The position numbers were made by a program, and so were the translations under genes. From positions 868,001-932,000 of the forward strand of contig JAMXDE010000008.1 of assembly GCA_026770025.1 (NCBI GenBank): a DNA stretch of 64,000 nt, written 5' to 3'. Source of the DNA: Craspedostauros australis (lineage: Eukaryota > Bacillariophyta > Bacillariophyceae > Mastogloiales > Achnanthaceae). Positions 1-64,000 of the stretch are shown one piece after another. Under the pieces are notes generated by a model. The model was not told the origin of the DNA, made no database searches, and was given only the letters and a program-made list of their open reading frames with translations. Each line of letters opens with the position of its first letter. The first letter of the stretch is position 1.

Positions 1-209
1 AACATCCATTGTTCAAGTTCACAAGGCGAGGCGACACGGCAAGAACTTGCAACGACCATACTCGTATCTATCACTATTAGAAATCAATCGTTTGACACTG
101 CTCGTACACACATACTACCACGCTGCGCCACGCGTTCTTTCGAAGGCAATGTCGCACAGGTGTGCCGCACGCAGACTTCTGGTAGAGAAGTTCGACCTTC
201 TCTATTCTC

Positions 210-1970
210 TCAGAATCCATCATCAGGGATTTGGACCTGCGGAAAAGGAGCGTGGCGTGGTATCATGCCGTACATCAACAAGGTGGTAGAGACAAACGCC
301 GAACAACATGTGAGGGGTACGCGTACAATCTTCGCGTGGAAGGAATCATTGAAGGAACGGCCCAGCTGATCACGGTGCAAACTTGCCATCGCGGATGCTT
401 CTCAAAGCAGCAGCCGCAGCGGTAGCGGCAGTTATCCGACAACGAGTGCACTCTGACATTCCATGCACTCACCTTTATTCCATCGAAGTCCGGCCGGACT
501 TTTATTTGGCAGCCAAGCCTCGATCTGTTGCACCAGTCCGAAGTATCCAGAATCATGCCACGGGCAGAGGAAGCGTCATCACGGCACGAGCAAAACGAAA
601 CGCACGCGATGTAACGAGCCAATAGTCAAATAGTGAGCGAGTGTGCGCGTCCTTCGTCCGTGATTTGTGACGTGCCACCATAGTCAACAGCAACACTGAG
701 CGGTGGCGTTCGATGCGTGCATACATGCGGCGCAAAACAACCGATCACGATCAACGAAGTGTAACCATACACACACGACGCGGCAGCCCGATGCTGCCTT
801 TGCCGCAATCTGAATCCAACTCACGTTTCCGTCACTTCGTATGCTAGATCCAGCATGTCGTCCTCCTCCAGGTCCTTCTCCGGCAGCGAATCATAAGTCG
901 CTTCATCGAATATCAAATGGCATGTTGAGCAAGCAAGTTCCCCGCCGCATGCTCCTGTTATAATCCAGCCAAGCGCGGCGAGAACCATGACGATGACGTG
1001 CAGCATCCGCCAACGACTCAACCGAAACGAATGAGTGTGCGAATGAGCGAATGAACGGAGTTGCATTTGTGAGTACACGCTTGAATTGACGCGGATGATT
1101 TTCTCTCGCAGATCGTTGCCTGGTCAAGGCAGGCTACGATACCTCGACGCAAGCAAATCGAGGTGTGCATATATGCGTGCGTGCATGCATGCCATCCTCA
1201 CCACCATTAACGACCTCCTGCAGTAATGATCGCTCCTTCCCCAGAACGCTCGCGGCATGCTTCTCGCGCTCCTACTATTACGCACCTTCCAATTCCACGT
1301 CGTTTTCATGCGCAGTGTCCAACAGATTCGATCCAATCTTCGCATTCACTACCCGTTCGGTGCCGTCTGGTTCGACGTAGGTGATTTCAACCGTTCCCTC
1401 CTCATCTCCCTCAGCGTTCCATCTTGTTGCTGTTGTTGTGTTGCGGAATTCAGTTTTTGCGACACATTCGGAAGGGGTTTTGCGGGTCGAAGGCCGGGCC
1501 GATTGGGTTGATTGCGAGCGCACACGCATCAACCAAACAAATGCATGTGCAAGAAAGGGAGGAGAGAGGCGCGTCAGTACAAGTATGTTGTGGTGAACGG
1601 GGAGTTGAGCAATGAGAGCACTGTACGAGACAGCCTTGCACAGTATCGAGCGCAGGTAGAGACCAATGGCAATGAAGCTCGGATGAATGTAACTCCGCGC
1701 GCTTGTCGTTCGCATTGCACTTGGTGGAATTGACAACAACGTACCAGTGGAACCGTACGATCTCTCGTGCCGCATCTGCAGGCCTCCATTTCCGGACGAT
1801 TTCGTGGAAATTGTGCTCCTCGTCAAGCCGCCGCGGGAATTCGGTGCGTTCGTCGTTCTCGTCGGAGTTTGAGGGAGTCGGATCGTCGAAGCGCTCCTTG
1901 CAGCAGGCGATGAGGCCGTCGCGAGTGATGCAGCTCCGGACGCTGCCCTTGAAATCAACCTTGGTAACAT
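210..1970 (-). CDS. Mitochondrial-type [2Fe-2S] ferredoxin (adrenodoxin/Yah1-like), five exons
   Basis: Predicted to carry electrons for mitochondrial Fe-S cluster assembly and related steps. My exons are 1970-1745, 1429-1286, 954-825, 524-473 and 236-210, giving 192 residues with consistent phases. Donors are GTACGT, GTGCGT, GTGAGT and GTGAGT; all acceptors end in CAG. Exon 1 gives an Arg/Ser/Ala-rich presequence ending near RSYGST, as expected for mitochondrial import. The cluster ligands follow the family pattern C-x5-C-x2-C ... C at C126, C132, C135 and C172, inside [11 protein letters not shown] and SRLGCQI. The acidic stretch EEDDMLDLA is the family's usual partner-binding helix. The last exon is only 27 bases and ends in IPDDGF, shorter than the usual IP.ATRNF.VDG tail; its acceptor has a good pyrimidine tract. 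The family call is firm; the last exon is less certain. Confidence 0.85.
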
Positions 1971-2790
1971 GCTTGCAGCGCTTTTCTCGATTTGAGGGTG
2001 ATTTCAGTTGAACGTGCTGAGTGATGGCATCCAAAGCTTGGATTGGAAAGCTCCGGTCGGTGGTGACGTGGACGTTAAGAGGGGGACAGGAACAGGTCAG
2101 CGACCGATCCAGAATCGTTCAATGCCTCGCCGATAAATGGTGCGGGCGTTGGCGTTGGCGTTGAGTGGATTCCTCTCTCTCTTGATTGCCGCACGAGTGT
2201 TGTGATTGGTGTCGCTTGGATGTTGTTGTGCGAGGATGATGGGTGGAGTTTGCGGTTCCGGTTGCGGATCTGGCATTGTTGTTGCTGTGAGGTGGTTGTT
2301 CGACATCGGCGGCCAAAACGGAGTTGGTCGTGCGTTTGGAGGACGTCACCACTCGTGGCGCCAAATCCATCGTGATTCATCATTCGTGATTCGTGGTTGG
2401 CTAAGAAAGTCGCTTCGACACCCTCCCCAGACTTCTGCATCGAAGTCAGACAAATCCCGGCACTGCAAACCGGGCATAGAGGAACGCAGAGTAGCACGGT
2501 AGAGAAGATGGAGCCTTTGGCGCATCCTATTTTGTTAACTTGCCTACCACATGTCTCTTTACCTGTACATTTCTTGCAGTAGGTATTGATACAATGACAT
2601 GACCACAGTGTTTCCCCTTTCGGCTCTTGATTTGTTCGTGTTGGTTCATGTTGGTTGCGGTCTCGGATGATCAAGGGATTCGGCATCATCGAACAGCTAC
2701 AAGTAAGCTCCAGGCAGGGTAGAGCAATGTGATCTTGCTTTCTCTAGGACCTTGCCTTCTCTGTAGTAAGAGAATGAGGCCATTCACCGG
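1971..2790. other. Intergenic: ferredoxin 5' region and TMTC 3' region
   Basis: The two flanking genes lie on the same strand, so this holds the ferredoxin promoter/5' UTR and the end of the TMTC transcript. One 204-codon minus-strand frame (2075-2689) is Cys-rich near its start but shows no domain. I do not call it a gene. Confidence 0.5.
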
Positions 2791-5241
2791 TTATGACAGC
2801 CCGTACTGCTTCTTGAGTTCCTCCATCTTCTGCAGCTTCTCCATCATCTCCGTTGCCAAGTTGACGGCGTAATCGTTGGTCTGATCCGCTTGCACCGCCT
2901 CGTACAGAATGCCGCCGCGAAGCTTCAAATCATCCCCGACGCAATGCGCGCGCGCCACCAGCAGATTGGATTCGGTGCGTGCCAGCGAGGAATCGGAGTT
3001 GCGGACGCCGCCCTCCTTGCGTTTCTGGTCGATGACCGCAAATGCTTCGTCCAGCAGAACGTTGGCTTCGTCGCAGCGATCCAGGTTGAAGAGGACCATG
3101 GCGTACAGGAACGTGTTGGAAGGACCGTCAACGTGGGCGCTGCCGATGGGTCGCAGGACCTCCTCAGCTTCGATGTACCGCTGTTTGATGGAGAGTTCGT
3201 AACCGTAGTTGTAGCGTGTGTGGTGAGACCGAGGGTTGACGAGGTAGGCATGCTCCCACAGATCCAGCGCTCTGCTCCACGCCAGGTTGCGCGCGTGAGT
3301 GCGGACGCAGAACCAAAACATCTGCACGATGAAGCCCCAGTGCCCGATCCAGAAAAGGGTCTGCTTTCGGCTGGTGAACCCCGGCGTCATGATGGACACT
3401 CCTCGCACGCAGAGCATATCAAGCAAGAGCGCCTCCAGGATGCAAAATCCAAACAACGGGAGATAGATGACACGGTCGGCCTTCATCAGCCCTACCACCA
3501 CCAGGATGTTCGACGACAGCAGGAAGGGCGAAAATGCAAATGCCCACACGGCCATGTTAGCGACACGGAGTCTGGCATCATCAATGTGCAAGGATTGGGT
3601 CGTTCGCGGTGAAGACTCTGTCTTTGCGTCTGGTGTATTGGCGTCGGCGGCAGCGGCAGTCGTAGGACCACTCGTAGCGGTGGCAGCTGAGGGTTTGGCG
3701 TCCGCTGTTGTCGTTGCGCTGGCCGCTGGCAATGATGGCAGACCAACGACCATGCTCCAGAAGGATTGACCCGCAAGGTACCATAGCACGATCACGAAGA
3801 TGATGCGAGGGTCGGAGGCGGACTTTATGAGGTCGATGCTGAGGCCCGACCAGTCCGGCCCCAGGTACATGGGGTAGAGGGCGTCGCGGACGTAGAGACA
3901 GTAGACCCAAGGGATGCTGAACGATCGCGTGAATTGGTCCGGTGCGAAGCCTGCCGGATTCTGCGCTTCGATAAAGTCCGGCGATGTCTCGCCATTGAGA
4001 AGGTACCGCCAGTAGCAAACGAGCAAGGTCTGGATGGCCAGGATGATCGTTCGAAGGGCGAAGTCGCGCGCCCTCTTGCCTTCTGACGGGTTGGCCGGTG
4101 CGGTGAGCTGCTTCCACAAAGTGACGACGGTGCCGTGGTGGTAGAGGAAGTCCCAAAGCACGAGGGAGATGAGCGTGGTGGCGCCTTGTTCCTTGGAGAA
4201 AAGGGAGCAAGTCATTCCCAACCAAGGCACGATGTAGACCTTCGTAATATGTTTCATATCAACTGAATCGTGTTTGGTATTGAGTTTGGCATTGAGTTCG
4301 GCATTGAGTTCGGCATCACGCGATGATTCGGCCGTGGAGGTGCTGTTTTCTTTGCTTTGCGCCGATGATTGGGTTGCCGAATCTGTCGCTGGGCTTGCCG
4401 CAACGGTCTCCTCTTGCGCGGCATCCATCTTTTTCGCTGATGCGGCTTCATCTGACTGCGCTTTCGCCTTCGCTGTCGCGGTTGTTTGTGATGTTGCTGG
4501 CGATGGTGCCATTGCAGAACTCTGGGCGGCCGCCCGGATGGCGCTTGCGTAGGATAGAAATGCGGTGAGCATGAAGCAGCTCATGAGCAGCTCGCCGCGG
4601 CTCGTGATGTTGGACACCACCTCGGCATGGACCGGGTGCAGGCCGAAGATCGCCCCGACGATGAGCTGCATGACGAAGAGATTCTGGTGAAATGACGTTG
4701 GGTTGCGCTTGCGTTTGTGGTGGTAGACGATCTCAAAGACGTAGTGCGCGGCTTCCGTGATCATGGCGGTGACGATGCCGTGCAGGAAGACGTTGACCAA
4801 GTGGAAGGTGTGGGTGGGAGGATAGGTCTCTTCGGGATCCTTGATGTGCATGGCGAGCATGTGATTGAGGATGAAGGTGATGGTGGTGATGGGACGGAAG
4901 GACTTGTGCGAGCGAGCGGTGTCCATCTCGGCTCCCCAGAAGTCCCTCCTGAACACTTCGGTCCATGGGAGCTGTCCGTTCACCACGATGTTGCGCACCA
5001 CGGATCCTGCATCATCGTAGACCCAACCGCCGCGCAGTGCCTGGTGGTCCCAGTATACGAGCACCGCGCAAAGTCCAGTCCAGAAGGATGCCCTTGACCA
5101 CAGCCACTGCAGAGGCAGCGGTGCCGCCGCAGTCGGTGCTGGCTTGGCTGGTGCTGCCGTCGCCTTCGGTGGTGCAGCAGCTGTGGGTTTGTCAGCTGCT
5201 GCCGCTGATGTCGACGCTGATGTCGACGCTGGTGATGACAT
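2791..5241 (-). CDS. TMTC-like membrane protein O-mannosyltransferase (DUF1736/GT105 type)
   Basis: Single exon, 816 residues, ATG at 5241. The N-terminus is an Ala/Pro/Thr-rich cytosolic tail followed by a first membrane segment. The lumenal loop has WVYDDAGSV and RDFWG, then SHKSFRPITTITFILNH and FHLVNVFLHG, which are hallmarks of the TMTC family; the acidic DD pair is the presumed catalytic feature. Further hydrophobic helices include GLHPVHAEVV and CSLFSKEQG, followed by the DUF1736 region (RSFSIPWVYCLYVRDALYPMYLGPDWS). An Ala/Ser/Thr-rich insertion of about 80 residues separates early and middle helices, and a second one precedes the later helices. The C-terminus is a short helical TPR-like region instead of the long TPR array of animal TMTCs. 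Known TMTCs are ER enzymes that add mannose to cadherin-type domains; the substrate here is unknown. Confidence 0.82.
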   Translation of the reverse strand: MSSPASTSASTSAAAADKPTAAAPPKATAAPAKPAPTAAAPLPLQWLWSRASFWTGLCAVLVYWDHQALRGGWVYDDAGSVVRNIVVNGQLPWTEVFRRDFWGAEMDTARSHKSFRPITTITFILNHMLAMHIKDPEETYPPTHTFHLVNVFLHGIVTAMITEAAHYVFEIVYHHKRKRNPTSFHQNLFVMQLIVGAIFGLHPVHAEVVSNITSRGELLMSCFMLTAFLSYASAIRAAAQSSAMAPSPATSQTTATAKAKAQSDEAASAKKMDAAQEETVAASPATDSATQSSAQSKENSTSTAESSRDAELNAELNAKLNTKHDSVDMKHITKVYIVPWLGMTCSLFSKEQGATTLISLVLWDFLYHHGTVVTLWKQLTAPANPSEGKRARDFALRTIILAIQTLLVCYWRYLLNGETSPDFIEAQNPAGFAPDQFTRSFSIPWVYCLYVRDALYPMYLGPDWSGLSIDLIKSASDPRIIFVIVLWYLAGQSFWSMVVGLPSLPAASATTTADAKPSAATATSGPTTAAAADANTPDAKTESSPRTTQSLHIDDARLRVANMAVWAFAFSPFLLSSNILVVVGLMKADRVIYLPLFGFCILEALLLDMLCVRGVSIMTPGFTSRKQTLFWIGHWGFIVQMFWFCVRTHARNLAWSRALDLWEHAYLVNPRSHHTRYNYGYELSIKQRYIEAEEVLRPIGSAHVDGPSNTFLYAMVLFNLDRCDEANVLLDEAFAVIDQKRKEGGVRNSDSSLARTESNLLVARAHCVGDDLKLRGGILYEAVQADQTNDYAVNLATEMMEKLQKMEELKKQYGLS

Positions 5242-5953
5242 TGCAGTCGTCCTTCAATGGCTTCAAGATGGTGGGCACGAATATGTTCTCCGACCAATGT
5301 GGAGCTGTGCCTCTTGTCGAACTCGAAGTATTGCTTCCTTGACTCTGGTGTCACGTCCATGTTCGCACCTCTCTGCGGAGACGAAGTTCGCACAACCGTC
5401 GCCGTTGTGGTGGGAGACGTGCGCAGTGATGACTTTTTCGTATCTTTTCTGAAACGGTCATTTGTGTCGACGGGAACTACACTTGTTCTTGATAGCTACT
5501 CTGCTATTGAGGACTCGTAGCTCGTACCACAGTGGTACGACTACTTGCACACCTGGAGACCACACTTTATCATCACTCCACCATACTCGTACGAGTACTC
5601 GTATCATCTGGTCGTTTCGCTTGTTTACAGTGAAGATGTAAGTTTCTGTAAGTACCACGCGTGTATTATGTTCTTGTAATGTAATATTTTCCTACGAAAT
5701 TGAGAAGCGAAGTGGCGTCCATGACATCACTGATCGATTCGGTTACACTGCTCTGTGAGCAATCAGCCATCATGCGTACGCGGAGTGTATTGTACGGTTG
5801 TATGAGCATCGTCAATCTGTCAATCTGTCAATCTGACCCGTCCTCTTTTTATGTTCCCCCCTGAAGAAAGCAGCCTTGCATATTCTTCGCAAGATGAGCA
5901 CAACCACCACCAGTAGTATGGATGTGTTGTCTTTCTCTTGCGCACTACCAAAG
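5242..5953. other. Intergenic between two minus-strand genes
   Basis: This is the 5' region of the TMTC gene and the 3' region of the metallophosphatase-like gene. A CAATCTGT triplication lies near 5813-5834. No conserved open frame was seen. Confidence 0.5.
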
Positions 5954-8060
5954 TTAGTTAAAATTCCACGTGTCCTGATCGACTGCAACCCGATCGGTGG
6001 CAGGATCGACTTGCACGCGCATCGGCGGCCACACGGAGCCTTTCGCCACAATGACGCGCAGGTTGGGAATGTCGTTGTAGCTCGGCTGGTTGAGCCACGG
6101 CTGTCCTCCCAGGTTGCGGTGCACGAAGATGACCTCCTTGGAGGTGTAGTTGCTCTTAACGCGAGGGAACAGGACATCGAAGAAGTCCCTGTTGGTCTGA
6201 ATCCGAGGGTCGGCGTGAGCGAGAATGACCATGTAATCAAAGTCGTTCTGCTTCACCTGGTACTGCCCGTCGATCCAGTTCAAGTTCGCGCGGTGCCTTT
6301 GCTGCCATTCGTTTGCATCGTGTACCAATCCGCCGACGAGGTTGATGCCGAGGAACAGGACACGGTTGTACACGTACGCGAAGTTTTCCTCGTGGAATGG
6401 TGCCTGCCTCTCGATCTGCCAATGTGATGGCGCGGGGAAGTGATCCGTCTCAAAGTCCTCGATGTAGGTGCCCCAGTACTCGAATGCTTCGGTCACGTTC
6501 GGACAATCTGTGTTGCGATTGATTCAATCAGAAGCATGGTGCAGTTCGGTGTTCACAGACAAGGCGGTGTTAGAAAAATTGGAAGTGAATGGAGTGGTGA
6601 GGGACCAATCTGTGCGATGCCTTGCGAACATGACGCGAACAAGGACGCGGCATTCTCTCCACGTGCTCTTCACAAACACATCGAACACGCACACGCACAC
6701 ATCACGATATCACAAGAGGCAAGGAAAGAGCACTGCCATGCGACGTACCGTTGTATTCATTGTCACCTGGAACAAAGTAGACAGGAACCGAGCTAGTTTT
6801 GTACACGTCGACGATGTCCGTGTAGGACGATTCGACGCATTGAGTGGCCGAGGGTGAGTTCCAATCGCCGAGATGGAACATAACCGTCTGTCCATCGTAG
6901 TTTGGAAGCGACCGCAGATTATCGGGCAAACCATCGAGCGCAGCTCCTGAGAAACGACCCGCCGTGACGAAGAATGTGACGTGCTGCGTCGTGGGTGACA
7001 TGGTGGGGAGGATGGTTGGCTCGGCAGTGGTCACGATCGTTTCCGTTGGACTGGATGTCGATGAGTCGCCGGGTTGCAGGGAGGGCATTGCGGTGGGCGA
7101 GGCGGTTGTGGAACCAGGCGCGCCGGTCGCTTCCATGTTACCTGCAGTTGGTGACCGCGTTGGAGTTGCGGTGGGCGCCGGCGTCGGCTCGCTGGTGGTG
7201 GATGCGTTGGGTGCCACCGTCGGCTCACTGGTGGTGGATACGTTGGGCGCGGCCGTGTCGGGAACGAAAATGATGGGAGCACGTGTTGGTGGAGCATCTC
7301 CAAAGTTGTCCTGTTCGAAGGACGTCGCCCGAATGTTGGAATCCTCACGAATGCGCGCAATCCCAAACCCGATGAGAGTCATGGCAGACACGAGCAGCGC
7401 GGCACTGACCACGATGAGGCATTTGACCCAGCCCGGCGCATTGTAAATCCACTCGGGAATGCATCCCGATGACTCGGCCGCAAAGGCTGCCTTGCGATTC
7501 GAGTTGTCGTCATCGAGGCTGATTTCGTTGGGAGCGGTTCTGTTGAGCGTGTCATCATCTGTGTGCCTCGACTTTCCGAGGTGGGAGGTATTGGAGCTGA
7601 CCCTAGAGCGTCCCATGCTGGTCATGGCGCCCCTCGACGAGCTGCCTCCCCTCGTTCCTGCAGTGCTGGGGTTGAGGGCGCTTCTGTTCTCCATATCGAA
7701 CGCCGATAGACCGAAGCCCGGCGCCCTCGCATGATCCGCTTGAGCGGCGATGCGCATCGTGTGCCGGCTGGCCCCGCCGTAGACGCTGGTGTTGATGGAG
7801 GAGACGTCGTCGTAGTCATGCGGCTGGATGATGACGGGGTTCCCCCGCATGGGCATGCGATCCTGCGGCAGGACGAGCGATTGGCCGTCCAGCGAGATGC
7901 CCGATCCACCGATCAGCTCCGTCGCGCGGTGAGGCCTGACCTCGGTGGCCGTCTCTTCGTCGCCCTCTTCATTCCTGATCTGCATGGCCAGGTCGGCTGC
8001 CTTTTCGTCGTTGCCGTCCTTGCCGTCCTTGCCGCTGCCGCGGAAGCGTCCAAACACCAT
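5954..8060 (-). CDS. Membrane-anchored metallophosphatase-like protein, two exons
   Basis: Exons are 8060-6749 and 6507-5954 (intron GTACGT...ACACAG), giving 621 residues. The N-terminal ~208 residues are a hydrophilic, probably cytosolic region. A single membrane helix follows at about 209-234 (LIVVSAALLVSAMTLIGFG), then a Thr/Pro/Ser-rich stalk with a tandem STTSEPT unit. The C-terminal domain has HLGDWNS (396-402), VPGDNEYND (430-438, split by the intron), LFLGINLVGG, MVILAHADPR and VFVHRNLGGQPW, which match metallophosphatase metal-site blocks. The usual first D-x-H block is not visible: the corresponding strand reads FFVTAGRF. So it is either a divergent enzyme or a phosphatase-fold protein with an incomplete dimetal site. 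The likely topology is type II, with the domain outside the cell or in the lumen. Substrate unknown. Confidence 0.75.
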
Positions 8061-9223
8061 GGTTGGTCGGTCTGTGTGGCCTGTTCTTTTCTCTGCTCAG
8101 TGGGTGGTACTGCTAGTACTCGCACTCTTTGTTGCTGCGAGAGTGTTGCACGATTGCAAGTAAAGTGAGCGCTGTCTGCTGCCTGCTTTCTTATTCTTCG
8201 TTCGCCCGCAGTTCTCTGCCTGCTTTTTTCTGTCTGCCTTGATGTTGCAGTTGAAGCTGTCCTGTTGCAGCTGTGTTGTCGTTGCCTGCTTGGGTGGTCT
8301 GGTCTTGCAAATATAAGAGGAGTAGCGCAGCGGTCGAGTATTACTCTCGTATATTAGCAATATTATAATACTATACGCTGTCTGTCTGGCTCGGTTATGA
8401 TCGTTGAGAAAGTCTTGCGATGCGCTTGCGTTGCCGTGCGAGTTCAAAACGTGCGTCGAAATCAATTGTGTGGAGATGTGATGAATTTGGATGGAGTGAA
8501 CCAAGAAGCTTGCACACGATGTCGGCATCAACCGCGAAAAGAGAGCCGAGCGCGCAAACCCAAGTTTACCAACGCCGTCTCTGAACCCCGAATTGCACTG
8601 CTCGCGTTGCGGTCATCTTTTTTTTGGTTTTACGTGTCGTGGGTAGAGCCACAAAATTATCGAACCATTTTGCTTCAAAGTTAACGGTCGACAAGTCGGA
8701 ACGTTAACGCAACTCCAACTTTCTTAAATCTTCGACTTGTTTGAGGAAGCCAATGAACCTGTTGTCGCGCCAGGTCGCCCAAGATGACTCTTGTCGGCTG
8801 TCACATTTTTGTTGCCCATGGTAGGAACCTCCGTAAAACATCACCCACGATTGTACTCGGGACAACGAACTTGGCGCCTCAACCTCGCCACTATCGACCA
8901 TCGTGCCAATTGTGCCATTCCCCGCTTCTCCATCGGCGTTCTCTGCAAATCCACGGGAACTTTTTGGTGGCTTCGCACGACAGATCTCCGTCGAGGTTGT
9001 TTCCAGGTTCTCGCTCACCTCTTTGCGGACTGTTGGAGAGGAGAAAGATCTTCCACGTTTTCCCGTGTGTAGTCGTAGTCGTAGTCGTAAGGCAATTCAG
9101 ACAGATCGTGTCGATTTTGATGTTTCCATGATGTCCACGAAGGCAGTTTCGGGTGACAATCTCTTGGTTTGACGACAAGGGCGCCGTTCTCCACAAGAGT
9201 ACTCTCCTCGTACGACTCCCAAT

Positions 9224-9249
9224 ACAACAACAACAACAACAACAACAAC
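9224..9249. repeat. (ACA)n microsatellite
   Basis: About eight and a half ACA/CAA units in tandem. It lies outside any supported gene. Confidence 0.9.
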
Positions 9250-10255
9250 TCCTCCTACCGCTACTCTTACTACTACACTCGATGTACAACCAAATTCTTC
9301 GGCCAAGAGAAGAAGGATTATGGTATGGTAACACTCAAAATCTCAGTGGACGGCAATACATCCAGACTCTCTGGCTCGTGCATACGACTATTGTCAACGG
9401 TGGCCGATCGGTCGGAGTTCACTCGATCCCATCACTCGACCGTGTTCTGCGCCACCAGATCCAAGTTCTCTCGGACATGATGCCCTTCCTCTCTTGTTGA
9501 TGTTGCTGGTGGAAAACCTTGCCTGTGGGCACCCGAGGCGCGCCGTCCGCTGTCGATTACTATTTGGTTGGCTGTTTGGGCGCCATCACAATCACCATGG
9601 TGACACCAAACATGCCAAAGCAAACGCTGGACGTCGACGCAAAGACACACATAATCTCATGACACAGCGAACGATGCCAATCAGACATCCTGCCGCATGA
9701 TCGGAGGCGGACCTGCCAACACCCTTGCCTGCAAACGATTCAAGATGGGACAACTCGGTGGATGGATCCAAGCACACTAGAATAAACCATATAGTGTCCT
9801 ATTCTAGTACTATTAGTCTATTGTATTATTAGAGAGCAGTCCGCTCATCCGCCTGCCGACCAACATGGGTGAAAACGAGGCGCCTCGGATACTTGGACCA
9901 CGCTGACGTGGCGGTCACTTGTCAGAACTTGATCAGCTCTGTCGTTCCGACGAGACGTGGAATGGAATCTTCACAGGTGGCTCTGTGTGGTGGGATTGGC
10001 CGAACACTGAATCGTGGACAGCAATCATGACGTAACTCTGACGCAAAGCCATCACATTGTTGACACTTTGTTTCGTCAACAATTTCTCAAAAAGGACCTC
10101 ACGACATTGCGCGCACGCAATCTTTTCGAGCGCTCTTGTTTGGACGCATCTCTTCTTTGCCAGACCAACGCCGACAGAACACAAAAGCGAGAAGAGATGA
10201 TGTGCAGATCTCAGTGCGCTGTGAACAGATGATGCGCGCAGGTGATGTGCGCAGC

Positions 10256-10274
10256 GAGAGAGAGAGAGAGAGAG
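10256..10274. repeat. (GA)n microsatellite upstream of the carrier gene
   Basis: An uninterrupted GA run about 140 bases upstream of the chosen carrier start, probably in its 5' UTR or promoter. Confidence 0.9.
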
Positions 10275-10411
10275 GGAACTTGTGCCACAAGACAATCAGG
10301 ATTACCTACGAATCTCTTTCATAAAATGAAAAGATCATTGAGATCAGAGAAACAACAGAGGACTTCACCATCTTGAACAACACTATCCATGCCGCTGAAC
10401 GGCAGCCAACA

Positions 10412-13400
10412 ATGACACCCAGCATGTTCACCATGGCGAATCCTGGCGCAGCCTCGAAGACGGCACCACTGCCGATCAAGTCACACGCATCCAAGGCTGC
10501 TGCTCCCACCATCATGGCCATCATGGTGCTGTCGGCAGCGACCGCTCCAGTTGCCAATGCATTCGTCCATCCAAGATTCGCCAACGTGCTGCCATCCTCT
10601 GCAGCCTCCTTCATCGCTGATCCTACCACAGTGCACACACCAAGCCAGCCTTCCTCGTATGATGGGCATCTCATGAAGGTCGCTCTGAACAAGCCGTCTT
10701 CTCTCAATGCTGGGGCAAGACTGCAAGATCGAGACACTGAGCAGGCACATGCGAGCCACCGTTCGAATGGTTGCGCCTCGAGTAGCAACGCTGCCAACAG
10801 GGGCAACATCAATAGCATCGCCAACCAAGAAGACGACTGCCCATCCACAACTGAGACATCCGAGCGGGTTCTATCGTCCAGAACAGAAGGCGCATCCACT
10901 CCCCGAGATCGACGCTTGTTCTTCGCATCGTCGTTGTTTGGCGCAGGCGCGCTCCTGACTGCTGATGCTGGCCCATCCAACGCACTTGAGGCTGCGGTGG
11001 CGGATTCGACGTTGCCCAATCCTTCCTGGGTGAAGGACCCCATCAACAAACGATTCGGCGTGACGGTGGATGACGCCACCAAGGCTGGATACAACGATGC
11101 CTTCATCACCTACCTCACCCGTTTCCTCCTCAACTTCGACAAGGACACGCAGGCACTCTGGTTCACGGAGCAACCGAAGATCCCGCTGCGCGCCACCGAA
11201 GAGCAGATCGACCAAATTCGCTTGGAAGAGTTCGCTCAGTTCGCAGCATCCATCAGCGCCAACCTTCTGCAAAACTACGCCGGATCGGACGGGCCCACCA
11301 GGCTGCTGCAGCAGCTCAAGAATCGCTACTGTCCCGCTGACATAGTCAACTCCGGCATCAAGCCAGCATCCGCCTCGAAGGGTGTGGACAGCAAAAACGA
11401 CGACCCAGCCTCAAAGAAGCGTAGGCGACAACGACGCGAAGCACGTGAGGCGCAGCGACAGCTCGCGATCCTTTTCGGTCTGCTCGGACGCGAGGTCCAG
11501 CCAACCAAGGAAATCACCAAGCTCCTTGGTGCCGTCGACAACGCCTCGTTCCAATCGGTGGTCTTCAACGTCGTGTCTGACAAGCCGACGGTCCTCAACG
11601 GATTCACCAAGGATGATCCTGTCCCGGCCATCACCTTACCTCCACCGCAAGCCGAAGGCGATCAGTTCAAACAGGCAGCTGGTGTCGCCAAGCTCACGCC
11701 GACAGGCAAGATCCTGCGCGTCAAGCTGGACGATGGTGGAGCAGGGTATGACCCAAAGTCACCACCAACAGTCACAATTGCACCTCCAGCGTCGATAGCG
11801 GAGGGTGCCCGTCCGGCCGTGCTGAAAGCCAATATCGTTGCAAGAGGACCCAACAAAGGATCCATCGAAAGCATTGACATGGTCGACTTCGGCGCAGGAT
11901 ACGCCAACCAAGACAAACTGGAGATCACCATTGAAGCACCAACAGTTCCGGAGGCAGCAGGCGGCGAGAACCCAGCCGAAATCGATCCAAGTGCCATCCG
12001 AAGCGCCAAGGCGACCGCCTTACTCGATCTAGAAGTGACTGGGGTCCAGATCACGGAACCTGGCTCCGGGTACGCTGCAGAACGACCTATCAAGGTCCTA
12101 CTTGAGCTTCCGCCGACGAGGAATGGACGAGAACCGGAGAGAATCGAGGTGGGAAAAGCATCGCCCCAGGCAGAGAAGACGTCCTACACTTCGTTCCGCA
12201 AGCAGGGTGATACCAAAACCATCTCGGAGAAGCAGGACCAATTCAAGGACAAGTACAAAGTCCAACCGAATGAGAGGAAGGGTACCGACAGCAATGAATC
12301 CGAAGATGAAAATGACGACGGAAAGGGTGAAAGGATCGTCAGCGGAACTGCCAGTGGTCCTGACAGTGGGTTGCCCGCCTTGCCCTTCTTGGGGCGCGCG
12401 TCGCAGTCTGAGCAGCTGCTGTCCCTGCTCCCGGAAGGGTTCGGGTTAGAATACGACGTGAAGCAAAAGTACTACTTCCTCTCGGTCGCCCCAGACTACT
12501 TGACCAAATATACGAACCTCAGCCAGCAACCATCGGCCAACCGTCCTCTGGTGCCAGACTTTGGACCTCGCGGACGATCTCCCATCGAGCGCGACATGAA
12601 GCTGGGTCTCGCAGCCTACCTGCGGTTCAGCCTATCTGGTGCGATCTGCGCATCGGGCGTTCATCTCGCGCTGACTCCGCTGGACGTCGTGAAGACCAAG
12701 GTCCAGACCAACCCGAGCAAGTACGCCTCCGTGGGATCGTCGTTCGGCACCGTGCTGAAGGAGGAAGGCGCGTCGACTTTCTTCACCGGATGGGTGCCGA
12801 CCTTCCTGGGTAACTTCGTGTCCGGCGCAACCCTGTACGCGCTGACCGAAGTCATCCGGCGCAGTCTCACGGAAGCAGCGGGCGTGGACGCGCTGAGCCT
12901 GGAAGTCCCCATCATTCTCGCTGCTGCGGCAGTCGCGTCGGCCGTGGGATCCATCATCATCTGCCCATTCGAAGCTGTCCGCATCCGATCCGTCGCGCAG
13001 CCGGACTACGCACCGAACGCATTCGGCGTGTGCAAACGGCTGCTGGACGAGGAGGGCATCGGATCGCTGGTCAATGCAATCCCGGTATTCCTGGCCAAGA
13101 ACATTCCGTACGCGATGGTGAAGTTCACCGTGTTCGATCTGTCCACGGAATACCTGTTCCACACCTACCCGATCGCCAACGAACAGCTGGAGCTCTCGCT
13201 GCTGATCAGCCTGATCGGCGGCATCCTGGGTGGCACGTCCGCCGCCATCGTCTCCAATCCCGCCGACGCCGTGATCTCGGAGCTGAAGAAGGCGAAGTCT
13301 GATATGTCCCCGCAGGAGGCCGTCACGAACATCCTGGATCGTGGCGGTGTGTCGGAGCTGTTCAAAGGATTGCCACTTCGCATGGTGTTCTACTCACTGG

Positions 13401-13525
13401 TGGCGAGCTTGCAGTTCTCGGTATACGATGGTGTCCGTTTTGCGTTGGGCATCGGTGCAGATGATCTGAAGCTGTACTTGGACATTCTCGGAGGGGCTCT
13501 TGCAGGAAAGGGGGGTCCGATCTAA
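10412..13525 (+). CDS. Plastid-targeted phosphate-carrier-like (SLC25A3-type) protein with large N-terminal extension
   Basis: 1037 residues in one exon; 10412 is the first in-frame ATG after a stop. The N-terminus has a hydrophobic signal segment ending VANA, then FVHPRF (F51 at the cleavage site), the ochrophyte ASAFAP-type plastid signature. A second hydrophobic stretch after DRRLFFASSLFGAGALLTADAG resembles a further targeting or membrane segment. The middle (about 180-430) is helical with no family assigned. Three G-x-G-Y repeats (DDGGAGYD, VDFGAGYA, TEPGSGYA) lie at about 432-560. The C-terminal ~300 residues (about 733-1037) form a complete mitochondrial carrier domain with PLDVVK, PFEAVR and PADAVI. 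The non-basic third motif and GWVPTFLGN match the phosphate carrier subgroup. The inferred role is phosphate transport at a plastid membrane; transport and location are untested. Confidence 0.82.
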   Translation: MTPSMFTMANPGAASKTAPLPIKSHASKAAAPTIMAIMVLSAATAPVANAFVHPRFANVLPSSAASFIADPTTVHTPSQPSSYDGHLMKVALNKPSSLNAGARLQDRDTEQAHASHRSNGCASSSNAANRGNINSIANQEDDCPSTTETSERVLSSRTEGASTPRDRRLFFASSLFGAGALLTADAGPSNALEAAVADSTLPNPSWVKDPINKRFGVTVDDATKAGYNDAFITYLTRFLLNFDKDTQALWFTEQPKIPLRATEEQIDQIRLEEFAQFAASISANLLQNYAGSDGPTRLLQQLKNRYCPADIVNSGIKPASASKGVDSKNDDPASKKRRRQRREAREAQRQLAILFGLLGREVQPTKEITKLLGAVDNASFQSVVFNVVSDKPTVLNGFTKDDPVPAITLPPPQAEGDQFKQAAGVAKLTPTGKILRVKLDDGGAGYDPKSPPTVTIAPPASIAEGARPAVLKANIVARGPNKGSIESIDMVDFGAGYANQDKLEITIEAPTVPEAAGGENPAEIDPSAIRSAKATALLDLEVTGVQITEPGSGYAAERPIKVLLELPPTRNGREPERIEVGKASPQAEKTSYTSFRKQGDTKTISEKQDQFKDKYKVQPNERKGTDSNESEDENDDGKGERIVSGTASGPDSGLPALPFLGRASQSEQLLSLLPEGFGLEYDVKQKYYFLSVAPDYLTKYTNLSQQPSANRPLVPDFGPRGRSPIERDMKLGLAAYLRFSLSGAICASGVHLALTPLDVVKTKVQTNPSKYASVGSSFGTVLKEEGASTFFTGWVPTFLGNFVSGATLYALTEVIRRSLTEAAGVDALSLEVPIILAAAAVASAVGSIIICPFEAVRIRSVAQPDYAPNAFGVCKRLLDEEGIGSLVNAIPVFLAKNIPYAMVKFTVFDLSTEYLFHTYPIANEQLELSLLISLIGGILGGTSAAIVSNPADAVISELKKAKSDMSPQEAVTNILDRGGVSELFKGLPLRMVFYSLVASLQFSVYDGVRFALGIGADDLKLYLDILGGALAGKGGPI

Positions 13526-14082
13526 GGCAAGAAGAGAGCTGAACGTGCAAGTACTATGTTAATTGTGATTGAGCTTATCTCCATGGAGTGAAGTCCTGGC
13601 TTGAATACCATAATATAGTATGGTATTAGTATGATGCTGTGCTCCTACCAGCTACGACACCATGCTACGCAAGTCGGCAGAATGCTCACAGGATCGACAT
13701 ACTATGATTGATCCGATTCCTCGACGTTCCCTTCATCCATGACTAACGTGTGATACAGGACTGGATCATTGCGGACCAAACACAACCAGCAAACGAAAAA
13801 GATCGGCTTCGTTGAAACACATGTCACGAGAACTGCCCATCACCCCACAAGTGTTTGCATGGTGTGAATGCGCGCCAAACACAGAGAGAGAGCCTCCCAG
13901 ATCCTCATTCCCCACCGCCTTCATTGTTGTCTTTCATATTAGTACTTTACCATTGCATTACATTCCTTAATATTATATTATACAACACAATTGTATAATA
14001 AAATATCTGCCTACGACTACGACTACCCCTACCCCCACCCACTTGACCGCTTGCCTACCATATTGACTGAAGTCAAGACACG
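13526..14082. other. Intergenic between carrier and GT90 genes
   Basis: AT-rich 3' UTR and promoter sequence between two plus-strand genes. It holds the hairpin listed next and an AT-rich tract near 13960-14005. No coding potential was seen. Confidence 0.5.
13604..13627 (+). terminator. Perfect 9-bp inverted repeat downstream of the carrier stop
   Basis: AATACCATA (13604-13612) pairs with TATGGTATT (13619-13627) around a 6-base loop, about 80 bases after the stop. It may be a 3' UTR hairpin; a role in 3' end formation is only a guess. Confidence 0.3.
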
Positions 14083-16107
14083 ATGGGAGAATCGGATGAG
14101 GTGGATCCCAACGCCCCGCCTCCGCCGCCTGAGCTGCGCGGGATCTTCGGCGAGAAGGGCGACTCGCTGAACTGGCTGGACGCGACGTCCAAGTTCCCCA
14201 ACGGAGTGCCCCGCTTCAAATCGCGTGCGGAATGTCTGGAGTTCATGCAGGAGTACAACAAGATGCACGGCGGTTCCAATCCCGATCACCCGCAGCTGAA
14301 GCACATCTTCACCACGCTCATCTCGTGGGATCAGATCAAGAAGATCCTGCTGCCGGCCATGGAGAAGGCGCGCGAAGAGCCGTCGTTCTCGAAGCCCGTC
14401 CCGCAGTCCTACGGAAACGAGCCCGATGACACATCCGACAACGTCTTCGAACACACGCGGGCGCAGAAGGTGCTGGACTCTATCAACTTCCGCTTGGACC
14501 AGCCCTTCCATCAGTGCACGACGCCCGCGTCCGTCCTCAACACGCTCAAGTACCTCTTCTTTCACATGAAGTGCGGCATCTACGTCATGATCCGCAACGG
14601 GAAGGTGCGCATCTTCTGCCCCTTCACCAACGCGGACTATCGCAACACGTGGAGTGACAAGCTCACCATCGAGACGGGGTCGTTGGATCGCTACTACACG
14701 CTCAAGGCTGGCAACTATCGCGAGGAGAACATCGAGAACGACATCGGCAAGTGGTGGGCCAACGGCAACATCATCTGCAACGAGCTCACCAAGGACGACG
14801 ACAAGGAGAAGATGCAGTACTGGGGAGACCAGTTCCTGTCGCCGTTGCGCGACATGCTGGCGGAGGCGTGCAACCAACGCGAGATCCCTGACTGCGAGTT
14901 CTTCCTCAACAAGCGTGATTACCCGCAGCTCAAGGTCAACGTGCAACGCGGCGAACCGGTGGAGCCATACGGCTTCATCTTCGACAAGGATGATCGGGAT
15001 CCAGAGCAGGACGTGGACCTGGCGCCGCAGCACAAATTCAACTCGTACGCACCGATCGTCAGCTTTTACGCTGCGGCCGAGGATCGCTTCACGGATATTC
15101 CGTGGCCGTCGTCCGAGGACTGGGAAGGTGCGTGCGGTCTCGTGTTCCCGCAGACATTCATCCATGAGAAGGACAAGACCGGAGTCCCCATCTTTGGCAA
15201 TCCGCGTGATCTCTTCACGGAGGAGAACTTCCGCAAATTCGAACGGGGTTGGGATGAGAACAGAGTCGCCACGGCATTCTTCCGAGGCACGGCGACGGGC
15301 GGGGGCACGACGATCGACAACAACCAGCGGCTCAAGGTCGCCCACTACTCGCACGAATGGAAGAACGACGAGGAGAAGGGCGGGGATGAGCCCTTTCTCG
15401 ACGCCGCCATCGTGGGTTGGAATCTGCGCGACAAGAAGATCGCGGATCGGCCCATGACCTTCCTGCGACAGAAGAAGTTCGGTTTCACTGCTGGTCGCCA
15501 TCACTTCACGCCCATCTACGAACAGTCCAAGTACAAGTACCTCGTCTACGTCGATGGTCACTGCGCCGCCTGCCGTTACGGATTCATGATGCGGCTGGGT
15601 TCGGTCATTCTCAAGGTCGAGCCGCGGCAGGTGGCCGACCGCATGTGGTACTTCCCGCTGCTGCAGCCCTACGTCGACCACGTCCCGGTCAAGCCGGATC
15701 TGTCCGACCTCGAGGAAAAGATCCGCTGGTGTCGCAACAATGATGACAAGTGCCGCCAGATCGCCGCCAACTGCATGGAGTTGTACAGCAAGTACGTCGC
15801 GCGGTCGGCGCTCTTGGATTACGTGCAGATGGCGACGAAGCACATGGCGAAGCGGCAGGTGAAGGTGCCGAAATGGTACTCGCCTCCACCCGCCGAACAG
15901 CCTCCGCCAAAGCTCGATCCCCCGGTGGGAAAGTGCTACGAGGACCACAAAGTGTCAAAGCTCTGCACCAGATGCAATGCTGAGGAAGAGAGAGAAAGGC
16001 AGGATCTGGAAAAGGCAGAAGCTAGACTCAAAGAGGACAAGAAGGACAAGACGAAGAGGAAGAAATCTCTCCGATCTCGAATGCTCAAGCGGGTGAAGAA
16101 AAGCTGA
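14083..16107 (+). CDS. GT90/CAP10-like glycosyltransferase without signal peptide
   Basis: Single exon, 674 residues. The C-terminal half carries the CAP10/KDELC/POGLUT fold signature (Glyco_transf_90): FFLNKRDYPQLK, APIVSFYAA, DIPWPSSEDW, ATAFFRGTATGGGTT, KFGFTAGRHH, KYKYLVYVDGHCAACRYGFMM and LGSVILKVEP, then a C-terminal helical region and a Lys/Arg-rich tail. Family members transfer xylose or glucose onto proteins or glycans, normally in the ER or Golgi. Here the N-terminus (MGESDEVDPNAPPPPP) is acidic and has no signal peptide or membrane helix, so a cytosolic enzyme is suggested. Codon use is strongly GC-ending. It faces the SANT gene tail to tail, 141 bases apart. The sugar donor and acceptor are unknown. 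Confidence 0.82.
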   Translation: MGESDEVDPNAPPPPPELRGIFGEKGDSLNWLDATSKFPNGVPRFKSRAECLEFMQEYNKMHGGSNPDHPQLKHIFTTLISWDQIKKILLPAMEKAREEPSFSKPVPQSYGNEPDDTSDNVFEHTRAQKVLDSINFRLDQPFHQCTTPASVLNTLKYLFFHMKCGIYVMIRNGKVRIFCPFTNADYRNTWSDKLTIETGSLDRYYTLKAGNYREENIENDIGKWWANGNIICNELTKDDDKEKMQYWGDQFLSPLRDMLAEACNQREIPDCEFFLNKRDYPQLKVNVQRGEPVEPYGFIFDKDDRDPEQDVDLAPQHKFNSYAPIVSFYAAAEDRFTDIPWPSSEDWEGACGLVFPQTFIHEKDKTGVPIFGNPRDLFTEENFRKFERGWDENRVATAFFRGTATGGGTTIDNNQRLKVAHYSHEWKNDEEKGGDEPFLDAAIVGWNLRDKKIADRPMTFLRQKKFGFTAGRHHFTPIYEQSKYKYLVYVDGHCAACRYGFMMRLGSVILKVEPRQVADRMWYFPLLQPYVDHVPVKPDLSDLEEKIRWCRNNDDKCRQIAANCMELYSKYVARSALLDYVQMATKHMAKRQVKVPKWYSPPPAEQPPPKLDPPVGKCYEDHKVSKLCTRCNAEEERERQDLEKAEARLKEDKKDKTKRKKSLRSRMLKRVKKS

Positions 16108-16248
16108 TGTAGAGTGGCATACTCTTGCGTTACGCCATCCATCGGTGACAACATACTTAGATCCAGTCTTATTCGTTTCTGGTGTTGCTGTTGCCGTTGC
16201 TGTTACCGTTGCTACTGTTGTTCGGTGACATATGAGAGGTAACGGCCA

Positions 16249-19200
16249 TCAAAAGAAATCATCGTCGCTTTCGCTACTTCCGGCACCGACATCCATGTCC
16301 TGATCGCCATCGCTGTCTGAATCCCCAAGATTCTGAACGTGAAGCGTGCATCCCGGGCTCAGCTTTCCCCTGAGTTCGGTGCTTCCGTCACCGAACACTG
16401 TATCCGATACAGTCTTTCGAGCTGGAATTGACACCAAACTCTTCTTAGTCTGCTTCTGCCTCTGTTTCATCTTACTCCTCAACTTGTTTTCTCTGTTGAT
16501 GTCCCTCTTCAAGCCCATCAGGTAGGTCTTGTACCCTTTTGGTCGATGATTCGGCCGCAGGGATAGATCATGGTCTGGTTTGGCCTTGATTGCGCTGCCT
16601 AGATCCAGATTTGCAAGGTATGACACGTCCAACGGTGGGAGGCCCGAGATGGGGAACAGCTCCTTCATGGGAGTTGCATCGAAGATGTCATCTTCCTCCG
16701 GCGAGCTCATGCAGGAATCCCTCTCACTTGCCTTGCTCTTTGCGTCGTTGGCCATCCTCGCTGCCTTCGTCGTAGGCGTCTTCACCAAGGAGAAGAACTT
16801 ATCCTGGCATTCTGCGGCACTTCTGTTCGGCATCCTCTCCGCTACATCACACCAGAATGTGGAAGAAAGTGGGTCGATCTTGCTCCTCGTGGAATGCAGC
16901 AGACTCAGCTCGTCCTGAGTCCATTCATCTGCACGAACTGAACTTGTCGGAACGCCGTCCACACCTGCTGCGATTGTGACTTTCTTCACCGGTGACTTGG
17001 AAGTGTTGGACGACGACTTACGACTCCCTTTCAACGCGGATACTCGTCTGTTCGATTTCCCGCGCTTCTTGCGATTGGTCTTGCCGTCGTCGTAGTCGCT
17101 GCTGGCGTCGTTGTCGTCAGCCTCCGATGTGACATGTTGCTCTTCCCTCGATTCCTCCTTTTCCTCTTGCTCTTGCTGTTTTTTGTTGTTTGGAGCAAGA
17201 TTCGTTTCCATGGCCTCAGGACTTGCATCCATGTACGTGCCGAAACGATTAGTCTGTCGACGACTGCGCCTGGACCGGCGGACATTGCCTTTGGATTCTT
17301 CCAATGAGACGTTCATCGCGACATTCACTTCAGCCTCGTCGGTCATCCGTGCAGTTGATTTGCTTCGATTTTCCTCACCGAGCGCCTTCATCTCACTGGA
17401 GTTCGCTGCTGTTGCTATTTCCAAATCTGGATCTGAGCGGCATGATTCTGTTTGTGATGACGTTTGTGAAGTGTTTGATGAAGTGGATGCATCCGATATG
17501 CGCGATGAAGTGGATGCACTCGCTGAGTCCTCTGATGAACTCGGCGCTGAATTCTGAGATATGATTCTTTCGTTCTCAGATGGATCGTCCGCATCAACGA
17601 TGGGTTGCTCCTGGCTTTGGGCTGCCTGCACCATTGAGTTGCTGGTTGAGCTGCTGGTCGTACTGTCGTTGGAGAGCCGCTTGCTCCTCCTTCTCTGCTT
17701 CAGCGAGTGCTTCGTAGCAGACTTCTTCTTCGTCGTCACTCTCTTGTCGTTTTGCTTCTGCTTGGTAGCAGACGACCGCCGTTTTCGCTCTGATTTGCGT
17801 AATGATGATACAGCAACATGGCGTGGTGTCGGCTGGTCTTGTGGTGGTGAGTCACGGGCATCAGTATCATGTATTACCTCTTCAACGATTGGTTCATGAA
17901 ACGAGGAGTCTTGGTGGAATGCTCGGCGAACTTCGTCCAACGATCTGCGACTCTTTGCATGGAAGCGATTTGGGCTGCGGTCGATTGACACAGTTGCGTC
18001 GAAGCTTTCCATGCGAGTTTCGCTTGCAGGTGTCATGAGTTCTACGTCGTTGGTACGATTCGTTGTGTCTTCCTTACGGTCGTGTTGCGTGGCCACTGCT
18101 CGAAGAGGGGACGAGCTGATGCTCGGCCTGTCGCTCTCTCCTGTCGTTTGCTGCGCGGCGCTGGACTTCCTCCTATCGTCACTGAGTGTGGAAGCTGGTT
18201 GGTCCACCAAGTTTGGAAACATGGCAACATCCATGTCGATGGGACTGGCAGTCGCTGCGTCCCTTCGGATGGTCGAGCAACAGATGGCGTGCGGTCGTCC
18301 CCCGTGACATGTTAGCGGTTCCCCACCGCTAACACTGTTCTGTGCCGATGCGCTCGAGCGCCGTCGCTGGCTTTGTCGTCTGGATGATTGTTTGCATGAA
18401 TGTTTGGATTTGGACGTTGCTGGTGCTTGGAGCTTTCGATCGCTTGCAGAGGAGACCTCATCAGCCGTCTCGGTTTGGCCTGCAGTGGTGCCGATGGTTG
18501 CAATTTGCATGTCATCCTGATGAGGTTCCAGCTGCGCGCTATTTTCTCTTGATGCTGGAAGGCAGGGCTTTCTGAGGGAGGGTGGATCTGGCGCCCTGTC
18601 GCTGGTGGTGAATACATCTGCAACGATTTCATTCATAGCATCCACCGGCTGCTTCAGACTGTCTGTCGTCGCTGCCGTCTCCTCTGGCGGATCAGGTCGT
18701 TGCACCGCTCCATTCTCGCGCAAGTTGTAGCGTGACGATTTGCGACGGTTTTTTGCGCCAGGCGGGTCATTCCGGTCCGATGGGTCCCAGCTGGGCAGGA
18801 CCGGCATGTAGTAGCTCGTCGATGTGGATTCAGTCGCATGACAGGAACCCATACTTGTAGTCAATATCGGTTCAGACAAGACGCTCGTGACAGGATCGGG
18901 CTTTTCCTCTGATGCACGAGTATATACTCCGTCTCTGGTTTCGCGTTCATCAGGTGTGATGCCATCGCTCGCGCTGGCTGCGTTGGCCGTTCCCAGTCGT
19001 TCATCATCCATCGCGTCGATCATAGCTGTGTCGATGTCGTCATTGTCAGCAGGCTGATCAGGAATTGTTGGCTGGCCATCCGATTCGGTGAAATCATCCG
19101 ATGCCAGAGGTAGGACTGCGTCGTGCTCGTCACGATGATCATTCTCGTCATCGGTCTTGTTTGGTGGAGATTCCTGTGGTGCGCTGCAGTTCATGGCATC

Positions 19201-20667
19201 GCTGATTTCGTCCCCAGTTTCTGTCTGTGTCGAATCTGTTGCTGCCAACAGTTCCGGTTCTGTGGTGTCCCGCTCTGGTAGGGCGATGCGAGTGTTTGCA
19301 GCGCCGGGTGCCCCATCCGCGTGTTCTTCGCTAGCAGCGTCTCCATCTTCAGAAACCGTTGCGAGGTTCTCTGCGTTGTGGTCTTCCACTTCGGCTGTTG
19401 GCGCAGTCTCGCATGCAGCACCTTGCAGCGTTTCATCTGATGGATTGTCGTCTGTTGCAGTGTTGTCCGTGGTGTGTGCTGATATCTCTTGCTCCGCTTT
19501 CGCTTTCGCTTCCACTTCCTCCGACAATGCTTTTCGTTTGTGCTCATCCCGCAGGAGCCGAGAAAGCGTTGACAGCGATCCTGATGCTGGCCTGGACCTC
19601 GATCTTGATCTTCGTTGTGATCTCGACCGCGATCTGGATCGCGACCTTCGTCGAGGGCGGCTTCTCGATCGTGATCGTTTTCGTCTCTTGGGACTACGAG
19701 TCAGCATCGTTATCGACGCATTGATCTGCTCTGTTTGATCCTTCGATCCATCCTTCGATCCATCCTTCCCGCATCCCATTGGTTTGACGAACATTTCACC
19801 CAGCACACCGAATCCATTCGATTTGCTCGTTTTGGGACCAGCCGGTTTCTTCGTTCGCTTCGAACGGCTGCTGGTGCGACCGCGTTGGAATGATGTCGAG
19901 GTCGAGGTCGATGTCGACTGTTTCTCCTCCGTTGCATTGCTCGCGTTTGCTACGTTCTCCTTGTCGAACAGCATTGCGAACATCCCGATGCCAGATGAAG
20001 CGGCCTTTGCTTTGCGCGATCTCGATGCCTTTCCTTGATGGATGGCTGCGGTTCGTTTCGTCGATGCAACTGCTTGGTTCTTGCTTCGTTCCTTTGTGGC
20101 CGATGATGATGACGATGATGAGAGAGATGTTGTAGATGAGGATAAGGACGACGGACTCTTCTTACGCTTGCGAGTCTTCTTCTCTGGCTGTGGCTCTCGC
20201 TGTTGATGTGGCGCTTTCGGTTCACGTGTCGATCGATGGTGCGCACTTTGGGTCCGCTTCTTGGTGATGTTGTGAATCGATGACAGAGCATCGCTCCTGA
20301 AACCTCCGATCGTTCCCACAACCTGGCTCTTTGCCGACGTGGTTGGCCTCAGCGTCTCCTTTGCTTTCGCCTTCGCCCTCGCCTTCGACGATTGCGACAG
20401 CGTTGACCGCTTCGTCTTTTTCTTCGACTCGGTCTTGTTGTTCTGTTGCCCTTTGCTTCGGTGCACTTCCGCAGCTGCAAGGCCCGAGCTCAGCATGGCC
20501 AGGCTGTCTACCGGCACCAGTGGTCGATTCTTTCTCCTCGTGCTGACGGAGAGAGTTTCATCTTCATCGGCGGCCTTTTGTGCATCGTTCGACGTGGTGT
20601 TGCCCAACGGGAACAGTACCTTTTTAACAACATTCATCGTCGTCTTCGTTGAGGACATGGCCTTCAT
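16249..20667 (-). CDS. Large disordered nuclear protein with C-terminal SANT/Myb domain (KNL2/M18BP1-like candidate)
   Basis: Single exon, 1472 residues. Most of it is low-complexity: Ser/Lys/Arg-rich N-terminus with basic nuclear-localisation-type runs, an RS-repeat block near 19590-19700, then long acidic Ser/Thr/Asp stretches. The only folded unit is a SANT/Myb helix set at about 1247-1296 with the expected aromatic spacing (DEWTQDELSLL ... FWCDVAERM ... SAAECQDKFF). After it come DDIFDATPMKELFP and PKGYKTYLMGLKRDIN, and the protein ends in an acidic DDDFF tail. The SANT plus these C-terminal blocks resemble the kinetochore licensing factor M18BP1/KNL2. No SANTA domain is visible, so this is an inference. 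Alternatives are a general chromatin or Myb-like factor. Confidence 0.7.
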   Translation of the reverse strand: MKAMSSTKTTMNVVKKVLFPLGNTTSNDAQKAADEDETLSVSTRRKNRPLVPVDSLAMLSSGLAAAEVHRSKGQQNNKTESKKKTKRSTLSQSSKARAKAKAKETLRPTTSAKSQVVGTIGGFRSDALSSIHNITKKRTQSAHHRSTREPKAPHQQREPQPEKKTRKRKKSPSSLSSSTTSLSSSSSSSATKERSKNQAVASTKRTAAIHQGKASRSRKAKAASSGIGMFAMLFDKENVANASNATEEKQSTSTSTSTSFQRGRTSSRSKRTKKPAGPKTSKSNGFGVLGEMFVKPMGCGKDGSKDGSKDQTEQINASITMLTRSPKRRKRSRSRSRPRRRSRSRSRSRSQRRSRSRSRPASGSLSTLSRLLRDEHKRKALSEEVEAKAKAEQEISAHTTDNTATDDNPSDETLQGAACETAPTAEVEDHNAENLATVSEDGDAASEEHADGAPGAANTRIALPERDTTEPELLAATDSTQTETGDEISDAMNCSAPQESPPNKTDDENDHRDEHDAVLPLASDDFTESDGQPTIPDQPADNDDIDTAMIDAMDDERLGTANAASASDGITPDERETRDGVYTRASEEKPDPVTSVLSEPILTTSMGSCHATESTSTSYYMPVLPSWDPSDRNDPPGAKNRRKSSRYNLRENGAVQRPDPPEETAATTDSLKQPVDAMNEIVADVFTTSDRAPDPPSLRKPCLPASRENSAQLEPHQDDMQIATIGTTAGQTETADEVSSASDRKLQAPATSKSKHSCKQSSRRQSQRRRSSASAQNSVSGGEPLTCHGGRPHAICCSTIRRDAATASPIDMDVAMFPNLVDQPASTLSDDRRKSSAAQQTTGESDRPSISSSPLRAVATQHDRKEDTTNRTNDVELMTPASETRMESFDATVSIDRSPNRFHAKSRRSLDEVRRAFHQDSSFHEPIVEEVIHDTDARDSPPQDQPTPRHVAVSSLRKSERKRRSSATKQKQNDKRVTTKKKSATKHSLKQRRRSKRLSNDSTTSSSTSNSMVQAAQSQEQPIVDADDPSENERIISQNSAPSSSEDSASASTSSRISDASTSSNTSQTSSQTESCRSDPDLEIATAANSSEMKALGEENRSKSTARMTDEAEVNVAMNVSLEESKGNVRRSRRSRRQTNRFGTYMDASPEAMETNLAPNNKKQQEQEEKEESREEQHVTSEADDNDASSDYDDGKTNRKKRGKSNRRVSALKGSRKSSSNTSKSPVKKVTIAAGVDGVPTSSVRADEWTQDELSLLHSTRSKIDPLSSTFWCDVAERMPNRSAAECQDKFFSLVKTPTTKAARMANDAKSKASERDSCMSSPEEDDIFDATPMKELFPISGLPPLDVSYLANLDLGSAIKAKPDHDLSLRPNHRPKGYKTYLMGLKRDINRENKLRSKMKQRQKQTKKSLVSIPARKTVSDTVFGDGSTELRGKLSPGCTLHVQNLGDSDSDGDQDMDVGAGSSESDDDFF

Positions 20668-21606
20668 GGTTGAAAATTAAGAGTTCACGCCTGATCTGGC
20701 AATGCCCATGCCTGGCGAGTGATGTCGTGATGTGTTCGTTGCGTCGGCTGTTTGCTTGACAGCAATAGTGGGGCTCTCTTGTCGAACGATGATGGATGGA
20801 ACCAAATGGTCCTGTCTGCGTGCTTTGTTCCAGTTCTGTTCGTCTTGTCGTGGCTTATCTCAGTTTTGCTTGTCTCAATTTTGCTTGGCTCTCGTCTATC
20901 GTTGGTAGTTTCACCAATGTCACTGCAAGCACACATCAATGAATCTTCCTCCAGTTCAGAGGTCCCTGTTGTTGTGGTGTTTGTTGCTGTTGTCATCGGC
21001 ACACCGTCGAACCTCGTTTCACACAACAACGCGCAACCACAAAAGCACCCAACACGCGACAAAATGTGGCTCTTTGATTCAAATCACAAACGACCGTTGT
21101 GGAATGAGTGTGACATGTCACATACGACTCCGTGGAGACAAATTGAACACAATTGAATCGTAACAAATGAATCGAATTTGAATTCACCGGATATCCCAAT
21201 CTAGTATTTGGTGGCTGAGGATAGAGTGGTCGGAAAATCGTTGCTGCACTTGATTCGACCACTGCGAAGATGCGCCAATCCGACCTCCGATCATCCTCAA
21301 CTACCGACAACATCAATGCACCATGCTATGCTGTACTCAGGGACGAGACATGGTTGGATTGTCATCTAATCTATTCATTTTCCTACCTAACTGCATTGGT
21401 AAATCTGTTCTTGTATTTTTCTTCATGGTGGTACAGATACTCTGCCACGTTTCTTTCTTGCTTTGGCTCTTGTTGTCGGTCGATCTCGCGTTCCGTGTGC
21501 CCAAGGCATTGGCGACGCGAATGGGGCTGTGCCTCTACGTTTGGGCTCTCTTGAGTATCCTTGATCGTGGCGGCGACGCACGAAGCCAAGCGTTTCGCCT
21601 TTTGGT
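20668..21606. other. Intergenic, no supported gene
   Basis: 5' region of the SANT gene and 3' region of the small tail-anchored gene. Only short chance frames are present. Confidence 0.5.
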
Positions 21607-21984
21607 TTACTGCATGCCGTCACTGTTGTCGAGGAGGGCCTTTGCGACTGCAAATTCAGCCACGGTTGCGACGATCGCCGTCATGAAGACCACCAGCAAC
21701 ATGGTTGATGACGATGCGCCAGGCATCGTTGCCAACGACGATCGTCTTCGTCGCCGCTGAGTGCGCCTGCTGGGTTCACGAACGTTCAGCTCGTTGCGCA
21801 TCGGCACTGTGGACTCGTAAAACTCGTGCTTCAAGTTCGACGCTGCAGCTGACGCTCCTGCTGCTATTGCTGCGATTTCGTCGCTGTCGCTATGTGAATC
21901 TTCTGAGAGCAAGTTGGGTGTGCATTCGACGGCGTTGCGGTATGCGGCACTTTGCATTCGCCGGTTCCATTGGTGGCTTGTCAT
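21607..21984 (-). CDS. Small tail-anchored membrane protein, unknown function
   Basis: 125 residues from the ATG at 21984. The frame stays open upstream to 22140, but that part is Lys/Gln-rich and UTR-like. The N-terminal two thirds are hydrophilic (SHSDSDEIAAIAAG, then a very basic RRTQRRRRRSS). They are followed by one hydrophobic helix near the C-terminus (TMLLVVFMTAIVATVAEFAVA) and a short tail. The positive-inside pattern predicts a cytosolic N-terminus. I do not recognise the family; it shares a divergent promoter region with the next gene. Confidence 0.5.
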   Translation of the reverse strand: MTSHQWNRRMQSAAYRNAVECTPNLLSEDSHSDSDEIAAIAAGASAAASNLKHEFYESTVPMRNELNVREPSRRTQRRRRRSSLATMPGASSSTMLLVVFMTAIVATVAEFAVAKALLDNSDGMQ

Positions 21985-22762
21985 CGTTGTGGTTGTTATT
22001 GTTGTTGCTGGTATCGCTGGCTGCTGCTTTTGTGGGAAGAAGATGGCCTGGAATGCTTTGTTTTGTTTCGCTTTGCTTTGCTTTGTTGTGATGTGATGTG
22101 CTTTTCTTTTTTGTGAGCAGAAGGTGGGAGGATGAGGCATTGCACAACGTCGCTGCTCCCAACTGTTCCAAGGCGAGAAGACGCGAAGATGAAAATCATT
22201 TTGTGGGCGTTACCGTTTTTCACGTTGCAGCCATGTAGGATTTGGCCCAATTGCGCCAATAGATACTTCACAGGACCAACTTCGCAATGGAATCACGCAT
22301 CAGGCTATTATTGATTCAAGCGACCTTAACGAACACCTCGATCACATCAAATCCCACAGCGAAACTGTTCGGAAACACACGACACGAACAACAACGACTT
22401 CTCCGCGCCCACACATCAACAACACCCGCAACAACAACACCCACAACACCCACAACACCCACAACAACCACAACCACAACAACACCTCTTCTTTTTGCCA
22501 CGAACGGCATTGACAAGCCACAACGATCACAACCAGAGAGGAGCCACCCCCCACGAACACCCTCCAGGAGAAACACAACTATACACACCATCAGTCCATC
22601 CACCAGTGCCACACATCGCTAGACAGAGAACAAGAGAGAGAGAGAGAGAGAGAGAGCAACAGCAACAGCAAGAGCAGAGAAGATTTTCAGATTTGATCGA
22701 TATCAGGCCTCACCACTACTCGTAGCTTCACTTGTGATTGTGCCCACAGAATAAGAGACAAG
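21985..22762. other. Divergent promoter/5' UTR region with CA-rich tracts
   Basis: Between divergent starts. It contains an ACAACA/CACCCACAA-rich tract (about 22380-22485), typical of this genome's 5' UTRs, and a GA microsatellite. Open frames here are repeat-encoded and not called. Confidence 0.5.
22634..22656. repeat. (GA)n microsatellite in 5' UTR
   Basis: About 11 GA units, roughly 110 bases upstream of the eight-helix membrane protein start. Confidence 0.9.
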
Positions 22763-24304
22763 ATGGCCCCGAGTGTATCCGCAGGCAAGGATGGGACGGA
22801 GAAGAGCCACGGCAACTCGGAAGGAGAAGCGGATGGTGGTGCGAGCACCAAGGATAGCGGGAAGGTGGAGGGCAACACCGCCGTCAGCGTCGGGAACAAG
22901 GATGACAACAACACCGATCAGAACACTTCGAACGCCTCCAAAATAGAACAAACGAACGAAAACGAATCCACAGACGAAGAGGCTAACAGCGAAGAGACGA
23001 CCGCGGAGGGAGAGGCCAAGGAATCAAACGAACCTTACCGTGCCCTCTACAAGTCGCCTCGCGTGAAGGGATACCTCACCATCGCGTTCGCTTCCATCAT
23101 CCAGTTCAGCGAAGCTCTCATCTCCAACGACCCGCTTGACACCAGAGTGGTGCCAGCCTCGATGCGCCAGAAGCGGTATGCCACAGGCGTCTCCATCACG
23201 TCTGCAAGCATCGCGTGCATACTGGTGCTCATCCATTTCGATCAGCACTCCCCGCTGCGCAAGTTCTGGTACAAGCTATTCAGCCCCAAGAGCACATTCG
23301 AGTGGTACATCATCGCCTTCCTGATTCTCTGGTGGCTCCCCGCCACAGTCGTGCAAACGACTGTGCGAGGGATCGCGGGCGACGGCAAAGGGCAGTACAA
23401 TATCTACTACAGCACGTGGCTCTCCATGTGGGCCTCGTTCTACTGCATGGACAAGAAGCTCATCGATCATGGGTTTCCTGGATTCCAGAGCTTCATCTCC
23501 AGCTGGCCCTTCAGGGCGCCCGGATGGATCGCGATCTTCGTCTCCTGCTTCTTCTCCCTGTTCTGGTACCTCGATGTCTTCCTCAACAGCTCCAGGGATT
23601 CGTCTAACCTCACCAGCACGGTGGATCTCTTCTACACCGAAATATCGGACGGGCAGTACCGAACCTCGCTGATCCTCGCGGTATTCACGCTGCTGCCATC
23701 GGCCGTGTTCGTGTTCGTTGAGATCTTCCGCGAAACGGCCATCCAGCACAAGTCGAACCTGGAAACAGTTCTGGAGGGGTTCTTCCTCTTTCTGCTCGTC
23801 ATCAGCTGGGTTCCGGCCGTCATCTCCACCACCACACCCGGCGGGTTTGCGTCGTTGGTTGGTAATTCGTACTTCTTCACGTGGGGCACAACGGCGCTCG
23901 TCATGGAGACTTTCCTGTGGTTCGTTCATGACTGTCGGGCCACCGTACACTCCGATATGCAAGAGAAAGAGAGGGAGTACAGACGCCACCAGGAGCAGGT
24001 GCTGCAGCACACGAATCGCATCGCGGAACGTCACGAAGACGAATCCGTCATCGCATCCAGCAATGCCAACAATCATACGAGCCATGGCGATAGCAACGAA
24101 AGCATCATGGGGATACGATCGCACAGGCCGCTGAATCGACGGCTGTACGATGACTGCGACAATTTCATAGCGGAGATGCCGACGAGAGATCGTGGTGAGT
24201 TGGACACGCAGCAAGGTGCAGGCGATACGGAAAATCGGCGTCCCAGTCTTGCCGTAAGTGACGCCGAGTTCTTTGACGCGCAACAGGAGTTTGTCGATCC
24301 ATAA
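22763..24304 (+). CDS. Eight-helix membrane protein with internal duplication, unknown function
   Basis: Single exon, 513 residues. The N-terminal ~90 residues are acidic and disordered. Eight hydrophobic helices follow between about 100 and 395, then a hydrophilic C-terminal tail of about 120 residues. The protein looks like two four-helix halves: the third helix and following loop (LILWWLPATVVQTTVRG ... YNIYYSTW) echo the seventh (VISWVPAVISTTTPGG ... NSYFFTW), with shared W-x-P, TT, G and aromatic positions. This suggests duplication of a four-helix unit. No transporter or channel family signature was recognised. I have an impression that similar proteins form families in diatoms but could not check it. 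Confidence 0.75.
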   Translation: MAPSVSAGKDGTEKSHGNSEGEADGGASTKDSGKVEGNTAVSVGNKDDNNTDQNTSNASKIEQTNENESTDEEANSEETTAEGEAKESNEPYRALYKSPRVKGYLTIAFASIIQFSEALISNDPLDTRVVPASMRQKRYATGVSITSASIACILVLIHFDQHSPLRKFWYKLFSPKSTFEWYIIAFLILWWLPATVVQTTVRGIAGDGKGQYNIYYSTWLSMWASFYCMDKKLIDHGFPGFQSFISSWPFRAPGWIAIFVSCFFSLFWYLDVFLNSSRDSSNLTSTVDLFYTEISDGQYRTSLILAVFTLLPSAVFVFVEIFRETAIQHKSNLETVLEGFFLFLLVISWVPAVISTTTPGGFASLVGNSYFFTWGTTALVMETFLWFVHDCRATVHSDMQEKEREYRRHQEQVLQHTNRIAERHEDESVIASSNANNHTSHGDSNESIMGIRSHRPLNRRLYDDCDNFIAEMPTRDRGELDTQQGAGDTENRRPSLAVSDAEFFDAQQEFVDP

Positions 24305-27060
24305 TGAACACGGCGTTGCTCTGAGCACACATCACGACGACGTACGAGGATACAAAATTGCGATTCGTCCTGACGTATTCGCAGTCACGCGCATGTACAT
24401 GGGTAGATGCCAATAGTAAAGCCGATGAAGACGATCATCGCAACACTCAGCACTCAACACCACCTAGAGCAACAGCAATAGCAACACCGACGGCTGCGAA
24501 GTTCACACTGATAGGCAGCAGCAGTTCTGGGTGTGCCAAGATATCAGTCAAGTCTGTCATGTGGTGTCGATTTGGATGCTGCCTTACCAAGCGCAGCATT
24601 CCTTCCGAAATCATCTTGGTCTCAAGGCTGGTGCTATCAACGCTTGGTGCCAGAATGTCGACCTGTGATCCATCATCGTCACAGCGATGATGCAAGCCAC
24701 TCTCGGACCACCAGCGTACCGCGGCAGGCCCATGAACAAGCCGCTTCGATTCCATGCCGGCGCCAGTGCATACATGCTGCGCTCGCATAATCCAGGCTCA
24801 ACCAAAGTCCGCAGAGTGCTGCACGATAAGTACGAATAAGTTTGAAACTATCACATTCATACCGTGCAGAAGCCATGGGCTGGTTTAGGTCTGCCTCGTC
24901 ATCCAACCTTGCTCCTGGCGGGATGTAGACATGGCCGTGCAAGTTCGATCCAAATCTACCCAGCTGTGACGTTTGTGCCGACTGCGCATCGCCATGCCTG
25001 ACTATATGGTACCAAGCACCTTGAAAGGTGAGACATTTACCAGTTGCTTGATTGACGAATGGATTGACCAGTTGCTTGGTTGATTTACTGGCTCTCTACG
25101 ATCCAGAGAGCCATGGACTGGCCACCGGCCAAGCATCTCAAGGTGGATTCGCTGATTACTCGTACGTCGCTCCTACCTGTCGATTACTGTCATCTGCTGG
25201 CAAACGAATGGAGATCACATATGGATTATACGGCTGATGAACCTTGACGCCATGCGGTCGCCGTGATTCTAAGCGGGTCATCCTTTGCCGTCTCCGTTGA
25301 ACACGCAATAGCACGCTCGATCATTGCGAAACACAGGCAGTCTTGGACACACTGCGAGTAGCTGTTGACCAAGCATCAAACTGGGTCTCTACACAGCCGG
25401 CACAACCCCCTCCATTCCAGGAGCTTCCCTTGCAGTATTCCACCTTGCTAAGCGCGAGAGGGGTGTCAGAAGGCATGTTCATACGCTATATTATCCATAC
25501 TCTGAAGGCACGCGTTACACCAGCCCAGTCGAGCTCCCTGCCACAAGGTGGAGGCAGTGGGTCCCAAGCTCACAGCTGGTCTAAATTCTGCCCACGCACA
25601 TGTGTGCTCGGAATGTACGTATAGAGATGTCCATTCCCATGCGCGTATCTAGTCGCCCTTGAATGACCTGTGATACTCGGATGGAACACCCAGCTCTCAG
25701 CGTCAGTATTCGTATCCACACGAACACATGGTAGATCTGGGCGTCGAGTCATTGATCGCAATCCATCATTTTCACCCAGCTCTGGCCGGTGTCCACCCCG
25801 CCGGCGTTGATGGTGCTCGTGCTACTGCCTCTACCTAGTTGTGCAGGCGGGCAACTCCAGGTGGAGTGTACCGCAGCTAGTAGGCGTCCACTGTAGGTAA
25901 AAACGAGTACTCCACTCCACGCTATGACTCTATACTCCACGTGTGCATGTGCCTCCTGCCGGCTGGAGCATTGGTACTATACGTATGAGCACATTCCCGT
26001 TTGTGCTCACACACATCAACGCCCATTTCTCTGTTTCAAGTGAGTGTGACTGAGTTGGTCTTGGAGAGTTTTGACATCGAATCCCATTACTCTCTGTCGG
26101 AATGTCCAACCAGCAAAAGCAGTCACTTCAGACGATCCCTACCTTGCGAGCTGCTCGTATGTGCAGCTTGTACGTGTTGGTACGGTCCATGTATCAGCTA
26201 TGGCCTGCGAGCGACGAGCCAGGAACATGTACCAGAGTACATGCGAGCCACGGGTACTCTATTTGCTCACTGGATTCTACCTGTCGCCCAAAGTCCAACC
26301 GAAGTCACACACCACTCCCACACCACAAACTGGTGAAATGCCTCAAATTCTTTTGATGTGGGTCATACTTCGTTATTTGCGATCCGCCCTCGTTGTACCC
26401 AGAGCTCGTGGAACAGTAGTAGTGACGGATGACAGACGGGCAAATCAAGATTCTCCGTGCCGGTCACCACAAGAACAAGCGACGAAGGCTTCCCCTCTCG
26501 ATTTGTTTTCGCCAACAATCAACACGCCAGGGTACACTCGTGGCAAACGAGGGAGTTGGCAAATCGATTTTTTGGACACCTCGGGGAGCCGACGACCTGA
26601 TCATAAACTTCCAAATCGCAAAAAAGCAATCGCAAGGCATCTTCTCTCCACTCTCCACGATACAAGCAACCATACATCAGTATCACCGTCAGCATCAATC
26701 ACACTATCGGTATCAACACAACCGGCGACCACACCAATAGTATCGGACATCGCGTACATCTGCGTACTCAAGCAAAAACGCAACAACATTCACAACAGGC
26801 TTTGACAAAACTGACACAGACGCAAAAGACCTCCAGACGATCAGCACATACCAACAACTACACAGCACAGCATCGAGGCGCATACTCATTGCAGTATCAA
26901 ACGACGCACTACACTCTCACACTAAAGCATACCAACCAAGGCACAGCATCTGCGACATCACACCACAAAGCGCGCCACCACCACCGCCATTGCCACCGCT
27001 ACCAAAGCAGCGACTTGAAACATCAGCAACGACACCAACTGAACACTCCAGATAGCCAAC
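24305..27060. other. 2.7-kb gene-poor region
   Basis: No open frame here shows coding features. It contains an 8-bp stem, 7-base loop hairpin at 25090-25112. From about 26800 to 27060 it holds the CA-rich 5' UTR-like sequence of the CGRG-domain gene. No tRNA B-box, transposase or repeat array was seen. Confidence 0.5.
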
Positions 27061-28304
27061 ATGGTCGACCGCGGTACATTCTCGAAGGAGATGAAGGATC
27101 TCACCTACATCCATGACAAGATCAGATCGAAGGCGCAGGTTCGGAACATGACGCCCATGGGCAGCGACTTCCAGCCAGACAACTGGAGCGTCATCTGCGG
27201 CAGAGGCCGAGAATGCTATGACCACAGTAAGTGCGTTGATCGATATTGCACCAAATGATCTCGGCGGCGCCGGTACTTGTATCGGCATCAGTACTGAGCC
27301 GCGCTCGCAGCCACCACCTGAGTGGACAAGGCCAAATCGCCTCTATCTGTTTCGGGCGAGCACCGTCGAATTGACTGGCAGCGTTTGTGATGAACAACAC
27401 CTCGACCATGACCACCAATCTGATCCTCTCGCTTACATGATCATCAATCTTATTCCTCTCTCTCTCTCTCTCTCTGCCGCGCCGTCTATGACCACCACCC
27501 TCCATGTCGCAATGATCCATACCTCTGCTCCCAATACATTCAACAGTTGGCAACCGCCGATTCCGATTGCTCGTCGAGATCTACCTCAGCAGATACCAGG
27601 CGGCAAAGACCAAGTTCGAAAAGTCTGTCATTGTTATGGATATCCTCGATACCGTCCGGGAAGCCAGCAGTCACGGTGGCTTCGTCAAATACGACGCATC
27701 CTGCAAGCGATGGTTCGAAGTGGGTGACAGTCTCGCGCGAGAAAAGATCGGCCAGCAGTTCAGGACGTCCATCAGCGATGAAAAGCGAAAGCAAAAGCAG
27801 AGACTATCCAGAAAGAAGACGGGTGCGCAGACCAATACCTCGCCAGCGCTGTCCGACACCGCCTTCCTCGAGCCATTCAAAATCGACCTCTCCACCATCT
27901 CGACCACCAGGCACAGACGCCGCCCAAACCAGAAAAGGGAGCGCCCGACCAAGTCGGTGTCAACGGATGCGCAGCCAGATACCTGCCAGGAATCCCAGGA
28001 TTCAAGACTGCCTCGCTCCTCGTCGCTGCAGGATGTGGTAACCACCATGTGCGCTGACCAGCCGAGGGAAGATGTACTGATGACGATGCCACTCAGCCGC
28101 GAATTGTCAGGATTTGACCTGCCCGATACGCAACGCAGAGTTTCTGTTTCGTCCAAGGAGGCATTGAGGCAAGAGCATGGCGCGTTCAGCCCAACGACGG
28201 CCGATCGCCGTGGGCTGGTCGGCCCAAGATCCTCATTCTCGCTCCCACACAACATTATCACATGTGAGGATGCAACCGAACCGCAGAACTGTGCAGATGT
28301 GTAA
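27061..28304 (+). CDS. CGRG...GNRRF-domain protein (diatom-expanded family, probably DUF6824), two exons
   Basis: Exons are 27061-27226 and 27547-28304 (intron GTAAGT...CAACAG), 307 residues. The domain spans about residues 37-130 and is split by the intron exactly at DH|IGNRRF: WSVICGRGRECYDH, then IGNRRFRLLVEIYLSRY, VIVMDILDTVRE, GGFVKYDASCKRWFEVGD and AREKIGQQFR. This domain occurs many times in diatom genomes, and several members are suspected nuclear regulators; no biochemical function is established that I know of. The remaining ~180 residues are Ser/Thr/Pro-rich with basic patches (KRKQKQRLSRKK, RHRRRPNQKRERP) that could be nuclear signals. Confidence 0.85.
27456..27475. repeat. (CT)n tract inside the intron
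   Basis: About ten CT units in the intron of the CGRG-domain gene, about 70 bases before its acceptor. It may act as part of the pyrimidine tract. Confidence 0.9.
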
Positions 28305-29893
28305 CGTGAATGGCAGACAGCGACAGCGACATCAAGAAAATACTCGTAATTGACGTGCATGTATAATATTTACACTAGAATATTGATCCAGATACTCCTC
28401 CTCTGTTTCCAATCAACAAAAGGTCGTTCCATCGTAAAGTCGATTGACGACTGAGTGCTAGACACCAGGCAATACCGCTACGCGTTGGAATGATGACACG
28501 TGCCTATGCATGTTGTAGACCAGCTAATACATGGCCACAGAGGTAGTACTGCTCCACAGATATTCAGCCAGCGAGATAACAGGTATCCACAGCTTGGTTC
28601 CGAAATTCCGCCGCTTTCATGGAGCATTTGGGATAGCGAACGGGTCCATTACAGTAGAATCGACGTTTCAGACATGCACGCATGCGCGCCTAGAGAGTCG
28701 GGAGAATGGTAGAACAAGACGGCAAGGCAGATAGGAACGGACGGGCGGATGGATGGATGGATGGATGCCTGGATGGTTGAGTAGATGATGTGCTATCTTT
28801 TGCCCACTCCAAGCGTCTCAAGGTGCTAGTGATGCCATAGCAACGTACGCATCGTGGAAAACAGTCACTGAGATGGTCCCGTCTCAGGAGTTAGTGGAAG
28901 CAAGGTACAGTCGAAGCGCTGCAATAGGGGAGAGTACAGAGAGGACAAGCTTTTCCCATCTGATGGGAGGTGGTTCTGGATAGCGAATGGTACGAGTCCA
29001 ACGAACTGGTGTTTTCCGAGTCACACCAAGGTCCAAGTCTCGTCCGCCGGGGTGGCTGGTGAATTATTATAATGATTTGGCTGATGTCTGGTGAATTCAT
29101 CCCCATTACCACCACATTATCTCTTGGAGTTGACGTTGAGGTTGAGCTTGAGGTCAGGTCTGCTTGACTCCAGGATCAGCAACCAGCTACTCCATTTGGA
29201 TTCGTCATCGAAACCCACTCCTTCGTCCACCAAAGTAACCGGCATCTTTCGTTTTCTTCGTGGTGATGTCCGTATCGACGTCCGGAGTGGATATCAATCG
29301 CTCTCTTGTCTGTTCTTTCGATGTTTGACCTGTTCTGCTCCGTTCGATTCCTTGTCTGCCGGTTGTTGTGTGACTGGTGGCCAGTAACTTTTGTTGGTGC
29401 CTGCTTCGAGTTTGATGCCTTGTGTCGCTGCGACGATGATTCATTCGTTGTTCCTCAATCACAGTTGGCGCCAAAATGAATCGTCAGTTTTTATATTTTG
29501 CCGCAACTTTATTGATACCACAACAACTGCGACAGAGTTGATCAGTATCTCGTGGTATCGTTTATCGAACCTGAAAATGACTCAACCGACCACAAGCAAA
29601 AGGTGTGACAAGCAAACAGTGACGCCATCCACAAGATCCAAAACAGATCTTTCTTCGATTGACAAGTTCGTTGATGTCTCAGGATCTCAACAGATCTTCT
29701 TCGGGCGCGATACTCGCAGCCGCACCAGCCGCACCAGTATCCATCATCAATCACAAGCCGCTGCAGAGCCCCCAAGAACATTGGCATCGTTCTCGTATCC
29801 AGATTCTGCCATCCATTCATCCTTCCATCCATCTGTTACATACATCTGTTACATACATCAAGTAGCTCGAATCCATCAACCGAAGCCATCAAG
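28305..29893. other. Intergenic, no supported gene
   Basis: Contains a GGAT repeat near 28747-28767 and, close to the AKR gene, UTR-like sequence. A 168-codon frame at 29391-29897 overlaps the AKR start and is not supported. Confidence 0.5.
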
Positions 29894-31730
29894 ATGATTC
29901 CATCAGCTTGGATGATTGCTGCCTCGCCGTTGCTGACGTTGTCGTCACTGCTGATCGTGGCAGGCGGCAGTGTTGCCAGAGATGGTCCCGCTGTTCTCGT
30001 TTCTGCCTTCGTCCCATCATGCCAGCATCGCCCTCGAGTAGGAGCGCCGGCATCCGTCGGCGCCGACACGATTTTCGACGGGCATACCACGATGGCTCTC
30101 TCATCATCGAAGGGCGAAGCCGACCGTCGTACTGTGCTGCAAGCCGGTGGCGCTGGCGGTGGTTGGCTGGGCCTCAACTCGCTGTTTGGCGACGGCAATG
30201 ACAAGAGCAACGCAGCCAAGGCAGCTTCACTGCCCAAGTCCAGCAAAGGCCCAACCAACCAGATCGGCAAGGTCGTGAAGGGCATGAAGCGACGCCGCCT
30301 GGGAGGATCCGACATCTTCGTCAGCGAGCTTGGACTCGGCACGCAGCGATGGGTGTCCTCCGACTTCAACGCGCCTTCGAAGGAGACGTGCTTCAAATTC
30401 ATGGATGATGCCATCCTGAAGGGCGGCGTCAATCTGATCGACACAGCCGAGCAGTACCCCATTCCCAGCAACGGCGCGACGGCCAGAGAGGGCGACTCGG
30501 AACTCGCCATCGGCGAATGGATGAAGGATCGCAAGGTCAGGCGAGAGGACGTCGTGATCGCCACCAAGATCACGGGCGGGCGCAATGTGACGCCCAAGAA
30601 CATCCGCAACGACTGCGACGCGTCGCTGAAGCGGTTGCAAACCGACTACATCGATGTGTACCTGCTGCACTGGCCGCAGCACTACTCCCCGCAGAGCAAT
30701 TGGGGACAATCGTTGAAGTATAATATCGATGCCGACGCCTCGCCGTACTGGAGGGGCATGGGCGGAGCGACATCCTTCGAAGATCTTTGCGTCGCGATGG
30801 AGGATCTGGTCCAAAAGGGCAAGATCCGAGGATGGGGACTCTGCAATGACAACGCGTACGGTCTGACGGCATGCACGCGCACAGCAAAATTCCTTGGGAC
30901 AACACCACCGTGCACGATGCAAGGTGACTTCAGCATCCTGGACCGCAAGAGCGAAGAGAATGGTGTTGCCGAAGCAGCTTCGCCTTTCAACGAGAACGTT
31001 GGCTTCATGTCGTACAATGCTCTCGCCGGTGGCATGCTGACGGGCAAGTACATGGACGTGCCGGCTGCTTTGGACAATCCCAACCGTGATCAGGCCATGC
31101 AGGCTTTGCAAAACCCAAGAGGAAGAATGGACACGAGAGGTAAGCCTGTGTTGTTTCTTCTCTAGTTTTGATTGTGTGCGCTGGTGTGGCTACTACTGCT
31201 GCTGCTGTTGCAAGTGGCAAGATGTGCATTCCGCAGTGTGCTCGTATCGACGAAAGGATGATGAGCCTTCCATGATTGTTCTCGTATGCATAATCGTTGT
31301 CCAACAACGCCATGTAATATCACGTCTTATTCCCACACATGCACCATACTCACACATTGAAACCAATCCACACGTCGCCATCTACGCCACAGGCTGGGGA
31401 GGCACACTGTACAGATACCGCACAGAGGCCGCACAGGAAGCCATAATCGAATACAACAGACTTGCCAAGGCGAGCGGCATGTCCCTGACAGAGCTGAGCT
31501 TGCGTTGGTGCAGGCAGCGCGATCTGATCACGACAACACTGGTGGGACACACGAATCCAGCGCAGCTGCAAGAGTCGCTGAACTTCTTCACCAAGTCCGA
31601 CCCGCTCCCGGAAGACCTGATGTGGCAGATCGACCGTATCCACATGAGGAACCGGCTGCCGCTGTTTAGCTCGCGCAGAGTTGGCAAGGATTGGAACGGC
31701 GAGGGTGAGATCGGCGAACCCATTCCATGA
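29894..31730 (+). CDS. Plastid-targeted aldo/keto reductase (Tas-like), two exons
   Basis: Exons are 29894-31139 and 31393-31730 (intron GTAAGC...CACAG), 527 residues. The signal peptide is followed by SAFVPS (S37-S42, F39), an ASAFAP-type plastid motif, and a second hydrophobic or Gly-rich stretch near RRTVLQAGGAGGGWLG. The AKR barrel starts at RRLGGSDIFVSELGLGTQ. The expected tetrad is present: D183 and Y188 in LIDTAEQYP, K225 in ATKITG and H259 in YLLHWP. QTDYIDVYLLHWPQ and the overall length suit bacterial Tas/YajO-like enzymes. Exon 2 supplies the C-terminal barrel end (LRWCRQRDLITTTLVGHTN). Role: NADPH-dependent carbonyl reduction inside the plastid. The substrate is unknown, and a thylakoid-lumen location is possible but not shown. 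Confidence 0.88.
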
Positions 31731-33148
31731 GATGATGGATCTACTCGCATGGTCAAGATTGATCCTCTGCTGCGTCCAACGAGTGTGTGTGGTCCCATGG
31801 TCCATCAGTACTCGCGCTTGCTCGACAGCCGCCACCATTGGAGAATAATTGCTAACCTTTCACACACATCCATCGTCCACAGGCAGCTCGTATTGCGTAG
31901 CGTATTGATGTATAGTACTCACAATCGTTGTCATGAATCCACAAATTCAGCAATCAATTCACAACAGGTTGGGAGACCGCGGCGACATTGGTGGTGGTGG
32001 CGGTGGTGGATCAAAACGACATGTTCTCGGCAGCCTCGCTGAACGTGATGGTTTGGCCCCACCAATGCCTTGGGAAGCGTGGTAAAGACGATGTCCCTCC
32101 CTTGTTGGTGCGTGTATCCGGCAACCGATCTTTTGGAGGCGACATGGATGGCGTTTGTGCTGTCTCTTGATTGTTGTCGCAGCCGTGTGTTCGTCTTGTT
32201 TCTGGTCCAAGTGCTTCCGGGTTCTGTGGGATGACACAAGTAGTTTCTGGCCGATCCATTCTCCAGTGAATGAACCGAAGTGCGAACTGGGTGGGCATAA
32301 CACCGAAGTGGAACAGATTGTTGGTTCCAAACGCGATCCAGAGAAGCGATGTTTCTTTGGGGATGGGGACAAGGAATCATGAGATTGTTCTCCCCTCCAT
32401 CGGTTGGAACCCATGCGTTCGCGTGATGCGATTGACACTTCTCTGGGTACATTGGAGTACCCGTACCAATCCGAACAGAACTCGTCACGATAAATGGTGC
32501 ATGTCAGAATGTCCTCTCCAACCACCCATGGTTGCGAACCGTTGTGTCTGTTCGCTCCCACCAACTGGCCATGGAAAGTACCAACGACAAGACAACGCAC
32601 CCCTGCCATCAATGCCGAAGGAGAAGCGAATTCAGAACTGCGTCGAAAGAGCCGCCCCAGAGAGCGCTGGCCAGAATTCCAATGTGAACCATGCGCGTCT
32701 GCAGAGAGCGGTTTTGAAGCCGTGTACCAACAAGGATGATTGCAGGGCAGAGAGGGCGCGTCCATGCTCCCGCCGTACGACTACAAACAAGCTGCTCCAT
32801 GCCCGCAGAGGAGGCGCTGGCCGAAGGCTTGCTACCAGCAACACAACAGGAGAGAAACGCAAACAAGAGAAACACAAACAGAGGAGAAGGAGCAACCAGG
32901 AGCACCACAGTACTATACATCGATCACAGAGAAACACAACAAGAACAACAGCAACAACAGCATCACAACCACGAGGACCAACAGCACTGCACAATACTCG
33001 GACCATACCATACAACACACCCTCACAATCCATCACCCTTCGCCACACCCGTAACCCTGGCCGTAGCTGTACCTCCGACCGCGTCCACAACAACGAGTCT
33101 CGCACCAGAAGTGAGAAGCCAACTTCATCAGCATCCACAAGCCCCAAC
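31731..33148. other. Intergenic and globin gene 5' UTR
   Basis: The globin reading frame stays open upstream to 32270, but from about 32880 the encoded text is Thr/Asn/Gln repeats from a CA-rich leader. It resembles other 5' UTRs here, so it is not included in the CDS. Confidence 0.45.
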
Positions 33149-34666
33149 ATGATCGTACCATCGCATCTGGAGTCGTCACCGGCCTTTGATCATGCTCGTA
33201 CAATGCTGCCTGCCAAGAAGCCAGGCAACAGCACCGCGTTCACTTCGTCGGCACAAACCAACAGGATCAAGAAGACCGGAGTGAGTGTCTCGGAAACGTC
33301 CAGAACAACCGCTTTGCATGCGAGCGATGGCCAAAGCAGTTCTGCCGCACAAGTCGATGCCCCCACAGATCGACTTCATGCAGATTCCCAAAGACCAACA
33401 TTGATGGCAGCCACCAAGTCGCCGGGAACCGCCGTGGATGGCAATGTCAATGGAGATAAGGGTCTGGACAGCCACGCTGGTGTCGCCGCCGCTGCGGCTG
33501 CTGCTACTCATAGCAATGGCGATGTCGGCAATGACGAGACTCCAGTAGCAACCCAATTGAGATCAATATACTCGACATTGACTACACACAGCGGCACCAG
33601 CACATACGATGAGTCTTCCCCAACAGATGACCAGGCTGACAATGACCAGAACGACGTCAGTGTTGACAATCAATGTCGCAAGGATCTTCGCCAACCCAGC
33701 AGCAGCGCAAGCCTGTTTGAGAGACGTAGGTACATCCTGCACATCACGTGGCGATCCGTCAACTACGGTCTGCGCGACATGAAGGCCATCGAGATCTTTT
33801 ACGATCGTTTGTTCTCTCAGCACCCGTCCGTCAGAGAGCTGTTCCCCGCCAGTATGAAACAGCAACTCAAGAAGATCTTTCAGGCCATCTCCTTTGCCGT
33901 TCGTTGCCTGGATGAGATCGGCGACGATGCACTTGACATTGATCTGGGCGATAGTAGAAATCACGACTTGAGCACGCAATCCATAAGAACGAGGTCAGAT
34001 TCAGACTGTAGTGGAGACGGCATGAAAGAAGATAAGCAACGCAGCGAGGCATCCATCGCTTGCTTTGCCAACAGCAGCAGCAATGACAATGGAGACGACG
34101 AAGGTGGAAGCTTCTGGACCTACCAGAGCCATGTTTCATCGTACAGCAACTGGGATTCTGAATGTCAAGATACGCATGCTGCTACAGATGCAACACGCGC
34201 CACAGGGGCAACAGGAGATGGATCCAGCGCCCAACGCAGCGAGGAACGAACGCACGGAACTGGGAATGGCGGGAACAAAAGCACGAGCCCAAAACGCACA
34301 AGCAAAACCAAGGACAGCGGAACGGACCGCCTGATCCCGGTCCTGCAGGAATTGGGACGTCGGCACTCCGTATCGTACGGTGTCAAGCGAGAGCATTACT
34401 CTGCTGTCGCGGAATGCTTCGTGTGGACACTGCAGACCTACATGATGGATCAGATGGCCTACATGGCGCGCGGCATGGCCTACGATGTTGCAGATGCGTG
34501 GGGGTTCGCGCTGCAGTTCATTGGCACCATCATGGCAGATGCTGGTGACGAAGCGCTGCGGCAATTGCAGGATGAGCAGGATGCGATGCAAGACATGTCG
34601 TCGTCAAGCGAAGGCAGCGACGGTGGCGAAGATGGCGATAAAGTTGCCACCAGCAATCACCGCTGA
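33149..34666 (+). CDS. Globin with long disordered insertion inside the fold
   Basis: 505 residues from the ATG at 33149; the upstream open frame looks like UTR. The N-terminal ~185 residues are disordered. The globin domain begins at RRRYILHITWRSV (about 190), followed by FYDRLFSQHPSVRELFPASMKQQLKKIFQAI; Q238/Q239 is a candidate distal E7 residue. After LDEIGDDAL the fold is interrupted by about 130 residues of Ser/Asp/Thr/Gly-rich sequence. It resumes at LIPVLQELGRRHSVSYGVK with the proximal His at 406, then HYSAVAECFVWTL and the last helix ADAWGFALQFIG. Heme binding and oxygen or NO chemistry are likely from these residues. No reductase domain is attached, so a sensor or NO dioxygenase with a separate reductase are both possible. 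Confidence 0.78.
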   Translation: MIVPSHLESSPAFDHARTMLPAKKPGNSTAFTSSAQTNRIKKTGVSVSETSRTTALHASDGQSSSAAQVDAPTDRLHADSQRPTLMAATKSPGTAVDGNVNGDKGLDSHAGVAAAAAAATHSNGDVGNDETPVATQLRSIYSTLTTHSGTSTYDESSPTDDQADNDQNDVSVDNQCRKDLRQPSSSASLFERRRYILHITWRSVNYGLRDMKAIEIFYDRLFSQHPSVRELFPASMKQQLKKIFQAISFAVRCLDEIGDDALDIDLGDSRNHDLSTQSIRTRSDSDCSGDGMKEDKQRSEASIACFANSSSNDNGDDEGGSFWTYQSHVSSYSNWDSECQDTHAATDATRATGATGDGSSAQRSEERTHGTGNGGNKSTSPKRTSKTKDSGTDRLIPVLQELGRRHSVSYGVKREHYSAVAECFVWTLQTYMMDQMAYMARGMAYDVADAWGFALQFIGTIMADAGDEALRQLQDEQDAMQDMSSSSEGSDGGEDGDKVATSNHR

Positions 34667-35286
34667 CCTAGAGAGGGGGGGATCATCAATAAGAATCGAC
34701 GCTCAATTTTGGACGAGATACAGCGGTCGGCATAAAATGGATGCACTGGAATACTCGACAATACGGTACAGCCTGGAAATCATTGCTGTGCTGAGATTTT
34801 CAAATACATGAGGCTGTATTACTCAGCTATCATACGTTGCCACTGTCGGATTGCCGGAACAGCTGGTCCAGGCTGCAAACAAAACGTTGTGGTGTCGATG
34901 TAACCTAACTTAGTCTACGTATACCATTCCAATGGACTAATCCGATCGTACAACATCATTTTCCGGTTGAAGGACGAACGACAAGATCCAACCACAAACC
35001 AGAAACTAATTTTGATTTGTGGTGAACGAGCCATCAAGATGATCTTCCATCAACAGCTTTCTTCGTTACCCGCCAAAACACGGCCCACATCAGCTCTCTG
35101 GACACAATAAAAAAGGATCAGATCTCCGAGGATGGATCTGCGTTGATTACACGTGCCCACGCCGTGCCATGGAGATTGGAACCATCTGATGAAGCGTTCA
35201 CAACATCGTTGACTACCACATCCAAACGGTGGGCCCAAGAGCAACGAGGCCTGAATGCCGCCAAATCCTACGTTACTCGTCACGTG
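34667..35286. other. Intergenic, no supported gene
   Basis: 3' region of the globin gene and promoter/5' UTR of the FAD oxidoreductase gene. An open frame continues upstream of the chosen start to 35143 but has no targeting character. Confidence 0.5.
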
Positions 35287-37215
35287 ATGGTTCACCGTGC
35301 TCAGCATCTGGTCTCTGGCTCTGCCTTGGCTGTGCCTTCAGCGTTCAATGTCATCATGATCATCGCGACACTATGCACACGGAGCTTTGCTTTTGAATTT
35401 CATCATGCGCAAACGCGCTCGCTGAGAAATCAATTGCAACAGCAGCAGCTGAAGCCCATCGCTCGTAAGTGCTCTGCTTTCGTTGCAACTGCTGGAGCGT
35501 CTTCTCTATCAGCCAAAAGCAACAACAACGATGACGATGTTGATGAGCATGCCGAAGATGCATTGCCAAAAAGGGTTGCTGTTGTTGGAGGTGGTCTGGC
35601 TGGACTGTCCATCACGTTCCACCTGCTTCAAAAGCAGCCGAACATTGACATTACCATCTTTGACAAGTCCGCAGTTGGTTGCGGTGGTGCATCGGCTGTG
35701 GCTGGAGGGTAAGTCCATTCGAGGCGTCTGTTCAAGTTGGACAACAGCGCAAATGAACTTCCTCCTATTCTTACACATAGTTGGTTTGGTACAAGTGTCA
35801 GGTTGCGAGCAAGTCGGTGACGAAAGAAAAATGTTTGCTACTCCTCATCAAGCCCCAGCTTATGACGACATACATTACCACCAAGATCTCTGAGACTGCT
35901 CCGCAACCCGTACAACATTAATGATAACGATGACAACCGCCCCAAAGAGCAACCTCGTCTATTGGCCATCACTGTGCATGCAAGTATGCGCACATCACAG
36001 AGTGTTGAATGTCCAAATCGTTGACGCTCACATCAATCTAACGCTTTTCGTGCTTCCATTCGAATTCGTATCATGCACCTCGCTTCGCTCTTCAGATTGC
36101 TGCACCCGCTGAGCCCACGCGGCAAGTTGGTCTTCCTCGGGATGGAAAGTTTGAAATGCACCAATGCTATGGTTGATGAAGCCCGCAAGCACTTGGACCT
36201 TGACGATGATCACGGCCCCAACAAGGTGGTGCTGTTGGACGAAATCTACCGCGTTGCAACAACGGACAAGCACGTGGGGCAGTTGCAATCAACCGCAACA
36301 CGACTACCGCACATTTGCGAGTGGCTCGGCCGTGATGATCTGATCGAACTGCCCATGTACGGCGAAACGTTCCGCAAGGAATCGTCCATACTCGGCGGAT
36401 TGAGGATGCACTCCGGCTGCAGAGTCATTCACGTCCCATCCTACCTGAAGAGCTTGTACAAGACCTGCTGCTCCATGAGCGCAGGGTCGATCAAGTGGGT
36501 GCAAGATGCACAAACGGAACAGAAGACCAAAGAAGCGCAGGAATGGTACCCGCAGCTGAAGGATTTCGATGCTGTCGCGTTCTCCGCCGGATCTGGCCTT
36601 TTCGAAGACGCCGTCCTCTCTTCCATCGCCGGCACACAAGACGCAACAGATGGTGAAGTCACGAACCCATTTCCGATCACGCTGGTCCGAGGCCAATCCA
36701 TCGAGCTTGTTCCTCATGAGCAAGTGGACGAAGGTGCGGCGCCAGCAATCGGAAGTAGCATGGGAGCTGGCAGCCGAATGCCAGCCATGCTTTGTGGGAA
36801 GTACCTCTCTCCGTTACCAACGCCTGGGCGCATGTCGCTTGGAGCGACGCACGAATTTAAGACCAAGGCGCTGGATGCAGAACAAGTCGTGGCCGAGTTG
36901 AAGGACCGATCCTATTCCTTCGCGAAGGAAGTGTGGGATAGCAGCAAGGTCAGCAAGATCACAGGTGCGAAACGAGTGCAGAGCAACCGCGGCAATTTCG
37001 GACGCCTGCCGATTGCTGGCAAGCTGGACACGCCAATCCACAATAATGCATGGATACTGACAGGCTTGAGCAGCCGTGGCCTGCTATATCATGGGATCTA
37101 CGGCAGGACGGTGGCCACGATGATGCTTCAACAGCAGCTGCAGGACCATGAAAAAGAAGGATCAGATGATGTGACGGTCGACGTTGACACACTGGACTGG
37201 TGGAGAACCAAGTAG
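35287..37215 (+). CDS. FAD-dependent amine/amino-acid oxidase-like protein (DAO superfamily), two exons
   Basis: Exons are 35287-35708 and 36096-37215 (intron GTAAGT...TTCAG), 513 residues. The start gives a hydrophobic signal (AFNVIMIIATLCTRS) followed by FAFEF, a weak ASAFAP-like site, so plastid or secretory targeting is possible. The FAD-binding Rossmann motif is VAVVGGGLAGLS (about 96-107), with the acidic strand end ITIFDKS. GGASAVAGGLLHPLSPRG follows and is completed exactly across the intron; it resembles the flavin-contacting segment of DAO-type oxidases such as the MnmC C-terminal domain and cyanobacterial homologues. The C-terminal end has GFDR-like GNFGRLPIAG and GLSSRGLLYHGIYGR, another FAD contact. 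The substrate (glycine, D-amino acid or another secondary amine) cannot be told. Confidence 0.8.
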
Positions 37216-37980
37216 AGGAGAATAGACTCTTCAGCAGAGATATAATATGTGCATGGAGTGGAGTCATGCAGCTAGAATACTACTATATAATATTAGAATA
37301 GAGTAGAACAGAATAAGAGAGAGGAAATTCACGAACCAGCCCTTTTGAAGTGCTGATTTGCATGTGCATCCAACGGAGCCAAGAGCACTTACCAACTACT
37401 TCGTGCGAGTACGTACCATACGCGTACAACGTGTAATACATACATTCGGGCACGTCGAGCGCTGTCGATGAAAGTGCTCCACGATACTCTCCTGGTGCGG
37501 CAGCAAGTCGACAGAACAATCTCAAAGGTCGGAGGCGTTTCCTTGTTGACGGCAGTCTCTCCTCCGCTTGCGGAATAGGTCATCATGTACTCTCACTCAT
37601 TGTATGTCATCGTCGGCAAACTGGTCTGCTCGTACTCTACTCTCTAGATACCTCTATCTATTCCCCTCGCCTCTGGACTCGCAACTGTGTTAACTTTGCA
37701 TGTTCCGTTTTCCATCAGGGTCGAAGTGCGTCGAGACTTCGTTCGATCCGTCATTCAAAACGTCACGTTTGCCATGCCGCAGTTGCAGATGGCGATGTGT
37801 ACATGCCTTAGCCAAGCAAGCAAAGGCGCGGTGTTGCGACAGGAGTTTACTTCGAGTAGTGTACCACATGTAGAGTTGAATACAGTGGAGTGGAGGAGAG
37901 TCAGGTCTGGCAATGTGTCCGGTGAATGTATAATTGCATAGAATATTCCACTCCACCATCCACATCCCATGTTCTCAAGG
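37216..37980. other. Convergent 3' region containing the SECIS candidate
   Basis: Between the FAD gene (plus) and the selenoprotein gene (minus). The right part is the selenoprotein 3' UTR and includes the SECIS-like hairpin listed next. AT-rich sequence near 37270-37310 may hold a polyadenylation region. Confidence 0.6.
37706..37762 (-). promoter_or_regulatory. Candidate SECIS element for the UGYC selenoprotein
   Basis: Minus-strand hairpin about 220 bases after the selenoprotein stop. Lower helix: CGTTTT (37762-37757) pairs with AAAACG (37711-37706). The non-Watson-Crick core is ATGA (37754-37751) opposite TGAT (37717-37714). Upper helix: GGATCGAA pairs with TTCGACCC, eight pairs apart from one A-C mismatch. 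The conserved AA (37739-37738) stands at the 5' side of the apical loop, 11 bases after ATGA. Order, spacing and core bases all fit the eukaryotic SECIS consensus that recruits SBP2 and the Sec-specific elongation factor. The fold was done by hand. Confidence 0.8.
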
Positions 37981-38952
37981 CTACAATTCGACATGCTTGG
38001 GGGAGGCTTGAGATTGCTGTGTTGAAGTTTTGGTAGAAGTTGTAGTTTGATCTTCGCTGCCGCTCTCACTTGCCATTGGAACCTCCTTGGCGTTGTAAAC
38101 TGGAGACGACAGCGCGTGTTGGGACAAGAAGCTGTGGAGCTTCCGCTTTGTGAATTCTGCGCCGTCGTAGCGGACAAAAGCATCGTTGGTGTTGACAAGA
38201 TCCACAAGTTCGCCCGGTGGGATCACAATCAACAGCGGCAACCCATCTTTGGACGATTGTGAGATGCCGAACTGTTTCATGATCTCTTGGTTGTTCTTCG
38301 TTGGTGGCACTTCCGCAATTAGGATGCGACGACGGAACTCGGTTGAAAGAAATTTCGTCATGGGCGCCGTCCGTGGCTTGCTGGTGAACAGGATGGCCAG
38401 TGGCAAACCGAACTTCTTCGCCTTGGCAATGGCCTTGTCCAGGTCGGACTGACCAAATGTGATGCGCTGGCTGTAGTTCGTCATCTCATTCTCGATGAAC
38501 TGCTTCATGTCTTTTGCCTTGCGCTCGAAGTTGTAGTCCACAACGGTCTTGTCCGAGTTGCTCTCAGGCTTGCGCTGCTTCTTCTTGGGCTTGAAGAGAC
38601 GGATGGTGGGCGTTCCCTGGATTTCCCCCAACAAACGCGGTGGAGGACGGCTGCGGTTCCCCTCCGTGTCCCAATAGGCGATCTTGACGATCCCCTTGGC
38701 AGCCTTTGCCAGCTGTTCCCACTCAGGAGTGAGACGCTGGCAGTATCCTCATCCTTGTCGACAGATGTTCACAAACACCGCATGGGGTGACTCGACCACC
38801 TCCTTTCTCCAGTTTTCATGCGTCAATGCGACCACGTTGGACGAGAACGGATTTCCAGCGCTGACAGATGTGACAGCAAGTAGGGCCCCAAGGGTCCAGG
38901 CTGTTGCTTTGCGCGCCCACAACAGAGCCGGTCGGTTACTGTGGGCCACCAT
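37981..38952 (-). CDS. Selenoprotein: ER protein disulfide isomerase-like, UGYC redox site (TGA at 38751-38749 = Sec)
   Basis: One open frame of 323 residues if TGA at 38751-38749 is read as selenocysteine (U68). The N-terminus is a signal peptide (TLGALLAVTSVSA). The thioredoxin fold follows: VVALTHENWRKEVV, then ICRQG-U-GYC-QRLTPEWEQLAKA, which aligns with PDI sites of the form APWCGHC-x-x-L-x-PEWE. Sec therefore takes the place of the first, attacking Cys, and C71 is the resolving Cys. GIVKIAYWD and the cis-Pro strand GTPTIRLF complete the fold. A second, redox-inactive thioredoxin-like domain (about 175-270) and a Ser/Thr-rich tail follow. The last four residues, HVEL, resemble the HDEL/KDEL ER-retrieval signal. 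Coding character is identical on both sides of the TGA and a SECIS lies downstream. Role: disulfide exchange in the ER lumen. Confidence 0.87.
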
Positions 38953-40711
38953 GGTGGATTTTCAGTGTCTTTTGCTGCTCTATCCGAATGTGCAGCTTAC
39001 GTTTTATGCTGATGCTGTTTTGCGAGCTGCGAGTACAATTGTGCGCCTTCGCGAATCGTCGAAAAGGGGCTCGTTGCAAAGTGCTTGTGACGACTTCGCC
39101 ATTTGTCGCAGATCTTTGCTTTTTGTTGCTGATGGATTTGGGGGTTGCGGCGGATTATATTTAGCGAATATTATCTCACGACGACGTCGCGTTGCATGTC
39201 ACACGACATGTCTCTACTTTTAGTCATGTATAGCATCAGAACCTGATCGAAGAATCTCATGGTCGTCCTTCATACATCACACTGTGGCTCAACAGGGACT
39301 CCATCGCCGTCAATCATGCGGGCGTCGCTGTTGAGTTGTGTTGGTATGAAGCAGACGCGAGCACAAGTACAAGTACAAGTCTGAATGCGCTCTCGTGATG
39401 GTCACACACGTTGTCACTTTCACACGAATACCAGCAACTAAATCTTGTACAACGGCTGCCCCCGCACACTCCTGTACCCACGAATTTCACAAGGATTTGT
39501 CTCTATGTAGGTCCTAGCTTGCCGCCTCCAAGATCGGCAGATCTCCGAGACGATACCTGTAGGTTCCGCCTTGGATGTCGGAATGCCGGTGGATTGCTGA
39601 CCAGTCTCCAACGTCGTGTATGTGATGCGCAATCGGCACAAAACGGCGCAACGCACTGCATACCGCACATGCCCATGTACACAAACGTGGATGAGATGGC
39701 AGCAAGAAATAGTTGGCGATGTTGAAGTCGGAGTGGGCAGGAATGTTGATGCCTTCGTTGATTTTTGTCAACAGTTCGCTTTCGACTCAAAAATGTGAAG
39801 CAACTTGCGTTCATCGAAATCGTCCATGTTCATCTGTTGCTTGCGTTTTGGTGATCAAGTCGTGAGCGATAGTCCAAGGAACATTCCACAGAGTTCATTC
39901 CTTGATTTCTTGTTCCAACTGGCATTCTCGTCGCTTTCAATTGCGCTCTTTTCGAACCAGGCACACCGCTTGGGAGAAGACGGCAACGATGGCGATAGCA
40001 ACGACGAAGGCGGTAGCCCTGGAGATATCATGCATTCGCTACCTCAATCCATGCACGGCCAGATCGTTGCAAATCTGCGCACCTCTCCATGATCCTTCTC
40101 ATGTGATCTTTTGAGAAGGGAAGAGAGACCATCTGAGTCCCTCGATCATGGATTGTGGATCGTGCTGGAACCAGGAGGCGGATGGAAGATCCATCTCGGG
40201 ATCATGGAGTCTTGCTGAGTGAGAAAGACCTGTCCAGAGATCAAACATGAAAACAACCGAATGTGTACGGGCCTGCGTCGTGCGTCGTGCGTCGTGCGTC
40301 GTGCATCACAGTTGTGCCAAACCTAATCGTCATGCTCAACGCAAGTATTACACTTGCCATCAAACCCACGAGCACTCGTGCTCGTGCTCATTCATGCTCA
40401 CACTCGTAGTCGTACTATGTCTGAAGAGAGGATCATCACATTCGGATCTCACAAAAACGCCCAAGCTCCAAAGTTGAACACAGACCCCAAAAAACAAAGC
40501 CAACTGCGATACCGTTCCACCAAGAGATCTATCATATCCATAGTGATTTCATTGCAAAATACTTCGGACAAACAAACTCACCAACAGAAAGAAAACAAAC
40601 AAGTATCACATTACATCAAATACACTACACAGCACTACACTGCACTATACAATTTCTAAACAACGTGGTTGAACATCCAACTCCAGGAGACAACCAAGAC
40701 GTTCCACTATC
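38953..40711. other. Gene-poor region with possible small minus-strand exons
   Basis: Upstream of the selenoprotein gene (minus) and of the RND gene (plus). A possible signal-peptide exon is listed separately. A second open segment at about 39503-39810 minus (containing INEGINIPAHSDFNIANYF) could be an exon, but I cannot join it. A CGTCGTG tandem run lies at about 40273-40306. CA-rich 5' UTR sequence precedes the RND start. Confidence 0.4.
39937..40035 (-). CDS. Possible signal-peptide exon of a small secreted protein
   Basis: ATG at 40035, two codons after an in-frame stop, then 32 codons to TGA. The text ATAFVVAIAIVAVFSQAVC is a textbook signal peptide, with GTC/GCC/ATC codons like the real genes nearby. 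The frame stops soon after, so either an intron begins near GCG|GTGTGC or this is chance. A possible next exon starts at 39833 (MNMDDFDERKLLH). Weak support. Confidence 0.25.
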   Translation of the reverse strand: MHDISRATAFVVAIAIVAVFSQAVCLVRKERN

Positions 40712-43700
40712 ATGATCCAAGGTATCGAAGTCGAGGCTGATCCTCCCGTCGTTTCCAACGAAGAAATGCCTTACGAAGAGGATGACGACAACAGCAACAA
40801 GAACAAGAACGACGACAACAACAACAACGAGAAGATCTGGCAACGTGTGGCACGACGAGTCGCTCGCAATCCGCGAAGGTACCTTCTCGGGGCTCTCGCC
40901 ACTTCTCTGGTGCTCTCCGTCGTTGGCATGGTCGCCGGCGAGTTCAGCGTCGGCGCTGACACTGGTGGATGGCAATCGCGTGGAACCACGATCGCTGATC
41001 GCACTGCGCAAGTGCTGCTCGTCGAGATGAACCGAGAGTACATCTACAACGAAGGAGAGGCGGCATGGAGCGATCTCATCAACAATGTCCAGCCAGGATA
41101 TGATGGTGACGACAGCGACGATGACAGTAACGACAACAGCAAGAGGACCAACACCGGAGATGACAATAACCGTCGACTGGCATCATCCTTTGGCTCAACT
41201 CCGATTTCATCCTTCCTCTCGCAGGCTTCCACCAGCGTTGGTAGCAACGCTCTCAGACATGGCAACCACCGCACTCGCACGATGCCCTTCACCATGACAA
41301 GCGAGCTTCGCCGTCGCCTCGAGGAGAAAAGCCATCTCATGCCAGGCTGCGACTTCGGATGGTACAATTCGGAATCGATGACCAACTCATCCCGCCTCTG
41401 GCCCATCTGGGAGGTCAAGAGCTCCAAGTCAGCCCTTGATGCAGATATCATCTACGAACTTTGCGTCGCTGAGGAGGACACCCAGCGCATTTTGGAGGAG
41501 AAAGGCCACTGCTTTGGATGCGATGAAGGATGTCTCCCACCCTTGTCCATCGTGCTCTACGCCCGACTCGCCTTGACCTCCGACGACGGTCTGTCCATGT
41601 CCTGCGCAGCCCTTCGAGATGCATGGGGGCCATACGAGGCCAAGACGAAGCAAGAATGGATCACCTGCGTCACCGACTTCGATACCGACTACGACCCAGA
41701 AACCAAGACCATCCCCGCATCTTGCCCTGACCATTTCTCCTCCGCCATGGTGAACTTCGACTACGACGAGACTGGCGTGGTGTCTTACACCTCCTCCATC
41801 TTTGCCACCTATAGCGACGATGACACTCTCGAGGACATGTTCGACGATGTGGACAAGTACGCCGACGGTAGTGGCGGCGTGACTGGGGTGTACGACACCC
41901 AGGAGGAAGATTTTGTCGACCTTTACGCTGATGGCGCGCTGACATCCGATATGGCCTTGGCCATGGCATCGGCTGTGATCGTCGCCATCGCCATCATGGT
42001 CCACACCCGCAGCCCCTTTATCACATTGATTGGCCTGGTGCAGATCATCCTCAGCTTCCCACTGTCCTTCTTCGTCTACAGCCTGATCCTTGGGCTGGAG
42101 TTCTTCCCATTCTTGAATTTCCTCGGCATGTTCGTCATCTTCGGACTTGGTGCTGACGACGTAAGTACCACATGGCCTCATACTCGTGTCATGGACGCAC
42201 GATGAAGGAGCCAAGAGATTGCATATGCACTGATAGCTCACGCAATTTTGTATCTAACCAATCGCATATGCTGTTCTGTTCATTTCATGTCGCCGCTCTA
42301 CCGCCATTGAATCTATCCACACCATCACCATACCGACATGCCGTCGTGCCATATTTGCATGCCACGCAACAATACTCTCAACGCGTATAAATGGAACACA
42401 CGCACGCACGCACACAGGTCTTCGTTGCCATGGACAAGTGGAAGAATGCCCGCCTGGATCACCCCAATTCATCCACCGAAGACATTGCGGCTATGGCGCT
42501 ACCAGATGCCGCGTCTGCGATGTTCCTCACCACGATCACCACCGCAGTCGCTTTCTTCGCCACCGCCATCTGCCCTGTCGCACCAGTCAAGATGTTCGCG
42601 ATCTTCTGCGGTCTCCTCGTCCTCCTCGATTACTTTCTCAACGTGCTGCTGGTTTTCCCAGCCCTCTGCATGTATGACATCGCTATCCAAGAGAAGGGCG
42701 ATCAGGTCAGTTGCTGCATTCACTTTGATCACTGGTGCAACCTGTGCTGCCGCAAGAACGGTGGGGACAACGACAGCGAAGCGGGCTCAGTGACCTCCTC
42801 GCAACGTGAGGACGGGGCAAAGCGCAACGGCGATCGGCTTCACGATTCCAACAACGATGCTGTTGGCAATGGCGAAGATGAAGATGAAAACATATCCCTT
42901 ATTCGACGGGCCCTGCTGGGGCTATTCTACATCCTGAAGCGCGGAAAGTGGCCAATCTTCGTGCTCTCCATGGTTGCGCTTGTGGTGACCGCCATCTTTG
43001 CAGCAAAGCTAGACCTCCCAACCTCTTCGGATGTCCGCGTTCTGGGGGATGACGTCGAGTTTGAGCAGGCGTACGTCTGGAGACAGAAGCTTCTGTACGA
43101 TCAGCTCGATAGGGCAGAAGGCAGCGTCGCTTACATCATTTGGGGTGTCAAGCCCGCAGACACCGGCAACCACGGTAAGTGAACCTCGTGACTTCGTGCG
43201 AAGAGATCCTGGCCAGCGCTTCTCTATCCATTCGATAACCATTGGATGCTCTTTCAACTCACGCCCTCCGTTCATTCCGAATCACTTTGATCCAACATCG
43301 ACTTTCGTTCAAACTGATCCGCATCCACATGATACAACAACCTCAGACAACCCGGACGAATGGACACAAGTCGTCCTTGACGAGTCGTTCGACCCTGCCA
43401 CCCAAGAGAGCCAGCAGCACCTTCTCGACATCTGCAGCAGTACCTTCGCCCAAGACTTCGCTGACCCCATCGGGTCCAACTACACCTGCTCGTTTTCTGG
43501 GTTGAACCAGTGGCTCGTTGACGAGTCATCTGCGGCCTCACCAAGTCAGATCTACCAAGACAACTGCGCTGGAGCTGACAAGCTCCCGATGCCATCCGAC
43601 AGCTTCCATGGATGCATGACCGCATGGGCCAGGGAAGTGGAGGACTTGAATGTTATGTCGAGAAATGGCCGTGTCACGATCTTCTTGATTCCATTCAATT

Positions 43701-44689
43701 CTCGCGTGCGCTACGATGATCACTACGACAAGCTCGATGACGAGTGGAAGCTCATCGACGACTGGATGAAAGAACAGAACAAGGAACACGCATCAGAAGG
43801 GACCGACAAAGCATTCTTCTCGTCTGCCGATTTTTGGTGGTATGACACCAACGGGTAAGTCCGCGATCGTCAGTTCGTCATTCTATTGCGCTCCACATAT
43901 GCTTGATTTGGCACAATTCAATGACTTCCAACGACTTCGTCGCTCATACACTCACTCACTCACTCACTCCTCACACATGCAATACATGTATGTACACCTA
44001 CCCACTTGCATATATACACCCACGAACACTCCAACAGACAAATGCTCAAGACAGCATATGGATCTGCCGGTATTGCTCTTGGTGCTGCCACGATCATGTT
44101 GCTGGCCACATCCCGCTCCTTGCTCCTAACTCTCTTCTCGACAACGACCGTGGCTTACGTTCTCACCTCCGTCACCGCTTCGCTGGTCTCCCTCGGCTGG
44201 ACACTGGGCTTCCTTGAGTCCATCTGCTTCGCCATTCTGATCGGAATCTCTTGCGACTTTGTCCTTCACTTCGCACATGCCTACACCACGATGGAGGGTG
44301 ATGTGCACCGCGAAGAGCGCACCAAGTTCGCAATACTCCACATGGGGCCATCCATCTTGGCAGCAGGCTTCACCACGATCGCATCGGCAGCAGTAATGAA
44401 CTTCACGGTCATCACGTTCTTCCAGAAGTTCGGCCTCATCTTGCTCATCGCCGTCATCCAAGCAACCATCGGTGCCTTCATCGTGTTCAACACGCTCGTG
44501 ATCTGCTTTGGTCCCAAGAATCCCTCCAAGATGTATGACGCGCTGAAGGAGAAGTGTTCAAGTGGAAACCGTAGCCAATCGCAAACCAACAAGGACGGAG
44601 ACAGCAGCGACACCAACGGCGACACCAACGGCGACGAGGAAAACAACATTGGCACCACCGCGAACATGCGCGCATCTCGCCCCTACTAA
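40712..44689 (+). CDS. Patched/Dispatched-like RND membrane protein with sterol-sensing-type domain, four exons
   Basis: Exons are 40712-42160, 42418-43174, 43347-43854 and 44038-44689, 1121 residues. All donors are GTAAGT; acceptors are CACAG, CTCAG and CAACAG. Architecture is the RND doublet. First helix at about 57-75 (GALATSLVLSVVGMVAG), then a large lumenal loop with many Cys (LMPGCDFGW, CFGCDEGCLPP). Helices 2-6 follow, with the GADDVFVAMDKW motif at exon junction 1. After a cytosolic loop with an acidic disordered stretch comes helix 7, a second lumenal loop (DICSSTFAQDF) and helices 8-12 with GISCDFVLHFAH. GADD and GxxxD are the proton or ion-relay acids of Patched, Dispatched and NPC1. 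The inferred function is lipid or sterol movement; the cargo is unknown. Confidence 0.85.
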
Positions 44690-45339
44690 AAAACATCGCA
44701 CCTCCAACCGATCTGTTTGCACTTCGACATCAGAAGAGTCGCCAGAAGAGCCACAAATATGATATTATACGAACAACGCGCACAGCGCAAAACCGCCACG
44801 AAACACCTGAAACGCAAGAAGAAGATGCAGAGCAGAGTCCTCGGAAGAATAACCATGTATACTCTCTACAAATAGATGATAGGATAAATATTCAAACAGT
44901 AGGCATGATCGAACTGAAATCAATTCAGCCATGAACTACTCTCAGAACCATACCATACCATACCATACGACCCACTTGAGTGACGGGACCTGCAGTCGGT
45001 GCTGGGGTGCCGGCAACATACTATACGGGGCTTTCGACCAAATCACTCACACATTCATAAACTAGAGGACGGACTGTGGGTCCCGTCACTCGACCGGGTC
45101 TTAATCGTATTAGTCAAGCGTTTCCAGAAGCCCAAAGAAACTCGACGAAGAACGCTTTTTCGCGATCAACACACAAATCACGGAGTCAGCGAAAGATGAC
45201 ACGCCGATCATCTCACAAAACACACGCTCCGACAAGCCGCAGCAACCCCCTCGCCGCATTCCACACCTCCTCGCAATTGCAATCAGATCGACGATCGCAA
45301 AAGCACCTTCTCGCACCCTCCCAATACGTACACCCAACG
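44690..45339. other. Intergenic/5' region of the PUB-domain gene
   Basis: Contains a tandem CCATA run (about 44949-44968) and the inverted repeat listed next. The PUB frame is open upstream to 45076, but I prefer the ATG at 45340, whose residues (MAELKKSEASIDDVW) look structured. Confidence 0.5.
44978..45091. repeat. 114-bp inverted-repeat element (hairpin or MITE-like)
   Basis: Perfect 13-bp arms: GAGTGACGGGACC (44978-44990) and GGTCCCGTCACTC (45079-45091). Imperfect complementarity extends about 8 bases inward (CAGTC opposite GACTG). The loop is about 70 bases. No clear target duplication was seen. It sits in the leader or promoter of the PUB-domain gene. Confidence 0.6.
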
Positions 45340-46674
45340 ATGGCAGAGTTGAAGAAATCCGAAGCATCGATCGACGATGTTTGGACGAGGTACAACCAGA
45401 TTCGTCATGATGCGAACATCTTCCACCAGGCGATCGCAACCGATGCGATGGACGTAGATGGGACCTCTGGGAGGCTTCCGTACGTACGTCCCAGGAAGGT
45501 GCTGCCACCACCACCTCCTCCTCCGCCAGAAGAAGAAGAAGAAAAATCAGCATCAAACGCTGACAAGGGTGACAAGGCGGAGGGTGAAGCAGAAGGGGAG
45601 GGCAAGGCATCCCCACCAACACCTCCACCCCCACCTCCGCCTATAGTTATCGAAGAGATCGACGATTCCAACGATCCCGAGGTACCGCCCAACTCTACGA
45701 CGCCCATCTTCACCACGTTGGAGGGCGTCGTCACGGAAGTCACGGCATTGCAGCAGAAATTGATCGACGAGCTACTTCCCAAGCGCGACAAGTTTGCCAA
45801 GAGGTTGGCGGAGAAGGACCCGATCACCGGGAATCCGCGCTACGGTGCAAGGACGCAGGTGAGGGTCAAGTACTTCCTGCAGCTGTACTACAACCTGGTT
45901 CAGGCATTGTCAGCGACGTTGCCATCTTCGGATGGTGGCGCTGGCCACGATGCCACGATCTCATCCGCCTCGTCCATGATCCAGTCCTTGCAGGAGAAGT
46001 ACACGAAGGAACAGCAGGAGCAGGACGAACGCGAACGTGCGGAGGCGCAACGAAAGGCAAAACAGGAACGCGAAGACAAGGAGAAGCTGGAACGTGAAAA
46101 GAGAGAAGAAAGAGAACGCTCGGAGAAGGAACGGTTGGAGCAGGAGGAAGAAGATCGCAAGGCGCAGGAGGAGCTGCACCAGCAGGCCGAGGTGGCGCGC
46201 AAGGAACGCATGGAACGCGAGGCTGCCGAACGAGCCTGGGCGTCCAAGATCTCCGTCAGCAAGGCGGGAATCGAGCAGCAGATTGCGAGAATCCGAGAGT
46301 CCACCAAGGATGACGAGCCCGCGCAGTACACGGCCCTGTTGGCGTTGTATCAGCTATTCTCGCAAATCCAGGCCCACCCCGAGAACGTGCAGTTCCGTAG
46401 GATACGGGTCACCCACGAGCAATTTCAACAGGATATCGGACGGCACGATGGTGGCAAGGAGCTGCTGATCGCGGCCGGTTTCGTGCTGGGCGCCATCGAT
46501 GAGATCCCGTGCTTCATCAGCAAGGAACCCGACATAGAGAAGGACATGGATGCCTGGTCGGCATGGTTCGACCTGCAGAAGACGGCGTTCGACCTTCTGC
46601 AGACGGAACGGGAACGAATCGAGGAAGAGAAAAAGATCACCCGACGTAAACTGTTGGCCGCCCAGAAGAAGTGA
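45340..46674 (+). CDS. PUB-domain protein with proline runs and coiled coil (probable CDC48/p97 adaptor)
   Basis: 444 residues, single exon. The N-terminal helix DDVWTRYNQIRHDANIFHQAI is followed by two proline runs (residues about 57-64 and 93-102) in acidic linkers. A helical block comes next (LEGVVTEVTALQQKLIDELLPKRDKF, RVKYFLQLYYNLVQAL), then a highly charged Glu/Arg/Lys single helix or coiled coil (about 219-305). The C-terminal domain, about 328-405, matches a PUB domain: YTALLALYQLFSQIQAHP, VQFRRIRVTHEQFQQDIG, GGKELLIAAGFVLG, IPCFISKEPDIEKD. PUB domains in PNGase, UBXD1 and HOIP bind the C-terminal tail of p97/CDC48. The coiled coil and proline runs suggest a scaffold linking CDC48 to other partners; the partners are unknown. 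Confidence 0.75.
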   Translation: MAELKKSEASIDDVWTRYNQIRHDANIFHQAIATDAMDVDGTSGRLPYVRPRKVLPPPPPPPPEEEEEKSASNADKGDKAEGEAEGEGKASPPTPPPPPPPIVIEEIDDSNDPEVPPNSTTPIFTTLEGVVTEVTALQQKLIDELLPKRDKFAKRLAEKDPITGNPRYGARTQVRVKYFLQLYYNLVQALSATLPSSDGGAGHDATISSASSMIQSLQEKYTKEQQEQDERERAEAQRKAKQEREDKEKLEREKREERERSEKERLEQEEEDRKAQEELHQQAEVARKERMEREAAERAWASKISVSKAGIEQQIARIRESTKDDEPAQYTALLALYQLFSQIQAHPENVQFRRIRVTHEQFQQDIGRHDGGKELLIAAGFVLGAIDEIPCFISKEPDIEKDMDAWSAWFDLQKTAFDLLQTERERIEEEKKITRRKLLAAQKK

Positions 46675-46808
46675 GGATGGCATTCACATCTGCAAATATT
46701 ATGCTATATAATATTATATGTACGAGTATGAGAGTGTGCTACGTTCTGTTCTTGCCCACCATGGCATGCATGGTATGGGTGTCACAGTAGAGTGCAGCTG
46801 CCAAGAGC

Positions 46809-46918
46809 TCAGATGGTTGGTTCGTTGGTGTCGCCATTGTTGTGGTCGATGGTGTTGTTGGTGTTGTTGGTGCTGGCCTTGTTGGCCTTTTTGCGTCTCT
46901 TTCCGCAAGTCAGAAATG
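46809..46918 (-). pseudogene. Severed 3' end of the 48405-minus gene, beyond the inserted element
   Basis: Reading the minus strand across the element as if it were absent (one TA kept), the frame runs on from IVDT into TFLTCGKRRKKANKAS, an Asn/Thr-rich stretch, and a TGA at 46811-46809. That adds roughly 36 residues of plausible basic tail. This segment is now separated from its gene by 968 bp. Confidence 0.65.
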
Positions 46919-46920
46919 TA

Positions 46921-47888
46921 GTGCCTCAAACAAACGGCTGTAGCCAACGCCATTGGCGATTTTTGGCGATTTTTGGATCACGAAAAATGGTCTGTAGAAT
47001 CTAGTACATTTTCTACGTAAGTCCCGAACGAAAACAGGCCAGAAACAGCATCAACCGTGGTCCAACTCTCCGCACTCAGCTCGTATGGGCCATCCTGTAC
47101 TCATATTTAAGTTATAGTATCGAATAGTGTTTATATATACCATCCTTAAGTTTGGTGGCTGTTGCTCTCTTTCTCGGTGAGCACTGATGCCATCCATCAA
47201 GCACCCCCATCATTCACGGACGTTTTTTGGCTTCTGGTTGGCGTGTTTTCATGGTCGAGTTGTTCCAAAGAAGTGTCCCAACCGTCCATGACGTCATAAT
47301 GACGCAAGCGTTGGAACCAGAATTGACCAAACTTGCCACCGAAATTGGGGATCCGAGTGGTCAAATATCAATCCGACCTCCATGGGAGCACTAAACGCAA
47401 GCATACCTCCATACCATCGCACTCAAACATAATATAGATCATATAGTTGTGACCGCCTCGGAGAGAGTATTCTGAAATGATATCTATTGTACAGATTGAG
47501 CCAAAGAATGCTCAGCGCGGAGACTTCAAAGATGGAGGGTCGAATTTCTCGAAACAAGAGGCCAGATCCTACCAGACCCCTGTAGAATCCTACTTGTAGC
47601 CAAATGTAGCCAATGAAAACCCGGTCCGTCCTTCGTCCGAAGGCAAAACCACACCAAGGGGGTCAACAAACACAAAAAGATCGATGAGATGGTAGTAACA
47701 ACATTATAATGTTAACACTTGCCTGGATAGCCCTGGCTCTTAAGTTTACGTAGATGTGAAGAGATGTTGGATTGAGTGTCTATAAAACGAAGGCGGAGTT
47801 TGGGAAAAACTGATCCAAAATCTGTAGCCAACTGTAGCCAATAATCGCCAATAATCGCCAATTTTTGGGGTCCGTTTGTTTGAGGCAG
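46921..47888. mobile_element. 968-bp non-autonomous DNA transposon (MITE-like) with TA target duplication
   Basis: Terminal inverted repeats are 17 bp: GTGCCTCAAACAAACGG at 46921-46937, and at 47872-47888 the complement of CTGCCTCAAACAAACGG (one mismatch at the outermost base). Both ends are flanked by TA (46919-46920 and 47889-47890), as for Tc1/mariner-like or other TA-targeting elements. Subterminal repeats of the TTGGCGATT type and TGTAGCCAA units occur near both ends and internally (about 47597), likely transposase-binding sites. No long open frame exists inside, so it would need a transposase supplied elsewhere. Confidence 0.85.
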
Positions 47889-48405
47889 TAGTGTCCACAA
47901 TGCCCTGCAAGTTCTCCGAAGCTTGGTCAATACGCTGCTCTACAGCCTTGTCAGCTTGTTGGAGACGCTGCTTTGAAGCCTTGTCAGCCTGCTTCACTCC
48001 CTTCTCAATCAAGCTGCCACCAACAACGATACCAACGGCAGCAACAACGGCAGCAACAAATAGCACCTTCATCACAAACTCAAAGCTTCGCGAGAGAATG
48101 ACTGAGCAAGGGGCTTTCCACAAGCCCCGCACAGATGGAAGACGCATCCCTGCACTTGGCGTTGGGCTAATGCCACCTGCTGCACCAGCTACAGCACCAG
48201 CTGTGGTCACACCTGTGGTGCCATGAAGATTGTGTGGTGCAAAGGCACAGCCTGGTATGCCACCATTGTTTTTGCTGCCAGCTTTGTTGGCATGTCCACC
48301 CATGATCGACCAGGGCTTCTTGGTGGGGCCACCTGCCACAAAGGCACAGCCCAGCCATGCCATGATGAGGAACAGAGCAAGAACGACATTGGGAGCGAAC
48401 TTCAT
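47746..48405 (-). CDS. Signal-peptide membrane protein with 11-residue repeats; C-terminus now supplied by a transposon
   Basis: 219 residues. The N-terminus is a signal peptide (VVLALFLIMAWLGCAFVAG). A Gly/Ala-rich stretch follows, then one membrane helix at about 110-130 (VMKVLFVAAVVAAVGIVVGG) and an amphipathic 11-residue repeat (KQADKASKQRL / QQADKAVEQRI / DQASENLQGI). Native coding ends at about residue 172, where the 968-bp element begins. The next ~46 residues (from ASNKRTPKIG) are encoded by the element's terminal sequence up to a TAG at 47746. So the gene produces a chimeric tail, if it is expressed at all. Function unknown. Confidence 0.6.
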   Translation of the reverse strand: MKFAPNVVLALFLIMAWLGCAFVAGGPTKKPWSIMGGHANKAGSKNNGGIPGCAFAPHNLHGTTGVTTAGAVAGAAGGISPTPSAGMRLPSVRGLWKAPCSVILSRSFEFVMKVLFVAAVVAAVGIVVGGSLIEKGVKQADKASKQRLQQADKAVEQRIDQASENLQGIVDTTASNKRTPKIGDYWRLLATVGYRFWISFSQTPPSFYRHSIQHLFTST

Positions 48406-48430
48406 TGTTGGATGTTTGGCTTGGTGGTGG

Positions 48431-48465
<35 letters not shown>

Positions 48466-49264
48466 GCTGTTGTTGATTCTGCTTTCGTTTCTTGTGTGTC
48501 GCTGTGATGGGGTTTAGTTGTGTCTTCTCTGAACCACAAAGTGAATGTTCTATTCTCGACTGTAGCGTACGCTCGAACAGAATGGAATGCCAAAGTCTTG
48601 TCTCCCATCACAACAAAACACCCCTGTGATGTTCCACACTGTGCTGTGATTGGTGTTTCATGACATAGCATCTTGTTTCATAATGAAGAGGATGGATTAG
48701 AGGAACAAGGTATGGAATGGATGTACGTACAAGTGTGCACGAGTGCTGTGATAGACTATTACTCTCTCATGGAGATCGTTATTGCAAACGATTTCGTGAT
48801 TCTACCCTTGCCACCCCATATAGTTGTGTGAAGATGCTCTCTGATTTGTTGGTCTGGATGCTCCCAGAAAGTGGAATGGTGATGACGACGACGGTGATGG
48901 CGATGACGCCAACTTCGAATGTTCCTGGACTGTGATGTTTATCTATACTAGAGACGTAGGCTAGCGTTGCAACTATCGAGTTAGGCCTGTTTCCGCATTC
49001 GTGTCATTTGTGTGACGCACGCGCACGTCACAGAAACGCTTACTTTTGTCGACACCTTGTTCTCACGTTGTTCACAACTTCTGTTTTGGACATCAAAGTG
49101 GTCATAACTATGGCCATCATTGCTGAGCATCCATCGATCATTCACCTCAGTATCTTCAGTCAACTTGCGTATCACCAGCATCGTCACTAGCAATAGCAGT
49201 AGCAACAGAAGCAGCAACAGCACAACCCTGCCAACAATCGTCTGCAACTGAAGAGACCCGCACC
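48406..49264. other. Divergent promoter region with (GAT)n tract
   Basis: Separates the interrupted minus-strand gene from the malic enzyme gene. The microsatellite is listed next; the right end includes CAGCAG-rich 5' UTR sequence before the malic enzyme ATG. Confidence 0.5.
48431..48465. repeat. (TGA)n microsatellite
   Basis: About eleven tandem TGA/GAT units, just upstream of the interrupted minus-strand gene's ATG. Confidence 0.95.
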
Positions 49265-51505
49265 ATGCTGAACGCAGCCACGCGAACCAGCAGCTCCATG
49301 CTGCAAAGAATGCGCATGCAGTCAGGCACAGCAGCCGCAGCAGGAGCGGGATTGTCAGGATCATCGCTTGCTCGCTTCTTCTCGACCCAGGATCCTCCCA
49401 GCGACGACGACGATGACGACGACGACGGTCTGTTCGCACCAGAAGAGATCCCGACCGAAGGAGAATGGGCCGGCTGCCGACGTTCCTTCATGTCGCCGAT
49501 CCAGATCTCCGTGAGAGGTGCCGACATCCTGCAGGACCCACTGTTCAACAAGGGCACGGCCTTCAAAATGGGCGAGCGCGATCGCCTGCGCTTCCGCGGA
49601 TTGCTGCCAGCCCGCGGCCACAACATCCACACGCAGAAAGAGCGCTTCCTGCGCACGCTGCGCGGCCAGGAGTCCAACATCATCAAGAACACCATGCTGG
49701 AGGATCTGCACGATCGCAACGAAACGCTGTATCATCGCATCCTGGTCGATCACATCGAGGAGATGGCGCCGCTCATCTACACGCCCACCGTGGGACAGGC
49801 CTGCCAGGAATTCGCCTCGCGCTTCCGCCGTCCGCGCGGCATGTACTTCGCGGAGGAGGATCGCGGGCACATGGCGGCCATGGTCTACAACTGGCCCCAC
49901 AAGGATGTGCACGTCATCGTCGTGACGGACGGTTCGCGCATCCTCGGGCTGGGCGATCTCGGCGCCAACGGCATGGGAATTCCCATCGGCAAGCTGTCGC
50001 TATACTGCGCCGCCGGCGGCATCGCCCCGCATCGCGTGCTGCCTGTTGTGCTCGATGTCGGCACGGATAACGAGGAGCTGCTCAACGGCAAGTTCTACCT
50101 CGGCGTGCAGAAGAAGCGGCTGCGTGGCAGCAAGTATTACCAGCTCGTCGACGAATTTATGCACGCCGTGCGGTACCGATGGCCCAACGTCCTCGTCCAG
50201 TTCGAGGATTTCAACTCCTCCGTCGCACAGAAGCTGCTCGACAAGTACCGTGACGATCATCTGTGCTTCAACGATGACATCCAGGGCACCGGAGCCACCG
50301 CTCTGGCCGGCCTCATGGGCGCCATCCGTGCCAAGGGCGAGGACGTCAACCAGCTGGGTGATCAGCGCATCGTCATCGTCGGCGCTGGAAGTGCTGGTAT
50401 CGGCATCGGGCAGGTGCTCAAGAACGCCATGATGGAACAGGGTTGCACCGAAGAACAGGCCAAGGACTCATTCTTCATTTTGGATGAGCAAGGGTGCGTC
50501 GTTACTTTTTCGTTGTACTCGCATTGCTGCATGTATTGGTGTGTGGCGTATGGGGTATGATACATGCGTTTTGGTGTGTGTGCAACGTAATGGAAGAAGC
50601 ATGCGCACTCAATTGGTTCGCATGTCACACATCCTCGCACTTTGTGGAGCTTCCGTTGTTACTGTTGCATAATGGATGCAGACTCACAGTATTGTTTGAC
50701 TCGATCTCTGAACAAGCCTCTGCTTTTGGCAACAACTCAACGAATCAATGGACAAATGAATGAATACGCGGACATCAACGCTTGCCATGCAACTATCCTC
50801 GCACATGGACGTACTCTATGCAGTTTGTTGGGAGAGGAACGAATGGACGAATTCAGCAGCGAGCAGAAGCCATTCGCTCGCAAGGAAGATGGTGGCATGC
50901 AGCTTCTCGACGTCGTCAAGAAGTACAAGCCGACCATCTTGCTGGGTGTCACGGCTGTTGGCGGTCTCTTCAACGAGAAGCTCATCCGCGAGATGGCAAG
51001 CAACGTGGAACGCCCGATCATCTTCCCACTCTCCAATCCAACCACGAAGGCAGAATGCACGGCGGAACAGGCCTTCGAATGGACCGAGGGACGCTGCATC
51101 TTTGCATCCGGCTCGCCATTCGATCCGGTCCAACTGGAAGGCGACGACAAGACGTACTACCCATCGCAATGCAACAACATGTACGTGTTCCCCGGACTGG
51201 GTCTGGGCGCCACAATATCCGGCGCCAAGATCGTCACGGACCGCATGCTGTACGTCGCCGCCAAGGCGTTGGCCGAGTTCGTGCCGCAGGAAGAATTGGA
51301 GGCCGGCAAGGTCTTCCCCACCCTGGCCAACATCCGCAAAGTGAGCCACCGCATTGCCGTCGAGGTCATTCGGGAAGCCATGCGGGATGGCCTCGCCACG
51401 AAGATATCCCCGAAGGATGCCGAGGATTTGGACGGTTTTGTGTGGGGCAAGATGTACTTCCCAGAATACGTGCCGTTGGTGGAGAAGAAGGAAGTGACGA
51501 TCTAA
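49265..51505 (+). CDS. Malic enzyme, mitochondrial, two exons
   Basis: Converts malate plus NAD(P)+ to pyruvate, CO2 and NAD(P)H. Exons are 49265-50493 and 50824-51505 (intron GTGCGT...GCAG), 636 residues; the junction restores ILDEQGLLGEERM. The N-terminus is Arg/Ser/Ala-rich and ends ARFFSTQD, a mitochondrial presequence, then an Asp run. Catalytic features: Y172 in LIYTPTVGQACQEF, K243 in GIPIGKLSLY, and metal ligands E314 and D315 (FEDFNSS) with D338 (CFNDDIQGT), spaced as in human ME2. The nucleotide-binding loop is IVGAGSAGIGIG, and FPLSNPTTKAECTAEQAF and FASGSPFDPV follow. NAD versus NADP preference cannot be read safely. It would feed pyruvate and reductant in mitochondria. Confidence 0.95.
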
Positions 51506-52253
51506 GACTCCAAGGAGACCACACACTTCCGAACAGATGCGCAGCGACTTTGGTGATGTTGATGACGTTTGGCGAAGGCGTGGACGCAATCAAACTACAA
51601 GAACTTTCACAGCATCCTAAAACAAATACGGAATGAATGAAGAAATGGAATTTCGAGACATAGCTACTCGTAAGCCAGCGTGCGATCCAAGTGCAACGAA
51701 GGGAGGGTTCTGCCGTATTTCCTGTTGTTTATGAGTGCTGTTGTCACTCGCAACACTGGGCAGGGATGCCATTCGAGAGAGGAATCCCATGCACTCGATT
51801 AGTTGCCGATTGATAGATTGATTGATTGTGGATGAGAATGAGAGAAGATCTCTCGAAAGGAGCGTTTGCATGACCCTGCGCAAAGCAAGACTTGACTGCG
51901 CCGTGTGCATCGTAGCAACGCGGCTGGTTCCACCACTGCAATGCGTTGCAAGTAGAGTACCTAGCCGTTCGCGTGTTGTTTCAAGTGTAATCCGGTCTCC
52001 TCACGTTCTCTTCCCTTGGCTCGTAGAACTTGCGTGGTATCGAACTCAATGGGGTACTCGGACCTCCTTCGTTGAATAGAGTAGCTCATCGTTTCAATTC
52101 ATACCGAGAAGAGAGTTGCTCCAGCGATGAAAACCGTGCGATAGCAGCGCACAGCAATCTTCTCCAGCTGCGATGCATGATTGATTTCCCTGCATCGATC
52201 CAACCACCCATCCATCCACCAATCCGTTCACGCATCCATGCATGTGACCAATG
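51506..52253. other. Convergent 3' region, no supported gene
   Basis: Between the malic enzyme (plus) and the lumen protein (minus). Only short chance frames. Confidence 0.5.
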
Positions 52254-52829
52254 TTAAAGCCTGGGAACGATGGCGAATGTGCATTGTTCGTAGGTCGTGC
52301 AGCAAACGTCCTGACATTCGCTGAGGCAGTCCTCTTTGGTTTTGCCCGTGCCGTAGGTATCCGTCGACAGACATTGGGTCTTGCATTCGGCGATGGACCG
52401 CAGAAAGCTCGGATCCTTGCGCGTGCCCTTGAGATCGTCCTTGGCTTGCGGCTTCTTGCCCGGAATCCGCGGGGCCTTGCCGGTGATGTAGACCGTGGAC
52501 GTTGGGGCTGCGGGTGTCGTTGCATCTGCGGAAGCAGTCAGGGGCAAGGCCGTTGCGAGAAGGCCGACGCAGGATGCGGTGAGGAAGGTTCGGCGCAGCT
52601 GTGGGCTGACGCATGCCCATCGTGAATCCACTCCAGAGTCTGATGCAGCATCGTCCACAACAGCAAGCAAGGATGCTGACCGCGTCTGGTGCGTTTGTGT
52701 GTGCTTGTAGTGGGAGTGCGCCTGGGGCATCATCCAGGCTTGCACGCCGCTGTTGGCGGCAAGGAATGCCAGCGCCATCAACACAGTTGCCATCATGCCC
52801 AGCATCCGTCTCGATCCAACAATCATCAT
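52254..52829 (-). CDS. Cysteine-rich plastid (probable thylakoid lumen) protein with twin-arginine signal
   Basis: 191 residues. A signal peptide (about 1-31, ending GVQA) is followed by W32, allowed at the +1 site of ochrophyte plastid preproteins. Then a transit-like Ser/Thr/His region. A second signal, PQLRRTFLTAS with hydrophobic core VGLLATALPLTASADA (R79-R80), fits Tat export to the thylakoid lumen. The mature part, from about 103, has a basic linker and a compact C-terminal domain with seven Cys: C149, C153, C168, C172, C176, C177 and C183, in the order CKTQC, DCLSEC, DVCC, EQC. This suggests disulfides or a metal site. I do not recognise the family; a photosystem-associated or lumenal redox role is only a guess. 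Confidence 0.8.
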   Translation of the reverse strand: MMIVGSRRMLGMMATVLMALAFLAANSGVQAWMMPQAHSHYKHTQTHQTRSASLLAVVDDAASDSGVDSRWACVSPQLRRTFLTASCVGLLATALPLTASADATTPAAPTSTVYITGKAPRIPGKKPQAKDDLKGTRKDPSFLRSIAECKTQCLSTDTYGTGKTKEDCLSECQDVCCTTYEQCTFAIVPRL

Positions 52830-55800
52830 GTAAAGTGGTATTGTTGCAAGTGTGGAGTAGCTCGTAGTCCAACGGAGGATTGTATGGTATTATTCGACCT
52901 ACGTACCGCGATGCGATGCAATGCGATGCGATGTGATGTGGTGTCAGGTGATGTGGATCCCCTGGTTGGATCGGATGATACGCAGAACGACAGCAATCGG
53001 CATCAGAATCAGAAACAGTGTCGCACCACAACCACACTGACCACATCAACGCCGACGGACAGGTTTGTCAGATTGTGACGTCTAGTTCGTGACTGGAAGC
53101 GACTGACGATCGTTCATGACTCCAATGGATTGAAAAATCAGTCGAATGGTTCGATTTGAATCAATCCAGAAAGCGAACTATTGGAGGACAAACCGAACTT
53201 CCGACAGCTGCTCATTCCTTGATGTGAAGAACAAGTTGTGGTAAATTTGTGACACGTGTATTTATTGATTGATGTCGCTGTCATGGCCGAAGATAGTCGC
53301 TGTTGAACAGCCGGCCTTTGTCAATTGCTTCGTTGGTGAGCAGCTGCGTTTGTGCCCTTGGTGTCTGTCTTTTTGTGTGGAATGCGCAACGTGTCATGTG
53401 CAACGCACGACGTGCCCAAGGAGGCGAAGGCACGATGACCAGGATGCTGGGCGGAGGGGAGAGCAGATGGCGACAACAGAGGGAAAACCTGCCCCACGCA
53501 GAGAGCAGTCCACGTATGACGTGGTGCGTACGAAGTACACTTCCATGACACTCCTCGCTCGTTGCAATTCCATTTGAAATTACTCAGTTGCCTTTGCGAG
53601 GAAAGAGAGGAGGAACACCGTTTGTGCGTGCATCGAGAGAGCGAGAGACCTGTTCCCTTCTTTTGTGGACGAGGTTGTGAAGAGAGATAGACAGCAAGAG
53701 GGCGAGAAGCAAGAGAACACCCAAGAGAGGATCGCTGGCCACACGTACGCGTGAAACTACCCGTACCCTCACGCACACGCACCCACACGCACACACCCGT
53801 GCAGAAAGGAGATCAGAAGTGGGCGATTTGTGTCGAGACAGAAAGTCTGCGACTGAAGATCCCGTCCCAAGGAGAGAGGGAGAGAGCGAAGAGGGAACAA
53901 ACAGACACGTTCGTCTGTTCCTTTCCTTGGTTGTCATTCCACCCACGATTTACTCATAGTAGGTAGTACGGTCTACGGGAATCCCAACACCAGCGAGCTC
54001 CTTCAGATCCCGAACTCAAAGAGTCCTTTTGGGGGAAATTCTCACGCAGACGCGATCTTTTGCGGGACTGTCGTGTCCTCTGCGTGCTGTGTGTGTGTGG
54101 TCACGACCATCCACACCGCGTAGCATTCCACGTCCTTTGTTCATCTCTCTGTGGTTGGCGTTGCGTGGCTCCAGCGCGCAGCACAGCCACGAGTGCTTGC
54201 ACTTGCATTTGGACCTGACTCTTTTGCGCCCTTGCGATCTTTCTCTCCCTCTCTGCGTTCCTTTGCGACTGCCGTTGCCACCGTTGTGTCCACTGGTGCG
54301 AAACCTCTTTCAAATCCCAGAACGCAAGCGCGCGCAACAAGAGGGAACGGAGGCATCTCCCCCCACGCAGCGCAGTGTTGGCAACAACAACAGCAACAGC
54401 CGATAGCAACGCTGGTTGGGGACGCAAGCCTCTTGGAAGAAGACAGAGGAGGGCGTGGTTGTTGACGGTATCAACATCATCACCAACATCACCAACATCC
54501 AAGGCGTCGCTCCACTCTAATCGTATCCGTGGGCATTGTCTCATCGATTAGATTATACTCGTTCCATACTTGTGGAGGCATCTGCGCCACGACAAGCGAG
54601 TTCGAGTTGGCAAGAGGAGGCGACCCATTTATGAGCATTGCGACCGTTGACTCATCCAACACAGCAACGACGTCAACCAAGCAAAGGCCAGGCCAGGTCG
54701 GGCTGAGGAAGTGAGAACTGAGACGGGCATAGTAGTACATGCCATACCTCCCCACACCTGCATTGTCGTCTCACTCTACCACTCTACTATACGAGTACAG
54801 ATATAACTGCACGAGTACTCTGCAAGTGCCCCCCTGCGCAGGTAGCGGCGAGCACCTCGTACTACTACAGCAGCAGCAACAACAGCAACAAGACCATCAG
54901 CAAGACCACCATACACGGAGCTCGCGCCACACGCACTGCCCAACTGCTCATCTTGGACCTTTCGCGATTATCCATCGTTCTCCTGGAATTGCGAAACTTC
55001 GTCGGCACGCTGGGAAGCAGGACTATTCGGACGACACAAGAAACGTAACCAACGCAACGAACGCAGCGAACGCAACGAACACGAGAACGGGAGGGCCCAA
55101 GAACCCGAGAACGAATCCATTCTACGAACACGAGGATAGCACGAGTATCTGCGCCATTGTGACGTTTATCATTCCATCGCAAACCCCTGCGTCACGGAGC
55201 AACAACCATCGACGTCGACAACTTGAACGTCAACCACGACAAACAACACCATCGCATTGCGCCCGGCAACCGCGCTGCCGGAATCAGCACTCGTGCCGCG
55301 AAGAACGGTTCCTATCCGGATTCCTTTCGCTTTGGGCACTTGCAGCCTTCCTCATCCAGAGACGATCCGCAAAGACAACCCCAACCGCGACTGTGGCGAC
55401 GACGAGGCCCCCACTGCTCACGCGTGCTTGTTTGTCCGCAGATCCTCTCCAGAGACGATAGAGATAGACGCACCAGCACGCAGACACGCAGATCCACGGA
55501 GAGGCGTTGGCAATAGGAACCAAGGCATCCACGCAAAAGAGTATCGTCACCAGGCCACACCACCGACCAACGAGAAGAGCGATCGGGTTCAGGTCGAAGT
55601 GACCGAGTGAGGAACAGTCTCGGCCACAAAGCCAGAAAAACGCACACGGATTCCGCTTTCGTGGGAGGGGCCGTTGCTCTGCGCTAAGATTCTCTTCGTC
55701 ACACAGGCGTTGCATCTCTTTGCACCGTTCCGACCTTTCTTCTTCGATCTCGTCCTCGGGCACTTTGGCTCCACCCTCGCCGAACGGCCTGCACAGCGTT

Positions 55801-56038
55801 GGCACTTGTGCGTTGTCCAGGCCGAATCTGTTCCATCCTCGTAGCAGCGGTCAATCTCAGGCGACTGTCTGGGCAGTTGCAACCATCCCGAAAGGCTCGC
55901 AACCTCGCAACGCTCATAACAATACCAACATCACTGGATCCATCTCGGCAACTTTGCGCGTATCCATTTCTCGCCAGCACTGCTGCCTGCTCCAACTGCA
56001 CTCATTCATTCCAAGCATAGCGCTCAACGCTCCCAGAC
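52830..56038. other. 3.2-kb gene-poor region
   Basis: Contains repeated GCGATGCGATG units (about 52910-52940), GAGA-rich stretches (about 53600-53720 and 53870-53895), CAGCAACAACAG tracts (about 54870-54900) and AACGCAACGAACGCA repeats (about 55048-55082). The longest frame (54739-55461) is built from these repeats. No gene is supported; the end is probably the 5' UTR of the next gene. Confidence 0.5.
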
Positions 56039-59000
56039 ATGGCAGGTAGCACCCAGGCTTCGAGTACATCGTACCGTTACCAACGCAACGACATGAAGCA
56101 GCCCAAGACAGGCAGCCGCAATGGAAGCGATGGCACTGCCGCCGAGGGTGGCAAATCGATTGTTGGAACCGGCCGGTTGGATACGAAGGGGTGGATTGAA
56201 GGGACTGCCAATGGTGAGTTGCCATGGTGACGGCTCGCACTTTGGAGTTTGCGTGCATGCATGGTGCCCGTGAGCTTGTCCGATCTGAATGGCGTTGTTG
56301 TTGAGGCCTCCTTGCAAGCGTCCAGCTATGAACCATGAGACTGCTGTGCTGTATCAAGTGTACTGGTACTCTACGCGCATATTGGACTGAGCAACGCCTC
56401 TGAGGGCAACGGGCTGTTCGGCATCGCTTATTTCTCTCCATGTAGCTCTACCATACCTCCGTCCCTTCTTGTCGCCAGGACAACCAACAGACCCACACAA
56501 AACACACACTCACATGCGAACTATCGTTGCTCATCCCACTTTCTCACTTGACTATTCGCATTGCCTCACCTCGCCAACAACATTCAATCCTGCGACCGCA
56601 CTCGCAGCACGTCTGCAAAGCGGCCTGGCCTCACCCTATCCCTCCTTCCATGGCTTGCCACAGCAACGACCAGGCCAACCAACCAACTACGGTGCCATGC
56701 ACTATGGACACAACGGAAGATCGAGGCTTGCAGATGACGGCTCCGTGATTTCAGCGGACGGTGAGCGGACGCCGCTCATATCCAACACAAGACCTTCGGA
56801 GCACGACTCGAAATTTCTCTTGCATGGCTCACGTCGCCATGATTCGTACCCGCAACATCACCACATGTCCAACGCAGACGCACCGCCCAAGGAGCACTAC
56901 ATCCCCATCAACGGCTTGCCGCCAAATCGTCTTCAAAATCGTTCCTCCATGTCTTCGTCCTTGCCGTCGTCGCTCGCCAATCGATACAGCCAGAGCACTT
57001 CACAGAGCAGCAGCAGTGGGAGCGGGAGCGGGAGCTCGGATCAAATCTCACCATCCCTTTCCACCTGCACATCATCCTCCGCCTCCTCGCCGAGCATGAT
57101 GCAGCAGCTGTCATCAGCCTTGCCTTCGCCTTCGTACCCACCGCGCGGGACGCTCGATGGTTCGGATGTTGTTCTCGAAGCCGCACGTCTCGGTCGTTCG
57201 TCCAGTCCCTCCGACTCGTCCACCGCCCGAACGACACGGTCTGCAGAACACAGCGCAAACATGGCTGGCAGGAGATCGTCTCCGTGGTGGTCAGCCACCA
57301 ACAGCAACAACGGCGGCGGCTCAAGCACCCATGATCCAGCAGATCATACAGACAAGATCATCAACGTGTACTCGGACGACAAGTCGCAAACGCAGCAGCA
57401 AGTGCATCACCACGCGACGCTGTCCTACCGCCTGCGTCGGTGCCTTTGCTATCTCCCATTCTGCTGTCGCAAACGCAACAGCGAACATGATCATAGCAAC
57501 TCGCATCGCGGCACTGGAAACAACAGCCGGTGCTTCTCGGATGTGACGAAGTGCATCGTGGCCATTTCCCTTTCCTGCATCGCGCTGCTGCTGTGCAGCA
57601 AGGCCTTGTTCTCGCATGGCCTCTTCGATAGTCCCCAAGGAGCTGTGGATGCGAACGCAGATGAAAGTCCTTCATTTCCGCTCTTCTCGAATTCGATCGA
57701 AAAGATGAAGTGGGAAGACCAGTGGTTGCTGGATGAAAGAGGACGGTACCGTATCGTCGACTACGACCAACAGCCACCCTTCTTCCATGAAATGGCCAGC
57801 ACCATCGCTGCGGGCGTGTACGGCAAGCCGCTGTACGGCGGGTTCGTCAATCGAGGTCAAGCCATGATGGGATTTGGTCTCAACTGCTCGATCGCTGCCG
57901 GCAAGGATGACGCGGCTCCCAAGCGTTGCTCGCCCATCATGCGTCCAAAGCGCTCCGTCGACGACGCCTTCTCCACCATCCCTTTCCAAGGTTTCCGCAC
58001 CTTCCTGCAAGTTCAACCTCCGACGCCCTCCGACGATGCACGGCAACAGAAAGCGAAACCGAGCCACGTCGCAACCAAGGTCGTGGAGCCCTTTTCAGCG
58101 CTCGGACCATCGATGGCGGACGCCACCAAGAAGCCAAAACGAACCATGTACATTGGAGAAGGCGTGACCAGCCTGCAGCTGCAGGAAGTCGATGAGCACA
58201 ATCACCTCGAGACCAACATCACGTACTTCACGTTGCCAGAGGAAGACTTCGGGGCGATGGTTCGACGAGTGCAGATCACCAACTTGAAACATGATGCGGC
58301 AATCGCGTTTGGCATCCTGGACGGGTTGGTGCAGATGGAACCGTCCAGGAACACTGACGATCAAGACAGCGGTGATGATGCGGAGAAGGATCACGACGGT
58401 GAAAGCGTGTACGAACCATATCACACGAAGCGGCAGCCGGACCTCAAGGTGACCTTTCCGTACAGCAACACATACATCATGGCGTACTACCAATCCGCAC
58501 GACAACGGCCATTCCAAAAGAGCAAGCAAGACGTGGCGCAGTTTGGAGGCGGCAGCGGACATTACTGCTTCGCGATGATGCAGTACAGAGACACCGAGCC
58601 GAGCACCGGCGGTGGCAGTCCCACCACCACCACTACCAAAGCCGCCATGCTTCCCATCGTTTACAACACCGAAACCATCTTTGGGCAGGACACTGCCTTC
58701 TCGCAGCCGCAAGGGCTGAACCACCAATCCATCAGTGACATGATCCAAACCCAACCTCACGGAGAGCAGGGTCGGATGAAGACAGCTTCAGCATTTGCCG
58801 CATCCGACATGGTGGAGCTGGAACCGGGGCAGTCGGTCATCATCACCTCCATCTACGGAAGAGCCGACAGCATCATGGATGTCCCTGTCTTCGCACGGCG
58901 CGTCATGCAGGAGGGCTTCGTGGACTTTAAATACTCCCGCATCCAAGACCTTTGGCGACAACTGACAAGAAGCACGGAGACGACATCCAGCAGCACCATG

Positions 59001-61828
59001 TGGAACAAGTTCGTGGCGCGCATGTACCTTCACAACTCGCTCATTGGCGGGTATCCGCTCATTTTGGGCGATTCCGCCATCACAGACGACGGCACGCGGG
59101 CGGTGGACGAAGATCCACGGCTCAAGGTGTACCACACATTCTCCACCTCCAACGAAGGAGGATATGACATGCCATCCATGTTCTTTTCGCAGGTGAGCCC
59201 TTTCCAAGTGACTTGTTCTGTCTTGTTTTCCTGTCCTGTCCTGGAAAATGTCGCCTTGCGACCACCGTTGCGGTTGCCATCCACTGTTGTGCATTGTGTG
59301 ATCTGGGACGATACGCTGCATCCATCATCGGTGCTTTGTGAATCCTCCTCCTGTGCTTGCATGGCCAAATGAGATTCGTCGAAACAGCAATACCAGCACC
59401 TCCGTCGTCACCACCAGCTACTACTAAAACTACAGCTACAATTACAGCTCCACCAATGGCAGATCATCTCACCATCTCATCGTCCAATTCTTTTCTTTCA
59501 TTGTATTAATCTTGTTCATCACTACTCCGCCTTCATCTCCGTCGCCAGACCAACGCCAACTTTGCCGCGGCCATGGATAACCGGAGGAATGACGTGGTCT
59601 TCAATCCGCGCATCAGCTCTTCCAACCTCCGCACGCTCCTTACCTTCATGCGGTCCGACGGGAGCTTTCCATCCACGCTGGGATCCATGGTATTCAACGT
59701 GAAGACTCCTCAACTGTGCGCCGAACTGGCACAGCGCGCCGTTGGACAAGCGGAAGGCCATCGTGCCCAGCGTGAAGCCTTGTCCGGCAAGCTGGAACAA
59801 GGTCCGTACATTCCAGGCGAGCTGTTTGCTTTTCTGGAAGAACATCACATCGGCCTGATGATATCACGGCAAGAATTCATCGACATCGTCCTCGCGGCAT
59901 CAGATATGATTCTCGTCGCCAACGATGGCGATGCGTCGTCCCACAAGAACGGGCAAGGGCCGAGGAGCGAACGGGCATGGATGACAGTGCTCGAGATGCT
60001 CAAGTCGTTCCTTTTCATTTTCCCAGACAACGAGGAATGGCTTCTCTTCGAAGAGCAACTCCCTTACTTTGCGGCCACAGGTAACGCTCCCTCATACGAT
60101 TATGATGGCGGGACGTCAGGTGGCATCTCCGTCCAAGATGTTCGATCGAACTTGCAACACGACCAGTTCGGGAAGATCTTCAGGAGTACCGCCTTCGAGA
60201 AGCTCCTCTTGCTGGCAACCAGCAAGTTTGCATCGAGGGATCCTCTCGGAATCGGCATTATCGACGAGAGCGCATCAGTGATGCCGTATTCCGCCCACAA
60301 CTCTCGTGTCTGGAGCGACGTCACCTTCACATCACAACTCAAATCGCTCCTGCAGTACCTGCGGGATGCTCTGAGTACGTACGAGACGACCATCACCATC
60401 TCGAATGAGCTGTCCAAACTCCTCGACGACATCAACGATGCGTTGGATGAGAAGAGGAAGGCCCTCAACGAGCCTGTGCTGAAGGAAGCTGGAACTGGTG
60501 ATACTGGAAAGGCGACGAAGGAATCCTTCCAATCTCTATTCTCTGCGTCCGCACCCCAACTCATCCCACAGCCATACGTGGCAAGTTGGAATCGGATTAT
60601 GGATGCTCTGTCGACCTACACTCGATCTACGAAGGACACATTCGGTGGTTGGGCCATCCCTGTCCCTGCTCATGTCATCGTCGATGCCTTGGACGTGTGG
60701 CTGGAGGAAATCGAATTCGACTCTGCATTTTCTGCTGGTCTAGGCACATCGACAGACCAGCTGGATGAGGCGGAGTCCTACTCCCATCCATTGCCGACAT
60801 ACTTCAAGTACGAAATCACCGCATGGGCTGCACCAGACGATGGAATGGAAGGCGAAAATACCCATTCCGCTTTCGTCGGTGCTCCAGCTGAAATCAAGGT
60901 CATCCCGCAGCCCCTCTTCTTGGATGGTGCTGTCTACGCCATGAATGCGGCAACACCGGACGAAGCACAAAAGATTTATTCCGATCTCCGGAACAGCGCG
61001 CTCTTCGACGACACGCTGGTCACCTACCGTCGCTGCCACGGCACCGGTATGGGCGACGACCGGTGCTGGTTGCCAGATGTTGCCTCATCCTACGACTCCC
61101 ATTATTCGATCCCTGACGAAGCGGTGAGTTCCACAGCAATCAACTTCAAGCTGTACCTCGAGCTTCTGAGGAATGGAATGCACGAACACTTCTTCGAAGC
61201 GTTGTTGTCTGGAGGGATGCCCCCATTCATCGACCCTGAACTATACGGACGGGCTGTTCTGGATCCGACATCCCACGTTGTGATGTCAGATGTTGGATTC
61301 TCGTCGCTCATCGGGCGCGGATTGTCAACGCCCATGCACGACAAGGCCGTGGGGTCTTCTGACTTCTTGTCCCTGTGGGTTCGAATGATGGTTGGCCCGA
61401 CGATGTTCTTCATCCAAAACAACGAAAATGATGAAGGGAAGCATCTGGAGATGCAGCTGCGTCCGACCATCCCGCTGTGGATGTTCACCAGAATCGGCGG
61501 TGACAGTGATGGTGACGATGATGACAGCGCACGGCCGACTTCTCAAGCGCTGCGTGCGACGGTTCAGTTTTCACCATCACCGTTGCAAGCAACTGTGGGA
61601 TCGGGCAAGGCCGTCCACCACATTGGATTCATGCTGTTCTCATCCATCCAAGTGGATTACTTCAATGAGCGAGGTACCGATTTGAAGGAAGCAGTCCCCA
61701 GCCGGTACCGTGTCATCTTGCGAGATGGCACCGTCTTCGACGTCCCAACGTCGACCATCCGAGGCGAACTGGCAGCCAAGATCCGGCGCGTGACGTTCAT
61801 CGAGAGCATAGAAGCGTACTATGAATAA
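56039..61828 (+). CDS. Type II membrane glycoside phosphorylase-like (cellobiose-phosphorylase-like) protein, three exons
   Basis: Exons are 56039-56213, 56608-59192 and 59549-61828, 1679 residues. Donors are GTGAGT and GTGAGC; acceptors are CGCAG and GCCAG. The first exon is the least certain. Residues 1-370 are disordered and Ser/Gln-rich. A membrane helix spans about 374-393 (CIVAISLSCIALLLCSKALF) and the rest is predicted lumenal. Blocks include RYRIVDYDQQPPFF, YGGFVNRGQAMMGFG, FQGFRTFLQV, then ARMYLHNSLIGGYPLILGD. SQTNANFAAAMDNRRNDV is restored across intron 2, followed by FMRSDGSFP. These resemble blocks I recall from large bacterial proteins annotated as cellobiose phosphorylases (GH94/GH149/GH161-like). 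A role in glucan or glycan trimming in the Golgi is inferred; catalytic residues were not identified. Confidence 0.68.
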
Positions 61829-62249
61829 TAAAATACTTAGAGCATGGTTGAATCCAGCCCCAAGCAACGCGATGTTGCGCAAAGCACAAAGACATGCGAT
61901 GGCATCAAAGCGTATGGAACACGCCATTAGTATCATGTCATGGAGAACGACAGTTCATGATCGATGCACGGGAGTGCTCCCATGACTGACCGAAGGCGTT
62001 GGGTGCCGTTGCTCGTGCATGTATGTATCTATTGCTACATCCAGAGTGTATGGCATCGATGCATGGTAGTGCAAACTTGGGGCTGCTGGGAGAATACGCG
62101 CAAGACAAGAGTTATGTTTAGAGTAAAGTAAGTACTCCAGAGAGCACAGCATGTCCGGGTGGAGTGACTACATTGATTCTCCATGACGTTGACAGGACGA
62201 CGAATGACGTGTACGTTCGTACACCACATCTTACTACTACCCTCTCTAT
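61829..62249. other. Convergent 3' region
   Basis: Short gap between two convergent genes. Nothing recognised. Confidence 0.5.
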
Positions 62250-64000
62250 TCATTGATTCTTTCTTTCCACGCTGCTTCTTGTGACACGCCGATTGTTGGA
62301 GAATGTCCTGGTTTGCGATGAAGGAGATATGACGGAGCTGTACAAGTCCGAAATCATCCCCATCCCACTCGTCCACGACCTGCCTTCGTCAGACGACGAT
62401 GCTCCCGCCTTGGCCTTGGTGGTCATGCGTGGTATGATTCCCTCTTCTGCGGCTGAAGCTGACGATGGTGACCGTCGTCGTGATTTCATGGTGGTGCTTG
62501 CAAAAGTCATGCGGCTGTTGGAACCTGCAATCCCGTTCCGATCGGACTTATGGTGGTGCCGTTGGTTGCGGGCGTGGGTATCAAGGTCGAACTGGGACAG
62601 GTAACCTTTTCTTCCGCTCGGGTATCGCATGAGACCCTGATCATCATCGTCGTGTTCAACTCCATTGTTGTTGCTGTTGCTGTTGCTGTTGCCTCGATGG
62701 CCAGCCATCGTTCGTTTGTATGCAGTTCCTGAAATGGCAGACCGGGCTGTGGCACCGACATCATCATCCCGACCTTCCACGTCCTCGTTCTCATCTTTGT
62801 CGCCGTGGGTGTCGTTATCACTGACGAACGAACGGAGAGGTTGCTGCCTGGATTCATTGTCGGTGCCGTATTCGCTACCGTTGGTTCTGGTGATGGTGAT
62901 CCTGATGCTGCTGTTGGAATTCGCCATTCGAATGTTCGTGACATCCGGATCTTGCAGTTCAGTTTCGATGGATTCCGCAGAACTGGAAATGGCCACGACG
63001 CCCATCTCCGACAGCAGGCCGCCCGACGAAGAAGTGGACGCAGATACGGACGTTTGAAGACCTTCGTGCCTTTCGTTGGCATCGAGTACACCAAGAACTG
63101 CTGGTTCATTGTGATGCCCTTGTCTGTCGGGTTTGTCGATGGGCGACCAGGTACTGGTTGGAGGATCCGATGAAACCCGTGGTGACGCCTTCAGGTATGC
63201 GGTGATGGGTGTGACATTCGGCTCATCGGTTGAGTCGATGCTCGCGTCTGAGAAGAGGTTGTCTTGATCTTCTGAAATCGGTTCGTAGTTGTGGCTACTG
63301 AGGAAGGTCCTCACCAAAGAACTTGCCATCACCGCACTTCGAGGAGAACGTAAGCTGGAGCGGCATTGTCTCCCGCTTGTCTTGAGCTGCTGATGTTGCT
63401 GTTCGGCACCTTCAATGTTGTTGGTGTCGTGGGAGGTAATGATGGTGCCCGGACCGCTGATGTCAGAGTAAGGCGTTGCGACAGTAGCGTCAGTCATGCT
63501 TTCGCTGTTGGCTTGCGCAGTTTTGTGGTTTTTCAACGCAGTGGTTGCTGGTGCTGACAGTGGCGCTGACACTGACACTGACGCTGCTGCTGTTGGTGCT
63601 CTCGCTCTCGCCTTCGGTGTTTGGCCTGACGACGACAGAGGCGATCTTGGCGGAAGACCAATTCTACCTTGTTCGGTGCGCGTGCCACCATATGTGTCCA
63701 CATCCTCCAACCAAGCGTCAAGTTTGCTTTTTTGACGACGGGCATGCTGATGCTGCTGCTGTTGGTGATCTTCCAATAGAGCAGACCAGTGGGAGACGCG
63801 GTTCACAGTCGTATTGCTCCTGGCAACACCGATTTCGGATCCGCGATCATCCATATCCGTGCAATCCACTATTTCCAGTGGCGATGACGCTGTGCCCATC
63901 ACTGGAGCATGCGCGCCGTCCTTGCGGCGATGATTCAGCTGTCCACCGTTGTGTCTGTTCACCCTTGTATCTCCAGGTCTTTCGGCGTCGATTTCGGCGC
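62250..64000 (-). CDS. Disordered Ser/Thr/Asn-rich protein, 5' end outside the window
   Basis: The frame is open from the window edge to a stop at 62250-62252, about 583 residues. No ATG precedes a convincing start inside the window (the first possible codon at 63962 is GTG), and text beyond it (AEIDAERPGDTRVNRH) still looks coding, so the gene is partial. Composition is low-complexity with Gln/His, Asn/Ser and Asp/Glu runs. A possibly ordered segment is SSLVRTFLSSHNYEPISEDQ; basic patches occur near the end (KSRRRSPSS). No domain recognised. It could be a nuclear or scaffold protein. Confidence 0.55.
   Translation of the reverse strand, partial: AEIDAERPGDTRVNRHNGGQLNHRRKDGAHAPVMGTASSPLEIVDCTDMDDRGSEIGVARSNTTVNRVSHWSALLEDHQQQQHQHARRQKSKLDAWLEDVDTYGGTRTEQGRIGLPPRSPLSSSGQTPKARARAPTAAASVSVSAPLSAPATTALKNHKTAQANSESMTDATVATPYSDISGPGTIITSHDTNNIEGAEQQHQQLKTSGRQCRSSLRSPRSAVMASSLVRTFLSSHNYEPISEDQDNLFSDASIDSTDEPNVTPITAYLKASPRVSSDPPTSTWSPIDKPDRQGHHNEPAVLGVLDANERHEGLQTSVSASTSSSGGLLSEMGVVAISSSAESIETELQDPDVTNIRMANSNSSIRITITRTNGSEYGTDNESRQQPLRSFVSDNDTHGDKDENEDVEGRDDDVGATARSAISGTAYKRTMAGHRGNSNSNSNNNGVEHDDDDQGLMRYPSGRKGYLSQFDLDTHARNQRHHHKSDRNGIAGSNSRMTFASTTMKSRRRSPSSASAAEEGIIPRMTTKAKAGASSSDEGRSWTSGMGMISDLYSSVISPSSQTRTFSNNRRVTRSSVERKNQ

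Follow-up and report, generated by a model that had tools for sequence, protein, structure and literature searches.

Can a TGA codon that interrupts a reading frame like that of a protein disulfide isomerase (PDI), in the diatom Craspedostauros australis, be read as selenocysteine (Sec) at the very position of a catalytic cysteine? The frame lies within a 64,000-nucleotide stretch of contig JAMXDE010000008.1 (assembly GCA_026770025.1, positions 868,001 to 932,000), which we call the window, and a sequence-only reading had proposed such a use of the codon. Judged from sequence evidence, the locus almost certainly is a nuclear gene for an ER-lumenal PDI-family thiol-disulfide oxidoreductase in which the UGA at codon 68 would be decoded as selenocysteine.

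An intact frame and its duplicate

The argument starts from two features:
37981..38952, minus strand: coding sequence of the PDI-like selenoprotein, 323 codons and a TAG stop, with one in-frame TGA
38751..38749, minus strand: TGA codon 68, read as a putative selenocysteine from the frame and from the state of relatives at the site

The frame opens with an ATG at 38952 and closes with the TAG at 37983..37981, and codon 68 is its sole break. Both the coordinates and the strand given in the sequence-only reading are exact, as is its placing of the TGA at the first Cys of the CxxC found in PDI-type thioredoxin domains: the alignment with PDIA6 passes through the site without a gap (CRQG-U-GYCQRLTPEWE versus YAPW-C-GHCQRLTPEWK). 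Thioredoxin-fold sequence was also said to continue unshifted past the TGA, and the Pfam Thioredoxin match (PF00085, residues 40-135, E 1.1e-15) does cross it.

A rival reading makes the TGA a true stop, ending a short N-terminal peptide, or has an intron remove it from the mature mRNA. Some database gene models skip the site, and the letters alone allow 240 GT..AG spans over the TGA, each in frame and 40-400 nt long. However, every one of them would cut into the codon for the conserved residue C64, and 239 also into the one for C71, while homology extends without interruption from one side of the TGA to the other. A 67-residue product would be without most of the thioredoxin fold, and a Coscinodiscus transcriptome protein, described below, retains TGA or CGA at the site. 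We consider a genuine stop or an intron very improbable; the locus is a real, intact gene.

The gene belongs to a segment that occurs twice:
37367..44962: segment duplicated in inverted orientation, with its second copy at C6:1866631-1874291 of the same genome

The inverted copy measures ~7.6 kb and is separated from the window segment by roughly 1 Mb of one contig, with identities of 91.7 and 93.9% in two long pieces (93.9% over 2280 columns). There the selenoprotein gene retains the TGA, but a TAG at codon 51 and the deletion of 7 nt have broken it. Outside the deletion, the two copies show 13 synonymous and 8 non-synonymous codon differences (the TAG among the 8), distributed as 4 and 4 up to codon 68 and 9 and 5 after it. 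The resulting pS of 0.059 and pN of 0.011 (ratio about 0.18) indicate that the frame has apparently been constrained as protein during some, at least, of the period after the duplication, and, combined with homology on both sides of the TGA, they place the selenoprotein frame beyond chance.

The duplicated segment takes in the selenoprotein gene together with the start, at least, of a divergently oriented neighbor, of which a 497-residue frame at 40712-42205 on the plus strand is part (no Pfam match at E 0.001). Other loci were observed on the other side of the gene. Tail-to-tail with it, at 36073-37215 on the plus strand, stands an FAD-dependent oxidoreductase (PF01266 on its relatives), whose named relatives among the 120 matches listed, of 257, are diatom proteins, including those of Bacillariaceae, Nitzschia, Cylindrotheca, Odontella, and Thalassiosira. 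An Rfam SNORD24 snoRNA match occupies 35812-35897, plus strand (50.2 bits; gathering score, 41), and a 798-residue frame at 32270-34666, plus strand, has a partial globin match near its C-terminal end (PF00042, 29.6 bits), no individual stretch of which passes alone.

The site across relatives

Searching with the N-terminal 67 residues retrieved 28 relatives from 28 candidates, and all 28 end exactly at C-R-x-G. The length limit of this search favors short proteins, so 28 of 28 is not to be read as a frequency, and the end point itself is exact. This result bears directly on the possibility that an ordinary PDI gene of the Cys type shows a TGA here through faulty sequencing or a recent mutation that disabled it, which would make it an assembly artifact or a pseudogene. 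Decay does occur at the locus, as the pseudogene-like duplicate with its TAG and 7-nt deletion illustrates. Against this, the window gene is otherwise intact, with the low pN/pS given above, and the same-codon stop in all 28 short relatives contradicts error and pseudogene alike. A misread TGC or TGT, a danger already raised in the sequence-only reading, would have to affect the duplicate as well, since both copies share the TGA. We see a very slim chance that the codon arose by error or decay.

Selenocysteine at codon 68 also agrees with the remaining relatives. A full-protein search found 189 rows, of which 120 are listed; one (P0002) is the window's own lower half. Among those listed, 92 (P0002 included) do not span the site and 28 reach it. 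The prediction that annotation would split the gene at the TGA is thus borne out, both by these 92 rows and by the 28 short proteins that stop there, and most of the database entries retrieved for this branch are truncated near the codon. Named sources among the matches listed, including Nitzschia, Seminavis, and Coscinodiscus, are diatoms.

By pairwise alignment, the 28 site-reaching rows carry W in 17 cases, Cys in 8 (including P0012, whose gene model is doubtful there), Asp in 1 (P0028), Glu in 1 (P0032), and a gap in 1 (P0115). All 17 W rows come from the sources jgi, lgn, or ena, which we take to be metagenome collections. Among the matches listed, W occurs in none of the seven ncbi, eukprot, or mmetsp rows (P0012, P0032, P0061, P0067, P0087, P0110, and P0115), which begin downstream or diverge from the family sequence at the site. 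Some gene callers choose code 4 and so translate TGA as W. Confinement of W to the jgi, lgn, and ena rows is what would be expected if the codon were TGA and were read through solely by such callers, and we infer that W at this site stands for a TGA codon.

One of the exceptions points the same way. P0032, a Coscinodiscus wailesii protein from the MMETSP transcriptome project, reads VVKDEDTAS at the site; of this, KDEDTAS is what the window gene yields over the corresponding stretch when read in the +1 frame. Back-translation allows only TGA or CGA as the in-frame site codon if the stretch is unbroken, excluding TGG, TGC, and TGT; the neighboring codons are compatible with, though not fixed to, C-R-x-G before the site and G-Y-C-Q after it. 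A TGA codon therefore appears to be present in the mRNA of a relative. The expectation that homologues would have either Cys or TGA at this codon thus holds for the 8 Cys rows and, with TGA deduced from W, for 17 others; it fails for P0028, which has neither Cys nor W and reads ESDENHC.

Searches for the relatives' DNA with a pattern carrying W or C, not TGA, at the site gave 6 matches in the viral_contigs collection and 33 in genome_contigs, none of them confirmed (by alignment for viral_contigs). A pattern for the motif with TGA had no match in viral_contigs and a single one in genome_contigs, on a Bacteroidales contig (L072); tblastn aligned only residues 63-75 (E 0.005), and we rejected this match as chance.

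The relatives further define the motif around the codon:
38740..38763, minus strand: redox motif C64-R-Q-G-U68-G-Y-C71, delimited by invariance in 24 aligned proteins

The alignment comprises the window protein and 23 of the 28 site-reaching rows (P0012, P0028, P0032, P0052, and P0115 were excluded). C64, R65, G67, G69, Y70, and C71 are invariant in all 24 proteins, the window's own included, giving a family motif C-R-x-G-[U/C]-G-Y-C. The lead-in ICRQG, which had been singled out as unusual in place of APW, is therefore family-wide. C64 stands four positions ahead of U68, at a place that Tyr occupies in PDIA6; its counterpart is also present in all 28 short relatives and in P0028 and P0052, which lie outside the alignment. 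Besides C64, C71, and the Sec/Cys site, no alignment column has Cys in more than 4 of the 24 proteins.

We built a tree, with the site masked, from 25 rows: the window's own, 17 W, and 7 Cys, representing 24 of the 28 site-reaching rows. The excluded rows were P0028, P0012 and P0115 (both doubtful gene models at the site), and P0032 (out of frame there). On this tree, rooted at its midpoint only, the Cys label needs two changes; the 5-95% range over bootstraps is likewise two, with one change in 3% of bootstrap trees, and the well-supported branches alone require only one. The midpoint-rooted topology suggests that the TGA/W form predates the Cys form. A larger proposal is that these proteins form a separate diatom selenoprotein branch with a three-residue center CxxxUxxC, Sec as its ancestral state, and two later changes from Sec to Cys, a branch largely hidden in databases through the tendency of gene models to break at its TGA. 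We put this forward tentatively and think it rather unlikely as a whole; if true, two cysteines would be available to the enzyme, either of which could resolve its selenenylsulfide.

Decoding machinery and a candidate SECIS

We searched the genome (74.8 Mb, 90 contigs) for three components of Sec decoding, namely tRNA-Sec, SepSecS, and eEFSec. It encodes a TCA-anticodon tRNA-Sec (76.6 bits; cut-off, 47) together with SepSecS and eEFSec. Four more tRNA-Sec matches fall below the cut-off, which the family passes in 5 of 14 genomes used as a control. In addition, TGA is present at classical Sec sites elsewhere in the genome:
L012, L015, L016, L017, L018, and L063: six further TGA genes (SelT, two GPx, two SelM/Sep15-like, and MsrA)

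These correspond to one of two Rdx matches (SelT), two of three GPx matches, both SelM/Sep15-like matches, and one of 12 MsrA matches. The other 11 MsrA matches are free of TGA (one has TAA), and none of the seven AhpC-TSA_2 matches contains a stop. TGA occurs in 4 of 43 thioredoxin-domain matches, and at the active site only in the window gene and its copy, the active-site motif having been read directly in 30 of the 43. Two other loci, L052 and C16:873800, were rejected as active-site TGA genes: they have ordinary Cys sites, and their TGA lies elsewhere, apparently in or beside introns. A stop before GTC at L045 was likewise set aside, being found only in added flanking sequence that is probably intronic; immediately upstream of L045, on that contig, L055 reads CGPC.

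These results also weigh on the idea of a variant code in which the TGA stands for tryptophan or is generally read through, for which the 17 rows deposited with W among the 120 matches listed might speak. The site, however, opens a CxxC-type redox motif and alternates with Cys, and the ncbi, eukprot, and mmetsp rows listed are without Trp there. Furthermore, the genome has tRNA-Sec, SepSecS, and eEFSec as well as TGA at six other classical Sec sites, and frames of the other families searched are mostly TGA-free, as in MsrA. A variant code appears exceedingly improbable. The shared stop, the Cys homologues, homology on both sides of the codon, the Sec machinery, and the other selenoprotein genes all support the central proposal of the sequence-only reading, namely that an ER PDI-like protein has Sec in its redox motif.

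Sec insertion would call for a SECIS element in the 3' region:
37706..37762, minus strand: candidate SECIS, the one match when the 811-nt 3' region was scanned for the SECIS layout, and found at the same place in the second copy too

The scan layout comprised a UGA/GA quartet, at least 7 helix II pairs, an unpaired AA 8-13 nt after the UGA, and helix I. The candidate combines a helix I of CGUUUU/AAAACG, a quartet of UGA (37753..37751) and GA (37716..37715), a helix II of 7 pairs with one mismatch, and an apical loop with AA 11 nt after the UGA. Its score of -14.9 is equaled in 37 of 400 dinucleotide shuffles, and the duplicate's score of -13.4 in 52 of 400. UGA sites as good number 33 (the candidate included) in 247.1 kb over both strands, corresponding to 0.09 expected per 0.7 kb; the chance expectation is 0.04 with A before the UGA and 0.01 with filters chosen post hoc. 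Minimum-energy folding does not set the candidate apart, its stability being no greater than that of shuffles (z 0.20 and 0.97).

Rfam gave no SECIS match in the 3' region or the whole window, and its SECIS_1 model found none genome-wide despite the six other TGA genes, which marks the model as insensitive here. Our strict scan, applied to five of the other selenoprotein loci, was convincing at L017, weak at L018 (-4.6), and without a match at L012, L015, and L016, so it too is not sensitive; it made one match (-8.1) in five antisense controls, its false-positive rate being taken from the shuffle test and the genomic count. A relaxed scan found a good element at the MsrA gene L063 and unclear ones at SelT and GPx, so that SECIS-like elements of good layout lie downstream of L017 and L063.

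In the duplicate, each arm of helix I is one base shorter and the arms still pair. This resembles compensatory change, but random mutation keeps as good a score in 574 of 4000 trials, so we give it little weight in favor of the candidate. Divergence between the copies is also higher within the candidate, at 4 of 63 bases plus gaps, than elsewhere in the 3' region, where it is 7 of 214 and 12 of 297. The evidence is suggestive that 37762..37706 is the most likely SECIS of the gene, as a candidate. Of the SECIS-like 3' UTR hairpin first reported from sequence, for which no coordinates accompanied the claim, what stands is one element of fitting layout; its statistical support is modest, and Rfam lends it none.

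The predicted enzyme and known PDI-like selenoproteins

Four further features describe the encoded protein:
38857..38952, minus strand: putative ER signal peptide, residues 1-32 (cut VSA/GNPFSS), recognized by eye and from a helix at residues 9-31 of the AF2 model
38548..38835, minus strand: catalytic thioredoxin (PDI a-type) domain, residues 40-135, by PF00085 and the structures of PDIA6 and Mpd1p
38101..38475, minus strand: second, Cys-free thioredoxin-like (b-type) domain, residues ~160-284, by the AF2 model and its alignment with Mpd1p
37984..37995, minus strand: HVEL, a KDEL-like ER-retrieval end, by the tally of C termini among relatives

The signal peptide and KDEL-like end had both been called from the letters, and a fitting N terminus and the HVEL end are found. 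The helix at residues 9-31 is hydrophobic, and on inspection a hydrophobic N terminus precedes NPFSSNV in relatives too. A [DE][LFM] end closes all 120 matches listed (of 189 found, the window's lower half P0002 included), most commonly as KVEL, KTEL, HTEF, KEEL, or HVEL. The protein thus carries putative signals for both ER targeting and retrieval. Residues 34-284 of the AF2 model align to the two-domain fold of yeast Mpd1p, with a pLDDT of 75-95 by 10-residue blocks in the second domain, and PF13848 matches several relatives. Catalytic features of the PDI family are present in the thioredoxin fold, the U-G-Y-C site, and a G-T-P-T at residues 113-116 that is invariant across the 24 aligned proteins and that we take to be the cis-Pro loop. 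With one redox domain and a second thioredoxin-like domain without Cys, the protein differs from classical PDI (a-b-b'-a'), which has two redox domains.

If the gene is expressed, the UGA at codon 68 would be decoded by the cell's tRNA-Sec/eEFSec system, with Sec insertion directed by a 3' UTR SECIS, for which 37762..37706 is the candidate. The signal peptide would take the protein into the ER, and the KDEL-like end would retrieve it. There, U68 would attack and C71 resolve, and C64 may act as a third redox partner. Such an enzyme would link selenium supply to ER disulfide chemistry in diatoms. The family has many public relatives, most of whose listed gene models are without the active site (92 of 120 matches listed), and its natural Sec and Cys versions, otherwise alike, offer a ready test of what selenium contributes to a PDI-type enzyme.

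PDI-like selenoproteins occur in algae, as the sequence-only reading had stated. EhSEP2 of Emiliania huxleyi, the most abundant selenoprotein of that alga, was found by 75Se labeling and is described as PDI-like, with a single redox thioredoxin domain and Sec for the first Cys of a CxxC-type site (PMC6254913), a design also predicted for the window gene. The UGYC protein may work like EhSEP2, although its motif differs from the UGHC of the EhSEP2 type, and the C-R-x-G lead-in with its third Cys does not figure in the account of EhSEP2 in that source (PMC6254913). Among diatoms, two PDI selenoproteins were reported from Thalassiosira pseudonana in 2007 (PMC2375036). A 2020 survey of 137 algae gives 20-44 selenoprotein genes per diatom and sorts PDI selenoproteins into PDI_a to PDI_e (PMC7539508). 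PDI_a to PDI_d are algal PDI-like proteins with one Sec, like the window gene, whereas PDI_e, mainly from haptophytes and the SAR group, has three Sec in GUGUU, compared with one in the GUGYC found here, which places the window gene outside PDI_e (PMC7539508). Compared by descriptions rather than sequences, the window gene may be an orthologue of a Thalassiosira PDI selenoprotein or of one of PDI_a to PDI_d. At the Sec and C64 positions, the a0 domain of human PDIA6/P5 carries Cys and Tyr, respectively.

A search of literature text for UGYC returned no selenoprotein paper by title, and motifs printed in figures would escape it. PDI-like selenoproteins of algae, diatoms included, are already known. 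What is less expected here is the conserved CRxGUGYC site, whose third Cys is an uncommon and testable feature.
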